A DNA stretch of 44,738 nt, from positions 1 through 44,738 of the forward strand of contig NZ_JAMQQG010000017.1 of the NCBI RefSeq assembly GCF_023716925.1, in the 5' to 3' direction. Made by a program: the position numbers and the translations under genes. A model generated the notes under the pieces. It worked only from the letters and a program-made list of their open reading frames with translations. It was not told the origin of the DNA and made no database searches. This DNA comes from Frankia sp. R82 (GTDB taxonomy: Bacteria; Actinomycetota; Actinomycetes; Frankiales; Frankiaceae). Below are positions 1-44,738 of the stretch, in pieces (the first letter of the stretch is position 1; the number at the start of each line of letters is the position of its first letter).

Positions 1-804
1 GGCCGCGGCGGCACGGGCGGCCCGGCTGCCGGAGGCACCGCCGCGGGCGGCCCGGCTACTGGTCGTACCGCTACGCCGCCCCCCGACGGGCGGCACCAGG
101 GCTCGGCGCACTGACGTCGTGCCGGGCCCTGCCGGGCCGGCAGGGGACGTGGACGCAGCAGGAGCCGGGGCAGGTGGGGGCGCAGCGCCCGAGGGCAGCG
201 AAGCGGACGATGACGCCCCTGGCGGTGGGTATCCCGACGGCCCGTGTCCGGGCCGGGGTGGCCCTGGCAGGAACGGTCCGGGCGGGACGGCGGGCTCGGG
301 GCGGAACGAGGCGGGGACGGGCGCCCCGGGGCGGTCAGAGCGGTCAGAGCCACGGCTGCGGCCATAGAGCGCGCCGGGCGGCCCGTAATCTTCGCCTCCG
401 GCCGGCGCGGCTCCGTAGGAGGAGGTCGGGAAACCAGACCGGGCCGGCTGGCCTGGCTGACTCGGGCGACCGGGCGCCGACGGGTAACCAGGCCGGGCCG
501 GATAACCGGGATTGGCCGGGTAACCGGAGTGGTAGCCGCCGGTCGCAGCCGGATCGCCGGGCCGAACCTGGCGATCGTCGGGGCCCCATCCGGCCGGCGC
601 GGGGCGATCCGCAGGGCCGCGGTCCGCGGGGTCATAGCCGACGGCCGGGGAACCGGGCTGGCCATAACCCGCGTCGCTCGGGCCGTACCGATCGGGCCGA
701 CCCCGAGAATGAGAGTGTCCCTGTGGTCCGTCGCCGCTGGGGCGACGAGGGGAAGGCGGGCGCTGATCCTCCTCCCAGCCGGCCCGTCGCGCACCGTCCG
801 TCAC
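1..804 (-). CDS. Pro/Gly-rich hypothetical protein, N-terminal part (runs off left edge)
   Basis: Open minus-strand frame with no stop from the GTG at 804 down to base 1, so at least 268 residues are present and the C-terminus lies outside the window. The start is supported by a GGAGG Shine-Dalgarno eight bases upstream (about 813-817). The visible protein begins MTDGARRAGWEED and is then dominated by Pro, Gly, Ala, Arg, Ser and Tyr, with loose PGYP/GYHSGYP repeats between about residues 80 and 110. No catalytic domain, signal peptide or membrane segment is visible in this part. Such tails are common on actinobacterial membrane proteins and kinases, so a functional domain may follow beyond the edge. 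It is divergent from mscL with a 208-bp gap. Function unknown; plus-strand open frames over the same bases are shadows. Confidence 0.7.
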   Translation of the reverse strand, partial: MTDGARRAGWEEDQRPPSPRRPSGDGPQGHSHSRGRPDRYGPSDAGYGQPGSPAVGYDPADRGPADRPAPAGWGPDDRQVRPGDPAATGGYHSGYPANPGYPARPGYPSAPGRPSQPGQPARSGFPTSSYGAAPAGGEDYGPPGALYGRSRGSDRSDRPGAPVPASFRPEPAVPPGPFLPGPPRPGHGPSGYPPPGASSSASLPSGAAPPPAPAPAASTSPAGPAGPGTTSVRRALVPPVGGRRSGTTSSRAARGGASGSRAARAAAA

Positions 805-891
805 CAGACGACCTCCGATCCCGAGCCGCTGTATGCATTCGTTCGTCCCACCGGTGTACCACGGATTTGCCGGGACGTTGCGCGCGCCTAG

Positions 892-920
892 TTGACAACG
901 GCCCATCAGGGACATACACG
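892..920 (+). promoter_or_regulatory. Candidate promoter for mscL
   Basis: A perfect -35-like TTGACA lies at 892-897. A 17-base spacer separates it from a weak -10-like TACACG at 915-920. The element is about 95 bases upstream of the mscL GTG. The -10 match is poor, so this is only a suggestion. Confidence 0.3.
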
Positions 921-1012
921 CCTTGTCGGATACCCTCTAACGTGCATCGATATCCTCCCATGACATCCCTGCAAGCACCGCCATAGCAGCAACCTCCTGG
1001 GGGGAGAGCACA

Positions 1013-1408
1013 GTGAAGGGCTTCAAACAGTTCCTGATGCGCGGGAACGTGGTCGACCTGGCCGTCGCCGTGGTCATCGGCGCGGCGTTCACCGCGGTCG
1101 TCACGTCACTGGTGGCGAACATCTTCACGCCACTGATCGCCGCGATCTTCGGCAAGCCGGACTTCGCCACCCTCACTTTCAAGATCAACGGAAGCATCTT
1201 CCGTTACGGCGCGTTCATCAACAGCGTCATCGCGTTCCTCTCCGTCGCAACCGTGATCTACTTCGTGGTCGTCCTACCGCTGAAGACCCTCGCCGACCGT
1301 CGGGCCCGTGGCCAGGTAACCCCGCAGGAGGACCCCGTGCTGACGGACGAGGCTCGGCTGTTGACCGAAATCCGTGATCTACTGGCGACACGCCGCAGCG
1401 ACGCCTGA
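1013..1408 (+). CDS. mscL: Large-conductance mechanosensitive channel MscL
   Basis: A 131-residue protein, close to the family's usual 130-150. It forms a homopentameric channel in the cytoplasmic membrane that opens under high membrane tension and releases solutes on hypo-osmotic shock. The amphipathic N-terminal helix (MKGFKQFLMRGNVVDLAVAV) leads into TM1 (about residues 13-45, Gly/Ala/Val-rich pore lining with VIGAAFTAVV). A short periplasmic loop and TM2 (about 67-92) follow. The charged C-terminal helix (about 103-130) is the cytoplasmic bundle. The GTG start follows a purine-rich GGGGAGAG site six bases upstream. It is a single gene with its own upstream gap and no obvious operon partner. 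Family assignment is secure. Confidence 0.96.
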   Translation: MKGFKQFLMRGNVVDLAVAVVIGAAFTAVVTSLVANIFTPLIAAIFGKPDFATLTFKINGSIFRYGAFINSVIAFLSVATVIYFVVVLPLKTLADRRARGQVTPQEDPVLTDEARLLTEIRDLLATRRSDA

Positions 1409-1518
1409 CTCCGCGCCTCGTCCGGAGACGGCCCGCCGGCCCCGACGCGGACGCTCACTAACCCGAACGTTGGTCGGCATTCAGGTATCGCTCAGGCTCG
1501 CAAGGGAAAGTGCCAACC

Positions 1519-3213
1519 ATGACACCGCGTCCCCCCTTCAGCGACAACGCCGATGAAGCCCAGCCGGGTGACGGCCGGGAGGGGTCCGGCGCCGGGCACG
1601 ACTCGCCGTCCCCCTGGGCCCCGCCCGCCGTCGGCGGATTCGGGTCGCAGGCAGCACAGCCGCACCCGGCCGACCCCTATCGCCCGGCGGACGGCTCCAC
1701 GCCGCCCGGCGGTCCCCATCCCCCGTCAGGTCCGTCGACGGGGGGCTGGGGATCGCCGGCCGGCCCCGCAGGCTCAGGCGCTCCCGGTTCACGTCCGCAG
1801 GGTCCGGGCAGCGGTCCCGGTGGGCCGAGCGGGCCGGGCGCGCCGAACGGGCCCGGTGGCCCTGTCGGTGGCCCGTACGGGCCACCGCCGGGTGGTCCGA
1901 GCGCTGCCCCCGCGCCCTGGACCAGCCAGTGGGGTTCCGCGCCGACGGGGGGCGGCTATCCCCCGACCGGGCAGTTCCCCAGCAGTGAGCACATGTCGCC
2001 CTCGGTGCCGCAGGGCCAGGGCGGTCCGTACGGCCTCGCCTCCGGCCCGGCGCCGGGCGGATCGAACGGCACCGTGGCGTTGCGGCGGCGCCGGCTCGTG
2101 GCCGCGGGGCTCGCCCTCGCGCTGGTGTCGGCCGGAGTCGGTGGGGCGGTCGGGGCGATGGTGGCTGGTGACGACGGTGGCAGCACGGTCGTGACAACCG
2201 CCGGCCTGGAGCACACCTCGTCCACGGCCGGTGGCACGTCTCCCGCGGCGTCGGGCACCGTCTCGGCGGCCGCGAAGAAGATCCTGCCGAGTGTGGTCAC
2301 GATCTCCGAGGAATCCAGCAGCGAGTCCGGCACCGGCTCCGGGACAATCATTCGCGCGGACGGTCACATTCTGACGAACAACCATGTCGTGTCGGGCGCG
2401 TCCGACGGCGGGTCCCTGACGGTCACCCTGCAGGACGGCCGTACCTTCTCGGCCAAGGTGGTGGGCACCGACCCGAGTGCCGACCTCGCCGTCATCAAGA
2501 TTGACGCCTCCGGGTTGACCGCCGCGACGTTCGGTAATTCCGACGCGTTGAACATCGGTGAGCTTGTCGTTGCGGTCGGCAGCCCGCTCGGCCTCAACGG
2601 GACGGTGACCTCCGGCATTGTCAGTGCCGTGCACCGCCCGGTGCGCACCGGTGACTCCACGGTGCAGGACCAGCAGAACACCGTTCTCGACGCGATCCAG
2701 ACCGACGCGCCGATCAACCCGGGTAACTCCGGCGGGCCGCTGGTCAACAGCCGCGGCGAGATCATCGGCGTGAACAGCGCGATCGCGACGGTCGGCGGGG
2801 GTAGCAGCCCGTTCGGCAGCGCCCAGCAGTCCGGGAACATCGGGGTCGGATTCGCCATTCCCGGCAACTACGCCGAGTCGGTCGCCACTCAGCTGATCAC
2901 CGCCGGCCGCGCCCAGCATCCCTACCTCGGGGTCGCAGCCTCCACCGCGGACGAGAACACCCGCTCGACGGCCGCCAGCGGCACCGGCGCCCAGATCCGG
3001 ACGATGGTCTCAGGTGGGCCGGCGGAGAGCGCGGGCCTGCGCGTCGGCGATGTGATCACGAAGCTCGGCGACCGGGCGATACCCGATGTCGACTCCCTGA
3101 TCGCGGCCGTGCGCTCGCATGCCATCGGGGACGAGGTCGAGGTCACCTACACCCGGGACGGCAAGACCGCAACCGCGACCGCGAAGCTGGCGCTGCAGCC
3201 ACCGACGTCCTGA
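1519..3213 (+). CDS. Membrane-anchored HtrA/DegP-type serine protease with PDZ domain
   Basis: A trypsin-like protease of the HtrA/DegP/PepD family, probably acting outside the membrane in envelope protein quality control. Order of parts: a Pro/Gly-rich cytoplasmic region (about 1-185), one membrane helix after RRRR (about 188-215), a chymotrypsin-like domain, and a C-terminal PDZ domain (about 465-560). Counting from the alternative GTG at 1510, the triad is His292 (TNNHVV), Asp325 (SADLAVI) and Ser407 (NPGNSGGP). I prefer the ATG at 1519 because the AAGGGA site at 1502-1507 leaves only two bases before the GTG but eleven before the ATG. All catalytic residues are intact. The specific substrate is unknown. 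Confidence 0.92.
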   Translation: MTPRPPFSDNADEAQPGDGREGSGAGHDSPSPWAPPAVGGFGSQAAQPHPADPYRPADGSTPPGGPHPPSGPSTGGWGSPAGPAGSGAPGSRPQGPGSGPGGPSGPGAPNGPGGPVGGPYGPPPGGPSAAPAPWTSQWGSAPTGGGYPPTGQFPSSEHMSPSVPQGQGGPYGLASGPAPGGSNGTVALRRRRLVAAGLALALVSAGVGGAVGAMVAGDDGGSTVVTTAGLEHTSSTAGGTSPAASGTVSAAAKKILPSVVTISEESSSESGTGSGTIIRADGHILTNNHVVSGASDGGSLTVTLQDGRTFSAKVVGTDPSADLAVIKIDASGLTAATFGNSDALNIGELVVAVGSPLGLNGTVTSGIVSAVHRPVRTGDSTVQDQQNTVLDAIQTDAPINPGNSGGPLVNSRGEIIGVNSAIATVGGGSSPFGSAQQSGNIGVGFAIPGNYAESVATQLITAGRAQHPYLGVAASTADENTRSTAASGTGAQIRTMVSGGPAESAGLRVGDVITKLGDRAIPDVDSLIAAVRSHAIGDEVEVTYTRDGKTATATAKLALQPPTS

Positions 3214-3620
3214 TCGCCCGGACCAGCCGAATTTGTCGCCCGGCATACCGGCGACATGGCAATCGTGGTGCGATCCGGCGCAGGGTGACGAATGGCCGAT
3301 GCCGTTCGGAACGGCAACCTGCGCCAGATCGGTGAGGTAAAGTCACCCACCTCCCCAATGAACTATTTATTCGCCACCTTTGTGACTAGTTCCCCGCGCG
3401 GGCGGGCCTCCGCGGCTCCCGGTGTAAGCCGCATCATGCGCACATAGTTCCACCAAAGCCCCGAAACGCCTTCATCTCTTGTGGTCAAGCGATACCAGGT
3501 GTCGAATCGACGACAACAAAATCCTCACAACGTTCATCTGTCCCTGCGGGCCGCCTCCTAGCATGAGCGTCATCCACCCCGATCCGGGCCCGCTGCTAGT
3601 CCACCGGGAGACGCGAGAGT
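3214..3620. other. Gene-free interval, 407 bp
   Basis: No credible coding frame is present. The stretch from about 3350 to 3550 is noticeably richer in A and T than its surroundings, as expected for the promoter of the gene at 3621. I could not fix a convincing -35/-10 pair or operator. Confidence 0.5.
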
Positions 3621-5237
3621 ATGGATGACGACGCGGACCTCGTGGCCCGTGTCCGCCGTGGCGATCGACCGGCCTTCGACGACCTTTACGATCTTTACGC
3701 GGACGATGTCTTCTCCATGTGCCTGCTGATCCTGGGCGATCCGACCGTCGCTCGTGCGGCGGCGGGAACGGCCTTCGCCCTGGTCGCCCGCACCCGGCTC
3801 AATCCGCTGAGCGATCCGGCGAGGCTGCGGTCGTGGCTGCTGGAACTGGCCCGCGGCAGCGCACTGGCCTGGTCGGGTTCCCCGCAGGCCCGCAGCGTCC
3901 CGGTACCACACGGGGTACCGCCGGAGGACCTGCTGCTCGGTGCGGTCGTGCCAGCCCCCGCAAGCCTGCGGGTGGGCCTTGCCCGCACCTTCGACCGCGC
4001 CGCCACCGTCGCGGAGGCGGCCGCCAGCCGGCGGGCCGCCGAGGCCTCGGCGTTCCTGGCCGCCGGCCGATCGATGGCACCGGCCGCGGTGCCCGGGAGC
4101 GCAGCGCAGTTCCACGACTCGTCGACGGCGACCATCAGCCTTCACAAGCAGGTCCCGGCGCCCGGTACTACGGCCCCCGCTGACGCGGACACCGGTTTCC
4201 CCCAGGCGGCCGGCACCGCCGACACGGCGCAGACAGCCGTGCCACATGCCGCGGTGCGCGAGCTCCCCCTGATGCGGGTGGACACCGACAGCGACGAACC
4301 CGTCGGCCCGTCGACCCTTGCGTCCCTGGCGCCGTGGCGTACCCGCTCGGCGATGGCCGCCGCGGCCGTGTTGGCCGTCGCCGCCGTCAGCCTGACCGCG
4401 GCGATGAACTGGCCCGCCAACGATCCTGCGCTGGTCTCGGAGAACCGGATCGCCGTGGTGAGCCAGCCGTCGCCCTCGGCCCTCACCCGGCCCTCGCGCG
4501 CGCCCGCCGCGCCGAACAGCCACCCCGGCGATGACAGTCCGGCCGCCGCCTCGACGGTGGCCGGCGCCTACACCAGCCAGGCCGACGTGCCCCACCACCG
4601 GGTGCCGCACATCATCGAGCCGGTCGCCCGGGACGTCCGTCGTACGCCCGAGCTCACCCCGCACGGCTCCAGCGGCTCGTCCCCGACACCGCCGACGTCA
4701 CCGACGTCACCGACGTCGAACGCGGTACGTCCCCCCGCGACAAACCCAGGTACGGCCACACCGGCGACCACCACGCCGAGAACGTCCACCTCGGCGGGTC
4801 TCCCGCTCCACGGCACCCCGACGGTCACGCCGACGACGCCGGGCAACGTCGGTGCACCACCCGCACCGGGTTCCTCCACTTCCCCGGGTTCCTCCACCTC
4901 ACCGGGTTCCTCCACCTCACCGGGCGTCATCGGTACCGGCATCCCGACTCCGGCCCAGCCCCGCAGGTCGTCTCCGGCCACCAGCACCCCGGCCACCAGC
5001 ACCCCGGCCACCGGGACGACCCCCCGCACCACGGCCACGCCGTCCGGCGGCACGAGAGTGGGTGGTGCGGGGTCCGGCGCACCATCATCCGGCGCACCAT
5101 CATCCGGCGCACCATCGTCCAGCGGCAGTGGATCGGGCTCGGGCACGACGCAATCCGGGACGGGCAAGGGTAGCTCCACAAGCACCCCGACGGCACCGGC
5201 CAGCACCGTCCGCGTGCAGCCGCCCATCCCGGTATGA
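3621..5237 (+). CDS. Sigma-70 region 2-like domain fused to a membrane helix and Pro/Thr/Ser-rich tail
   Basis: A 538-residue protein. Residues about 4-85 resemble ECF sigma region 2: an acidic start, LVARVRRGDRPAFDDLYDLY, then LRSWLLELARGSA, which matches the usual FRxWLxxIAxN block. The acidic DAxQExF segment expected at region 2.3/2.4 is replaced by Ala-rich sequence, and no region 4 helix-turn-helix follows. After an Ala-rich linker, a single hydrophobic segment (about 240-262, after WRTRSA) is followed by about 270 residues of Pro, Thr, Ser and Gly with tandem repeats, presumably outside the cell. This suggests a membrane-tethered, perhaps non-DNA-binding sigma relative. It could be an envelope sensor, a sigma decoy or a degenerate ECF factor. 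The ATG follows GGGAGACGCGAG. It is transcribed towards the copper cluster. Confidence 0.75.
   Translation: MDDDADLVARVRRGDRPAFDDLYDLYADDVFSMCLLILGDPTVARAAAGTAFALVARTRLNPLSDPARLRSWLLELARGSALAWSGSPQARSVPVPHGVPPEDLLLGAVVPAPASLRVGLARTFDRAATVAEAAASRRAAEASAFLAAGRSMAPAAVPGSAAQFHDSSTATISLHKQVPAPGTTAPADADTGFPQAAGTADTAQTAVPHAAVRELPLMRVDTDSDEPVGPSTLASLAPWRTRSAMAAAAVLAVAAVSLTAAMNWPANDPALVSENRIAVVSQPSPSALTRPSRAPAAPNSHPGDDSPAAASTVAGAYTSQADVPHHRVPHIIEPVARDVRRTPELTPHGSSGSSPTPPTSPTSPTSNAVRPPATNPGTATPATTTPRTSTSAGLPLHGTPTVTPTTPGNVGAPPAPGSSTSPGSSTSPGSSTSPGVIGTGIPTPAQPRRSSPATSTPATSTPATGTTPRTTATPSGGTRVGGAGSGAPSSGAPSSGAPSSSGSGSGSGTTQSGTGKGSSTSTPTAPASTVRVQPPIPV
4866..4919 (+). repeat. 18-bp coding minisatellite (three units)
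   Basis: Three tandem units begin CCGGGTTCCTCCAC at 4866, 4884 and 4902. They encode PGSSTS repeats in the Ser/Thr-rich tail of the sigma-like fusion protein. Units two and three are identical. Confidence 0.9.
5076..5120 (+). repeat. 15-bp coding minisatellite (three units)
   Basis: Three tandem copies of GGCGCACCATCATCC (third with one change) start at 5076, 5091 and 5106 and encode SGAPS repeats. They keep frame, so copy-number change would alter tail length without disrupting the protein. Confidence 0.9.
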
Positions 5238-5263
5238 CGCCGCGACCTCGGTAACGCCGGGAT

Positions 5264-5280
5264 CCGTGCTCAACGCACGG
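5264..5280. terminator. Candidate short hairpin between convergent genes
   Basis: A perfect six-base stem CCGTGC/GCACGG with loop TCAAC lies between the sigma-like gene and the CopC-CopD gene. It overlaps the latter's TGA. There is no T-run, so it is only a candidate bidirectional terminator. Confidence 0.35.
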
Positions 5281-7042
5281 TGTAGACCAGCGTGGTTGCG
5301 TACTCGTCGAAGTCGTTGAGACGCAGGCTCAGGCGTAGCTGCCACGAACCGGACAGTGGGACCTGCAGATCGTCGCTGCGCACATGGCCGGTCTCGGCGA
5401 GGTCCAGCGGCACCGTGAACGGCCCGAGACTCCTTGCCGGCAGGGAAAGCTGTGCCTGCGCGGCGACCAGCCGTTGTGGTTTTCCGGTGGGGGCATAGGC
5501 GTACACGTCGATCGACTCCGCGCCGATCCGGGTGGGGGCGATCCGGACCTTCACCGTCATCGGCCCGGCGAACGCGCTGCCGTGGAACGGCGGGGCGTAG
5601 CTGGTTCGGGCCGGCACCATGTTGACCAGCGTGGCAGTAAGCCCGAGGACCACACCCGCCAGCGCGAGTTCGGCCACGATCCCCCGCCGCAGCCCGGCCA
5701 GCGCCGCGGCTCCCGGCAACCCGCCGAGCCGGCCAGGGCCGCCGTCCACCCCGCCCTCAGCACCAGCGTCCGGGCCGGCGTTGCTGGTGGCGTCCGGCCC
5801 GGTGGCCTCGATACCAGCCGCGGCGCCGACGGGGTGAACCCGGGCCGAGCCGTAGTGCCGACGCACCCACTGCCGGGCCAGCGCCGCCACGCCGAGCATG
5901 CCCAGGACGAACCAGACCTTGTAGAGCACCATCCGGCCATAGCCGGTGTCGATGACGGCCGCGAAGGAGCCGATCTCCCGCCAGCTCTGCACGAGCCCGC
6001 TGACCACGATCGCAACGACCGCACCGATGGCGAGCCGGGACCACCGGGGCAGTACCGCCCCGATCTCGGCCGCCGAGGCGGTCCGTAGCAGCACCACGAT
6101 GACCGCCAACCCGCCGATCCAGACCGACATGGCCAGGACGTGCACCGTCAGGCTGACCACCGACAACCCGACCAGGTCACCGACACCGCCGTGCCCGATC
6201 GCCGCGAGACTCACCGCGACCGCGAGACCAAGCGCCGCCAGTTCACCGCGCCGCCACAGGTCGGGCCGACCCATCCGGGCGGCCTGGCGCAGCAGCGGCG
6301 CGGCCAGCATCAGCGCGAGCAGCCGGATGAGCAGTAGATGGCCGAACCGTTCGTCCAGCGTGGTCGACAGGTGCGACCAGTGCACGATCCCGCCCAGGCC
6401 CGACCCGGAGGTGTACAGACCCTGCAGCAGCAGTTGGGCCGCGGACGCCGCGACCGCCAGCCCCCACGCCGCCGCCAGCAGCCGCCCGCTGCCGGCGGCT
6501 CGCAGCCCCGCCGGCCACAGCAGGACGAGGAACAGGCAGGCGCCCAGCAGCACGCCGACCCCGACGTACCCGGCGAAGCGGGCCGCCCCGAACAGGAACC
6601 CGACCACGGCGGAGCCGGACGTGGTGCCCTCGGCACGGGCTGCGCCGGCATCCGGCGGGCCCCCCACCCCGAAGGCGAACGCGCCCGACACCGGATGGCT
6701 GTCGGCGGAGATCACCCGCCAGCTCGCCACATACGTGCCCACCGGCAGCCCGGCCCGCAGCACCACCATCGCCTGGGACGCCCGCGCACCCCCCTGTGCA
6801 TGGCCGAGATCAACCCGGTTTCCGGCCCGGTCGAGCACCCGGATCGAGTCACCCGACACCCGGATCGACTCGCTGAAGGAGAGCACCACCCGGGTGGGCG
6901 GGGTGGCCAGCGCCGCGCCGCCCTGCGGGTCGGTGCTCGTCAACAGGGCATGGGCGGACGCCGGGGTGACCCCGATCCCCAGGCCGACGGATGTGGTGGC
7001 CATGGCGACCACCGCCATGACCACCACCGCGAATCTGCGCAC
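5270..7042 (-). CDS. CopC-CopD fusion copper protein
   Basis: A 590-residue membrane protein for copper handling. A signal peptide (about 1-31, ending ASA) precedes a CopC domain (about 32-130). The mature protein would begin with the copper-brace histidine (HALLTSTDP), and a second conserved site is ADSHPVSGAF. The CopD part (about 150-385) has about eight membrane helices. After a Gly/Ala/Asp linker and another helix, a C-terminal beta-rich domain (about 490-590) resembles YtkA-like domains. The GTG start lies six bases after the ycnI stop, so translation is probably coupled. CopCD proteins are linked to copper import or tolerance; the direction here cannot be told from sequence. Fused CopC-CopD forms are common in actinobacteria. 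Confidence 0.9.
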   Translation of the reverse strand: MRRFAVVVMAVVAMATTSVGLGIGVTPASAHALLTSTDPQGGAALATPPTRVVLSFSESIRVSGDSIRVLDRAGNRVDLGHAQGGARASQAMVVLRAGLPVGTYVASWRVISADSHPVSGAFAFGVGGPPDAGAARAEGTTSGSAVVGFLFGAARFAGYVGVGVLLGACLFLVLLWPAGLRAAGSGRLLAAAWGLAVAASAAQLLLQGLYTSGSGLGGIVHWSHLSTTLDERFGHLLLIRLLALMLAAPLLRQAARMGRPDLWRRGELAALGLAVAVSLAAIGHGGVGDLVGLSVVSLTVHVLAMSVWIGGLAVIVVLLRTASAAEIGAVLPRWSRLAIGAVVAIVVSGLVQSWREIGSFAAVIDTGYGRMVLYKVWFVLGMLGVAALARQWVRRHYGSARVHPVGAAAGIEATGPDATSNAGPDAGAEGGVDGGPGRLGGLPGAAALAGLRRGIVAELALAGVVLGLTATLVNMVPARTSYAPPFHGSAFAGPMTVKVRIAPTRIGAESIDVYAYAPTGKPQRLVAAQAQLSLPARSLGPFTVPLDLAETGHVRSDDLQVPLSGSWQLRLSLRLNDFDEYATTLVYTVR

Positions 7043-7048
7043 GGACGG

Positions 7049-7813
7049 CTACGCCCGCCGCCGCGACGCGCGAATCCCGAAGACCGCGGACAGTCCCACC
7101 GCGATCACGCCAAGCCCGATGCCGATGATGCCCAGCGTCCGGGCCGTCCCGTCATCGCCACGGTCACTGCTGGTGGCGGCGACCGCGGTCGGCTGCGGGT
7201 CGGTCCCGGTGCTCGAGGTCCGGGCGGTTGCCGAACCCGAGCCTGCCGCCGAGGCGGCGGTGATGGCGACCGTCGGGGCGGGATGGTCCGGCTCCGCCTG
7301 ACCCGGCGCGGCGAGATCCACCCAGCGCACCACGTTGCCGTCCGAGTAGGTCTGCAGGGCCTTGAACGCGACCGGGCCGGCGGTGGTCGGCAGTGGCCCG
7401 GCGGACACGTTGAAGGTGTCGAACTCGCCCGGTCTGATCCCGGGGTTGCCCTGGGCGGCGGTCCAGGTGATCCGGCTGACCACCTCGTCGACCTCGCCGT
7501 CGTCGGAGCGCAGCGGCTGCGCCGGCTTCGACCTGGTGACCTTGTAGTCCCAGCCGGCCTTCGGCTGCACCGACACCGAGGCGATCGGAGCGTCGGTGGG
7601 CAGCTGGACGTCAAGACCGGTGGTCGAGGCGCTGTCCTCCTCGTTGGGCACCTTGAACGTCAACGTGGTGTAGGCACCGGGGGCCGCCGTCGACGGTGCG
7701 ACGGAGACGTGGGCCGATGCCGGCGCCACCGCGACGGCCAGTGCGGCCGCGCCGACCGTCGTCAGCACCGCGATACGCGGAAAACGCCGTGACCGGTAAA
7801 TACCTGCCTGCAT
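7049..7813 (-). CDS. ycnI: YcnI-family (DUF1775) copper-associated membrane-anchored protein
   Basis: A 254-residue protein. A signal peptide (about 1-34) ends in ASA and is followed by HVSVAP, giving a mature N-terminal histidine typical of the YcnI copper site. The DUF1775 beta-sandwich spans about 35-180, with WDYKV and the GEFDTFNVSAGPLP segment. A Ser/Thr/Ala linker leads to a C-terminal membrane helix (about 225-248) and an Arg-rich tail, a usual YcnI layout. The ATG at 7813 is preceded by GAGGGG with seven bases spacing. Longer open frames upstream lack coding character. YcnI proteins bind copper outside the membrane and probably pass it to or from the adjacent CopCD. Confidence 0.92.
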   Translation of the reverse strand: MQAGIYRSRRFPRIAVLTTVGAAALAVAVAPASAHVSVAPSTAAPGAYTTLTFKVPNEEDSASTTGLDVQLPTDAPIASVSVQPKAGWDYKVTRSKPAQPLRSDDGEVDEVVSRITWTAAQGNPGIRPGEFDTFNVSAGPLPTTAGPVAFKALQTYSDGNVVRWVDLAAPGQAEPDHPAPTVAITAASAAGSGSATARTSSTGTDPQPTAVAATSSDRGDDGTARTLGIIGIGLGVIAVGLSAVFGIRASRRRA

Positions 7814-8030
7814 GGAAAACCCCTCGAATGTCCCCGCGACACACGACAGCGCCCGGGGACGGAAGTCCGGAAATGGTGCGACCGAGACATCACCGCAGGG
7901 GAAACGAGACCTCGCATCGACACTGCCGTCACCGGTGCGACGGACATGCCGATACGACCCCGGTGGCAGCTCTGCCACCGCGACAGTGCGCGCGCCGACC
8001 CAACTCCATCGACGCCTGTCGCCCTCGCCC

Positions 8031-8795
8031 CTACGGCAGGGCTGGCAGGGGCGGACCGCGGCGGCGGGCGGCGCGACCCAGCGGCCGGGTGTGCGGCCGG
8101 GGGGAAAAACCGGGGCTGGCGGCACGCAGGGTCGGTGGCCGGGCCGGAACCTTTCCGACCAGCCGCTGCGACCACCCGGCGATCCGTTCGAACAGGCGCC
8201 TGACCAGCGACGTCGACGCAAGGCTCCTGACACACCACAGCAGCCGTTCGGCCCGCCGCAACGAGACCGCGACCACCAGCGCCGCGACCGCGTGCGCAAG
8301 CAGCATCTGGCTGGTCAGCAGCGCCGGCAGCCCGGCCAGATGTGCCGCGCCGGCCATGTCCACCCCGCCCGCGTGGTGCATCCCGGCCATGCCCATCCCG
8401 GGCACATGGTGCATCCCGGGCATGCCCATCCCGGGCAGATCGAACCCGGCGGTGACCGGGTCGGTCCGGGCGGCCTGGGCCACGCTGGTGTGTGGCTGCG
8501 CGAGCCGGAAGGCGACGTGCAGTGCCAGCTGGGCGGCGGCCACGCCGAACAGCAGCGCCGGCAGCCCGCGCTCCCGGCTGCCGAGGCCGAAGGCGAGCCT
8601 GGTGAGCAGCCCGAAGGCGACAGCCGTGACGACGAGGCCGGGACGACCGGCCCCACCCGTCACATGGGCGACCCAGGCGAGGCTGACCGAGGATGCGGCG
8701 AACGTGGCTGCCCGGCCGAGGCGCGCCGTGCCCCCGTTCACCGACCAACCCGGCCTCGCCGACCAACCCGTCCCCACAATGCGCAAGCTTGCCAT
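8031..8795 (-). CDS. Met/His-rich polytopic membrane protein, probable metal binding
   Basis: A 254-residue protein with about four membrane helices (about 20-45, 48-65, 75-95, 155-180). Between helices three and four is an extracytoplasmic-looking loop with two near-identical Met/His blocks, GMGMPGMHH and GMGMAGMHH, followed by another Met and His. Such clusters bind Cu(I) in many copper proteins. The C-terminus is Arg/Pro-rich and cytoplasmic. It lies upstream of ycnI and copCD on the same strand (217-bp gap) and so is probably part of the same copper response. The ATG at 8795 is the most sensible start before the hydrophobic region, though no strong ribosome site is seen. The family name is not recognised; metal binding is inference from the loop. 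Confidence 0.75.
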   Translation of the reverse strand: MASLRIVGTGWSARPGWSVNGGTARLGRAATFAASSVSLAWVAHVTGGAGRPGLVVTAVAFGLLTRLAFGLGSRERGLPALLFGVAAAQLALHVAFRLAQPHTSVAQAARTDPVTAGFDLPGMGMPGMHHVPGMGMAGMHHAGGVDMAGAAHLAGLPALLTSQMLLAHAVAALVVAVSLRRAERLLWCVRSLASTSLVRRLFERIAGWSQRLVGKVPARPPTLRAASPGFSPRPHTRPLGRAARRRGPPLPALP

Positions 8796-8806
8796 GTCGG
8801 TCCGAC
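8796..8806. promoter_or_regulatory. Palindrome GTCGGTCCGAC in the divergent copper/regulator promoter
   Basis: An 11-bp perfect palindrome abuts the start codon of the Met/His-rich gene. A minus-strand TATAGC (-10-like) lies about ten bases upstream of it. It is a possible operator for a metal sensor; no sensor gene is adjacent. Confidence 0.25.
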
Positions 8807-8859
8807 AGACCGCTATACCCTCAGGTGTCGGCCAGCCGTCCCCGGTACGCTCACCGACT

Positions 8860-9504
8860 GTGCGAGTTGTCATCGCCGAGGATTCGGTCCTGCTCCGCGA
8901 GGGTCTGCGCCGCCTGCTCACCGACGCGGGCTGCGAGGTGGTCGCGACCGTCGGCGATGGCCCGGGGCTGGTCACCGCCGTACTGGAGCACCGGCCCGAC
9001 GTCTCTGTGGTCGACGTGCGGATGCCTCCCTCGCACCGGGACGAGGGGCTGCGGGCGGCCATCACGGCCCGGGACAAGGTCCCCGGTTCCCCGGTGCTGG
9101 TGCTCAGCCAGTACGTCGAGAAGCAGTACGCGGCCGAACTGCTCGCCGACGGAGCCGGGGCCATCGGCTATCTGCTCAAGGATCGGGTCGCGGACGTACG
9201 GGAGTTCGTCGACGCCGTACGCCGGGTGGCCGCGGGCGGCACCGTCATGGACCCGGAGGTCGTCGCCCAGCTGCTGGTGCGCCACCGCCGGGACGATCCA
9301 CTGCGCACCCTCACCCCGCGTGAGCGCGAGGTTCTGACGCTCATGGCCGAGGGGCGCTCGAACACCGCGATCGCGGCGCATCTCGTGGTCAGTGGCGGCG
9401 CGGTGGAGAAACACATCTCGAACGTCTTCACGAAACTCGGCCTGGAGCCGAGCAACGCGGACCATCGCCGGGTCCTGGCGGTCCTCGCCTATCTGCGCGG
9501 CTGA
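8860..9504 (+). CDS. NarL/LuxR-family response regulator
   Basis: A 214-residue two-component regulator. The receiver domain (about 1-120) has the acidic pocket E7-D8, phospho-acceptor Asp52 (VVDVRMP) and conserved Lys in YLLKDRV. The LuxR-type helix-turn-helix (about 148-210) contains LTPREREVLTLMAEG and the recognition region VEKHISNVFTKLGL. The GTG at 8860 is the natural start just before RVVIAED; the same frame is open far upstream but without coding meaning. There is no Shine-Dalgarno, but TACGCT at 8846-8851 sits eight bases before the start, which suggests a leaderless mRNA. No histidine kinase gene is next to it, so it is an orphan. It is divergent from the copper cluster, which makes that a candidate target. 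Confidence 0.93.
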   Translation: MRVVIAEDSVLLREGLRRLLTDAGCEVVATVGDGPGLVTAVLEHRPDVSVVDVRMPPSHRDEGLRAAITARDKVPGSPVLVLSQYVEKQYAAELLADGAGAIGYLLKDRVADVREFVDAVRRVAAGGTVMDPEVVAQLLVRHRRDDPLRTLTPREREVLTLMAEGRSNTAIAAHLVVSGGAVEKHISNVFTKLGLEPSNADHRRVLAVLAYLRG

Positions 9505-9591
9505 CCGTCCGGCCACGGCCGGCCACCGACCATCAGCCGGGTGAGGGTGGATGGTCATGCAGCCGGGGGATACCCGTAGGCTGCCGTTTCT

Positions 9592-9942
9592 GTGAGCCCC
9601 ATTCTCGCACCCGGACGAGTGGGAAACATCATTCGTTCCCTGATGATCCTTGCCGTACTCGTCCTGCTGATGCGGACGGCTTACCTTCTGTGGTTTTTCC
9701 ACACCCCGGCCTGGACCTCCCGGCCCGGTGAAATCCGGTACTGCGGCGGCTGGTACGAGCGGTTGGACCGGCCGGACGTGACCGACAGCACGGCGATCTC
9801 CACGGCCGGTGGACGACTGAAGATGGTGATGCGCTCCCCTGTCTGGCGACCAGTCATGGCGCACAGGCCGTCGTCCGGCTGCCCGGGTTACCTGTTCGCC
9901 AAGGTCGGCGAGAACGCCTACGTCTCCTACCGGGCCGAGTGA
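9592..9942 (+). CDS. Small membrane-anchored hypothetical protein
   Basis: A 116-residue protein with one hydrophobic helix (about 14-35, LMILAVLVLLMRTAYLLWFF). A hydrophilic domain with two cysteines follows (YCGGWYERL and SGCPGYLF), likely outside the membrane, where the cysteines could form a disulfide. The GTG start has only a distant GGGGG stretch upstream. Amino-acid composition is balanced and unlike the Arg/Pro-rich shadow frames, which supports a real gene. I do not recognise the family. It follows the response regulator by 87 bp on the same strand and could be co-transcribed. Confidence 0.6.
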   Translation: MSPILAPGRVGNIIRSLMILAVLVLLMRTAYLLWFFHTPAWTSRPGEIRYCGGWYERLDRPDVTDSTAISTAGGRLKMVMRSPVWRPVMAHRPSSGCPGYLFAKVGENAYVSYRAE

Positions 9943-10070
9943 TCGCGATTCCAGGCGTCCGAGCACCGAGATGGCGGTACGCGCCGACGCGGCCGCGTCC
10001 CAGCCGACAGTGTGAGCAGTATTACACTATTCTGGGGGGTGCCGATGTGCCGAGGAACGGGTGAAAACGG

Positions 10071-10406
10071 CTATCGGGCGACGGAGGACCGGGCCGTGTC
10101 GCTCAGTCGGGGCCCGGCATGGACGTACACCCGAGCGTGGATCGACGTGCGCTGCTGCAACGCCGCCCGCACCGCTCGGTGCAGGCCGTCCTCCAGGTAA
10201 AGGGCGCCGCCCCATTCGATCACGTGGGGAAACAGGTCGCCGTAGAACGTCGAGTCCTCGTCGAGCAGAACGTCCAGCGCGAGCACGCGTTTCGTCGTGA
10301 TGAGCTGGTCCAGCCGGACCTGGCGTGGGGGTATGGCAGCCCAGTCCCGCTGACCAAGGCCGTGCTCGGGGTACGGGCGACCGTCTCCGACCAATCTGAA
10401 GATCAC
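10071..10406 (-). CDS. Conserved hypothetical protein of about 110 residues
   Basis: A 111-residue protein starting MIFRLVGDGRPYPEHGL, followed by VRLDQLITTKRVLALD, DEDSTFYGDLFPHVIEW and GGALYLEDGLHRAVRAAL. I believe this block recurs in other actinobacteria, where it is annotated only as hypothetical. The DGLHR segment after a short beta region recalls ParB/Srx-like substrate loops, but this is speculative. The GTG at 10406 is preceded by GAGGAGG with five bases spacing, so I chose it over an upstream GTG at 10412 and longer frames. No signal or membrane segment is present. It is divergent from the DUF2470 gene across a 207-bp gap holding an iron-box-like site. Confidence 0.75.
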   Translation of the reverse strand: MIFRLVGDGRPYPEHGLGQRDWAAIPPRQVRLDQLITTKRVLALDVLLDEDSTFYGDLFPHVIEWGGALYLEDGLHRAVRAALQQRTSIHARVYVHAGPRLSDTARSSVAR

Positions 10407-10579
10407 CGGCACCTCCTCCTCGAGGGCGAGACATCCATCGTCCAGACAGCCTAGAAGCCCCGGGCCACACAGAAGACCCCGGTCGGCCCAGACCGGGAAC
10501 CGCGGACAGCAGGACCACATTCGCACGACTTCCGGCACCACGGTGCACCGCGACACTTGACCCCCAGCCGAACAGCGAC

Positions 10580-10598
10580 TTAAGTAAACCTAACTTGA
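10580..10598. promoter_or_regulatory. DtxR/IdeR-type iron box
   Basis: The 19-base TTAAGTAAACCTAACTTGA matches 14 of 19 positions of the actinobacterial IdeR/DmdR consensus (TTAGGTTAGSCTAACCTAA). It lies 15 bases before the start of the DUF2470 gene, in an unusually AT-rich patch. The location suits repression by a Fe(II)-loaded DtxR-family regulator. Confidence 0.6.
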
Positions 10599-10613
10599 TG
10601 GCCTGGGGTTGCG

Positions 10614-11462
10614 ATGGAGGCGCTCGTGGGCGAGACCGACCCGGTGGGTGAGGATGGCCGCGGTGGTGTCGACGGTGTGGTGAGCACGGCCGATGCGGCC
10701 GACCTGACCAGCGACGATGACATAACGATGCTCGCCCGCCGCGCGCGGACGGTGCTCGCGGGTGGGCGCACCGCACTGCTGACGCTGCCCTGCGAGCGGG
10801 CCCGCGGCTGGGTGGGCATGATCGATGACGGCGGCGAACCGCTGCTGGTGGCCCGCACCGACGGGCGGGCCGCGCAGGCCGCCCGCAGCGGCCGGCGCAG
10901 CTGGGTGGACGTGCCGGGGCACTGCGGTGAGCGGCTGATCCTCGCTGGCACCCTTCGGGTGGTGCCGGGCACCATCGCGCAGATCCTGTGTCGGCTGGCC
11001 GACCTCGGTCGCTCCGTCGACCCGATCGACGCCGTCGCCGACGGGCTGGCGATGCTCGCCGTCTCGGTGGACGAGGTGGTGCTCTGCCTTCCGCCGGCAG
11101 ACCAGGCCGGCCGGGTGCGGCGCTGGTCGAGCTCGACGGTGGGGCACCGCATCGACCTGGCGACGTATGCCCTCGCCGAGCCGGATCTCATCGACGCCTA
11201 CGCCCCGGAGCTGATCGATCATCTGAACACTCGGCACGCCGAGCAGATGTGCCAGCTCGTCGGCGGTGGCCGCTCCCCCGAGGGCGACATCGCGGGCGCC
11301 CACGCCAGCAGCCTCGACCGGTACGGCATGGACCTGTGGCGGGTGGATGCCACCGGTGCCCACCCGGTGCGGATCGTGTTCGACGAGCCGCTCGGCGAGC
11401 CGCGTTCCCTTGGCCGCGAGCTGCGCCGCCTGCTCGAACGCGCCGGGCGCACCGCCGAGTGA
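10614..11462 (+). CDS. DUF2470 / HugZ-like protein, possible heme or iron role
   Basis: A 282-residue soluble protein. The N-terminal part (about 38-150) resembles a split-barrel pyridoxamine-oxidase-like fold. It has the ARRARTVLAGGRTALLTL strand, GWVGMIDDGGEPLL and a WVDVPGH region. The C-terminal part (about 195-265) matches DUF2470, with IDHLNTRHAEQM, then SSLDRYGMDLWRVDATG and a final VRIVFDEPL. Proteins of this build (HugZ family) bind or degrade heme for iron acquisition. An iron box directly upstream supports iron-responsive expression. No signal peptide or membrane segment is seen. It is followed 90 bp later by the zinc transporter operon, so metal genes are grouped here. The heme role is family-level inference. 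Confidence 0.82.
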   Translation: MEALVGETDPVGEDGRGGVDGVVSTADAADLTSDDDITMLARRARTVLAGGRTALLTLPCERARGWVGMIDDGGEPLLVARTDGRAAQAARSGRRSWVDVPGHCGERLILAGTLRVVPGTIAQILCRLADLGRSVDPIDAVADGLAMLAVSVDEVVLCLPPADQAGRVRRWSSSTVGHRIDLATYALAEPDLIDAYAPELIDHLNTRHAEQMCQLVGGGRSPEGDIAGAHASSLDRYGMDLWRVDATGAHPVRIVFDEPLGEPRSLGRELRRLLERAGRTAE

Positions 11463-11515
11463 CCCCGGCTCACCGATCGTCCCACGGCGCCGATCGCCGG
11501 TGAGCCGTGCCGCGT

Positions 11516-11545
11516 TTGACATCGGCATCGACAACCGTTTTCAAT
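11516..11545 (+). promoter_or_regulatory. Candidate promoter of the zinc transporter operon
   Basis: A perfect -35-like TTGACA (11516-11521) is followed 18 bases later by TTCAAT (11540-11545). The start codon is at 11553. The Zur-like operator overlaps the spacer and -10, which fits repression by promoter occlusion. Confidence 0.45.
11529..11543. promoter_or_regulatory. Zur-like operator
   Basis: CGACAACCGTTTTCA is a 7-1-7 imperfect inverted repeat (five of seven pairs) and matches 10 of 14 arm positions of the TGAAAAT-N-ATTTTCA type Zur box. It sits nine bases before the first zinc transporter gene, and a Fur-family gene lies 6 kb downstream. Confidence 0.5.
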
Positions 11546-11552
11546 TAGCGGC

Positions 11553-12317
11553 ATGCCACCGCCGGTCAGCGACGCTGCGATCGCCTTCATCCACGCGAGC
11601 GTCGCCTATGACCGGTTTCCGGCGGTCGAACAGGTCCACGGCACGGTGCGACCCGGGGAGATCGTCGCCCTGGTCGGGCCGAACGGGGCCGGCAAGTCGA
11701 GCCTGATCAAGGCCGTGCTCGGCCTGGTGCCGGTGGTCGAGGGCTCGATCGTCGTGCTGGGCCGCACCCCGGCGCAGGCCCGCCGCCAGGTCGCCTACGT
11801 GCCCCAGGCGGACACCCTCGATCCGGATTTCCCGATCTCCGTCGCCCAGGTCGTCCTGATGGGGCGTTACCGGCGGATCGGGTGGCTGCGCTCGCCGGGC
11901 CGGGCTGACCGGGCCGCCGCCGAGGCCGCCCTGGCCGCCGTCGGCCTTGAGCACCGGGCGCGCGACCGGTTCGGCCTGCTCTCCGGCGGGCAGCGCCAGC
12001 GGGTGCTGCTGGCCCGGGCGATCGCGTCCGAGCCCGCGGCGCTGGTGCTCGACGAACCGTTCAACGGTGTCGACGCCGTCTCCCAGGAGGCGCTGCTGAG
12101 CGCGGTGCGTGACCTCACCGCCCGCGGCGCGGCAGTGATCATCTCCACTCATGACCTGACTCTCGCGCAGTCGACCTGTGATCGGGTGTGCCTGCTCAAC
12201 CGGCGCCAGTTCGCCTTCGGCCCGCCCGCCGACGTGCTCACCCCGTCGCTGCTGCGCCAGGCCTACGGCGGAGCCGCCCTGGAACTCGGGGATCACGGCC
12301 TGATCCTCACCCGGTGA
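11553..12317 (+). CDS. znuC: Zinc ABC transporter ATP-binding protein
   Basis: A 254-residue ATPase of the metal-type (ZnuC/MntB/SitB) ABC family. It has Walker A GPNGAGKSS (about 47-55), signature LSGGQRQRV, Walker B LVLDEPFNGVD and H-loop STHD. It powers import of Zn(II), or possibly Mn(II), by the permeases that follow. Its stop overlaps the start of the first permease by one base (TGATG). The Zur-like box upstream and the later Zur gene favour zinc. No periplasmic binding protein (ZnuA) is seen in this window, so that subunit must be elsewhere. The ATG is chosen because it lies just downstream of the promoter/operator; ribosome-site match is weak. Confidence 0.88.
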   Translation: MPPPVSDAAIAFIHASVAYDRFPAVEQVHGTVRPGEIVALVGPNGAGKSSLIKAVLGLVPVVEGSIVVLGRTPAQARRQVAYVPQADTLDPDFPISVAQVVLMGRYRRIGWLRSPGRADRAAAEAALAAVGLEHRARDRFGLLSGGQRQRVLLARAIASEPAALVLDEPFNGVDAVSQEALLSAVRDLTARGAAVIISTHDLTLAQSTCDRVCLLNRRQFAFGPPADVLTPSLLRQAYGGAALELGDHGLILTR

Positions 12318-13186
12318 TGACCGGTCTGCTCATCGACCCGTTCGGCGCGCCCTATCTGGCTCGGGCACTGGTGGAGGCGTTGATCCTCGGTGCGCTGTGC
12401 GGCGCGATCGGGGTGTATGTGCTGGTCCGGCGTCTGGCCTTCCTCACCGATGCGATCACCCACACGGTCTTTCCCGGGGTGGTGATCGGCTTTCTGGTGT
12501 CCGGGCAGGCCGGGATCGTGCCCGGGGCGCTGGTCTGCGCGGTGCTCGCCGCCGGGCTGTTCACCCTGATCGCCTCGACCACCCGGGTCAGCGACGACGC
12601 GACCCTCGCCGTGCTGCTCACCTCGTTCTTCGCCGTCGGGGTGGTGCTCGTCTCCCGGCAGCGTTCCTACACCGCCGACCTGACCGCGTTCCTGTTCGGC
12701 CACGTCCTGACGATCGACCGGGACGACATCCTGGTCACCGCCGCGGTGGCGGTGCTCGCCGTGCTGGTGCTGCTCGTCCTGGGACGCCCACTGCTGGCCG
12801 GTGCGTTCGACCGGGAGTGGGCCCGGGCGTCCGGCTACCGGATCACCCTGCTCGACCTGGTCGGGAACATGCTGATCGCGCTGGTGGTGGTCGCCTCCGT
12901 GCAGGCGGTCGGCACGGTGCTCGTCATCGCCATGCTGGTGGTACCGGCGGCCACGGCCCGGCTGATCTCCGACCGGCTGCCCGTCATCGTCGCGGTGTCC
13001 GCCGGCCTCGGCCTGCTCGGTGCCTGGCTGGGGCTCGCCGCCAGCTACTCGGCCTCGATCGACCACGGGGTTCGGCTCGCCGCCGGGGCGACGATCGTGC
13101 TGGTCCTCGTCGCCGGCTACGCGCTGGCCCTGCTCGGCCGCGGCCTGCACCGCGCGCTGGTCCGCCGGATGCCGGTGGCCCGGTGA
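12317..13186 (+). CDS. znuB: Zinc ABC transporter permease (first of two)
   Basis: A 289-residue ABC-3 family integral membrane protein with about eight or nine helices. Typical family segments are visible: LCGAIGVYVLVRRLAFLTDA near the N-terminus, HTVFPGVVIGFL, and AVGTVLVIAMLVVPAATA in the last third. The ATG overlaps the ATPase stop by one base, so the two are translationally coupled. An in-frame extension upstream is Arg/Pro-rich and overlaps the ATPase, so it is not part of the protein. The transported ion is inferred from the operator and the ATPase; manganese or iron cannot be excluded. Confidence 0.88.
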   Translation: MTGLLIDPFGAPYLARALVEALILGALCGAIGVYVLVRRLAFLTDAITHTVFPGVVIGFLVSGQAGIVPGALVCAVLAAGLFTLIASTTRVSDDATLAVLLTSFFAVGVVLVSRQRSYTADLTAFLFGHVLTIDRDDILVTAAVAVLAVLVLLVLGRPLLAGAFDREWARASGYRITLLDLVGNMLIALVVVASVQAVGTVLVIAMLVVPAATARLISDRLPVIVAVSAGLGLLGAWLGLAASYSASIDHGVRLAAGATIVLVLVAGYALALLGRGLHRALVRRMPVAR

Positions 13187-13221
13187 TGGCTGGTGGCCCG
13201 GTGATGGCGGTGGCCCGGTGA
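13174..13221 (+). repeat. Three tandem GGTGGCCCGGTGATGGC units at the permease junction
   Basis: Units start at 13174, 13192 and 13209 (the last truncated as GGTGGCCCGGTGA). They cover the stop codon of the first permease and the GTG start of the second. The duplication probably arose by slippage and supplies repeated GTGATG stop/start overlaps. Confidence 0.85.
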
Positions 13222-14102
13222 CCCTGTTCAGCTCGCTCGGTGACGGGTATGTGCGCCGTGCGCTGCTCGAGGTGGTGCTGCTCGGGGTGTTGTGTGGCGC
13301 GGTGGGCGTCCAGGTGGTGCTGCGGCGGCTGGCCTTCCTCACCACGGCGCTCACCCATGCGACCTTCCCGGGGGTGGTGCTGGCCGCGTTGTTCGGCGTC
13401 GGGCTGGTGCTCGGCGCGGGCCTGTTCGGGGTGCTGGTCGTCGCGGTCGTGGCGCTGCTGTCGGGTGCCCGCGGGGCCAGCCGCGGCCGGGAGACGAGCA
13501 GCGTGACCGCGGTCGTCCTGTCCGGCGGGTTCGCGCTCGGGCTCGCGCTGATGTCCACCCGCAACGGCTTCAGCCGCGATCTCACCGCGTTCCTGGTCGG
13601 TTCGGTGCTCACCGTTTCGCCGAGCGACATCGTGGTCACCGCGATCACCACGGTGGTCGTCCTCGGGTTGCTCGCCGGGCTGCGCAAGGAGCTGCTGCTG
13701 GGTGCGTTCGACCCCGGTGCGCTCGCCGCCGCCGGCTACCCGGTCCGGGTGCTGGATCTCGTCCTGCTGCTGATGATCGAGGCGACGGTGGTGACGTCCC
13801 TGCCGGCGGTCGGCACGATCATGGCCGTGGCGCTGATCGTCGGGCCGGCGGCCACGGCCCGGCTGTGGTGCTCGGGCGCCGGGACGATGACGGCGCTGGC
13901 GATCGCCATCGGTGTGGTCTCGGGCGTGGCCGGCCTTGCCGTCAGTGAGCAGTGGAACGTGGCCGCGGGCGGCGCCATCGTGTTGAGTGTCGCGGTGTTC
14001 TTCGTCATCTCCCTGGTCGCGCGGTCCCTCGTCGGGGGTGAGTCGGCGAGCCGACCGGTGGCCCGCGAGAAAACTGTTGGACGCCCCACCTACTCTAGGT
14101 AA
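13218..14102 (+). CDS. Zinc ABC transporter permease (second of two)
   Basis: A 294-residue ABC-3 family permease paralogous to the preceding one. It shares the LCGAVGVQVVLRRLAFLTTALTH segment, THATFPGVVLAALF, and VGTIMAVALIVGPAATARL. About eight or nine membrane helices are present. The two permeases probably form a heterodimer with the single ATPase, as in manganese/iron-type two-permease systems. The GTG at 13218 follows the first permease stop by 31 bases within a tandem repeat; longer in-frame extensions overlap the previous gene. The operon seems to end here, because an aminotransferase begins one base after the stop. Confidence 0.86.
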   Translation: MTLFSSLGDGYVRRALLEVVLLGVLCGAVGVQVVLRRLAFLTTALTHATFPGVVLAALFGVGLVLGAGLFGVLVVAVVALLSGARGASRGRETSSVTAVVLSGGFALGLALMSTRNGFSRDLTAFLVGSVLTVSPSDIVVTAITTVVVLGLLAGLRKELLLGAFDPGALAAAGYPVRVLDLVLLLMIEATVVTSLPAVGTIMAVALIVGPAATARLWCSGAGTMTALAIAIGVVSGVAGLAVSEQWNVAAGGAIVLSVAVFFVISLVARSLVGGESASRPVAREKTVGRPTYSR

Positions 14103-15317
14103 ATGGAGTTCTCCCAGTCCGACAAGCTCGCCGACGTCTGCTACGACGTCCGCGGGCCGGTCCTCGACGAGGCGACCCGGTTGGAAGCGGCCGGTACGCG
14201 CATCCTCAAGCTGAACATCGGCAACCCCGCGCCGTTCGGCTTCTCCGCACCGCCGGAGGTACTCCAGTCCGTCATGGCACACCTGGCAGACGCCCAGGGC
14301 TACAGCGACTCCAAGGGTCTGATCGCCGCGCGCGAGGCCGTCGTGCGCTACCACCTGCGCAAGGGCATCGTCGGGATCAACCCGGACAGCGTCTACCTCG
14401 GCAACGGCGTCTCCGAAATGATCATGATGTCGCTGCAGGCACTGATCAACAACGGCGACGAGGTCCTGCTGCCCGCGCCCGACTACCCGCTGTGGACGGC
14501 GGTGGTCAGCCTCTGCGGTGGCCGTCCGGTGCACTACCTGTGCGACGAGTCCGCCGACTGGGCGCCCGACCTCGCCGACCTCGCGCGCAAGGTAACCCCG
14601 CGCACCCGGGCCATCGTGGTGATCAACCCGAACAACCCGACCGGCGCCGTCTATGACCGCGAGGTGCTCGAGGGCATCATCGAGATCGCTCGTCGCCACC
14701 GGCTGATGCTGCTGTCCGACGAGATCTACGACCGGATCCTCTACGACGGCGTCGAGCACACCTCGACGGCGTCACTCGCCCCCGACCTCGTGTGCATGAC
14801 CTTCAACGGCCTGTCGAAGGCCTACCGCCTGGCCGGGTTCCGCGCCGGCTGGATGGTGCTGTCCGGCCCGCGCGAGCGCGCCACCTCGTACATCGAGGGT
14901 CTGAACATCCTGGCGAACATGCGGCTGTGTGCGAACGTCCCCGGCCAGTTCGCCGTCGTCGCCGCCCTGGCCGAGGACGGTGGCGCCGGCGACCTCGTGC
15001 TGCCCGGCGGGCGCCTGCTCGAACAGCGCGACACGGTCGTCCGCCTGCTCGGCGCCATCCCCGGGGTGACCTGCGTGCCGCCGCGCGGCGCACTGTACGC
15101 GTTCCCCCGCCTCGATCCGGACGTCTACCCGATCGACGACGACGAGCAGTTCGTCTTCGACCTGCTCGCCGCGGAGAACATCCTGTTGGTGCAGGGCACG
15201 GGCTTCAACTGGCCGCGCCCCGACCACGTCCGGATCGTGACGCTCCCCTCGGTCGCCGACCTCACCGACGCCGTCGGCCGGATCGACCGGTTCCTCGCCT
15301 ACTACAAGCAGCCCTAG
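14103..15317 (+). CDS. PLP-dependent aminotransferase, alanine transaminase type
   Basis: A 404-residue class I/II aminotransferase of fold type I, closest in pattern to AlaA/AlaT-like alanine-glutamate transaminases. The N-terminal block is ILKLNIGNPAPFGF. The cofactor contacts appear in order: DYPLWTAVV, INPNNPTGAVY, LSDEIYD, and the Schiff-base lysine in FNGLSKAYRLAGFRAGW. Length matches the family (about 400). The ATG lies directly after the permease stop and has no well-spaced ribosome site. TACTCT at 14091-14096 ends six bases before the ATG, consistent with its own leaderless transcript. Substrate specificity is inferred from family resemblance. Confidence 0.9.
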   Translation: MEFSQSDKLADVCYDVRGPVLDEATRLEAAGTRILKLNIGNPAPFGFSAPPEVLQSVMAHLADAQGYSDSKGLIAAREAVVRYHLRKGIVGINPDSVYLGNGVSEMIMMSLQALINNGDEVLLPAPDYPLWTAVVSLCGGRPVHYLCDESADWAPDLADLARKVTPRTRAIVVINPNNPTGAVYDREVLEGIIEIARRHRLMLLSDEIYDRILYDGVEHTSTASLAPDLVCMTFNGLSKAYRLAGFRAGWMVLSGPRERATSYIEGLNILANMRLCANVPGQFAVVAALAEDGGAGDLVLPGGRLLEQRDTVVRLLGAIPGVTCVPPRGALYAFPRLDPDVYPIDDDEQFVFDLLAAENILLVQGTGFNWPRPDHVRIVTLPSVADLTDAVGRIDRFLAYYKQP

Positions 15318-15613
15318 CCCTGGCCGTTTCTCCCACCTTGCCCGAGCCCGAGGTGACCGAGGTACCCAAGGGCCCGCCCGAGGCGACATAAAGTACGCAC
15401 GTGATAGCCCTGGGTGTTATCGCACACTCTCGGCAACCACGACTCCCTTTCTCGATCGAGACATAGTGGTCATCGATATTCTCCGCTCACGATCGAAATA
15501 GTTGCTGTTTTTTCTGTGGGGACACATCGTCCGCGCGGCCCCACAGCGCGAGCAGCACGCCTCCCAGTCACGCAGAAAAACGACAAAATAGACACACAGT
15601 AAGGTGACGCTGC
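15318..15613. other. Gene-free, AT-richer interval
   Basis: 296 bp without a credible gene. From about 15400 to 15600 the base composition is much richer in A and T than the rest of the window, including a T-run at about 15507-15512. It is probably a promoter region for the GT-C-like gene; I see no clear named element. Confidence 0.5.
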
Positions 15614-17767
15614 GTGAAAGCGGTGCCGGACCAGACAGGAGGTGGACCGGGGGTGGGCCGAGGCAGCTCTTCCGCATCGACGCCGCCCGAACCTCCGGTC
15701 CCGGCCCCCTCCCAGCCCCCCTCCGTCCTGGCAGGCATCACCGACACCGTGAACAACCCAGGCCCTATCCGCACTACCAGCAAGGTTGTCCACAGGATGC
15801 ACGCATCCTGTGGACAACCTGTGGATGAATCTCGCGAGGACCTGCCCGGCAGCGTCGACCACCATGTCGGCCTGGTGCCGGGTTCACGGTCGGGCTGGTT
15901 GCCGGGCCAGCGGCCGGGCTGGTCGTCGGGTTCGCGGCCGGGCTTGCCGCACCGCGGGACTGACCGCGCGGTCGAGCGCGACCGGTGGGACGTCCTCGTG
16001 GCATTCGTGCTCGCCGGGGTCGTCATCGGGGTGGAGATCGCGCTGCACACCCGGATCGGCCGGCCGCTGTGGTACGACGAGCTCTGGCGACCGCACTTCG
16101 CGGGTGAGCCGGCGGCGCGGTTCTGGTCGGAGCTTGGGGTGGCGAACGCCCCGTCGTCGCTCGGGTCGATCGCCCTGACCCGGCTTGCCGGCGAGCTCCT
16201 CGGCTGGCATGCCTGGTCGCTCCGGCTGGTCGGGTCGGTCGGCTGGCTGCCGGTGCTGGCCGCGGGGACGTACCTCACCGCCCGGCGGTTCATGGCAGTG
16301 ATCCCGGCTCTCGGCGCCGCCCTGGCCATGGCCGGCAGCGGCACCGTGGTCGACTCGGGCACCCAGCTCAAGCCGTACGTACTGGACGCCGTCGTGACCC
16401 TCGCCATCCTCGCGCTGTGGTCCGCGCCCGGGCACCGGCCGCGCAACCGCACGCTCGCCGGCACGCTGACGCTGGTCTCGCTGCCGGCGGTGTTCCTGCT
16501 GCTTCCGCTGGTCGTCCGGGACGTGATCCGGGAGCGTCGTGGCGCCTGGCGGTCGATCCCGGCGCTGGTCATCGCGGGGATCCACGTGAAACTCTTCGTC
16601 GGACACCAGTCCGGCCAGCGCGTGAGCCACTTCTGGGACGACCAGTTCCTGGCCGACCGTGGGCTGCTCGGTGGCCTCCGCTTCGTCGCCGACCAGGTAC
16701 GCGCGACCCTCGGCGGCACCCCGCCGGGCATCGACCGGTACGACCCCAACCTGGTGCACTCCCTGCTTGAGGGACACCGGACGCTGACGACAGTGGTCGG
16801 CGTCGCGACGACGGTGGCCGTCGTGGTCGGGATCCGGGTGCTGTGGCGGCGTCCCGGCGGCGCGACGCTGCTGGCCGCTCTCGGTGGCGCGCAACTGCTC
16901 GTGTTGGCGGCCAGCGGCGCCCGGTACTGGCCGTTCGGCGCCTGTCGGACGAACCTGTTCGTCGTCCCGCTGCTGGTGATCGTCGCGGCGGCCGGCGCGG
17001 ACGAACTGCTGTCCACCGCCCGGCGGCGGATCACCCGCCGAGCCGCGTCGGGCGGTCAACCTACGTCCGCGTCCACAGCCACAGCGGTGGCCGTGGACGC
17101 GGGAGCAGCAACCACGGCCACCGGCGGGGCGGACCCGGGAGGGACTGCCCCGGCGAGTTCAGCCGTGGCGGCGGTGGCGTGTGTGCTGTGTCTGGTGGGG
17201 CTGGTGGCGGTGCCGGTGAGTGCCGTGGGTGGGCTCGGCCAGCTGTGGCGTGAGCGGGGGGCGGTGCGTCCGATCGACGGTATGGTCGCGGCGACGGTCG
17301 CCGCCCGGGCGCAGTACCGGCCCGGGGACACGGTGGTCGTCGGCGGCCGGCTCGCGCGGGCCGGCTGGCTGTATGGCATGGAGCTCAGCGACGACACCGG
17401 CGGGACACCCACGGGACGGATCCCGCGCTCGGCGACGACCTTCCTCCCCGCGATCGGCGACCAGGGCGGTACCACCAACCGGGCCGGTACGACCCGTCCG
17501 GGCGACGTGGCCGCCGCGGTGCGGTCGCGCCCGCCTCGTGCCGGTGGCGGGGTGCTGCTGTTCGTCCTCGCCTACGACCGGAGGGGCACTGCGCTGGAAC
17601 TCGCGGAGCTGCGTCGGGATGGCTGGTGCACGACGTCACACCGCACCTTCGAACTCACCGGGACTCTGTACGGTCTACGTCGCTGCCCGACCCATTCGAC
17701 CACGTCGACCGCTCGGACCGGCCCGGCCGGCCTGGTCCGAGCTGTTACCGCCGTGTCTGCGCAGTAG
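15614..17767 (+). CDS. Polytopic GT-C-like membrane protein
   Basis: A 717-residue protein. Residues 1-125 are Pro/Gly/Ser-rich and cytoplasmic. About nine or ten helices follow (about 126-480). The first extracytoplasmic loop has LWYDELWRPHF, with Asp155-Glu156 placed where GT-C glycosyltransferases (PMT/ArnT type) keep their acidic catalytic pair. A later helix near 520-540 precedes a soluble C-terminal region (about 550-715) with two cysteines (DGWCTT, LRRCPT). It probably transfers a sugar from a polyprenyl-phosphate donor to an envelope acceptor, but the substrate is unknown. The GTG at 15614 has AAGGTG nine bases upstream. The early coding region includes a DnaA-box palindrome, so a later start is also possible. 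Confidence 0.75.
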   Translation: MKAVPDQTGGGPGVGRGSSSASTPPEPPVPAPSQPPSVLAGITDTVNNPGPIRTTSKVVHRMHASCGQPVDESREDLPGSVDHHVGLVPGSRSGWLPGQRPGWSSGSRPGLPHRGTDRAVERDRWDVLVAFVLAGVVIGVEIALHTRIGRPLWYDELWRPHFAGEPAARFWSELGVANAPSSLGSIALTRLAGELLGWHAWSLRLVGSVGWLPVLAAGTYLTARRFMAVIPALGAALAMAGSGTVVDSGTQLKPYVLDAVVTLAILALWSAPGHRPRNRTLAGTLTLVSLPAVFLLLPLVVRDVIRERRGAWRSIPALVIAGIHVKLFVGHQSGQRVSHFWDDQFLADRGLLGGLRFVADQVRATLGGTPPGIDRYDPNLVHSLLEGHRTLTTVVGVATTVAVVVGIRVLWRRPGGATLLAALGGAQLLVLAASGARYWPFGACRTNLFVVPLLVIVAAAGADELLSTARRRITRRAASGGQPTSASTATAVAVDAGAATTATGGADPGGTAPASSAVAAVACVLCLVGLVAVPVSAVGGLGQLWRERGAVRPIDGMVAATVAARAQYRPGDTVVVGGRLARAGWLYGMELSDDTGGTPTGRIPRSATTFLPAIGDQGGTTNRAGTTRPGDVAAAVRSRPPRAGGGVLLFVLAYDRRGTALELAELRRDGWCTTSHRTFELTGTLYGLRRCPTHSTTSTARTGPAGLVRAVTAVSAQ
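15783..15828. promoter_or_regulatory. Perfect palindrome of two DnaA boxes plus a third box
   Basis: AGGTTGTCCACAGGATGC (15783-15800) and its exact reverse complement (15803-15820) are separated by two bases. Each arm holds a perfect actinobacterial DnaA box TTGTCCACA (15786-15794 on plus, 15809-15817 on minus). A third near-match (TGTGGATGA, 15820-15828) follows. No replication gene is nearby. Confidence 0.7.
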
Positions 17768-17846
17768 GTCGGCCAACCCCAGGTCACTGCCCACATCGGG
17801 CCGGCGAAACGCGACAGCCGGTCAATCCACGCGCGAAGATAGGAAA

Positions 17847-18329
17847 ATGTCCGAGGGAACGCCGGTGCGTATCGCCGACGACGACGGCAGGCCGCCGGGT
17901 CGCCGCGGGGCGCCCGCGCGCGGCACGACTGTGCGGGCGACCCGCCAGGGTGACGCCGTCTGCGCCGCGCTCACCGAGACCGATGCCTTCACCAGCGCCC
18001 AGGACCTGCATGCCCGGCTGCGCGCCCAGGGCACGGCGGTCGGGCTGACCACCGTCTACCGCCATCTGCAGGTGCTGGTCGACCGGGGCGAGGTTGACAT
18101 GCTCCGCCGCGACGACGGCGAGACCGTCTATCGACGCTGCGCCACCGAGGCCCACCATCATCACCTGGTCTGCCGCGACTGCGGTCGGACGGTGGAGATC
18201 GCCGGCCCTGAGATCGAACAGTGGACGGAGGCGGTGGCCGCGGCCGAGGGCTTCGTGAACGTCGCCCACACCGTGGAGATCTACGGCACCTGCGCGAGCT
18301 GCGCGATCGCGGCCGAATCCTCCGCCTGA
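17847..18329 (+). CDS. zur: Fur-family regulator, probably Zur
   Basis: A 160-residue metal-responsive repressor. A basic N-terminal tail (1-30) precedes the winged helix (about 31-100, with FTSAQDLHARLR and VGLTTVYRHLQVL). The C-terminal dimerisation and metal domain has HHHHLVCRDCGRTVEI and a final CASCAIA, giving the two CxxC pairs of the structural zinc site. The ATG follows AGGA with only two bases between, but it matches the family N-terminus; other in-frame starts upstream lie in shadow sequence. Zur rather than Fur is inferred from the short, Cys-rich build and from the zinc transporter with a Zur-like box in the same neighbourhood. It would repress uptake genes when zinc is sufficient. 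Confidence 0.85.
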   Translation: MSEGTPVRIADDDGRPPGRRGAPARGTTVRATRQGDAVCAALTETDAFTSAQDLHARLRAQGTAVGLTTVYRHLQVLVDRGEVDMLRRDDGETVYRRCATEAHHHHLVCRDCGRTVEIAGPEIEQWTEAVAAAEGFVNVAHTVEIYGTCASCAIAAESSA

Positions 18330-18350
18330 AGCTGGGCCGCCACCCGCATG

Positions 18351-18382
18351 GCGGACGGTACGGAGTGCGGACGGTACGGAGT
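18351..18382 (+). repeat. Perfect 16-bp tandem duplication
   Basis: GCGGACGGTACGGAGT occurs twice head to tail (18351-18366, 18367-18382) just after the Zur gene. The rest of the gap to 18573 has no credible gene; short frames there look like shadows. Confidence 0.85.
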
Positions 18383-18573
18383 GGGGAGCTATCTGCGCGC
18401 CGCGTCGTCCTGAGTGGAGTCGAGAAAGGCAAGCAGTCGGTCGTCGACGTCGCTGCCGTGTTCGAAGCCGGTAGCCGGACCACGCAGGAGGCTCGCCGCA
18501 TCCTCTCCGGCCATCTCGATCGGCTGCTGGGCCCCTCAGGGGCGTCGCCGTAGGCACACAGCCGACCCCGACG

Positions 18574-19878
18574 TCAGGGTGGGGTGGCGGACAGGCCGGT
18601 GCAGGGGCGTAGGGCGTTCCAGTGAGCGAGGGCCTGGGTGGCGGCGGTGCCGGTGAGGGGGCGGGGGGCGCCGCCGGAGATGCGGGCGGGCACCCAGGTG
18701 GCGGCGGTGACCGCGCGGCCGGCCACGGTGAGTCGCAGCACCCCGGACTCGGTGTTGGGGCCGGATCCGGACGCGTAGAAGACGAAGTTTCCCAGGCCGT
18801 AGTCGACGTAGGCACCGTCGCTCGCCCAGCCGCCACCGAGCACGACGTGGGCGTGGCTGCCGACGACGATGTCGGCGCCGGCGGCGGTCAGTAGCGGTTC
18901 GAGGGCGCGCTGGGCGTCGCCGGGGCACTGCTGCTGCTCCACACCCCAGTGCAGGAACACGACCACGGTGTCCGCGGTCAGCCGGGCGGCCCGGACGGCG
19001 GCAACCAGCTTGTCGACCTGTTTGGCCGAGGCGAGGCCGGGTTTGCCGGGGCCGGCGGTCCAGGCGGCGGCCAGCTCGTCGTCGAGGACCTGGGTGGCGC
19101 CGATCACCGCGATCCGCTGCCCCCTGATCGTCGTCCGATAGGGGGTGAAGGCGCTGGTGTCGTCCAGGCCGATGCCGATCACCGGATAGTGGACCGCGGA
19201 GGCGGCTGCCAGCGAGTCGCGCAGGCCGACCTCGCCGTAGTCCATGCCGTGGTTGTTCGCCATGCTCACGACGTCGATACCGGCGGCGCGGACGGCGTCG
19301 AAGGCGGTGGCGGGAGCACGGAAGGTGAACTCCTTCGGCGCCGCGGTGCCACGGTCGGTGACCGCGGTCTCCAGGTTCGCCACCGCGAGGTCGGCCGCCG
19401 ACAGTGTGGCCGACAGCGGCCCGACCGCCGTCGCCGGATCGGCGGCGAGGCGCTGCCCGGGCGCCCCGGCGAAGTGGATGTCCCCACCGAAGGCGATCGT
19501 GACCGGCTGCCCGCTCGGCCGACGCGGACCACCGCCGACCGGCGCGGAGCCCGCAGCTGTGGGAGCAGCCGTCGCAACCCCACCCACGACTGCGGAGACG
19601 GTCGGGGTCGGGGTCGGGGTCGGATCGTCCTCATCGCCGTAGGGCAGCGAGCAGGCCGTCAGCGTCAGGACTAATCCCACCGCACCGGCCAGGGCCAGGC
19701 GGGCGGTCGCCGACACAGGTCTGGCCACCCACGCACGACCGGCCCGCGGCGCACGGCCGGTCCACGTCCCACCGCCAGACGCCGTCCCACCGCTGGACGC
19801 CAACCCACCACTAGACGCCGACCCACCACTAGACGCCGACCCACCAGCAGACGCCGACCCATCGCCGGGCGGCGTCAT
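18574..19878 (-). CDS. CapA-type metallophosphoesterase, membrane lipoprotein
   Basis: A 434-residue protein. An N-terminal Ser/Ala/Gly repeat region (about 8-40) precedes one hydrophobic segment ending LTLTAC, which looks like a lipobox. A Thr/Pro linker leads to the CapA domain (about 125-430). Metal-site blocks of the calcineurin-like fold are visible: FGGDIHF, NLETAVT, MANNHGMDYG, FLHWGVE and GSHAHV. CapA proteins take part in poly-gamma-glutamate capsule formation, but most actinobacterial members have no proven role. The ATG at 19878 overlaps the TGA of the upstream oxidoreductase (ATGA), so the genes are coupled; an ATG 33 bases earlier is possible. No capB/capC genes are nearby. Confidence 0.85.
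   Translation of the reverse strand: MTPPGDGSASAGGSASSGGSASSGGLASSGGTASGGGTWTGRAPRAGRAWVARPVSATARLALAGAVGLVLTLTACSLPYGDEDDPTPTPTPTVSAVVGGVATAAPTAAGSAPVGGGPRRPSGQPVTIAFGGDIHFAGAPGQRLAADPATAVGPLSATLSAADLAVANLETAVTDRGTAAPKEFTFRAPATAFDAVRAAGIDVVSMANNHGMDYGEVGLRDSLAAASAVHYPVIGIGLDDTSAFTPYRTTIRGQRIAVIGATQVLDDELAAAWTAGPGKPGLASAKQVDKLVAAVRAARLTADTVVVFLHWGVEQQQCPGDAQRALEPLLTAAGADIVVGSHAHVVLGGGWASDGAYVDYGLGNFVFYASGSGPNTESGVLRLTVAGRAVTAATWVPARISGGAPRPLTGTAATQALAHWNALRPCTGLSATPP
19768..19857 (-). repeat. Five 18-bp units in the CapA N-terminus
   Basis: Units beginning CCCACC start at 19768, 19786, 19804, 19822 and 19840. The third and fourth are identical. They encode SASSGG-like hexapeptides on the CapA coding strand. 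Confidence 0.85.
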
Positions 19879-20804
19879 TGTGCGAGCAGGGCGGGGGCGA
19901 GCTCGCGCCACTGCCGGCGGGGCAGGCCACGTCGGTCGAAGTCGAGCACCTGCACGGCCACCTGGTCGGCGCCGGCGTCGAGATGCTCCTTGACCCGTCC
20001 GAGCAGCACGTCCGCGTCGCCCCAGGGGACGATCGTGTCGACCAGCCGGTCGGAACCGCCGTCCGCGAAGTCGTCGTCGGTGAACCCGAACCGGCGCAGG
20101 TTCCCGGTGTAGTTCGGCAGCCGCAGGTAGGAGCCGGTGTGCCGGCGGGCGAGCTCGCGGGCCTCGTCCGGGTTGGTGTGCAGGACGAACGCCTGCTCGG
20201 GGACGAGCAGCTTGGCCGGACCGAGGATCTCGCGGGCCGACGCCGTGTGCTCCGGCGGGACGAAGTAGGTGTGGGCGCCGTCGGCGCGGTCGCGGGCGAG
20301 GCCGAGCATCTTCGGACCGAGCGCGGCCAGCACCCGCGGCGGGGCGTCGGCCGGTGGGACGGCCCGGTACTGCTCGGCCGCCATCCGGTCCATCTCGTCG
20401 AGGTAGGCGGCCATCTGGGACAACGGCCGGGTGTAGGCGGCACCGCGGATGTGCATCAGTTCGGCGTGCGAGACCCCGAGGCCGAGCAGGAACCGGCCCG
20501 GGAAGGCCTCGGTGAGCGCGAGCTGGGCCGCGGTCATCGTCAGCGGATTACGTGCGAGGATCTGGGCGATCCCGGTGGCGATCGTGATCCGGGTGGTGGC
20601 CGCCAACGCCAGGCTCGCGGTGACCAGCACCTCGCGCCCCTTGACCTCGCCCGTCCACAGGGCGGGGTAGCCGAGCTCGTCGAGCTCCATGATCGCCTCG
20701 CGGACCACACCGGCCGGCGAGAAGTCGAACTGGCCGCTCCAGATGCCGACCTTTCCACGATCGCGGTGGGCCGGCGGGCGGGTCACGTCCTGCGCAGTCG
20801 TCAC
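19875..20804 (-). CDS. Luciferase-like F420-dependent oxidoreductase (LLM class)
   Basis: A 309-residue protein with the luciferase-like TIM-barrel pattern. It begins VGIWSGQFDF, continues ELDELGYPALWTGEV, then ATGIAQILARNPLTMA-like and GRFLLGLGVSHAEL, and ends with a DADVLLGRVKEHLDAGADQVAV block. Actinobacterial members usually use coenzyme F420, and this one resembles TIGR03620-type proteins, whose substrates are mostly unknown. The GTG at 20804 is chosen because the longer frame adds Arg/Gly-rich sequence with no family match. It overlaps capA by four bases. The upstream region holds the dispersed element copy A, about 160 bp from the start. Confidence 0.88.
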   Translation of the reverse strand: MTTAQDVTRPPAHRDRGKVGIWSGQFDFSPAGVVREAIMELDELGYPALWTGEVKGREVLVTASLALAATTRITIATGIAQILARNPLTMTAAQLALTEAFPGRFLLGLGVSHAELMHIRGAAYTRPLSQMAAYLDEMDRMAAEQYRAVPPADAPPRVLAALGPKMLGLARDRADGAHTYFVPPEHTASAREILGPAKLLVPEQAFVLHTNPDEARELARRHTGSYLRLPNYTGNLRRFGFTDDDFADGGSDRLVDTIVPWGDADVLLGRVKEHLDAGADQVAVQVLDFDRRGLPRRQWRELAPALLAQ

Positions 20805-20965
20805 CGCGCCACCGTACCGAGCCCCCCGCCGCACAGCAGGTTCTCCCCTGGCGCAGCCGATATCCGGACACGCGGGATGGCTCGGCCTCCGGACGGTCCG
20901 GGCCCCGCCGCCGTCGCCGTCATCCGTCCCGCCGTATCTCCCTATGGATCCGACCCACACCACAA

Positions 20966-21089
20966 CTACGAAGCGTCAGATCGCGATCTTTGGGCTCCGC
21001 CACCCCTCCCGTCGGCGTGTCGATCTTTGTGGTCCTTCTACAGGGTTCGGAGCGTAGTTTTGTCCATTTCGTCCCGATAGAGGGACCCA
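20966..21089. repeat. Dispersed structured element, copy A
   Basis: This copy lies in the 590-bp gap between the divergent oxidoreductase and E1 alpha genes. It matches the element at 39706-39830. The core 21014-21089 aligns without gaps to 39755-39830 (65 of 76 bases, the first 31 identical). Arms GGTCCTTCT (21031-21039) and AGAGGGACC (21079-21087) can pair, with one G-U pair, around a 39-base loop. A 12-bp palindrome (20978-20989) precedes the core. Confidence 0.75.
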
Positions 21090-21358
21090 AGCGATCTTGC
21101 GCTGCCACGCTCCGGCTGCAGAGCAGCATGGCGCCCGGGCCAGGACGGGGCGCGCCGGTTACCTGGCGTACACAGCGAGACATTGGGTAATGATTGAGAG
21201 ACGGATTGTCACAACCTTGGACTCCTCGGCCGGATGGGGCCCGGGGTGGAGGCCGGTGCGGAGGCTGGACGACAGGCCGCCCGTCCGGTGGTCGCGTTCG
21301 GCTGGCGGTGGGACGCGTCGAGCGGGACACGCGGGTCCGGCGGGACGGGCCGATCGGG

Positions 21359-21386
21359 TTGCCAGGGACCGGGCAAGGTCTATCGT
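21359..21386 (+). promoter_or_regulatory. Candidate promoter of the 2-oxoacid dehydrogenase operon
   Basis: TTGCCA (21359-21364), a 16-base spacer, and TATCGT (21381-21386) end eight bases before the GTG at 21395. This implies a leaderless transcript, in line with the lack of a ribosome site. Confidence 0.45.
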
Positions 21387-21394
21387 TGCTGAGT

Positions 21395-22837
21395 GTGACG
21401 GAGCTCATGCAGCTACTCACCCCGGGTGGTCGACGGATCACTGCCGCATCCGAGGCGATGTCGCCCGCGGCGGACACCTACCTGACCGGCCTCCCCGCGG
21501 CCGCCCCTCCAGCGACCGCCCCTCCAGCGACCGAGACTCCAGCGACCGAGACTCCAGCGGCACAGAAGCTGGGCCGGGAGCAGGACGGCGGCCGGGCTTC
21601 GAGGCGGGATTCGGTGCCGGGTCCTCCTCCGGTGGTGGGTGAGCCGAACGCGGTCGATCTGGACCTGCCGGCGTTCGTCGCCGACCTCACCGCGTCCGAT
21701 CTGGTCGGGCTCTACCGGGACATGGTGCTGGTGCGCCGGTTCGACGAGGAGGCGACCAGCCTGCAGCGGCAGGGAGAGCTGGGGTTGTGGGCGAGCCTGC
21801 GTGGGCAGGAGGCGGCGCAGGTCGGCTCCGGACGGGCGCTCGGCGCCCAGGACATGGCCTTTCCGTCCTACCGCGAGCACGGCGTGGCCTGGTGCCGCGG
21901 GGTGGACCCGGCCGCGATCCTGGCGATCTTTCGGGGGACGAGCCTTGGCGGCTGGGATCCCGACGAGCACGGGTTCGCCCTGTACTCGATCGTCGTCGGC
22001 GCACAGACGCTGCACGCTGCCGGTTACGCGATGGGGATGGCCCGCGATCACAGCGAGGGTGCGGCGATCGTCTACTTCGGGGACGGCGCGTCCAGCGAGG
22101 GCGACGTCAACGAGGCGTTCGGATGGGCGAGCGTGTTCGGCACGCCGCTGGTGTTCTTCTGCCAGAACAACCAGTGGGCGATCTCCGAACCGGCCCGGCG
22201 GCAGAGTCGCACCGAGATCTTCCATCGGGCGACCGGGTTCGGCTTCCCGAGTGTCCGCGTGGACGGCAACGACGTGCTGGCCTGCCTCGCCGTCACCCGG
22301 TGGGCCCTGGCGACGGCACGGGCCGGGCGCGGACCGGTACTGATCGAGGCGCTCACCTACCGGATGGGCGCGCACACCACTGCCGACGACCCGTCCCGCT
22401 ACCAGACGGCGGAGCAGCTCGAACGGTGGCGCCAGCTCGACCCGCTGGACCGGCTGCGCACCCACCTGCGCGCCGCCGGCCACCTCGACGACCACCTGGA
22501 GCGGCGCCTCGCCCTCGAGTCCGACACGCTGGCCCAGGACCTGCGCGTGCGGTGTCAAGCATTACCCGACCCGGATCCGATGGTGCTGTTCGACCATGTG
22601 CAGGTCACCGACAATGCTCTGGTGACGGCGCAGCGCGCGGCCTTCATCGCGGCCCGCGGCGACGCACCGGACGACATCGACGGCCTCGCGGATGACAGCA
22701 CCGCCGGCAACGGCAGCACTGGCGGCGGCAGCGGCAGCACCGGCGGCAGCAGCACCGGCGCGGATGGCAGGGATGTCGGAGACAGGGAGGGAACAGTCGT
22801 GGCGGGCGAGTGGCACGGGAGCAGGGCAGCGTGGTGA
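21395..22837 (+). CDS. 2-oxoacid dehydrogenase E1 component, alpha subunit
   Basis: A 480-residue thiamine-diphosphate enzyme subunit. With the next gene it forms the E1 that decarboxylates a 2-oxoacid (pyruvate or branched-chain). The N-terminal 100 residues are Ala/Pro/Thr-rich, with APPAT/ETPAT repeats. The conserved domain (about 100-430) has YRDMVLVRRFDEEA, SYREHGVAW, the ThDP motif starting GDGASSEGD (about 229) and closing with NN at 258-259. It also has the RMGAHTTADDPSRY phospho-loop region. The C-terminal tail is a Ser/Thr/Gly low-complexity stretch. Sequence style is closest to branched-chain/pyruvate E1 alpha of actinobacteria; the substrate is not decided. An in-frame ATG at 21407 is an alternative start. 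Confidence 0.9.
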   Translation: MTELMQLLTPGGRRITAASEAMSPAADTYLTGLPAAAPPATAPPATETPATETPAAQKLGREQDGGRASRRDSVPGPPPVVGEPNAVDLDLPAFVADLTASDLVGLYRDMVLVRRFDEEATSLQRQGELGLWASLRGQEAAQVGSGRALGAQDMAFPSYREHGVAWCRGVDPAAILAIFRGTSLGGWDPDEHGFALYSIVVGAQTLHAAGYAMGMARDHSEGAAIVYFGDGASSEGDVNEAFGWASVFGTPLVFFCQNNQWAISEPARRQSRTEIFHRATGFGFPSVRVDGNDVLACLAVTRWALATARAGRGPVLIEALTYRMGAHTTADDPSRYQTAEQLERWRQLDPLDRLRTHLRAAGHLDDHLERRLALESDTLAQDLRVRCQALPDPDPMVLFDHVQVTDNALVTAQRAAFIAARGDAPDDIDGLADDSTAGNGSTGGGSGSTGGSSTGADGRDVGDREGTVVAGEWHGSRAAW

Positions 22838-24000
22838 CGGGAGGCGTGGCGACCGGAGCAGCGGCCAGGGGTGGCGTGGTTACCGGGCAGCCGGCGGGCA
22901 GCGGCGAGGTGCACACGGGGGGCAGGGCCGCGACGGGTGCGAGCCCCGCGTCGTCCGGGGCCGTCCCGGGAGAGTCGGGTCCGCCGACGCCGATCACGCT
23001 GGCCAAGGCGCTCAACCTCGGCCTGCACGCGGCCATGGCGGCCGATCCCAAGGTCATCGTGATGGGTGAGGACGTCGGCACGCTCGGCGGGGTCTTCCGG
23101 GTCACCGATGGTCTGCAGCGGGAGTTCGGCGAGGCCCGGGTGATCGACACGCCGCTGGCCGAGTCGGCGATCATCGGCACCGCGATCGGCCTGGCCATGC
23201 GCGGCTACCGGCCGGTCTGTGAGATCCAGTTCGACGGCTTCGTCTACCCGGCGTTCGACCAGATCGTCAGCCAGCTGGCGAAGCTGCACTACCGCTCGGC
23301 GGGCCGGATCCGGCTGCCGGTGACGATCCGGATTCCGTTCGGCGGGGGCATCGGCGCGGTCGAGCATCACAGTGAGTCACCGGAGGCATATTTCTGCCAT
23401 ACCGCCGGGCTGAAGGTCGTCGCCTGCTCGAACCCGCACGACGCGCATCACATGATCCAGCAGGCGATCCACTCCGACGATCCGGTGATCTTCCTGGAGC
23501 CCAAGCGGCGCTACTGGGAGAAGGCCGTGGTGGACCAGCGTCCCCTGGCCGACCTGGCCTCGGACACGGCGGACACGGCGGGCGGGGCGGACGGGCTGCA
23601 CCGCAGCGTCGTCGTGCGCGCCGGGTCCGACGCCACGCTGGTCGGCTACGGTCCGACCGTCCGGACCTGTCTGGACGCGGCCGACGTGAGCGCCACAGAT
23701 GACGATCGGTCGCTGGAGGTCATCGACCTGCGCTCGCTGTCGCCGCTCGACCTCGGTCCGGTCCTCGACTCGGTGCGGCGCACCGGACGGCTGGTGGTGG
23801 TGCACGAGGCGCCGTCGAACGTGTCGGTCTCCGCCGAGGTCGCCGCCAGGGTCACCGAGGAGGCGTTCTACTCGCTGGAGGCGCCGGTGCTGCGGGTGAC
23901 CGGTTTTGACACCCCCTACCCGCCGGCCCGACTGGAGGACCACTACCTGCCGGACGTCGATCGCATTCTCGACGCCGTCGACCGCTCCTTCGCTTTCTGA
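22834..24000 (+). CDS. 2-oxoacid dehydrogenase E1 component, beta subunit
   Basis: A 388-residue partner of E1 alpha. After a Gly/Ala-rich N-terminus (about 1-50), the pyrimidine-binding domain starts at TLAKALNLGLHAAMAAD, with VMGEDVGTLGGVFRVTDGL, IDTPLAESAIIGTAIGLA and FDGFVYPAFDQI. The transketolase C-terminal domain includes LRSLSPLD and VVVHEAP. The GTG at 22834 overlaps the E1 alpha stop (GTGA), giving translational coupling; a GTG at 22810 in the same frame is possible. The segment HHSESPEAYFCHTAGLKVV is typical of E1 beta proteins in this family. All core blocks are intact. Confidence 0.92.
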   Translation: MTGGVATGAAARGGVVTGQPAGSGEVHTGGRAATGASPASSGAVPGESGPPTPITLAKALNLGLHAAMAADPKVIVMGEDVGTLGGVFRVTDGLQREFGEARVIDTPLAESAIIGTAIGLAMRGYRPVCEIQFDGFVYPAFDQIVSQLAKLHYRSAGRIRLPVTIRIPFGGGIGAVEHHSESPEAYFCHTAGLKVVACSNPHDAHHMIQQAIHSDDPVIFLEPKRRYWEKAVVDQRPLADLASDTADTAGGADGLHRSVVVRAGSDATLVGYGPTVRTCLDAADVSATDDDRSLEVIDLRSLSPLDLGPVLDSVRRTGRLVVVHEAPSNVSVSAEVAARVTEEAFYSLEAPVLRVTGFDTPYPPARLEDHYLPDVDRILDAVDRSFAF

Positions 24001-24013
24001 ACTGGGGTTTTCC

Positions 24014-25720
24014 GTGGCACAGCGACAGTTCCGGCTTCCCGATCTCGGTGAGGGGCTCACCGACGCGGACATCGTCCGCTGGCTCGTGCAGGCCGGCGAT
24101 GCCGTCACGGTGAACCAGCCGCTCGTGGAGGTGGAGACCGCCAAGGCGGTCGTCGAGATCCCGAGCCCGTTTGCCGGCGTGCTGGTGGAGCGGCACGCCG
24201 AGGAAGGCGTCACCCTCCCCGTCGGCGCTCCTTTGCTGACCGTTCGCACCGCCGACGACGACAGCACGGACGGCGGAGCTGGCGGGACCGGGAACCCGAA
24301 CGGAACCGGCAGAGCCGGCGCGGACGGTGCGGGCGGCGACGGGATCGGTCACAGCACGGGCGGCCCATCCGGCAGCGGTACCACTGCGGGCACGGACGAT
24401 GACGAACGCACCCCGGTGCTGGTCGGTTACGGACCGCGTACACACCAGCAGCGTCGCCGCAGTCCTCGGCGTCGGATCGTCACGCCCGACCAGGGTCACC
24501 CCGCCCACACCTGCGCACCTGCTGCCCCCGAGCCAGGACCGACGGCCCTGGACGGGCAGCCGGAGCCGACCGGAAACGGCCGGCCGACCGGGAACGGCCG
24601 ACCGGCCGCGGACGGACGGTCGGCCGGGGCGGTGCTGGCCAAGCCGCCCGTGCGCAAGCTGGCTCGTGATCTCGGTGTCGATCTCACCACCCTGGTTGGA
24701 ACGGGACCCCACGGGACGATCCGGCGCAGCGACATCGAGGCGGCGGTGCGGGTCGCGGCTCGCGCGATTCCGGTCGCGAACCCACTCACCTGGCCGTCGG
24801 CGGCACCCGGTCCGACCGGCCCGGCAGACCCGGCAGGTCCGGTTCCGGGCGGCGACGGATCGGTGGGCGGACCGGTGCCGGGGACGCCGACGGTCAGACC
24901 AGAAACGGGGCTGGGGCCGGGCAGGACGAGCGCCGTGGCGGGGGCGATTCCCCCCGACGCGGTCTACCAGGCCGGCGACGGGTCCGTCGGCGGCGCCGCT
25001 GGGGGTGCCGGCGGGTGGCGGGTGCCGGTGGTCGGAGTGCGCCGCGCGATGGCGCAGGCGATGGTCGCAAGCGTTGCGGCAGCACCGCACGTCACCGAGT
25101 TCCTGAGCGCGGACGCCACCGAGACGATGGCGGCACGGGAACGGATCGCGGCCCTGCCGGAGTTCACTGGCATCCGCATCACGCCGTTGCTGTTCGTCGC
25201 CCGCGCCCTGCTGGTCGCCGTCCGCCGACATCCGATGATCAATTCGCGGTGGGTGGCGGACGCCGGCGACGGGCGGCCGGAGATCCAGGTGTCCGAGCAG
25301 GTGAACCTGGGCATCGCCGTGGCCGGGCCACGGGGCCTCGTGGTGCCGCACATTCCGGCTGCCGACCGGCTTGACCTGGCCGGTCTCGCACAGGCGCTGG
25401 CCACGTTGACCAACGACGCCCGGGCCGACCGGCTGGAGCCGACCCGGCTGCGCGGCGCGACGATCACCATCACCAACGTGGGAGCGCTCGGTGTCGACAT
25501 CGGCACACCGATCCTGAACCCGCCGGAGGCGGCGATCCTGGCGCTCGGCTCGATCCGCCCGGCGCCCTGGGTACATGAGGGTCAGGTCACCGCGCGTACG
25601 GTGGTGCAGCTTGCGCTGTCCTTCGATCATCGGATCGTGGACGGGCGCCTTGGCGCCGCGGTGCTCGCCGACATCGGGGCCATGCTGACCGACCCGACGA
25701 TCGCCCTCGCATGGTCGTGA
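24014..25720 (+). CDS. Dihydrolipoamide acyltransferase (E2) of 2-oxoacid dehydrogenase complex
   Basis: A 568-residue E2. The lipoyl domain (about 1-77) carries Lys44 in EVETAKAVVE. A long Gly/Ala/Pro linker contains duplicated GNGRPTGNGRP. The peripheral-subunit-binding domain (about 213-245) has KPPVRKLARDLGVDL and GTGPHGTIRRSDIE. The catalytic domain (about 340-568) ends with His539 and Asp543 in FDHRIVDG, the acyl-transfer site. It starts 14 bases after E1 beta, completing the E1-E2 operon. No dihydrolipoamide dehydrogenase (E3) follows, so a shared E3 elsewhere is expected. The acyl group (acetyl or branched-chain) cannot be assigned safely from sequence alone. Confidence 0.92.
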   Translation: MAQRQFRLPDLGEGLTDADIVRWLVQAGDAVTVNQPLVEVETAKAVVEIPSPFAGVLVERHAEEGVTLPVGAPLLTVRTADDDSTDGGAGGTGNPNGTGRAGADGAGGDGIGHSTGGPSGSGTTAGTDDDERTPVLVGYGPRTHQQRRRSPRRRIVTPDQGHPAHTCAPAAPEPGPTALDGQPEPTGNGRPTGNGRPAADGRSAGAVLAKPPVRKLARDLGVDLTTLVGTGPHGTIRRSDIEAAVRVAARAIPVANPLTWPSAAPGPTGPADPAGPVPGGDGSVGGPVPGTPTVRPETGLGPGRTSAVAGAIPPDAVYQAGDGSVGGAAGGAGGWRVPVVGVRRAMAQAMVASVAAAPHVTEFLSADATETMAARERIAALPEFTGIRITPLLFVARALLVAVRRHPMINSRWVADAGDGRPEIQVSEQVNLGIAVAGPRGLVVPHIPAADRLDLAGLAQALATLTNDARADRLEPTRLRGATITITNVGALGVDIGTPILNPPEAAILALGSIRPAPWVHEGQVTARTVVQLALSFDHRIVDGRLGAAVLADIGAMLTDPTIALAWS

Positions 25721-25859
25721 TCGGGTCGTCTTTGGTGTGCCAGGTCATCGGAGCCACCAGGTCACCACAAAGCACACGAGAGGGGCACACAACTGTGCGT
25801 CCGGGGATGCCTGGTACGGTTGCGCCTCTGACCGGATTCCGGCACAAAGAGGTGGAACC

Positions 25860-26096
25860 ATGACGCGAGTGGAGGCACTTCAGGCCGCGGACGAGTTCGT
25901 CGCCAAGGTGCTGACCTCCGCCAACTCCAGCGGCCGGTTCACCGGCACGCTGAACCTGGCCGAGCGGGTTGATCTCACTCTTCGAGTGGCCCGGTTCCTT
26001 CTTGAGGGGCAGTCCTCCTCGGAGTCCGACGACCTGTTGAAGCGGGACATGCGCAACGAGCTCGACCAGGCTTTTCCGCCCCTGCGCACCTCCTGA
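25860..26096 (+). CDS. Small hypothetical protein, 78 residues
   Basis: A helical, charged, soluble protein beginning MTRVEALQAADEFVAKVL, with LAERVDLTLRVARFLLEG in the middle and an Asp/Glu/Arg-rich end. The ATG follows AGAGGTGG with a proper gap (about four bases), a strong ribosome site. No membrane segment or known motif is seen. It lies 139 bp after the E2 gene and so may have its own promoter. I do not recognise the family, but composition and ribosome site support a real gene. Confidence 0.7.
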   Translation: MTRVEALQAADEFVAKVLTSANSSGRFTGTLNLAERVDLTLRVARFLLEGQSSSESDDLLKRDMRNELDQAFPPLRTS

Positions 26097-26289
26097 CGAC
26101 AGCTCTCACCGGCCGGGCGCCCACAGGGCCGCCCGGCCGACTCGTCCCGTCCGGCCCACCACCGGCAGCCATCCGATCCAGGACCTGATCGGTGGGCGGG
26201 TGGACGGTTGCGGCGGGTGGGAGTCGAACCGGGCGACATGGGGACGGTGCGGACGACGGCGGCCGGGTGGCCGTGTTCGTCCGGCAAGG

Positions 26290-26682
26290 CTACGAACGCC
26301 GTTGGGCCGGGTTCGCCTCGGGCGAGCCGACGTGGACGACCTCCTGCGGCTCCAGCTCGGGGTGCCGCTTGGCGTTCATCTTGTCGTCCTCCTCCGGCGT
26401 GAGGCCGGGCTCCCGGCGACGCGGCGCCTCGTAGGGCGAGGTCGGGTCGACCAGGATGGTGTCGTCCACCGAGACCGGCGACGGCGTGCCCGCCTCGACG
26501 GACTCCTCGACGATCCGGCGGCGCCACTGGTTCTGGTAGAAGGTGATGGCAAAGCCCACCAGGCTCACCAGCATCAGGATGACCCCGACGGTGTCCAGGT
26601 CAAGGCCGGACGGGTCGGAACGGACAGCGAAGGTCAGTACGGCGCCGAGGGTGAAGAACACGAGGCTCAGTGGGATTCCCAT
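26290..26682 (-). CDS. DUF6458-like small membrane protein
   Basis: A 130-residue protein with two membrane helices, MGIPLSLVFFTLGAVLTFAV (1-20) and LDLDTVGVILMLVSLVGFAI (about 28-48), the hallmark of the actinobacterial DUF6458 family. A hydrophilic C-terminal tail with many Glu, Pro and Arg residues follows. The ATG at 26682 is chosen because the family starts with MGIPLSL; a longer frame adds an unrelated segment. Function unknown. It reads away from the fadE terminator region and has no clear partner. Confidence 0.8.
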   Translation of the reverse strand: MGIPLSLVFFTLGAVLTFAVRSDPSGLDLDTVGVILMLVSLVGFAITFYQNQWRRRIVEESVEAGTPSPVSVDDTILVDPTSPYEAPRRREPGLTPEEDDKMNAKRHPELEPQEVVHVGSPEANPAQRRS

Positions 26683-26736
26683 GCCGCCCGCTGTACCCGT
26701 CCAGCACACCAATACAACCACTGCACGCCACAAAGA

Positions 26737-26770
26737 CCACGGACCGCGGAAATCTACCCGCGGTCCGTGG
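26737..26770. terminator. 13-bp perfect hairpin, probable terminator of fadE
   Basis: CCACGGACCGCGG (26737-26749) and CCGCGGTCCGTGG (26758-26770) form a perfect 13-bp stem with an eight-base AT-rich loop. It lies about 125 bp beyond the fadE stop; on the minus strand TCTTTG follows. It also sits upstream of the DUF6458 gene. Confidence 0.65.
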
Positions 26771-26801
26771 CTGTAGCGGTATCGGTGGCTGACCGTGACT
26801 G

Positions 26802-26843
<42 letters not shown>

Positions 26844-26893
26844 AGAGATTCAGCTGGAGCAGACGGTGACGGTACCGGGAGAGGACCCTCGGC

Positions 26894-28726
26894 TCAGAAG
26901 GCGTCCTCGGCCAGGTCCATGAGCTCGAGCCCGGTGGTCTCGGCCAGGGCGCGGGCCACCTTGAGCTCCGGCAGCACGGTCACCGCGAACCAGTGGGCAG
27001 CAGCGATCTTGCCCCGGTAGAACTCGGCGTCGCGGCCGTCGGCGGCGCCGTTCGCGAGCGCCCGCAACGCCACATCCGCACCGCGCAGCAGCAGCCAGCC
27101 GATCAGCAGGTCGCCGACGCCGAGCAGCAGACGGGTGGTGTTCAGCCCGACCTTGTAGACCTGCCGAGCGTCCTCGGCGGCGCTGGTGAGCTGGCCTACC
27201 ATCGCGCCGATGATGCCCTGCACGTCGTCCAGGGCGCTGCCGAGCGCCTCCCGCTCGTGCCGCAGCTCACCGTTGCCGGCCTCCGCCTTGACGAAGGTCT
27301 GGATCTCGCCGAGCACGGCCGTCAGCGCCTGACCCTGATCCCGCACGATCTTGCGGAAGAACAGGTCCTGGCCCTGGATCGAGGTCGTCCCCTCGTACAG
27401 GGTGTCGATCTTGGCGTCGCGCAGGTACTGCTCGACCGGGTAGTCCTGCAGGTAGCCGGAACCGCCGAACACCTGTAGCGAGGAGGCGAGCAGTTCGTAG
27501 GAACGCTCGGAGCCGACGCCCTTGATGATCGGCAGCAGCAGGTCGTTGACCCGCACGGCGAGCTCGTCGGTCTCGCCGCGGGCCTGCGCCTGGGCAACCC
27601 GGTCCTGGAAGGTCGCGGTGTAGAGGACCAGCGAACGCATGCCCTCGGCATAGGCCTTCTGCGCCATCAGCATCCGGCGGACGTCCGGGTGATGGATGAT
27701 CGTCACGCGCGGCGCGGTCTTGTCGGTCGAGCGGGGCAGGTCGGCGCCCTGCACGCGGGTACGGGCGTAGTCCAGGGCATTGAGGTAGCCGGTGGACAGG
27801 GTGGCGATCGCCTTGGTGCCGACCATCATCCGGGCGTACTCGATGATCTGGAACATCTGCGCGATGCCCTCGTGGACATCGCCGACGAGCCAGCCCACCG
27901 CCGGGGTGCGCTCACCGAAGCGCAACTCGGTGGTCGTCGAGACCTTCAGCCCCATCTTCTTCTCGAGGTTCGTGACGTAGACGCCGTTGCGCTCGCCGGG
28001 GTCACCGGTGGCCGGGTCCGGCATGAACTTGGGTACGACGAACATCGACAGGCCCTTGGTCCCGGGCCCATGGCCTTCCGGGCGGGCCAGTACGAGGTGG
28101 ATGATGTTCTCCGGGATGTCCCAGTCGCCGCTGGTGATGAAACGCTTGACGCCCTCGATGTGCCAGGTGCCATCCGGCTGGGGGACGGCGCGGGTGCGCC
28201 CGGCGCCGACGTCCGAACCCGCGTCGGGCTCGGTGAGCACCATGGTCGCGCCCCAGTGGCGCTCGATCATGAAGTTCGCGATCTTACGCTGCCACTCGGT
28301 GCCCATTCCGTGCAGGATCGCCGCGAACGTGGGGCCGGCCATGTACATGAACACGGCCGGGTTCGCGCCGAGCAGCAGCTCGGATCCCGCCCAGGCGATC
28401 GTCGGCGACACTCCGAGCCCACCGAGCTGGTTCGGGACGAACAGCCGCCACCATTCGCCGTCAAGCATTGCCTGGTAGGAGCGCTTGAACGACTCGGGCA
28501 GGGTGACCGTGCCGGTCTCGGGGTCGAGCGTGGGGGGATGCCGGTCGGCGTCGGCGAACGAGTCCGCCACCGGCCCGCGGGCCAGCACATCGAGCTCGGT
28601 GAGAGCCGCCCGGGCGGTGTCGACGTCCATCTCCTCGAACGGCGCGGAACCGAGCACGCGGTCGACGCCGAACAGTTCGAACAGGTTGAACTCCAGATCA
28701 CGCAGGTTGCTCCGGTAGTGGCCCAT
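26894..28726 (-). CDS. Acyl-CoA dehydrogenase, FadE5-like, with extra C-terminal domain
   Basis: A 610-residue flavoprotein that introduces the alpha-beta double bond in fatty acyl-CoA, the first step of beta-oxidation. The first half shows [17 protein letters not shown] (FAD/substrate region), [11 protein letters not shown] and [13 protein letters not shown]. The second half has [17 protein letters not shown] and the catalytic-glutamate block [19 protein letters not shown]. About 150 further residues form the extra C-terminal domain of the long (about 600-residue) FadE5-type proteins. The ATG at 28726 follows AAGGAG with seven bases spacing. Two operator-like palindromes lie 60-95 bp upstream, so fatty-acid-responsive repression by a TetR-type regulator is likely (inference). 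Confidence 0.93.
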
Positions 28727-28783
28727 GGACGGCTCCTTTCGGGAGCGCCGGGCGGCACGCAGAGGCCCAGGCCCGGGCTTTGC

Positions 28784-28821
28784 TACTCGTGAGTACAGTA
28801 TCCCCATGCTACTCGCGGGTA
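28784..28821. promoter_or_regulatory. Two matching operators between fadE and patatin genes
   Basis: TACTCGTGAGTA (28784-28795) and TACTCGCGGGTA (28810-28821) share GCTACTCG-left flanks and are spaced 26 bp apart (2.5 turns). On the minus strand a -10-like TACTGT lies between them. Paired 12-bp inverted repeats like these are typical TetR-family sites. Confidence 0.6.
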
Positions 28822-28916
28822 ACCCGCTGACAAGTGGGGTTGGGCAACCCGAACAGCAATGATTCGCCCGTGCGGCGGTGACCGGATGCGGCCGGTGCCG
28901 CCGCACGGCGGGCGAC

Positions 28917-31900
28917 ATGTCGCCCACGGCTACCCTTGCCACCATGGGTGACCCCGCCACCGGCCACAGCCGTGCCGCCGCGGCGGCCAACGCAGGTGAT
29001 GGTGGCGCGGCGCAGGGCGCCGGGACCGCCCAGGACGTGCGCCTGGCCGTCGTGATGACCGGCGGCGCGAGCCTTGCCGTGTGGATGGGCGGCGTCGCCA
29101 CCGAAATCAACCTGGCCACCGGCGGCCCGGGCGGCGGCGAGGCCGGCGCGGTGGATCCGGTGGATGCGGCACTGGCCGCCCGGTACGCCCGGTTGAAGGC
29201 GATCCTCGACGTGACGCTGGATGTGGACGTGCTTGCCGGCGCGTCCGCGGGCGGGATCAACGCGGCGATGTTGGGCTTCGCCCGCGCCCACGGCGCGCGG
29301 TTGGCGCCGCTGCGCGAGCTGTGGCTGTCCCTCGGCTCGCTGGACACACTGATGCGCACCCCACGCGACCGCGAGTTCCCATCGCTGCTGCGGGGCGACG
29401 AGGTCGTCCTGCCCGCCCTGCGCACCGGCCTGCGCGCCGTGGCGGCGACGGGCCGCCGACCCGGCCCGGCCCGCGCGGAGAACGCGGCGACGGCGCTGTT
29501 CATCACCACGACGATCATGCGTGGCGAGCTCGCCGAGCACACCGATTCCCTCGGTGGCACGGTCTTCGACGTCGACTACCGCGGGTTGTTCGTCTTCGGC
29601 ACGCCGGACCTCGTCGATCCGGGCGCCGTTCCCCGGCTCGCGCTCGCCGCCCGGGCCAGTTCCGCCTTTCCCGGCGCCTTCGAGCCCGTCTACGTGCCGG
29701 TCGGACGCGCTGTACCCGGTGCTCATCCGGACCGGGGCCGTCATCCGAACGGGGCCGAGCTGGGCGGGGGCGAGCTGGGCGAGGGCGAGCTGGGCGAGGG
29801 CGATCCGGACGAGGATCGGCCGGACATGGGGCGCTATGTCAACAGCGCCCGCGGGTTCCACGCCTCCGATGGCGGCATCCTCGTCAACCGGCCGATCGGG
29901 CCGGCCCTGGCCGCGATCTTCGACCGGCCCGCGCACCGGCAGGTCCGTCGGGTGCTGACCTATGTCGTACCGTCCCCGCGCCCGACCGATGTGGCGCCGG
30001 ACGGGACCCGCACCATCCCGGCCTGGGACTCCCCGCACGCCACGCCGCCGGTCAGCGTGACCCTGCTGGGGGCACTGGGTGCGGCGCTCAACCAGTCGAT
30101 CGGCGCGGACCTCACCGCGTTGCGCGCACACAACGACGCGGTACGCGGCACCCGGGCCACCCGCCGACGCCTGCTGCGGCTCGCTCCGGCGGGCGCACCC
30201 CGGCTGGCCGATGATGATCTCTATGGCGCCTACCGGCGCAACGTGGCCGATCGGATCGCCACACCCGTCGTCGAGGCGTTGCTGCGGCTGCTCGCCGACC
30301 AGGCGGACCTCCCCCGCCCACCCGACGCGGACCTGGTGCGCACCGACACCGCCGCTCGGATCGCCCTGACCAACGCAGCCCTCGCCGCGGTGTTCACCAC
30401 CCTGCCAGACCGCCTGCCCGGCCCGGACACCCTCGGTGAGCTGGGCAGACTCGGCCAGCCGGCATTGGACGGCGTCAAGGGCATCCTGCTGTCAATGATC
30501 AACGAGGGCTACGTGCTGTGCCCGTCCCGGCCCGAACGGGTCCGACTGGCCGAGCTCGCCACCGCGATCCACACCGCCACCTCGTCCACCACTGCCGCCT
30601 CGTCCACCGCCCGGCCCACCACCGCCACCTCGTCCACCCGTATGTCGCCCGACGCCGTCTCGCCCCCATCGCTTCCGTCCACGCCCACCAGTGACGCCGG
30701 TGGTCCGGCGCGGCTCTACACGTCCTCGCCTCGCCCAGGGGTGTTCACGACCGTGCGAGCGGCCCTGGCGACGATGCCCGGCGCGACGGCGGGTGAGGTC
30801 GCCGCGGAGGCGACCCGTCGGTGGCTGTCCATCGATCCGACCGGAGCGGGTGGGGCGCTGCGGCCGTCCGCGGCCTGGCTGGCACTTGCCGAGGTCATCG
30901 AGGCGGTCCGGGCCGAGCTCGCCGACCTCGTGCCCCGCTGGACCCCGGCCGACGAGCCGCCCACCGGCATCGAGATCCGCCCGGCGGGCCTGACCGTCGG
31001 GCAGCGCCGGGCCATGGCCGCCCGCACGCTCGCGGACTTCGTCGCCTACCTGCCCACCACCCGGCCGGACGCCGTGATCGCGCTGCTCGACCTGCATCTG
31101 GTCGAGCAGGAGACCAGCGGGGCCGTGCTCGACCAGCCCGTCGAACTCGTCCAGATCAGCGCCGATCTGCCCACCGAGCTCGATCCGGACCGCCGCTGGG
31201 CCGAGGACAAGCTCACCGGCCTGCGCCTGGGTAACTTCGCCGCGTTCGCCAAGTCGTCCTGGCGGGCGAACGACTGGATGTGGGGCCGCCTCGACGGCGC
31301 CGGCTGGCTGGTCCGCATCCTGCTCGACCCGCGCCGGCTGATCCTGTTGCGCGATCTCGCCCTGCACACCCCGCCCCCCGGCCCCGCCGCGGACGGCGGC
31401 CTGCCTTCCCCCCGCGTCCCCGCGGACGGCGACACGCCCGTCGGGACGGGGCCGGTCGGGACCGAGCGGCCGGCCGTGGACGCGACGACCTGGCTGTCCG
31501 GGCTGATCGACGCGCTCGCCGAGGTCGCCGGCACGGCGGCATCCGAGGCGGTCCGGGCCGAGCTCGCCGTCCTCGCGGACCTGACCGCACCGGTTCCGTC
31601 CGGACTCGCGGCGACCGCGCTGTGGGTGGCCGGCGGATTCCAGCGCGACATCGCCACCCGTGAACTCGTCGGCCTGGCCGAGGCGATCCGCGACGACGTC
31701 AGGGGCGGGGTGGACCCACGCCCGACCGCCGACTTCCTCGCCACCGTGGATGCGGCCCTGGCCGCTGCCCATACCGACGTCGGCTCGCCGGGCTCAACCC
31801 CGGATGCGGCGGTGCTGCCGGATGCGGCGGTAGGGGATGTGCTGCAGGCGTGCGCGGTGTCCGACGAGCGGATCACCGATGCGGCGCAGGGGCCGATCCT

Positions 31901-32471
31901 GGTCGGCGATCTGGCCCAGATCGTCGCGGTCGTGACGTCATGGCTGGCCGCGGCCCGGTTCCTGCCGCGACCGATGTGGCCGGTGGCCTTCCTGATCCGC
32001 ACCGCGGCCCGGGTCGGGTACGAACTGGTCCGCGACATCACCCGCCGACGCCGACGGCTGGTGATCGCGCTGGGGCTGCTGCTGGTGGTCCTCGGTGTGG
32101 TCGGTGCGCTGGTTGGTTCCGCGGCGGTGGGGGCGGTGGGTGTGGCGGCAGCCCTGCTCGGGCTGGTGGTCATCGGTGTCCCGGGCTGGCGGCGGCTGCC
32201 GGGTGGGCTGGCGGTGGTCGCCGCCGGTGCGCTGGTGGTGGTCGCCGCGGCCGGGGTGATCCCCGTCCTGCACGACCGGCTGTTCGACTGGCTGCGCGAC
32301 GATGCCGTGCCCTACCTCGCCGACCATCCGTGGGCCTGGGCCCTGGTGTTCCTCGCGCTGGTGGCACCCGGTGGCTGGTCGCTCGGGGAGGCGCTGGTCG
32401 CGCGCCGCGCCCGACGCGGAGCCCGCCAGACCGATGGGGCGGGTCGGGTCAGGAAACGTCCGACCAGCTGA
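28917..32471 (+). CDS. Large patatin-like phospholipase with C-terminal membrane region
   Basis: About 1184 residues. The patatin domain (about 40-360) has the oxyanion loop [13 protein letters not shown], nucleophile Ser110 in GASAGG, and the dyad Asp318 in SDGGILVN, so it should be an active serine lipid hydrolase. Charged repeats ([11 protein letters not shown]) lie at about 280-300. The middle region resembles DUF3376-type patatins and has Thr/Ser-rich inserts. The C-terminal 150 residues contain three or four membrane helices. It is divergent from fadE and could release fatty acids that FadE oxidises. The start is uncertain (GTG 28878, ATG 28917 or ATG 28944); 28917 has the best purine stretch. 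Its 3' end overlaps the next gene by 23 bp. Confidence 0.82.
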
Positions 32472-33231
32472 GCGACCCGTTGGGATCCTGCAGGCAGGTC
32501 AGCGGACGACCGGCCTGGTCGCGCACGATCCGACCAACATCCGCCCGCGCGCACGTGCTGCCCTGCCGCGGCCGGCTCGGGCCGGAACTCGGCGGTTCGG
32601 TGGACCACCGCCCGCCGACGGTGGACGACTCGTCCGGTGTGCAGTAGAGCGCAAGGCCGTTGATCGCCGCCGCGGAACCGGTGTTGCGGTGCGGATCGCA
32701 GGCCTCTCCGAGGAACACCGCCGAGGGCTGCGGCACGGGCCCGGTCGGGCCGCCCGCCCCCACCCCGTCGGGTGTGTCCGAGCCGGATGCCCCCCCACCG
32801 CCGGCGGCCGACGAGCCGCCCGAGGATGTGGCCCCCGCACCGCCGGAAGGTGCCGCCGCGCCACCGACAGGTGCACCGGGAGCGGCACTGGCCCGCGGAG
32901 CGGCCGAGGCCGCCGACCCGGGTGCGCCGACAGCGCCGGTGGCCGCGCCCGTACCACCCGCCCCGGCGACGCCGCCGGCGCCGTCCGGGGCGGGGCTGGG
33001 AGTACTGCCGGCCCGGCCCGTGCCGTCGGCGCCCATGGCCGCCGAGCCAGTCGGCTCGGCGCTGGCGCTCCCCGTGGCCGGTGACCTGGTCGAACCCGCA
33101 CTCGCCCGGGAGGCGGCCGTCGCCTCGTCCACCGAGGCGGCCCCGTTCGAACATCCGACGAGCGCGACCAACAGCAGCCCGGTCGTCACAGCCATGACGG
33201 CCAGGCGGGCGCGTGCCAGCACAGCGCACAC
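32449..33231 (-). CDS. Ala/Gly/Pro-rich lipoprotein with small Cys-containing domain
   Basis: A 260-residue secreted protein. The N-terminal hydrophobic segment ends LLLVALVGC (lipobox), so it should be lipid-anchored at about residue 30. A long Ala/Gly/Ser/Pro spacer (about 35-180) holds a small C-terminal domain away from the membrane. That domain has four cysteines (EACDPH, YCTPD, STCARAD, TCLQDP), probably two disulfides. The GTG at 33231 has GGGAGG six bases upstream; an internal ATG at 33195 would truncate the signal. Similar Cys domains occur on other actinobacterial surface proteins, but no function is known. It is convergent with, and overlaps, the patatin gene. Confidence 0.8.
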   Translation of the reverse strand: MCAVLARARLAVMAVTTGLLLVALVGCSNGAASVDEATAASRASAGSTRSPATGSASAEPTGSAAMGADGTGRAGSTPSPAPDGAGGVAGAGGTGAATGAVGAPGSAASAAPRASAAPGAPVGGAAAPSGGAGATSSGGSSAAGGGGASGSDTPDGVGAGGPTGPVPQPSAVFLGEACDPHRNTGSAAAINGLALYCTPDESSTVGGRWSTEPPSSGPSRPRQGSTCARADVGRIVRDQAGRPLTCLQDPNGSLSWSDVS

Positions 33232-33355
33232 GGCGAACCTCCCGTCGCAGGTCGGGAGCGGAGTCCTACCCCGGATCGGGACGGGCTGACCCGGGCCCGC
33301 AATCCAGCTTAGGGAGCGTTTCGGTCGCCTCGGGTGGCTTCCGCCGAACCGGGCG

Positions 33356-33964
33356 TCAGGCGGCGGGCTCGGCGACGGACCCGGCCACGGGCTTGAGTGC
33401 GCCGTCGGCCGCCATCTCCAGGGCGACCTCCTCCAGCGGGACGGCGGCGCGTGGGGCGACCGGCACGTTCGGCGCCTGGGTACCGAGTTCGACCCACCCG
33501 ACGAGTTCCTCGCCGTCGCGCAGGCCGAAGGCGGCCCGTACGGGGGCACTGTCCAGCAGCGGGATCGACTTCCAGGCCGAGGCGACCCCGAGCGCGTGGG
33601 CGGCCAGGCAGATGTTCTGGGCGGCCGCGGCGGCCGAGGCGTCCTGCTCGGCGACGGGCACGCGGGACTCGACCCGGGCGGCAACGACGGCGATCAGCAC
33701 CGGCGAGCGGGTGGCCTTGCCGGCAGCCTTGCGCACGATCGGTTCGGGCAGGTCACCAACGGCCTTGGCGGCGGTGGTGATGGCGGCGGCGAGCGCCGTG
33801 CGGGCCTCCCCACGTACCACGACGAACCGCCAGGGCCGCAGCATCTTGTGGTCGGGGGCCGTGGTGGCGGCGCGCAGGATGGCGGTGAGCTGGTCGGTGG
33901 TCGGCCCGGGCTCGACGAGCCGGGTCGCGGTCCGACGCGTCAACAGGCAGTCGAGTGCGTCCAC
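33356..33964 (-). CDS. Nitroreductase family flavoprotein
   Basis: A 202-residue FMN enzyme of the nitroreductase fold. It has the N-terminal FMN phosphate contact LLTRRTATRL, DHKMLRPWRFVVV, and NICLAAHALGVASAWKS, ending with an ELVGWVELGT block. It reduces nitro or quinone-like compounds with NAD(P)H; the true substrate is unknown. The ATG at 33964 opens the family N-terminus. It is divergent from a MarR gene across 162 bp of palindrome-rich sequence. MarR control in response to an aromatic or redox-active compound is therefore likely (inference). Confidence 0.88.
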   Translation of the reverse strand: MDALDCLLTRRTATRLVEPGPTTDQLTAILRAATTAPDHKMLRPWRFVVVRGEARTALAAAITTAAKAVGDLPEPIVRKAAGKATRSPVLIAVVAARVESRVPVAEQDASAAAAAQNICLAAHALGVASAWKSIPLLDSAPVRAAFGLRDGEELVGWVELGTQAPNVPVAPRAAVPLEEVALEMAADGALKPVAGSVAEPAA

Positions 33965-34037
33965 GTGAACTCCTTCTCCGGGGCTTGGGTACCGCGGTGG
34001 GCTGGGTGTCGGCAGATCCTCGTCGCCCCAGCTTTAG

Positions 34038-34078
34038 TGAGGTTAACTCATGATGAGGCTACCTCACGATGAGGATAG
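34038..34078. promoter_or_regulatory. Palindrome cluster between nitroreductase and MarR genes
   Basis: TGAGGTTAACTCA (34038-34050, near-perfect), CTCATGATGAG (34047-34057, perfect) and TGAGGCTACCTCA (34054-34066, perfect) overlap one another. GATGAGG is repeated directly at 34052 and 34069. Such layered palindromes are typical MarR operators. Confidence 0.6.
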
Positions 34079-34126
34079 ATACCCTAAGATGGCGATATCA
34101 CCACCATAACCGAGGAGGCTGTGCGG

Positions 34127-34597
34127 ATGCCGCCACCGGAAACCGGCGACGAGGTCGTGGATCTCGTGCTCGCCGCCGGCCATCGCGTCCGGGTCGCCGT
34201 CGACGAAGCGCTGCGGGCCGGCGTCGGTCTCACCCTGCGCCGCTTCAAGATTCTCGGCCTGCTGGCGGACACGGGGCCGTGCCGACTGCGGGATCTCGCC
34301 GACGCCGTCCGGGTGGCTCCACGCACGATGACCGCCACGGTGGACGAGCTGGAATCCGCCGGCCTGATCGAGCGCCGGGCGCATCCCCATGACCGGCGCG
34401 CGGTCCTGGTGGCTCTTACGCCCACCGGGCGGACGACCCTCGACGAGGGCCGGCGCTGCCGGAACGAGACTGTGACCGGAATCACTCATCATCTCGACCG
34501 GGTGCAACGTGCCCAGCTCGCGGAACTGCTCACATCGATCGTGAGCAGCGCCCCCCCAGCCCGCATGCCGACCACGACGAAAGACGGGCTACCGTAG
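34127..34597 (+). CDS. MarR-family transcriptional regulator
   Basis: A 156-residue winged-helix repressor. The helix-turn-helix is in LRDLADAVRVAPRTMTATVDELESAGLIERRAHPHDRRAVLVALT (a longer wing block, about 64-108). The outer helices form the dimer region. The ATG at 34127 is eight bases after GGAGG; the GTG at 34121 is too close. It probably represses the divergent nitroreductase gene and itself through the palindromes between them. It is also 37 bp upstream of the ABC transporter and could control it. Confidence 0.9.
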   Translation: MPPPETGDEVVDLVLAAGHRVRVAVDEALRAGVGLTLRRFKILGLLADTGPCRLRDLADAVRVAPRTMTATVDELESAGLIERRAHPHDRRAVLVALTPTGRTTLDEGRRCRNETVTGITHHLDRVQRAQLAELLTSIVSSAPPARMPTTTKDGLP

Positions 34598-34634
34598 ATG
34601 ATGTCCCGTTCGGACCATCCGCCGGGAGGTTCCC

Positions 34635-35573
34635 GTCACCCCCGTCGTCCGGATCGAACGCCTGGCCAAGCGATACGGGTCTCACCATGCGGTCCGCGAA
34701 ATCAGCTTCACCGTGCACAAGGGAACCATCACGGGTTTTCTGGGTCCGAACGGGTCCGGTAAGACGACGACGCTGCGCGCGCTGGTGGGCCTGGTGACGC
34801 CGAGTTCCGGGCAGGCGGAGGTGTTCGGCCGGCCGTACCGGGAGCATGCGGATCCGGCCCGGCTGGTCGGAACGGTACTTGGCCCGGCCGCTCACCCGCG
34901 GCGCACCGCCCGCGATCAGCTGACCGCCCTGGCACTGCCACTGCGCGTCGGGCGGCACCGGGTGGACGAGGTGCTCGCCACCGTGGGACTCACCGCTGCC
35001 GCCGACCGGCGCACCGGCGGGTACTCGCTCGGCATGCGCGGACGACTGGCCCTCGCCTGCGCCCTGCTCGGTGACCCGGCGCTGCTCGTGCTCGACGAAC
35101 CGCACGGCGGCCTCGACCCCGACGGCATCCGCTGGCTGCACGACTTCCTCCACGACTGGGCGGCGCAGGGGCGCACCGCGCTGTTGTCCAGCCATGCCCT
35201 GGCCGACGTCGCCCGCACCGTCGACCACGTCGTCATCATCAACGCGGGCCGGGTCGTGCTGGACGCGCCCACTGCCGAGCTGGATCAGGCCCTCACGGCA
35301 GGTCCGGCGGGTCCGGCGAATCCAGCGGGTCCGGCGGACGCCGGCCGGGTGGAGGTGCGGGCGCCCGAGGTGGCGCGGCTCGCCGAGCTGGTCGCCGCGC
35401 AGGGGTACACACCGCAGTGGTCCGGTCCGGACGGGTGCACCCTCGTCCTGCCCGCCGGCACGGCCGAGCTGGTCGGCCGGCTCGCCGCCCGGCACGGAAT
35501 CGTCCTCGTCGAACTGCACACCCATGCCCCGGATCTGGCCGAGGTCTACTTCTCCCTCACCAGTCGACGATGA
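34635..35573 (+). CDS. ABC-2 type exporter ATP-binding protein (non-canonical start)
   Basis: 312 residues if translation begins at GTC 34635. That position is five bases after GGGAGG (34624-34629) and leads straight into VVRIERLAKRYG, the expected first strand of the ATPase fold. No ATG, GTG or TTG exists in frame between the upstream stop and the GTG at 34713. That later GTG would remove about 26 conserved residues. Walker A is GPNGSGKTTT, Walker B LLVLDEPHGGLD; the signature is degenerate (YSLGMRGRLALA). It drives a DrrA-like exporter with the permease that follows (ATGA overlap). The C-terminal domain includes PAGPANPAGPA repeats. Substrate unknown. Confidence 0.8.
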   Translation, partial: VTPVVRIERLAKRYGSHHAVREISFTVHKGTITGFLGPNGSGKTTTLRALVGLVTPSSGQAEVFGRPYREHADPARLVGTVLGPAAHPRRTARDQLTALALPLRVGRHRVDEVLATVGLTAAADRRTGGYSLGMRGRLALACALLGDPALLVLDEPHGGLDPDGIRWLHDFLHDWAAQGRTALLSSHALADVARTVDHVVIINAGRVVLDAPTAELDQALTAGPAGPANPAGPADAGRVEVRAPEVARLAELVAAQGYTPQWSGPDGCTLVLPAGTAELVGRLAARHGIVLVELHTHAPDLAEVYFSLTSRR

Positions 35574-36322
35574 ACGCAGCAGGCGGGCGACAGGCCCGGG
35601 GGCGGGTCGAAGTCGAATCCAGGGTCGGGGTCGGGGTCCTCGCGCGCACCGAGGCGTTCCGGATCGCCAGCGGTCGCTGGCAGCCGCTCGTCCTGCTGGC
35701 CGCGGTCGTGTTGCAGGTGCCGCCGATGCTGTGGTCGACCCAGGCCGCGGAGATCGCCTACAACGGGCTGCGCGCCCGTTCGGGGCTGTCCACGGCCTAT
35801 GTGACGATGGCGCTGGGCATCGTGGTCAGCACGCAGGGATACCGCTATCGCACGGCGGATCTGACGTTTTTGGTCGTTCCCGGTCGGCACCGGGTCGTCG
35901 CCGCCCAGGCGCTGGTCGTCGGCGCCATCGGTGTCGCGCTCAGCGCGTTGCTGTTCGCCGGCTGGCTCACCATCGGGGTGCTCCGCCACGGGGCGGACGG
36001 CATGCACCTCGACCGGCCCGGTCAGCTCGTGACCGCCTACGGTGTGGTTGCGCTGACCGTGACCGCGGCGGCGGCGCTCGGGGTCGGGCTGGGCACGATC
36101 ATGCGCGGGTCGAGCGCCGTCCTGTTCGCCCTGATCGGCTGTGCGGGGTTCGAGCTGGCCCTCGACGGCATCCGTTTCCATGGCCCGGTGACGGCCGTGC
36201 TCGGGGTGCTGGCCTGGCCTACGTCCGAGCTTGAGGGCACCTCGCTGGTCGCCGCGGTCGGCTGGGGCGCGCTGGCCCTGGCCGGTGCGCTGCTCACGGT
36301 ACGACGGGACCTCGCCACATGA
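35570..36322 (+). CDS. ABC-2 type exporter permease
   Basis: A 250-residue membrane protein with about six helices (starting about residues 37, 67, 112, 158, 184 and 222). Its ATG overlaps the ATPase stop (ATGA), so the two subunits are coupled. The N-terminal 30 residues are Arg/Val-rich and cytoplasmic. The pattern (YRYRTADLTFLVVPGRHRVVAAQ before a helix) resembles ABC-2 permeases of natural-product or lantibiotic exporters. Its own stop overlaps an ATG (36319) in frame with the giant cyclase gene. This suggests one transcript for transporter and cyclase. Confidence 0.85.
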   Translation: MNAAGGRQARGRVEVESRVGVGVLARTEAFRIASGRWQPLVLLAAVVLQVPPMLWSTQAAEIAYNGLRARSGLSTAYVTMALGIVVSTQGYRYRTADLTFLVVPGRHRVVAAQALVVGAIGVALSALLFAGWLTIGVLRHGADGMHLDRPGQLVTAYGVVALTVTAAAALGVGLGTIMRGSSAVLFALIGCAGFELALDGIRFHGPVTAVLGVLAWPTSELEGTSLVAAVGWGALALAGALLTVRRDLAT

Positions 36323-36438
36323 TCGAAGGAACACGTCCGAGCAGGACCCCCGGAGCAATGTGGGACGCATCACCTCTGACGCGTCGGGGAGACGCATCGC
36401 CCACCGCGCCGGCCCGGGATCGGCCTACCATCCCGCAC

Positions 36439-39400
36439 ATGGTGCCGTGCCCGACCTGCGCGGAGGAGAACCCGGAACGGGCGCGCTTCTGCTCCGAATG
36501 CGGCAATCCGCTGCCCACCACCGGCAGCGGCACGCGCAAGACCGTCACCATCATGTTCGTCGACATCGCCCGGTCCACCGACATGGGCGAGAAGATCGAC
36601 TCGGAACCGCTACAGCAGGTGATGTGGCAGTTCTTCACCACCGTCCGTGAGGTCATCTACAACCACGGCGGCTCGGTGGAGAAGTTCATCGGGGATGCCG
36701 TGTTCGCCGTGTTCGGCATTCCCGTCCTACACGAGGACGACGCACTGCGCGCCGTGCGTTCGGCGCTGGACATCCGCGCCGCCATGGAGGCCCTCAACGC
36801 CGATCTGCAGCAGCGCTGGGGGCTGCGGCTACGCGTGCGGATCGGAATCAACACCGGGGAGGTCACGGTCGCCGGCGGCGGCGTCACCGGCGATGCGGTG
36901 AACGTCGCGGCCCGGCTGGAAAGCAACGCCCCACCCGACGAGATCCTCATCGGCAACTCGACCTACCGGTTCATCCGGCACAGCGTGACGGTCACCGCCC
37001 TCGACCCGCTGGTCGTGCAGGGCAAACGCGAGCCGCTGCGGGTGCACCGGCTGACCGGCCTGGTCGACCCGACCGCAGGCCCCGGCAGCCGCGCCCCGGT
37101 GCTCGGCTTCACCGCCCCCGTCATCGGGCGCAACCGGGAACGCCGCCGGTTGCAGGACGCCTTCGAGGCGGTGGTCGAGGAACGCACCTGCCACCTGTTC
37201 ACCGTGTTCGGCTCGGCCGGCATCGGCAAGTCCCGGATGGTCGGGGAGTTCTGCGCGTCGCTTTCACCCCGTGCCACGGTGCTCACCGGGCGCTGCCTGT
37301 CCTACGGCGAGGGCATCGCCTACTGGCCGCTGATGGAGATGGTGCGCCAGGCGGCCGGCCTGTCCGCGGACGAAAGCCCACCGGACGGCCGGCGCCGACT
37401 GCGCGAGCTGCTCGACGGCGCCGGCCAGGCCGCCGAGATCGTCGAGGCGCTCGCGCCGCTGGTCGGCCTCGGCGGCGCCGAACTCGGCCCGCAGGAGAGC
37501 TTCTGGGCGGCCCGTTCCTTCTTCCAGGCGCTGGCCGCCCGCCGTCCACTGGTGTTGTGGTTCGACGACGTGCACTGGGCCGAGCCGACCCTGCTCGACC
37601 TGATCGAGAACATCGCCGACTGGTCCCGGGACGCGCCGATCATGCTGCTCTGCCTGACCCGCCAGGAGCTGCTCGAAGATCGCCATGAGTGGGGCGGCGG
37701 CAAGTTCAACGCCACTTCGATGCTGCTCGCGCCGCTGACCGAGGCCCGCTGCCAACGGCTGATCCGCAGCCTGATGGGCTCGGACGACCTTGACCCGGCG
37801 CTGGTCCACCGGATCACCACCTCGGCGGCGGGCAATCCGCTGTTCGTCGAGCAGATGGTCGCCGCCCTCGTCGACGACGGGCTGCTGCGCCGGGAGGGCA
37901 GCCGCTGGATCGCTACCGGCAGTCTGCGCAACGTCACCGTGCCGCCGACGATCTCCTCGCTGCTCGCCGCCCGCCTCGACCGGCTCGACCCCGCCGAGCG
38001 CGGGGTGCTGGAACGGGCCGCGGTCGCCGGCGAACGGTTCTATCTGGACGCCGTCATCGAGCTGTCCGACCCGAGCGAACGGCCGATGGTGGGCGCGCAC
38101 TGCCTGAGCCTGGTCCGCAAGGAACTCGTCCACCCCGACCGCTCCGACCTGCCCGGGGCCGAGGCGTTCCGGTTCCTGCATGTGCTGCTGCGCGACTGCG
38201 CCTACGAGTCGACATCCAAACGCCGCCGGGCCGAACTGCACCAGCAGTTCGCCCAGTGGCTGCAGGCCCGGCTGGTCGGCGGCCCCGGCGAGCATGACGA
38301 GCTGGTCGGATACCACCTGGAGCAGGCCTACCGGTTCCGGGTGGAGATCGGCCTGCGCGGGCCGGAGACCATCGAACTCGGCCGGGCGGCCGCGACCTGC
38401 CTCATCGAGGCCGCCGACCGGGTCCGCCAGGGCGACGAGACCGGTGCCGCCCAGCTGCTCAAGCGGGCCATCACCCTGCTGCCCGAAACCGACCCGCTGC
38501 GGCTGCGCGCGGAGATCGACATCGGTTGGGCGCTGTTCTCCTTCAGCCGGCACTCCGATGCCGAACGCATCCTGCGCCAGGTCACCGAACGGGCCCGCCG
38601 GGCCGGCGAGGACGGGCTGCGCGCCCATGCCCGGCTCGCCCACCTGCGGGTCCTGTTCGCCACCGACCCCGAGGGCCTGGTCGCCACCACGCTGTCGGAA
38701 GCAGCCTCGTCGCTTGCGATGTTCGTCCGTTCCGGGGACGACGTCGGTGCGGCGCTGGCCTGCCGCGGCCAGTCCAGCGCCTACTTCGCCGCCGGGCAGT
38801 TCGCCGCCGCCGAACAGGCGATGGAAAACGCGGTGCGCCACGCCGAGGAGTCCGGGGTGCCGCGGGCCGCGCAGTCGCTGCGCCGCGAACTGGCCCTGCT
38901 GACCAGCCTCGGGCCGCGCCCGGTCGCCGCGAGCCGGGCCCGGGCCGGCGAGGCCCTCGACACCGCCGGTGACGACCGTGCCCTGCGCCGGACACTGCTG
39001 GCCCAGCTGGCCGTGCTCGCCGCGATGGCCGGCGAGCTCGAGGACGCCCGCATCCACCTCAAGGCCGCCGAGGAGATCGTTCACGATCTGCGCGGCCCGC
39101 GGGTCGACCCGCATCACGGCGGTTTCGTCGTTGCCCGGGTGGCCCTGCTCTCCGACGACCTCACTCTCGCCGAACGCGAGCTGCGCCGCAGCTGCCGGGC
39201 CCTGTCCCAGTTGGGCGAACGGGCGATGTTCGCGCACCGGGCCGCGGCGCTCGCCGACGTCCTGGTCCGCCTCGGCCGGGTCGACGAGGCCGGCAAGTAC
39301 GTCACCCGCTGCCGGGACGCCGCCGCCGCCGACCAGCTACCCGCCCAGGCCGGCTGGTGCGGGGTGCACGCCCGACTGCTGTCCCTGCGCGGTCGGGACG

Positions 39401-39639
39401 CCGAGGCCCTGCGCTTCGCCGACACCGCCGTCGACCTGGCCGGTCGTACGGACGACCTCGACGGCCAGGCGCACGCGTTGCTGTCCCGGGCCGAGGTGCT
39501 CTACCGCGCCGGACACAAGGACGACGCCGCCGACAGCATGGAGACCGGGATCAGCCGCTACCTCGCTCGCGGCAACGTGGCCGCCGCGACCCTGGGCCGG
39601 CGCCTGTTCGACACCCTCGACCAGCCCCCCACCGCCTGA
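36439..39639 (+). CDS. Zinc-ribbon / adenylyl cyclase / STAND ATPase / TPR signalling protein
   Basis: 1066 residues from ATG 36439. Order of domains: zinc ribbon with Cys4, Cys7, Cys18 and Cys21; class III cyclase (about 35-190) with metal Asp42 and Asp86, adenine-selecting EKFIGDA Lys82, and NVAARLE transition-state residues; MalT/LuxR-like ATPase with Walker A GSAGIGKS (about 258) and Walker B LWFDDVHW (Asp376); then about 450 residues of helical TPR-like repeats. The cyclase looks active. An upstream ATG (36319) overlaps the permease stop but adds 40 unrelated residues. TACCAT at 36426-36431 lies seven bases before 36439, so leaderless transcription is possible. No DNA-binding domain is seen. 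The output would be cAMP controlled by the ATPase/TPR sensor (inference). Confidence 0.85.
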   Translation: MVPCPTCAEENPERARFCSECGNPLPTTGSGTRKTVTIMFVDIARSTDMGEKIDSEPLQQVMWQFFTTVREVIYNHGGSVEKFIGDAVFAVFGIPVLHEDDALRAVRSALDIRAAMEALNADLQQRWGLRLRVRIGINTGEVTVAGGGVTGDAVNVAARLESNAPPDEILIGNSTYRFIRHSVTVTALDPLVVQGKREPLRVHRLTGLVDPTAGPGSRAPVLGFTAPVIGRNRERRRLQDAFEAVVEERTCHLFTVFGSAGIGKSRMVGEFCASLSPRATVLTGRCLSYGEGIAYWPLMEMVRQAAGLSADESPPDGRRRLRELLDGAGQAAEIVEALAPLVGLGGAELGPQESFWAARSFFQALAARRPLVLWFDDVHWAEPTLLDLIENIADWSRDAPIMLLCLTRQELLEDRHEWGGGKFNATSMLLAPLTEARCQRLIRSLMGSDDLDPALVHRITTSAAGNPLFVEQMVAALVDDGLLRREGSRWIATGSLRNVTVPPTISSLLAARLDRLDPAERGVLERAAVAGERFYLDAVIELSDPSERPMVGAHCLSLVRKELVHPDRSDLPGAEAFRFLHVLLRDCAYESTSKRRRAELHQQFAQWLQARLVGGPGEHDELVGYHLEQAYRFRVEIGLRGPETIELGRAAATCLIEAADRVRQGDETGAAQLLKRAITLLPETDPLRLRAEIDIGWALFSFSRHSDAERILRQVTERARRAGEDGLRAHARLAHLRVLFATDPEGLVATTLSEAASSLAMFVRSGDDVGAALACRGQSSAYFAAGQFAAAEQAMENAVRHAEESGVPRAAQSLRRELALLTSLGPRPVAASRARAGEALDTAGDDRALRRTLLAQLAVLAAMAGELEDARIHLKAAEEIVHDLRGPRVDPHHGGFVVARVALLSDDLTLAERELRRSCRALSQLGERAMFAHRAAALADVLVRLGRVDEAGKYVTRCRDAAAADQLPAQAGWCGVHARLLSLRGRDAEALRFADTAVDLAGRTDDLDGQAHALLSRAEVLYRAGHKDDAADSMETGISRYLARGNVAAATLGRRLFDTLDQPPTA

Positions 39640-39686
39640 CCCTCCCGCCCCGCTCTCCCCACCGCCTGGCCCTGCCGCGCCGCTGG
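39627..39686 (+). repeat. 30-bp tandem duplication over the cyclase stop codon
   Basis: Units 39627-39656 and 39657-39686 match at 25 of 30 bases. The first unit contains the last codons and TGA of the cyclase gene. Confidence 0.8.
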
Positions 39687-39705
39687 CCTCCGCAGCCCCT
39701 CGTGG

Positions 39706-39830
39706 CTACAAAACGTCACCGAGACGTTTGTCCGTTACGCTCGTTTGCCGTCCGGGCGTGTCGATCTTTGTGGTCCTTCTACAGGATTCCAGGCGGATTT
39801 TTGTCCGTTTCATCCCGGCAGAAGGACCCA
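39706..39830. repeat. Dispersed structured element, copy B
   Basis: Second copy of the element at 20966-21089. The core 39755-39830 pairs arms GGTCCTTCT (39772-39780) and AGAAGGACC (39820-39828) perfectly, with the same 39-base loop as copy A. A minus-strand 41-residue frame (ATG 39831, MGPSAGMKRTKIRLES..., TAG at 39707-39709) spans it. The 397-bp gap 39640-40036 holds no other gene I can support. Confidence 0.75.
39711..39729. terminator. Hairpin downstream of the cyclase gene
   Basis: AAACGTC/GACGTTT (7 bp, five-base loop) lies 72 bp after the cyclase stop, followed by TG. It is also the first part of dispersed element copy B. Confidence 0.45.
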
Positions 39831-40036
39831 TCGCTGCACCGGTGCCGCCTACCGATCTCGCCGAGCTGGGAATGCGTCCGCCTTTGGACGACCAAAAAGT
39901 CACCCAACGTAGATGGCAGCACTTTGGATAACCAGTGAGCACAGGTCGTCGTGTTCGGCGGGCTCGGATGCCGCCGGCCGGCCAGGCGCAGCTGGCGGGC
40001 TCGAGTGCCGCCGGTCGGCGGGTGCGATCGGCCGGA

Positions 40037-40372
40037 TCAGTAGCCCGGGTGGCCGGGGAGGCCGCGCAGGCGGGCCTGTTCCTGGAGCCAGTGGAGTTCC
40101 TGGGCCCACAGGCGCAGGCGTCCGACCGCGCCGAGCAGCAGAGCGAGGGACTCGGCGACCTGGGGGTGACGTAGCCCTTCGATGCCGCCGGGGGCCCACT
40201 GCCAGTCGGCTGCGTCCTCACAGGCACGCCAGTAGGCCGCACGCCGCAGCGCGATCTCGGCCAGGGCGTAGTCCACCTGCTCGGTGAGCAGACGGATACG
40301 CGCCAGCAGATCCGCATTGGCCACGTGCGGATGGCCGCGGTAAGCGGGCAACGGTACAGGCCGCACAGACAT
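40037..40372 (-). CDS. Small alpha-helical hypothetical protein
   Basis: 111 residues, strongly helical, starting MSVRPVPLPAYRGHPHV. It then has ANADLLARIRLLTEQVDYA, WRACEDAADWQWAPGG and LWAQELHWLQEQARLRGL. No signal, helix-turn-helix or membrane segment is visible; amphipathic helices suggest a coiled-coil or helix-bundle protein. The ATG at 40372 is three bases after GGAG. Longer frames upstream add low-complexity sequence. The composition is unlike shadow frames, so it is probably real. I do not recognise the family. Confidence 0.65.
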   Translation of the reverse strand: MSVRPVPLPAYRGHPHVANADLLARIRLLTEQVDYALAEIALRRAAYWRACEDAADWQWAPGGIEGLRHPQVAESLALLLGAVGRLRLWAQELHWLQEQARLRGLPGHPGY

Positions 40373-40528
40373 GGTCTCCGAAGGGTACGAGCGAACCGTC
40401 GCCTGGAACAGCGGCGGGGACGTCCATAACGGTGACGCTTTCCTCCCCCGTCCGGTGGCTCTGTCCCGAACCGAAAATCTCGTGAATTCGACCACGGTCG
40501 GGGACCGCCACGCTCAGTACAGCTCGTT

Positions 40529-40615
40529 CACCAGGCCTGGTGCCGGCAGCGACAACCCGGTCCGGGTGAGAAACCGCGACGGAGGTGAGTCGCTGCCGTA
40601 GGGGGGAAGGCCTAC
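40529..40615 (+). ncRNA. Candidate structured RNA leader
   Basis: A 14-bp perfect palindrome (40529-40542) is followed by a 9-bp perfect stem GGCAGCGAC/GTCGCTGCC (40545-40553, 40589-40597) enclosing two hairpins (40555-40567 and 40574-40582). A GTAGG/CCTAC stem lies at 40598-40615. It ends 54 bases before the next gene and matches no riboswitch I can name. Confidence 0.4.
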
Positions 40616-40669
40616 CTCGGCGCTGGCGGCGCCATCCCGCATCCGCACGTCGGCCTGGGGGTCCCCACG

Positions 40670-41104
40670 GTGAGTCTCACTGCATCTGTTCTGCTGCTCG
40701 CACTCGGATTTCCCCTGGTGGGCATGGCGGCCATGCTGATGATGGGCGGAATCGAGCGCCGTCTGATCAGCCCGCGCCTCACCGCGTCCCGGCCTGGCGA
40801 TGGTGCGGGAGCCGGCGGTCCGGTCCCGTCGCCGGTCGTCACCACGGCCATGAGCGGGATGGCGGCTGTGGCAGGTACGGATGTGACGGTCGGGGATGCG
40901 ATGAGTGGGCATGTGGGGGCGCCCGCCGGGCTTCAGGAGCGGCCGGCGCGACCGGCACTTACGGGCCCCTTCCGGCTCGACGCGGCGCCGACGACTCCCC
41001 TCCGCATCTGTCTACCGACAGTGACTTCCCCTGGGCGAACCAGCCCGGCACTGGCCGGCGCAGCGATGGCCGAGCCGGTGACGGCCTGGCTCGCCGACGG
41101 CTGA
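40670..41104 (+). CDS. Small membrane-anchored hypothetical protein
   Basis: 144 residues. The N-terminus is one long hydrophobic helix (about 3-26, SVLLLALGFPLVGMAAMLMM), followed by ERRLISPRL. The remaining 110 residues are Ala/Gly/Pro/Thr-rich and probably disordered. The GTG start has a GGGG site six bases upstream. A structured leader-like element precedes it. The helix argues for a real gene, but the tail is of the type that open frames in this genome produce by chance. Confidence is therefore moderate. Function unknown. Confidence 0.5.
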   Translation: MSLTASVLLLALGFPLVGMAAMLMMGGIERRLISPRLTASRPGDGAGAGGPVPSPVVTTAMSGMAAVAGTDVTVGDAMSGHVGAPAGLQERPARPALTGPFRLDAAPTTPLRICLPTVTSPGRTSPALAGAAMAEPVTAWLADG

Positions 41105-41124
41105 GGTCGCCGACCGACGGGTGC

Positions 41125-41167
41125 GGTCGGTGATGGGGAGGTCGGTGACGGGGGAGGTCAGTGGTGA
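41125..41167 (+). repeat. GGTCGGTGA tandem repeat in convergent intergenic gap
   Basis: Three degenerate units (GGTCGGTGATGGGGA, GGTCGGTGACGGGGGA, GGTCAGTGGTGA) lie at 41125, 41140 and 41156. They fall between the ends of two convergent genes. Confidence 0.7.
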
Positions 41168-41469
41168 CCGGGGTCGCCGACATGCAGGCGGCCGTCCAGG
41201 CCGGTGTCGTGGAGCAGGGCGCGCATGGCGGGAGTCGCCGAGCTGATCCGCAGCTCGGAGTGGACGCGGCGCAGGAGCAGATCGGCGCGCAGCAGGGCGG
41301 CGAGCCCGGGGATGTCGATGGCGTTCAGGCCCGCGACATCCACGGTCACCGTCCCGCCGCCCCGGCCGAGCAGCTCACCGATCTGCTCGCGGAACCGTAG
41401 GCGGCCGGCGGTGTCCAGCTGGCCGGCGAGCTCGATGCGCACGTTCTCGCCGAACCGTTGTACGGACAT
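41158..41469 (-). CDS. STAS-domain protein, anti-sigma antagonist-like, lacking phospho-serine
   Basis: A 103-residue single STAS domain starting MSVQRFGENVRIELAGQLD, the usual first strand of SpoIIAA/RsbV proteins. These proteins bind an anti-sigma kinase and free a sigma factor, and are switched off by phosphorylation of a serine in the DSSG loop. Here the loop reads IDIPGLAALL: Ile53-Pro54 replace the usual Ser-Ser after Asp52. The protein therefore cannot be regulated at that site. The ATG at 41469 follows GGAG by eight bases; an ATG at 41496 is a possible longer start. No anti-sigma kinase or sigma gene is adjacent. Confidence 0.85.
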   Translation of the reverse strand: MSVQRFGENVRIELAGQLDTAGRLRFREQIGELLGRGGGTVTVDVAGLNAIDIPGLAALLRADLLLRRVHSELRISSATPAMRALLHDTGLDGRLHVGDPGHH

Positions 41470-41613
41470 GCTCAGAGCTCCGGCGTCAACCCGCATCCTG
41501 CCGCCCCCCGTGGCTCATCACTATCCGTAGCCGAATACCCCCGGCCGTTCACGGAGAGTAACATAGCCAGTGGCTGTGGGCGCCGGAGCCGCACGCCAGG
41601 CCGGACGTGCGGG

Positions 41614-43278
41614 TCAGGCCTGGCGCAGGCGTCGGATGAGGGTGTTGGTCGAGCTGTCGTGGTCGAGGGGCGGTTCGGTGGACGAGGTCAGCTCCGGCAC
41701 GATCCGTCCGGCGAGGACCTTGCCGAGCTCGACTCCCCACTGGTCGAAGCTGTTGATGCCCCACACGGTGCCCTGGGTGAAGACCTTGTGCTCGTACAGC
41801 GCGATGAGCTGACCCAGCGTGAACGGGGTCAGGCTCGGAACGAGCAGGGTGTTGGTCGGCCGGTTGCCCGGGAAGGTGCGGTGCGGCACCAGCCAGTCCG
41901 CGACACCCTCGGCCGCGACCGCCGCAGCGGACTTGCCGAAGGCGAGAGCCTCGGTCTGGGCCAGGAAGTTGGCCATGAGCAGGGCGTGCTGATCCGGGCC
42001 GTCCGCGGGGCCGACGCCGGGATGGGCCGGGGCGACGAAGCCGATGAAGTCCGCCGGGACGACTGACGTCCCCTGGTGCAGCAACTGGTAGTAGGCGTGC
42101 TGGCCGTTCGTTCCCGGCGTGCCCCAGACGATCGGGCCGGTGCGGGTACGCACGGGCCGGCCGGCCAGGTCGACCTGCTTGCCGTTGCTCTCCATGTCGA
42201 GCTGCTGCAGGTAGGCGGCAAACCGGTCGAGGTACTGGCTGTAGGGCAGCACGGCGTGCGTGTCATAGCCGAGGAAGTCCCGGTACCACAGGCCGATCAG
42301 ACCGAGCAGCACCGGCAGGTTCCGCTCGAACGGCGCGGTGCGGAAATGGGTGTCCATCGCGGCGAACCCGTCGAGGAACGCCCGGAAACCATCCGGCCCG
42401 ATCGAGATCATCAAGGACAGGCCGATCGCCGAACCGACCGAGTATCGTCCGCCCACCCAGTCCCAGAACTCGAACATGTTCGCCGGGTCGATGCCGAACT
42501 CGGCGACCTTCCCGGTATTCGTTGACACCGCAACAAAATGGCGGGAAACCGCGTCCTCGCCGAGTTTGTCGACGAGCCAGGCACGGGCGGCCCGGGCATT
42601 CGCGATCGTCTCCAGAGTGGTGAACGTCTTCGAGGCGACGATGAACAGCGTCGTCGCCGGGTCGAGGTCGGCGGTCGCCTCCCAGATGTCGGTCGGGTCG
42701 ACGTTGCTGACGAACCGGCATTCGATCGAACGGTCGGCGTGATCGCGCAGCGCTCCGAACGCCATCGCGGGGCCGAGGTCCGAACCGCCGATCCCGATGT
42801 TGACCACGGTCGCGATGCGCTCGCCGGTCGCGCCGCGCCACTGCCCGCCGCGGACCCGGTCGGCGAACTCGCCCATCCGGTCGAGCACCCGGTGCACCTC
42901 GGGCACCACGTTCACACCGTCGACCTCGATACGGGCGTCCCGCGGGGCACGCAGTGCCACGTGCAGCACCGGCCGGTTCTCGGTGATGTTGATGCGCTCG
43001 CCGGCGAACATGGCACTGATCCGCTCGGCCAGGCCCGCGCGGTGCGCGAGCGCGACCAGCAGTTCGAGCGTGCGCTCGGTCAGCAGGTTCTTGGAGTAGT
43101 CGAGATAGAGCCCGTCCACCTCCGCCGTGAACGCCTCCCCACGCTTGGGGTCGGCGTCGAACAGCGCCTGCAGCGTCGCATCCGACACGTCGTCGTGATG
43201 TGCCGCAAGGGCTGCCCATTCTGTACTTGCCGTGATGTCCGGTTGGCCACCCTGGCCGGTGGGCTCACTTGTCGCCAT
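41614..43278 (-). CDS. pgi: Glucose-6-phosphate isomerase
   Basis: 554 residues, the usual length of the long bacterial form. It interconverts glucose 6-phosphate and fructose 6-phosphate in glycolysis and gluconeogenesis. Signatures visible: [75 protein letters not shown] and [10 protein letters not shown]. In the catalytic loop, WGEPGTNGQH of many orthologues reads [10 protein letters not shown] (Thr387). The ATG at 43278 is favoured because the GTG at 43290 abuts the AGGAAGG ribosome site. It is a monocistronic-looking gene, divergent from a kinase. Confidence 0.96.
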
Positions 43279-43598
43279 GACGTGGAACACCCTTCCTCAC
43301 AGGTTCATCACGTGCCGCCATACCCACCCCAGCAGGCCATCTCGACCGTGGCGAGCCGCGCGGTGCGTGGCGGTGCCGACACTCGTCGGCCACTCGTCAG
43401 CATGCCCATGTCGCGGATCCGACGCGGTGGGACGTCCCCGGGCGCCCGGGGAAATGGGAAGGTCGAGGTCGTAGGATCGCCGTGAAACCGGCGAACGTGT
43501 CATTGCAGGCCAGGGCCGTGGAGGCGACGATGGCGCGGTCGGGCCAGGAACGGCGGTGCGGTGGCGTGCCCGACCTCGTTAGCGGATGGATCTGAACC
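43279..43598. other. Divergent promoter region of pgi and a protein kinase, no gene
   Basis: 320 bp. Short frames present are Arg/Pro/His-rich shadows. AGGAAGG at about 43291-43297 (minus strand) serves pgi. No clear -35/-10 pair or operator could be assigned. Confidence 0.5.
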
Positions 43599-44738
43599 TT
43601 GCTGATTGACAGATCACTGGTGGAGGCGGCGCTTCCGGGTTACACGGTGGAGGGCGATCTCGGCCGAGGTGGCTATGGCCTGGTGCTCGCCGGGCAGCAC
43701 CGCCTCATCGGTCGCAAGGTTGCCATCAAGATCCTGCTGGACACCTCCGACGACCCCGACCTGCGCGCCCGTTTCCTGTCCGAGGCGCGGGTGCTGGCCG
43801 AACTCGACCATCCGCACATCGTGCGCATCCACGACTACGTCGAGCACGAGGGCACCTGTCTGCTGGTCATGGAGCTGCTCTCGGGTGGCACGCTGAAGCA
43901 GCGCATCGGCTCCGGCCCGCTGTCGCCGGAGACGACCTGCTCGATCGGCATCGCCGCCGCCGCCGCGCTGGCCACCGCGCACAGCCACGGCGTCCTGCAC
44001 CGCGACGTCAAGCCGGACAACATCATGTTCGCCGGGGACGGGCTGCTCAAGGTCACCGACTTCGGCATCGCCAAGATCTTCGACGGTGCGGAGACGACCG
44101 CGAGCGCCATTCTCGGCACGCCCCGCTACATGGCGCCCGAGCAGATCATGGGCGCCCGGCTGTTCCCGTCCACGGACCTGTACGCCCTCGCCGGGGTGCT
44201 CTACGAGATGATCGCCGGCCGGCCGCTGTTCGGCCGGCAGATGGCCGTGCAGCCGCTCACCCACCACCATCTGACCGTCATGCCCGAGCCGCTGACCACC
44301 GTGCCACCACCGATCTCCATGGTGATCATGCGGGCGCTGTCGAAGGACCCGAACGCCCGCTTCGGAGACGCCGCCGAGTTCGCCCTGGAACTCGGCCGGG
44401 CCGGCGCCCGCGCCTTCGGCCCGAGCTGGCTGTCCCGCTCCGAGATCAAGGTCCGGGTGGACGACGAGATCCGGGAGGCGGCGCTCGGCGGATCCGTCAC
44501 GCCGCGACCGGCCACGTCAGGCCCGGTTCCGGGTCCAGGTTCCGTGGGTCCCGCGGGCTCCGTGGGTCCCGGTTACCCCGGTGCCGGTCCGATGCCGGGA
44601 TACCCCGTCGGCCCTGGTGGTCCCGTCGGCCCTGGTGGTCCCGGTGGCCCGGCCAGGCTGGGTGGGCCCGGTCGTGCCGCCGCTCCCGGCGGGCCCGTCG
44701 CCGGTCGGCCGCAGCCGGGCCCGTACGGCCCTGGCGGG
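43599..44738 (+). CDS. Ser/Thr protein kinase (PknB type), C-terminus beyond window
   Basis: At least 380 residues; the frame is open to the right edge. The kinase domain (about 15-270) is complete. It has the P-loop GRGGYGLV (22-29), Lys44 in VAIK, catalytic Asp136 in [11 protein letters not shown] Asp154, and [10 protein letters not shown] in the activation segment. After a helical stretch, a Pro/Gly-rich linker with VGPGGP repeats begins at about residue 300, as in kinases with a later membrane helix and sensor. An in-frame TGA lies eight bases upstream, so the start must be TTG 43599 or GTG 43620. The N-terminus [15 protein letters not shown] resembles actinobacterial kinases. Confidence 0.9.

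Follow-up and report, generated by a model that had tools for sequence, protein, structure and literature searches.

A conserved trio of DnaA boxes near the replication origin of Frankia: a possible DnaA sink beside a membrane-protein gene

The current study identifies a trio of DnaA boxes in Frankia sp. R82 and its relatives, located at the junction of an aminotransferase gene and a probable membrane-protein gene. Its features are very probably those of a real DnaA site. We tentatively favor the reading that its main role is to serve as a DnaA sink close to the replication origin, with hindrance of the adjoining gene as a secondary effect, although control of that gene as the main role is a close second and nearly as likely. 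As judged from its sequence, the trio appears to be a DnaA-box cluster of a broadly known kind, found in a new place and arranged with an orderly geometry.

Results

The trio lies within a 44,738-nucleotide stretch of Frankia sp. R82 DNA, which was analyzed as a whole and is referred to here as the window. Within 43 bp, it comprises two perfect boxes and one single-mismatch box (Table 1). Boxes 1 and 2 are positioned head to head across a 14-nt spacer, while box 3 has the same direction as box 2 and is separated from it by only 2 nt. Box 1 is thus opposed to boxes 2 and 3, with spacers of N14/N2. An earlier note made from the sequence had described an 18-bp perfect inverted repeat enclosing two perfect TTGTCCACA boxes placed head to head, and this was recovered at the same coordinates, the arms at 15783-15800 and 15803-15820 being 18 nt long, 100% complementary and 2 nt apart. 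The third box it had described was found as well: TCATCCACA bears one mismatch to TTATCCACA and its first base is the final base of the right arm (15820).

Table 1. Features at the trio locus (positions are those of the window).
Feature	Position	Strand	Detail
Aminotransferase gene (class I/II), upstream of the membrane gene and on its strand	14103..15317	+	Pfam PF00155, E 8.6e-52
Enlarged gap, aminotransferase stop to trio	15318..15782		box 1 offset from stop codon 471
Inverted repeat, 18-bp perfect arms, boxes 1 and 2 inside	15783..15820		
DnaA box 1, TTGTCCACA, perfect	15786..15794	+	mean column major-base frequency 0.974, 13 Frankia loci
DnaA box 2, TTGTCCACA, perfect	15809..15817	-	0.974 over 13 Frankia loci
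DnaA box 3, TCATCCACA, one mismatch	15820..15828	-	0.932 over 13 Frankia loci
Probable membrane-protein gene, 648 aa, probable GTG start inside box 3	15821..17767	+	GTG in-frame in 13/13 Frankia loci

Conservation was surveyed in 35 genomes of the family, consisting of 13 Frankia genomes, six, eight and five genomes of the genera designated g2, g6 and g3, respectively, and one each of g4, g5 and g7. The trio is present in every family genome having the aminotransferase/membrane-gene junction (27/27; 13 Frankia, six g2 and eight g6), when up to 3 mismatches are allowed over the three boxes combined and an N in one g2 box is scored as a mismatch. A DnaA role is therefore well supported by the retention of the boxes along with the junction. 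The family counts are shaped by common ancestry and represent few independent evolutionary events. No trio was found in the eight family genomes without the junction (five g3 and one each of g4, g5 and g7), for which the scan covered 650 nt downstream in four genomes and both strands of the retrieved stretch in the other four, with best three-box scores of 7-12 mismatches. Similarly, six homologue loci without the junction had no trio, their best scores being 8-12 mismatches. In the sister genus g3, the membrane gene is absent from this place in all five genomes and the trio is absent there too, which indicates that the trio is dispensable within the family.

The earlier note had proposed that loss of the palindrome from relatives keeping the protein would speak against its reading. 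For the boxes, no such loss was observed among the 27 junction genomes, whereas the 18-bp palindrome as a whole proved not to be conserved: all six inner arm pairs tested form in the window only, with 1-5 formed in the 12 Frankia relatives, and in G006, the closest relative, the trio persists with every box deviating at one position. It is the boxes rather than the spacer that are conserved, and the palindrome is perfect in the window genome alone. Across the 13 Frankia loci, the columns of boxes 1 to 3 have mean major-base frequencies of 0.97, 0.97 and 0.93, compared to 0.69 in the 14-nt spacer, 0.82 and 0.74 in the flanks and 1.0 in the CC that separates boxes 2 and 3. The N14/N2 spacing is found in 13/13 Frankia, including G006, with a constant start-to-start distance of 23 between boxes 1 and 2. 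Two loci (L005 and L007) contain an extra forward box beginning 12 bp ahead of box 1. In g2 and g6, the spacing is N12-14/N4 and box 1 has one or two mismatches.

With regard to chance, the earlier note had considered formation of the palindrome by chance very unlikely. This stands for the arrangement of the boxes, though not for their number, as the window contains about as many single boxes with ≤1 mismatch as expected (6 vs. 5.35). The head-to-head pair TTGTCCACA-N2..30-TGTGGAYAA was matched in 24/58 genomes, while its reversed-pattern control was matched in none of the 58. The N14/N2 three-box pattern (≤1 mismatch) has a single occurrence in each of 12/13 Frankia genomes, at the trio locus, and none in the 22 other family genomes searched; its control likewise had 0 matches.

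The distance from the aminotransferase stop codon to box 1 is unusually large in the window. Among the 12 other Frankia loci, eight have an offset of 26 and two others have offsets of 29 and 37, while for G004 and G006, where it was counted to an outer extra box, the offset is 82 and 447, respectively. Downstream, the GTG within box 3 is the first possible in-frame start of the membrane gene in 9/13 Frankia loci, as no in-frame ATG, GTG or TTG lies between it and the preceding stop; in the window itself, in-frame ATG/GTG codons exist further upstream. Proteins predicted to start from this GTG begin, for example, with VDNSRRDL or VDKSRRDL, and the best alignments of congeners to the 717-aa product of the open reading frame from 15614 start at about residue 120-126, except for G006, which starts at residue 18. 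In g6, the box 3 GTG is in frame in 6/6 loci examined and the first possible start in 3/6, while in g2 it provides a long frame in 1/5 loci examined and only a short frame in 4/5, where the gene probably starts a few bases further downstream. Based upon these observations, the open reading frame from 15614 is probably over-extended and the gene probably starts with the GTG at 15821, which would place boxes 1 and 2 between the aminotransferase stop and the membrane-gene start, and hence probably in non-coding DNA. The earlier placement of the palindrome inside coding sequence, i.e., within a 717-aa reading frame spanning it, is unlikely given the 9/13 Frankia loci without an in-frame start upstream of the box 3 GTG. 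Likewise, the label “GT-C-like” given to the gene product found no confirmation: the 648-aa protein had no match in Pfam, NCBIfam or the PDB sequences and its AlphaFold model is uninformative (mean pLDDT 40.9).

The trio had originally been described as far from any replication gene, which does not agree with its chromosomal position. In the single-contig Frankia genome G010, dnaA starts from base 35, and 55-89 kb of the same record correspond by alignment to the window in reverse order. In the 10 family genomes measured, the trio is 73-122 kb from dnaA. The N3 palindrome of oriC, flanked by dnaA and/or yidC, was confirmed in G000, G002, G004, G005 and G010 (in G005, dnaA is found just across the record start), and the trio is 74-86 kb from this palindrome in the 4/4 Frankia measured (G002, G004, G005 and G010), in each case on the dnaN side of oriC and, in G004, away from yidC. 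In the window genome, the N3 palindrome, dnaA and yidC are on contig C5 (L039), separate from the window. As the window contig is not joined to its own oriC contig, the distance between the trio and oriC is inferred from the relatives. The head-to-head pairs of g2 were rejected as oriC because they adjoin dnaB instead (L044-L051), and g2 and g6 distances were therefore taken from dnaA itself. Here, the trio is located upstream of dnaA, 114-122 kb away, in 6/6 genomes (G013, G017, G019, G022, G024 and G025), on the opposite side to that in Frankia, as might be expected after an inversion around the origin. The trio is not adjacent to dnaA and thus not a member of oriC, and a reading of the trio as an oriC relic was discarded due to the separate N3 palindrome beside dnaA/yidC. 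A paralogue was also observed ~3 kb from oriC.

DnaA boxes as a group are concentrated around the Frankia origin. Three single-contig Frankia genomes have 40-47 consensus boxes each, compared to 16-19 matches of the reversed-pattern control, and TTRTCCACA boxes located <100 kb from oriC number 18/42 (G005), 8/34 (G010) and 14/41 (G002) vs. 1.0-1.2 expected, a count that leaves out the 3.5 kb around oriC and to which the trio supplies two or three boxes. Consequently, 24-43% of the non-oriC boxes in these three genomes lie within 100 kb of oriC.

Trios with the same order are encountered in other actinobacteria as well. A scan of a named collection for TTGTCCACA-N12..16-TGTGGAYAA-N2..4-TGTGGA, which is not a census, returned at least 117 stretches, and the matches listed include oriC loci as well as recurrent loci of Amycolatopsis and Nocardiopsis. 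At least 18 Amycolatopsis loci have a same-order trio with spacing 12/4. In 15 of the at least 18 loci listed, it sits between the 3' ends of convergent TetR and alanine-racemase-like genes, as identified from a Pfam run on one locus; the other 3/18 listed loci show one gene only, among them L199, which has no TetR match despite sufficient room. Being located between 3' ends, this trio is the promoter of neither neighbor gene. It is 73-108 kb from dnaA in 5/5 records measured, while for a second Amycolatopsis group of at least 10 loci, also 12/4, the distance amounts to 240-276 kb in the four records computed. In Nocardiopsis, at least 14 loci have the exact N14/N2 spacing, with the trio upstream of dnaB in 13/14 listed and at the locus edge in the other; its distance from dnaA is 40 kb in the one record measured.

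A class-wide even draw of 296 genomes, in which spacers of N4..34 and N1..5 were allowed (155 spacings), yielded 22 matches in 21 genomes and none in the remaining 275. The genomes with matches are 10/12 of the Frankia drawn, six g40 genomes, one of them with a second match, and five singles. Five of the six g40 sequences are identical to Nocardiopsis sequences from the named-collection scan. All Frankia and g40 matches at the trio and dnaB loci are N14/N2, except for G004, for which the outer box was read. The exact N14/N2 pattern is rare in the class. Its occurrence at two unrelated loci among 155 possible spacings suggests a preferred geometry, albeit one noticed post hoc.

Discussion

Several steps can be envisioned for how the trio might act. 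Firstly, boxes 2 and 3 would bind DnaA cooperatively as a tandem pair. Further DnaA on box 1, opposed to the pair, could then place the trio among the stronger DnaA sites beyond oriC. Secondly, because the trio is copied soon after initiation, it would act mainly as an origin-proximal sink, lowering free DnaA and delaying re-initiation, much as has been reported for the box clusters of Streptomyces coelicolor. Thirdly, with the probable start codon covered by box 3, DnaA bound there would presumably impede expression of the membrane gene as well.

A main role as a sink is consistent with the origin-proximal location of the trio in all 10 genomes measured, with the accumulation of DnaA boxes near oriC in the three Frankia genomes, and with the Amycolatopsis trio not being a promoter of its neighbors. 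The 2 bp separating boxes 2 and 3 is also a pair spacing preferred by E. coli DnaA, as passages of PMC11317965 describe ChIP-seq in which DnaA favors box pairs spaced 2 or 3 bp and weaker binding at a spacing of 4 bp. However, several observations fit this role less well: 1) the five g3 genomes have no trio at this place, 2) the g2/g6 site is on the opposite side of dnaA, with a 4-bp pair spacing and 1-2 mismatches in box 1, 3) every box of G006 contains one mismatch, 4) a single three-box site may represent only a minor share of the DnaA boxes in the zone, and 5) the second Amycolatopsis trio is less near to dnaA. The strict linkage to the membrane gene (27/27 vs. 0/8) and the overlap with its start codon favor gene control, although few evolutionary events underlie this linkage.

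Gene control as the main role is a serious contender, if still short of probable. Here, DnaA would repress or road-block read-through into the membrane gene and couple it to the replication cycle, with titration being incidental. The trio tracks the aminotransferase/membrane-gene junction, and it stays at the membrane gene despite large gaps from the aminotransferase stop (82 in G004, 447 in G006 and 471 in the window genome). Furthermore, the box 3 GTG is in frame throughout the Frankia and g6 loci examined (13/13 and 6/6) and is often the first possible start (9/13 and 3/6), while the Nocardiopsis N14/N2 trio has a promoter-type position upstream of dnaB in 13 of the at least 14 loci listed. 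In E. coli, several genes are under repression by DnaA, which is also able to road-block RNA polymerase, according to passages of PMC11317965. Conversely, the box 3 GTG opens only a short frame in 4/5 g2 loci, where the start must be elsewhere, DnaA boxes are concentrated near oriC, and the Amycolatopsis same-order trio sits between 3' ends. A search of 15300-16100 also found no sigma-70-like promoter, although Frankia promoters may differ. Both proposals of the earlier note, titration of DnaA and DnaA control of the gene, thus survive with partial support and are not separable here.

It is also conceivable, though improbable, that the trio is a platform similar to DARS or datA, which would alter the DnaA-bound nucleotide through ADP release or ATP hydrolysis. 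The order and orientation of the boxes equal those of the E. coli DARS1/DARS2 core, which likewise has three boxes with box I opposed to II and III, and the constant spacing in 13/13 Frankia would suit such a platform. According to passages of PMC5742627, the spacing is equal at both DARS sites, head-to-head contact between boxes I and II is prominent, and DARS2 operates with IHF and Fis. We located the equally spaced box matches at 208(+), 222(-) and 234(-) of L058 for DARS1 and at 1136(+), 1150(-) and 1162(-) of L057 for DARS2, which are taken as the DARS cores. By analogy, a box opposed to a tandem pair would allow a similar head-to-head contact in Frankia. However, both DARS have a spacing of N5/N3, which the N14/N2 trio does not share, and the agreement in orientation is weak evidence, given the few orders possible for three boxes.

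A broader version of this idea, which we regard as rather unlikely, is that one box facing a tandem pair (N12-14/N2-4) constitutes a recurrent actinobacterial DnaA module, present ~40-120 kb from dnaA in Frankia and its sisters, Amycolatopsis and Nocardiopsis, that alters the state of DnaA in a DARS- or datA-like manner rather than merely binding it. Our literature searches found no description of a module with one box facing a tandem pair.

Two further readings are very improbable. In the first, an RNA hairpin would matter, as an aminotransferase terminator or a 5'-leader structure, and the likeness to DnaA boxes would be incidental. RNA of 15770-15850 does fold at -37.6 kcal/mol (z -4.4), and the inner spacer forms 42 pairs vs. 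a column-shuffle mean of 34.4, an excess found in 0.5% of shuffles, or in 1% with unique spacers, with relatedness uncorrected in both cases. On the other hand, box1/box2 pairing is broken in 4/13 Frankia loci with zero compensating changes as well as by box 1 of g6 (ATTTCCACA), box 3 and the CC spacer are conserved though outside of the hairpin, and 15300-16100 contains 0 intrinsic terminators with a GC-rich stem and T-run. In the second, the boxes would be a product of chance or a relic without present function, for which one could cite the unenriched single boxes and the 8/35 family genomes having no trio at the corresponding place; the 27/27 retention, the conservation of box columns over the spacer and the lack of any pattern-control match speak against it.

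To our knowledge, little is known outside of Streptomyces about how actinobacteria limit DnaA after initiation. The trio offers a small and defined target for distinguishing between DnaA titration, a change in DnaA state and a coupling of replication to an envelope gene, and other strains could be used for testing as well, given that trios of the same order recur in Amycolatopsis and Nocardiopsis.

Among known systems, the trio resembles the DnaA-regulated promoters of E. coli, such as those of dnaA, guaB, purH and others named in passages of PMC11317965, in having boxes at the 5' end of a gene and a tandem pair 2 bp apart, but differs in that its putative target is an uncharacterized membrane protein. 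It is also reminiscent of E. coli datA, a cluster of boxes close to oriC by which DnaA activity is reduced, according to passages of PMC5742627. However, datA depends on an IHF site located between its boxes. The accumulation of DnaA boxes around oriC noted for E. coli in passages of PMC12371093 has a strong parallel in the three Frankia genomes. Compared to E. coli, these genomes have only 40-47 consensus boxes.

The closest parallel may be found in Streptomyces. In 2006, Smulczyk-Krawczyszyn et al. reportedly described DnaA-box clusters outside of oriC in Streptomyces coelicolor, one of which is called D78; the literature text searched held no description of D78 geometry. In G051, a genome of another family that is presumably Streptomyces-like, a box pair is found next to a gene taken by eye for kptA, the distance to the oriC palindrome being 88 kb. 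Passages of PMC5742627 cite the extra-oriC clusters of S. coelicolor as repressing untimely initiation. Like them, the Frankia trio is a group of DnaA boxes in an actinobacterium, located in the vicinity of oriC rather than within it, whereas the adjoining gene is a different one and the three boxes keep a fixed arrangement. With its close box matches in a short stretch, its early replication as judged from the relatives and its conservation among them, the trio shows sequence-level features expected of an extra-oriC cluster.

Other predicted DnaA-box arrangements

Several further arrangements of predicted DnaA boxes were encountered, the coordinates and loci of which are collected in the table. 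In two other Frankia genomes (G005 and G002), three to four boxes, all oriented in one direction and spaced at 45-47 bp, are located 61-65 kb from oriC, on the opposite side from the trio. In these same genomes, a back-to-back pair of equal spacing is found ~2.15 Mb from oriC.

Among six Frankia genomes, including that of the window, the N3 palindrome (the oriC box pair) lies ~3 kb from a paralogue of the membrane protein, and in G002, G005 and G010 no perfect boxes other than this oriC pair occur near the paralogue. Predicted boxes also adjoin the 5' end of dnaB in Frankia and its sister genera, often as a head-to-head pair; the dnaB of the window's genome contains intein signatures. Among the matches listed, a trio with spacers of 14 and 2 nt (N14/N2) is present upstream of dnaB in Nocardiopsis.

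Locations of predicted DnaA-box arrangements and of the membrane-protein paralogue
Feature	Location	Remark
One-direction array	G005:C1:7432669-7432814	L059
One-direction array	G002:C1:5692500-5692600	
Back-to-back pair	G005:C1:2164040/2164056	
Back-to-back pair	G002:C1:3480975/3480991	
Boxes by dnaB	G000:C199 ~8270-8422	L230 4270-4422; window's genome
Boxes by dnaB	L043-L051, L064, L071	
Clostridia-group trios	L109, L119, L121, L125-L127, L154, L170, L188, L196, L202, L208	
Membrane-protein paralogue	G000:C5:5670-7358	Equivalents in G002, G003, G004, G005, G010

Trio-like arrangements, mostly N14/N3, were found in at least 12 loci, chiefly from Clostridia MAGs. Two contigs of this group are labelled Corallococcus, perhaps due to mis-binning. 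An N-acetylmuramoyl-alanine amidase gene lies downstream of the trio in both loci examined (L126, by Pfam; L109, by eye). A 12/4 trio is present in at least four Amycolatopsis loci (L104, L111, L161 and L194); in L161, the sole one examined, the IMP dehydrogenase gene (guaB) is located ~0.6 kb downstream.
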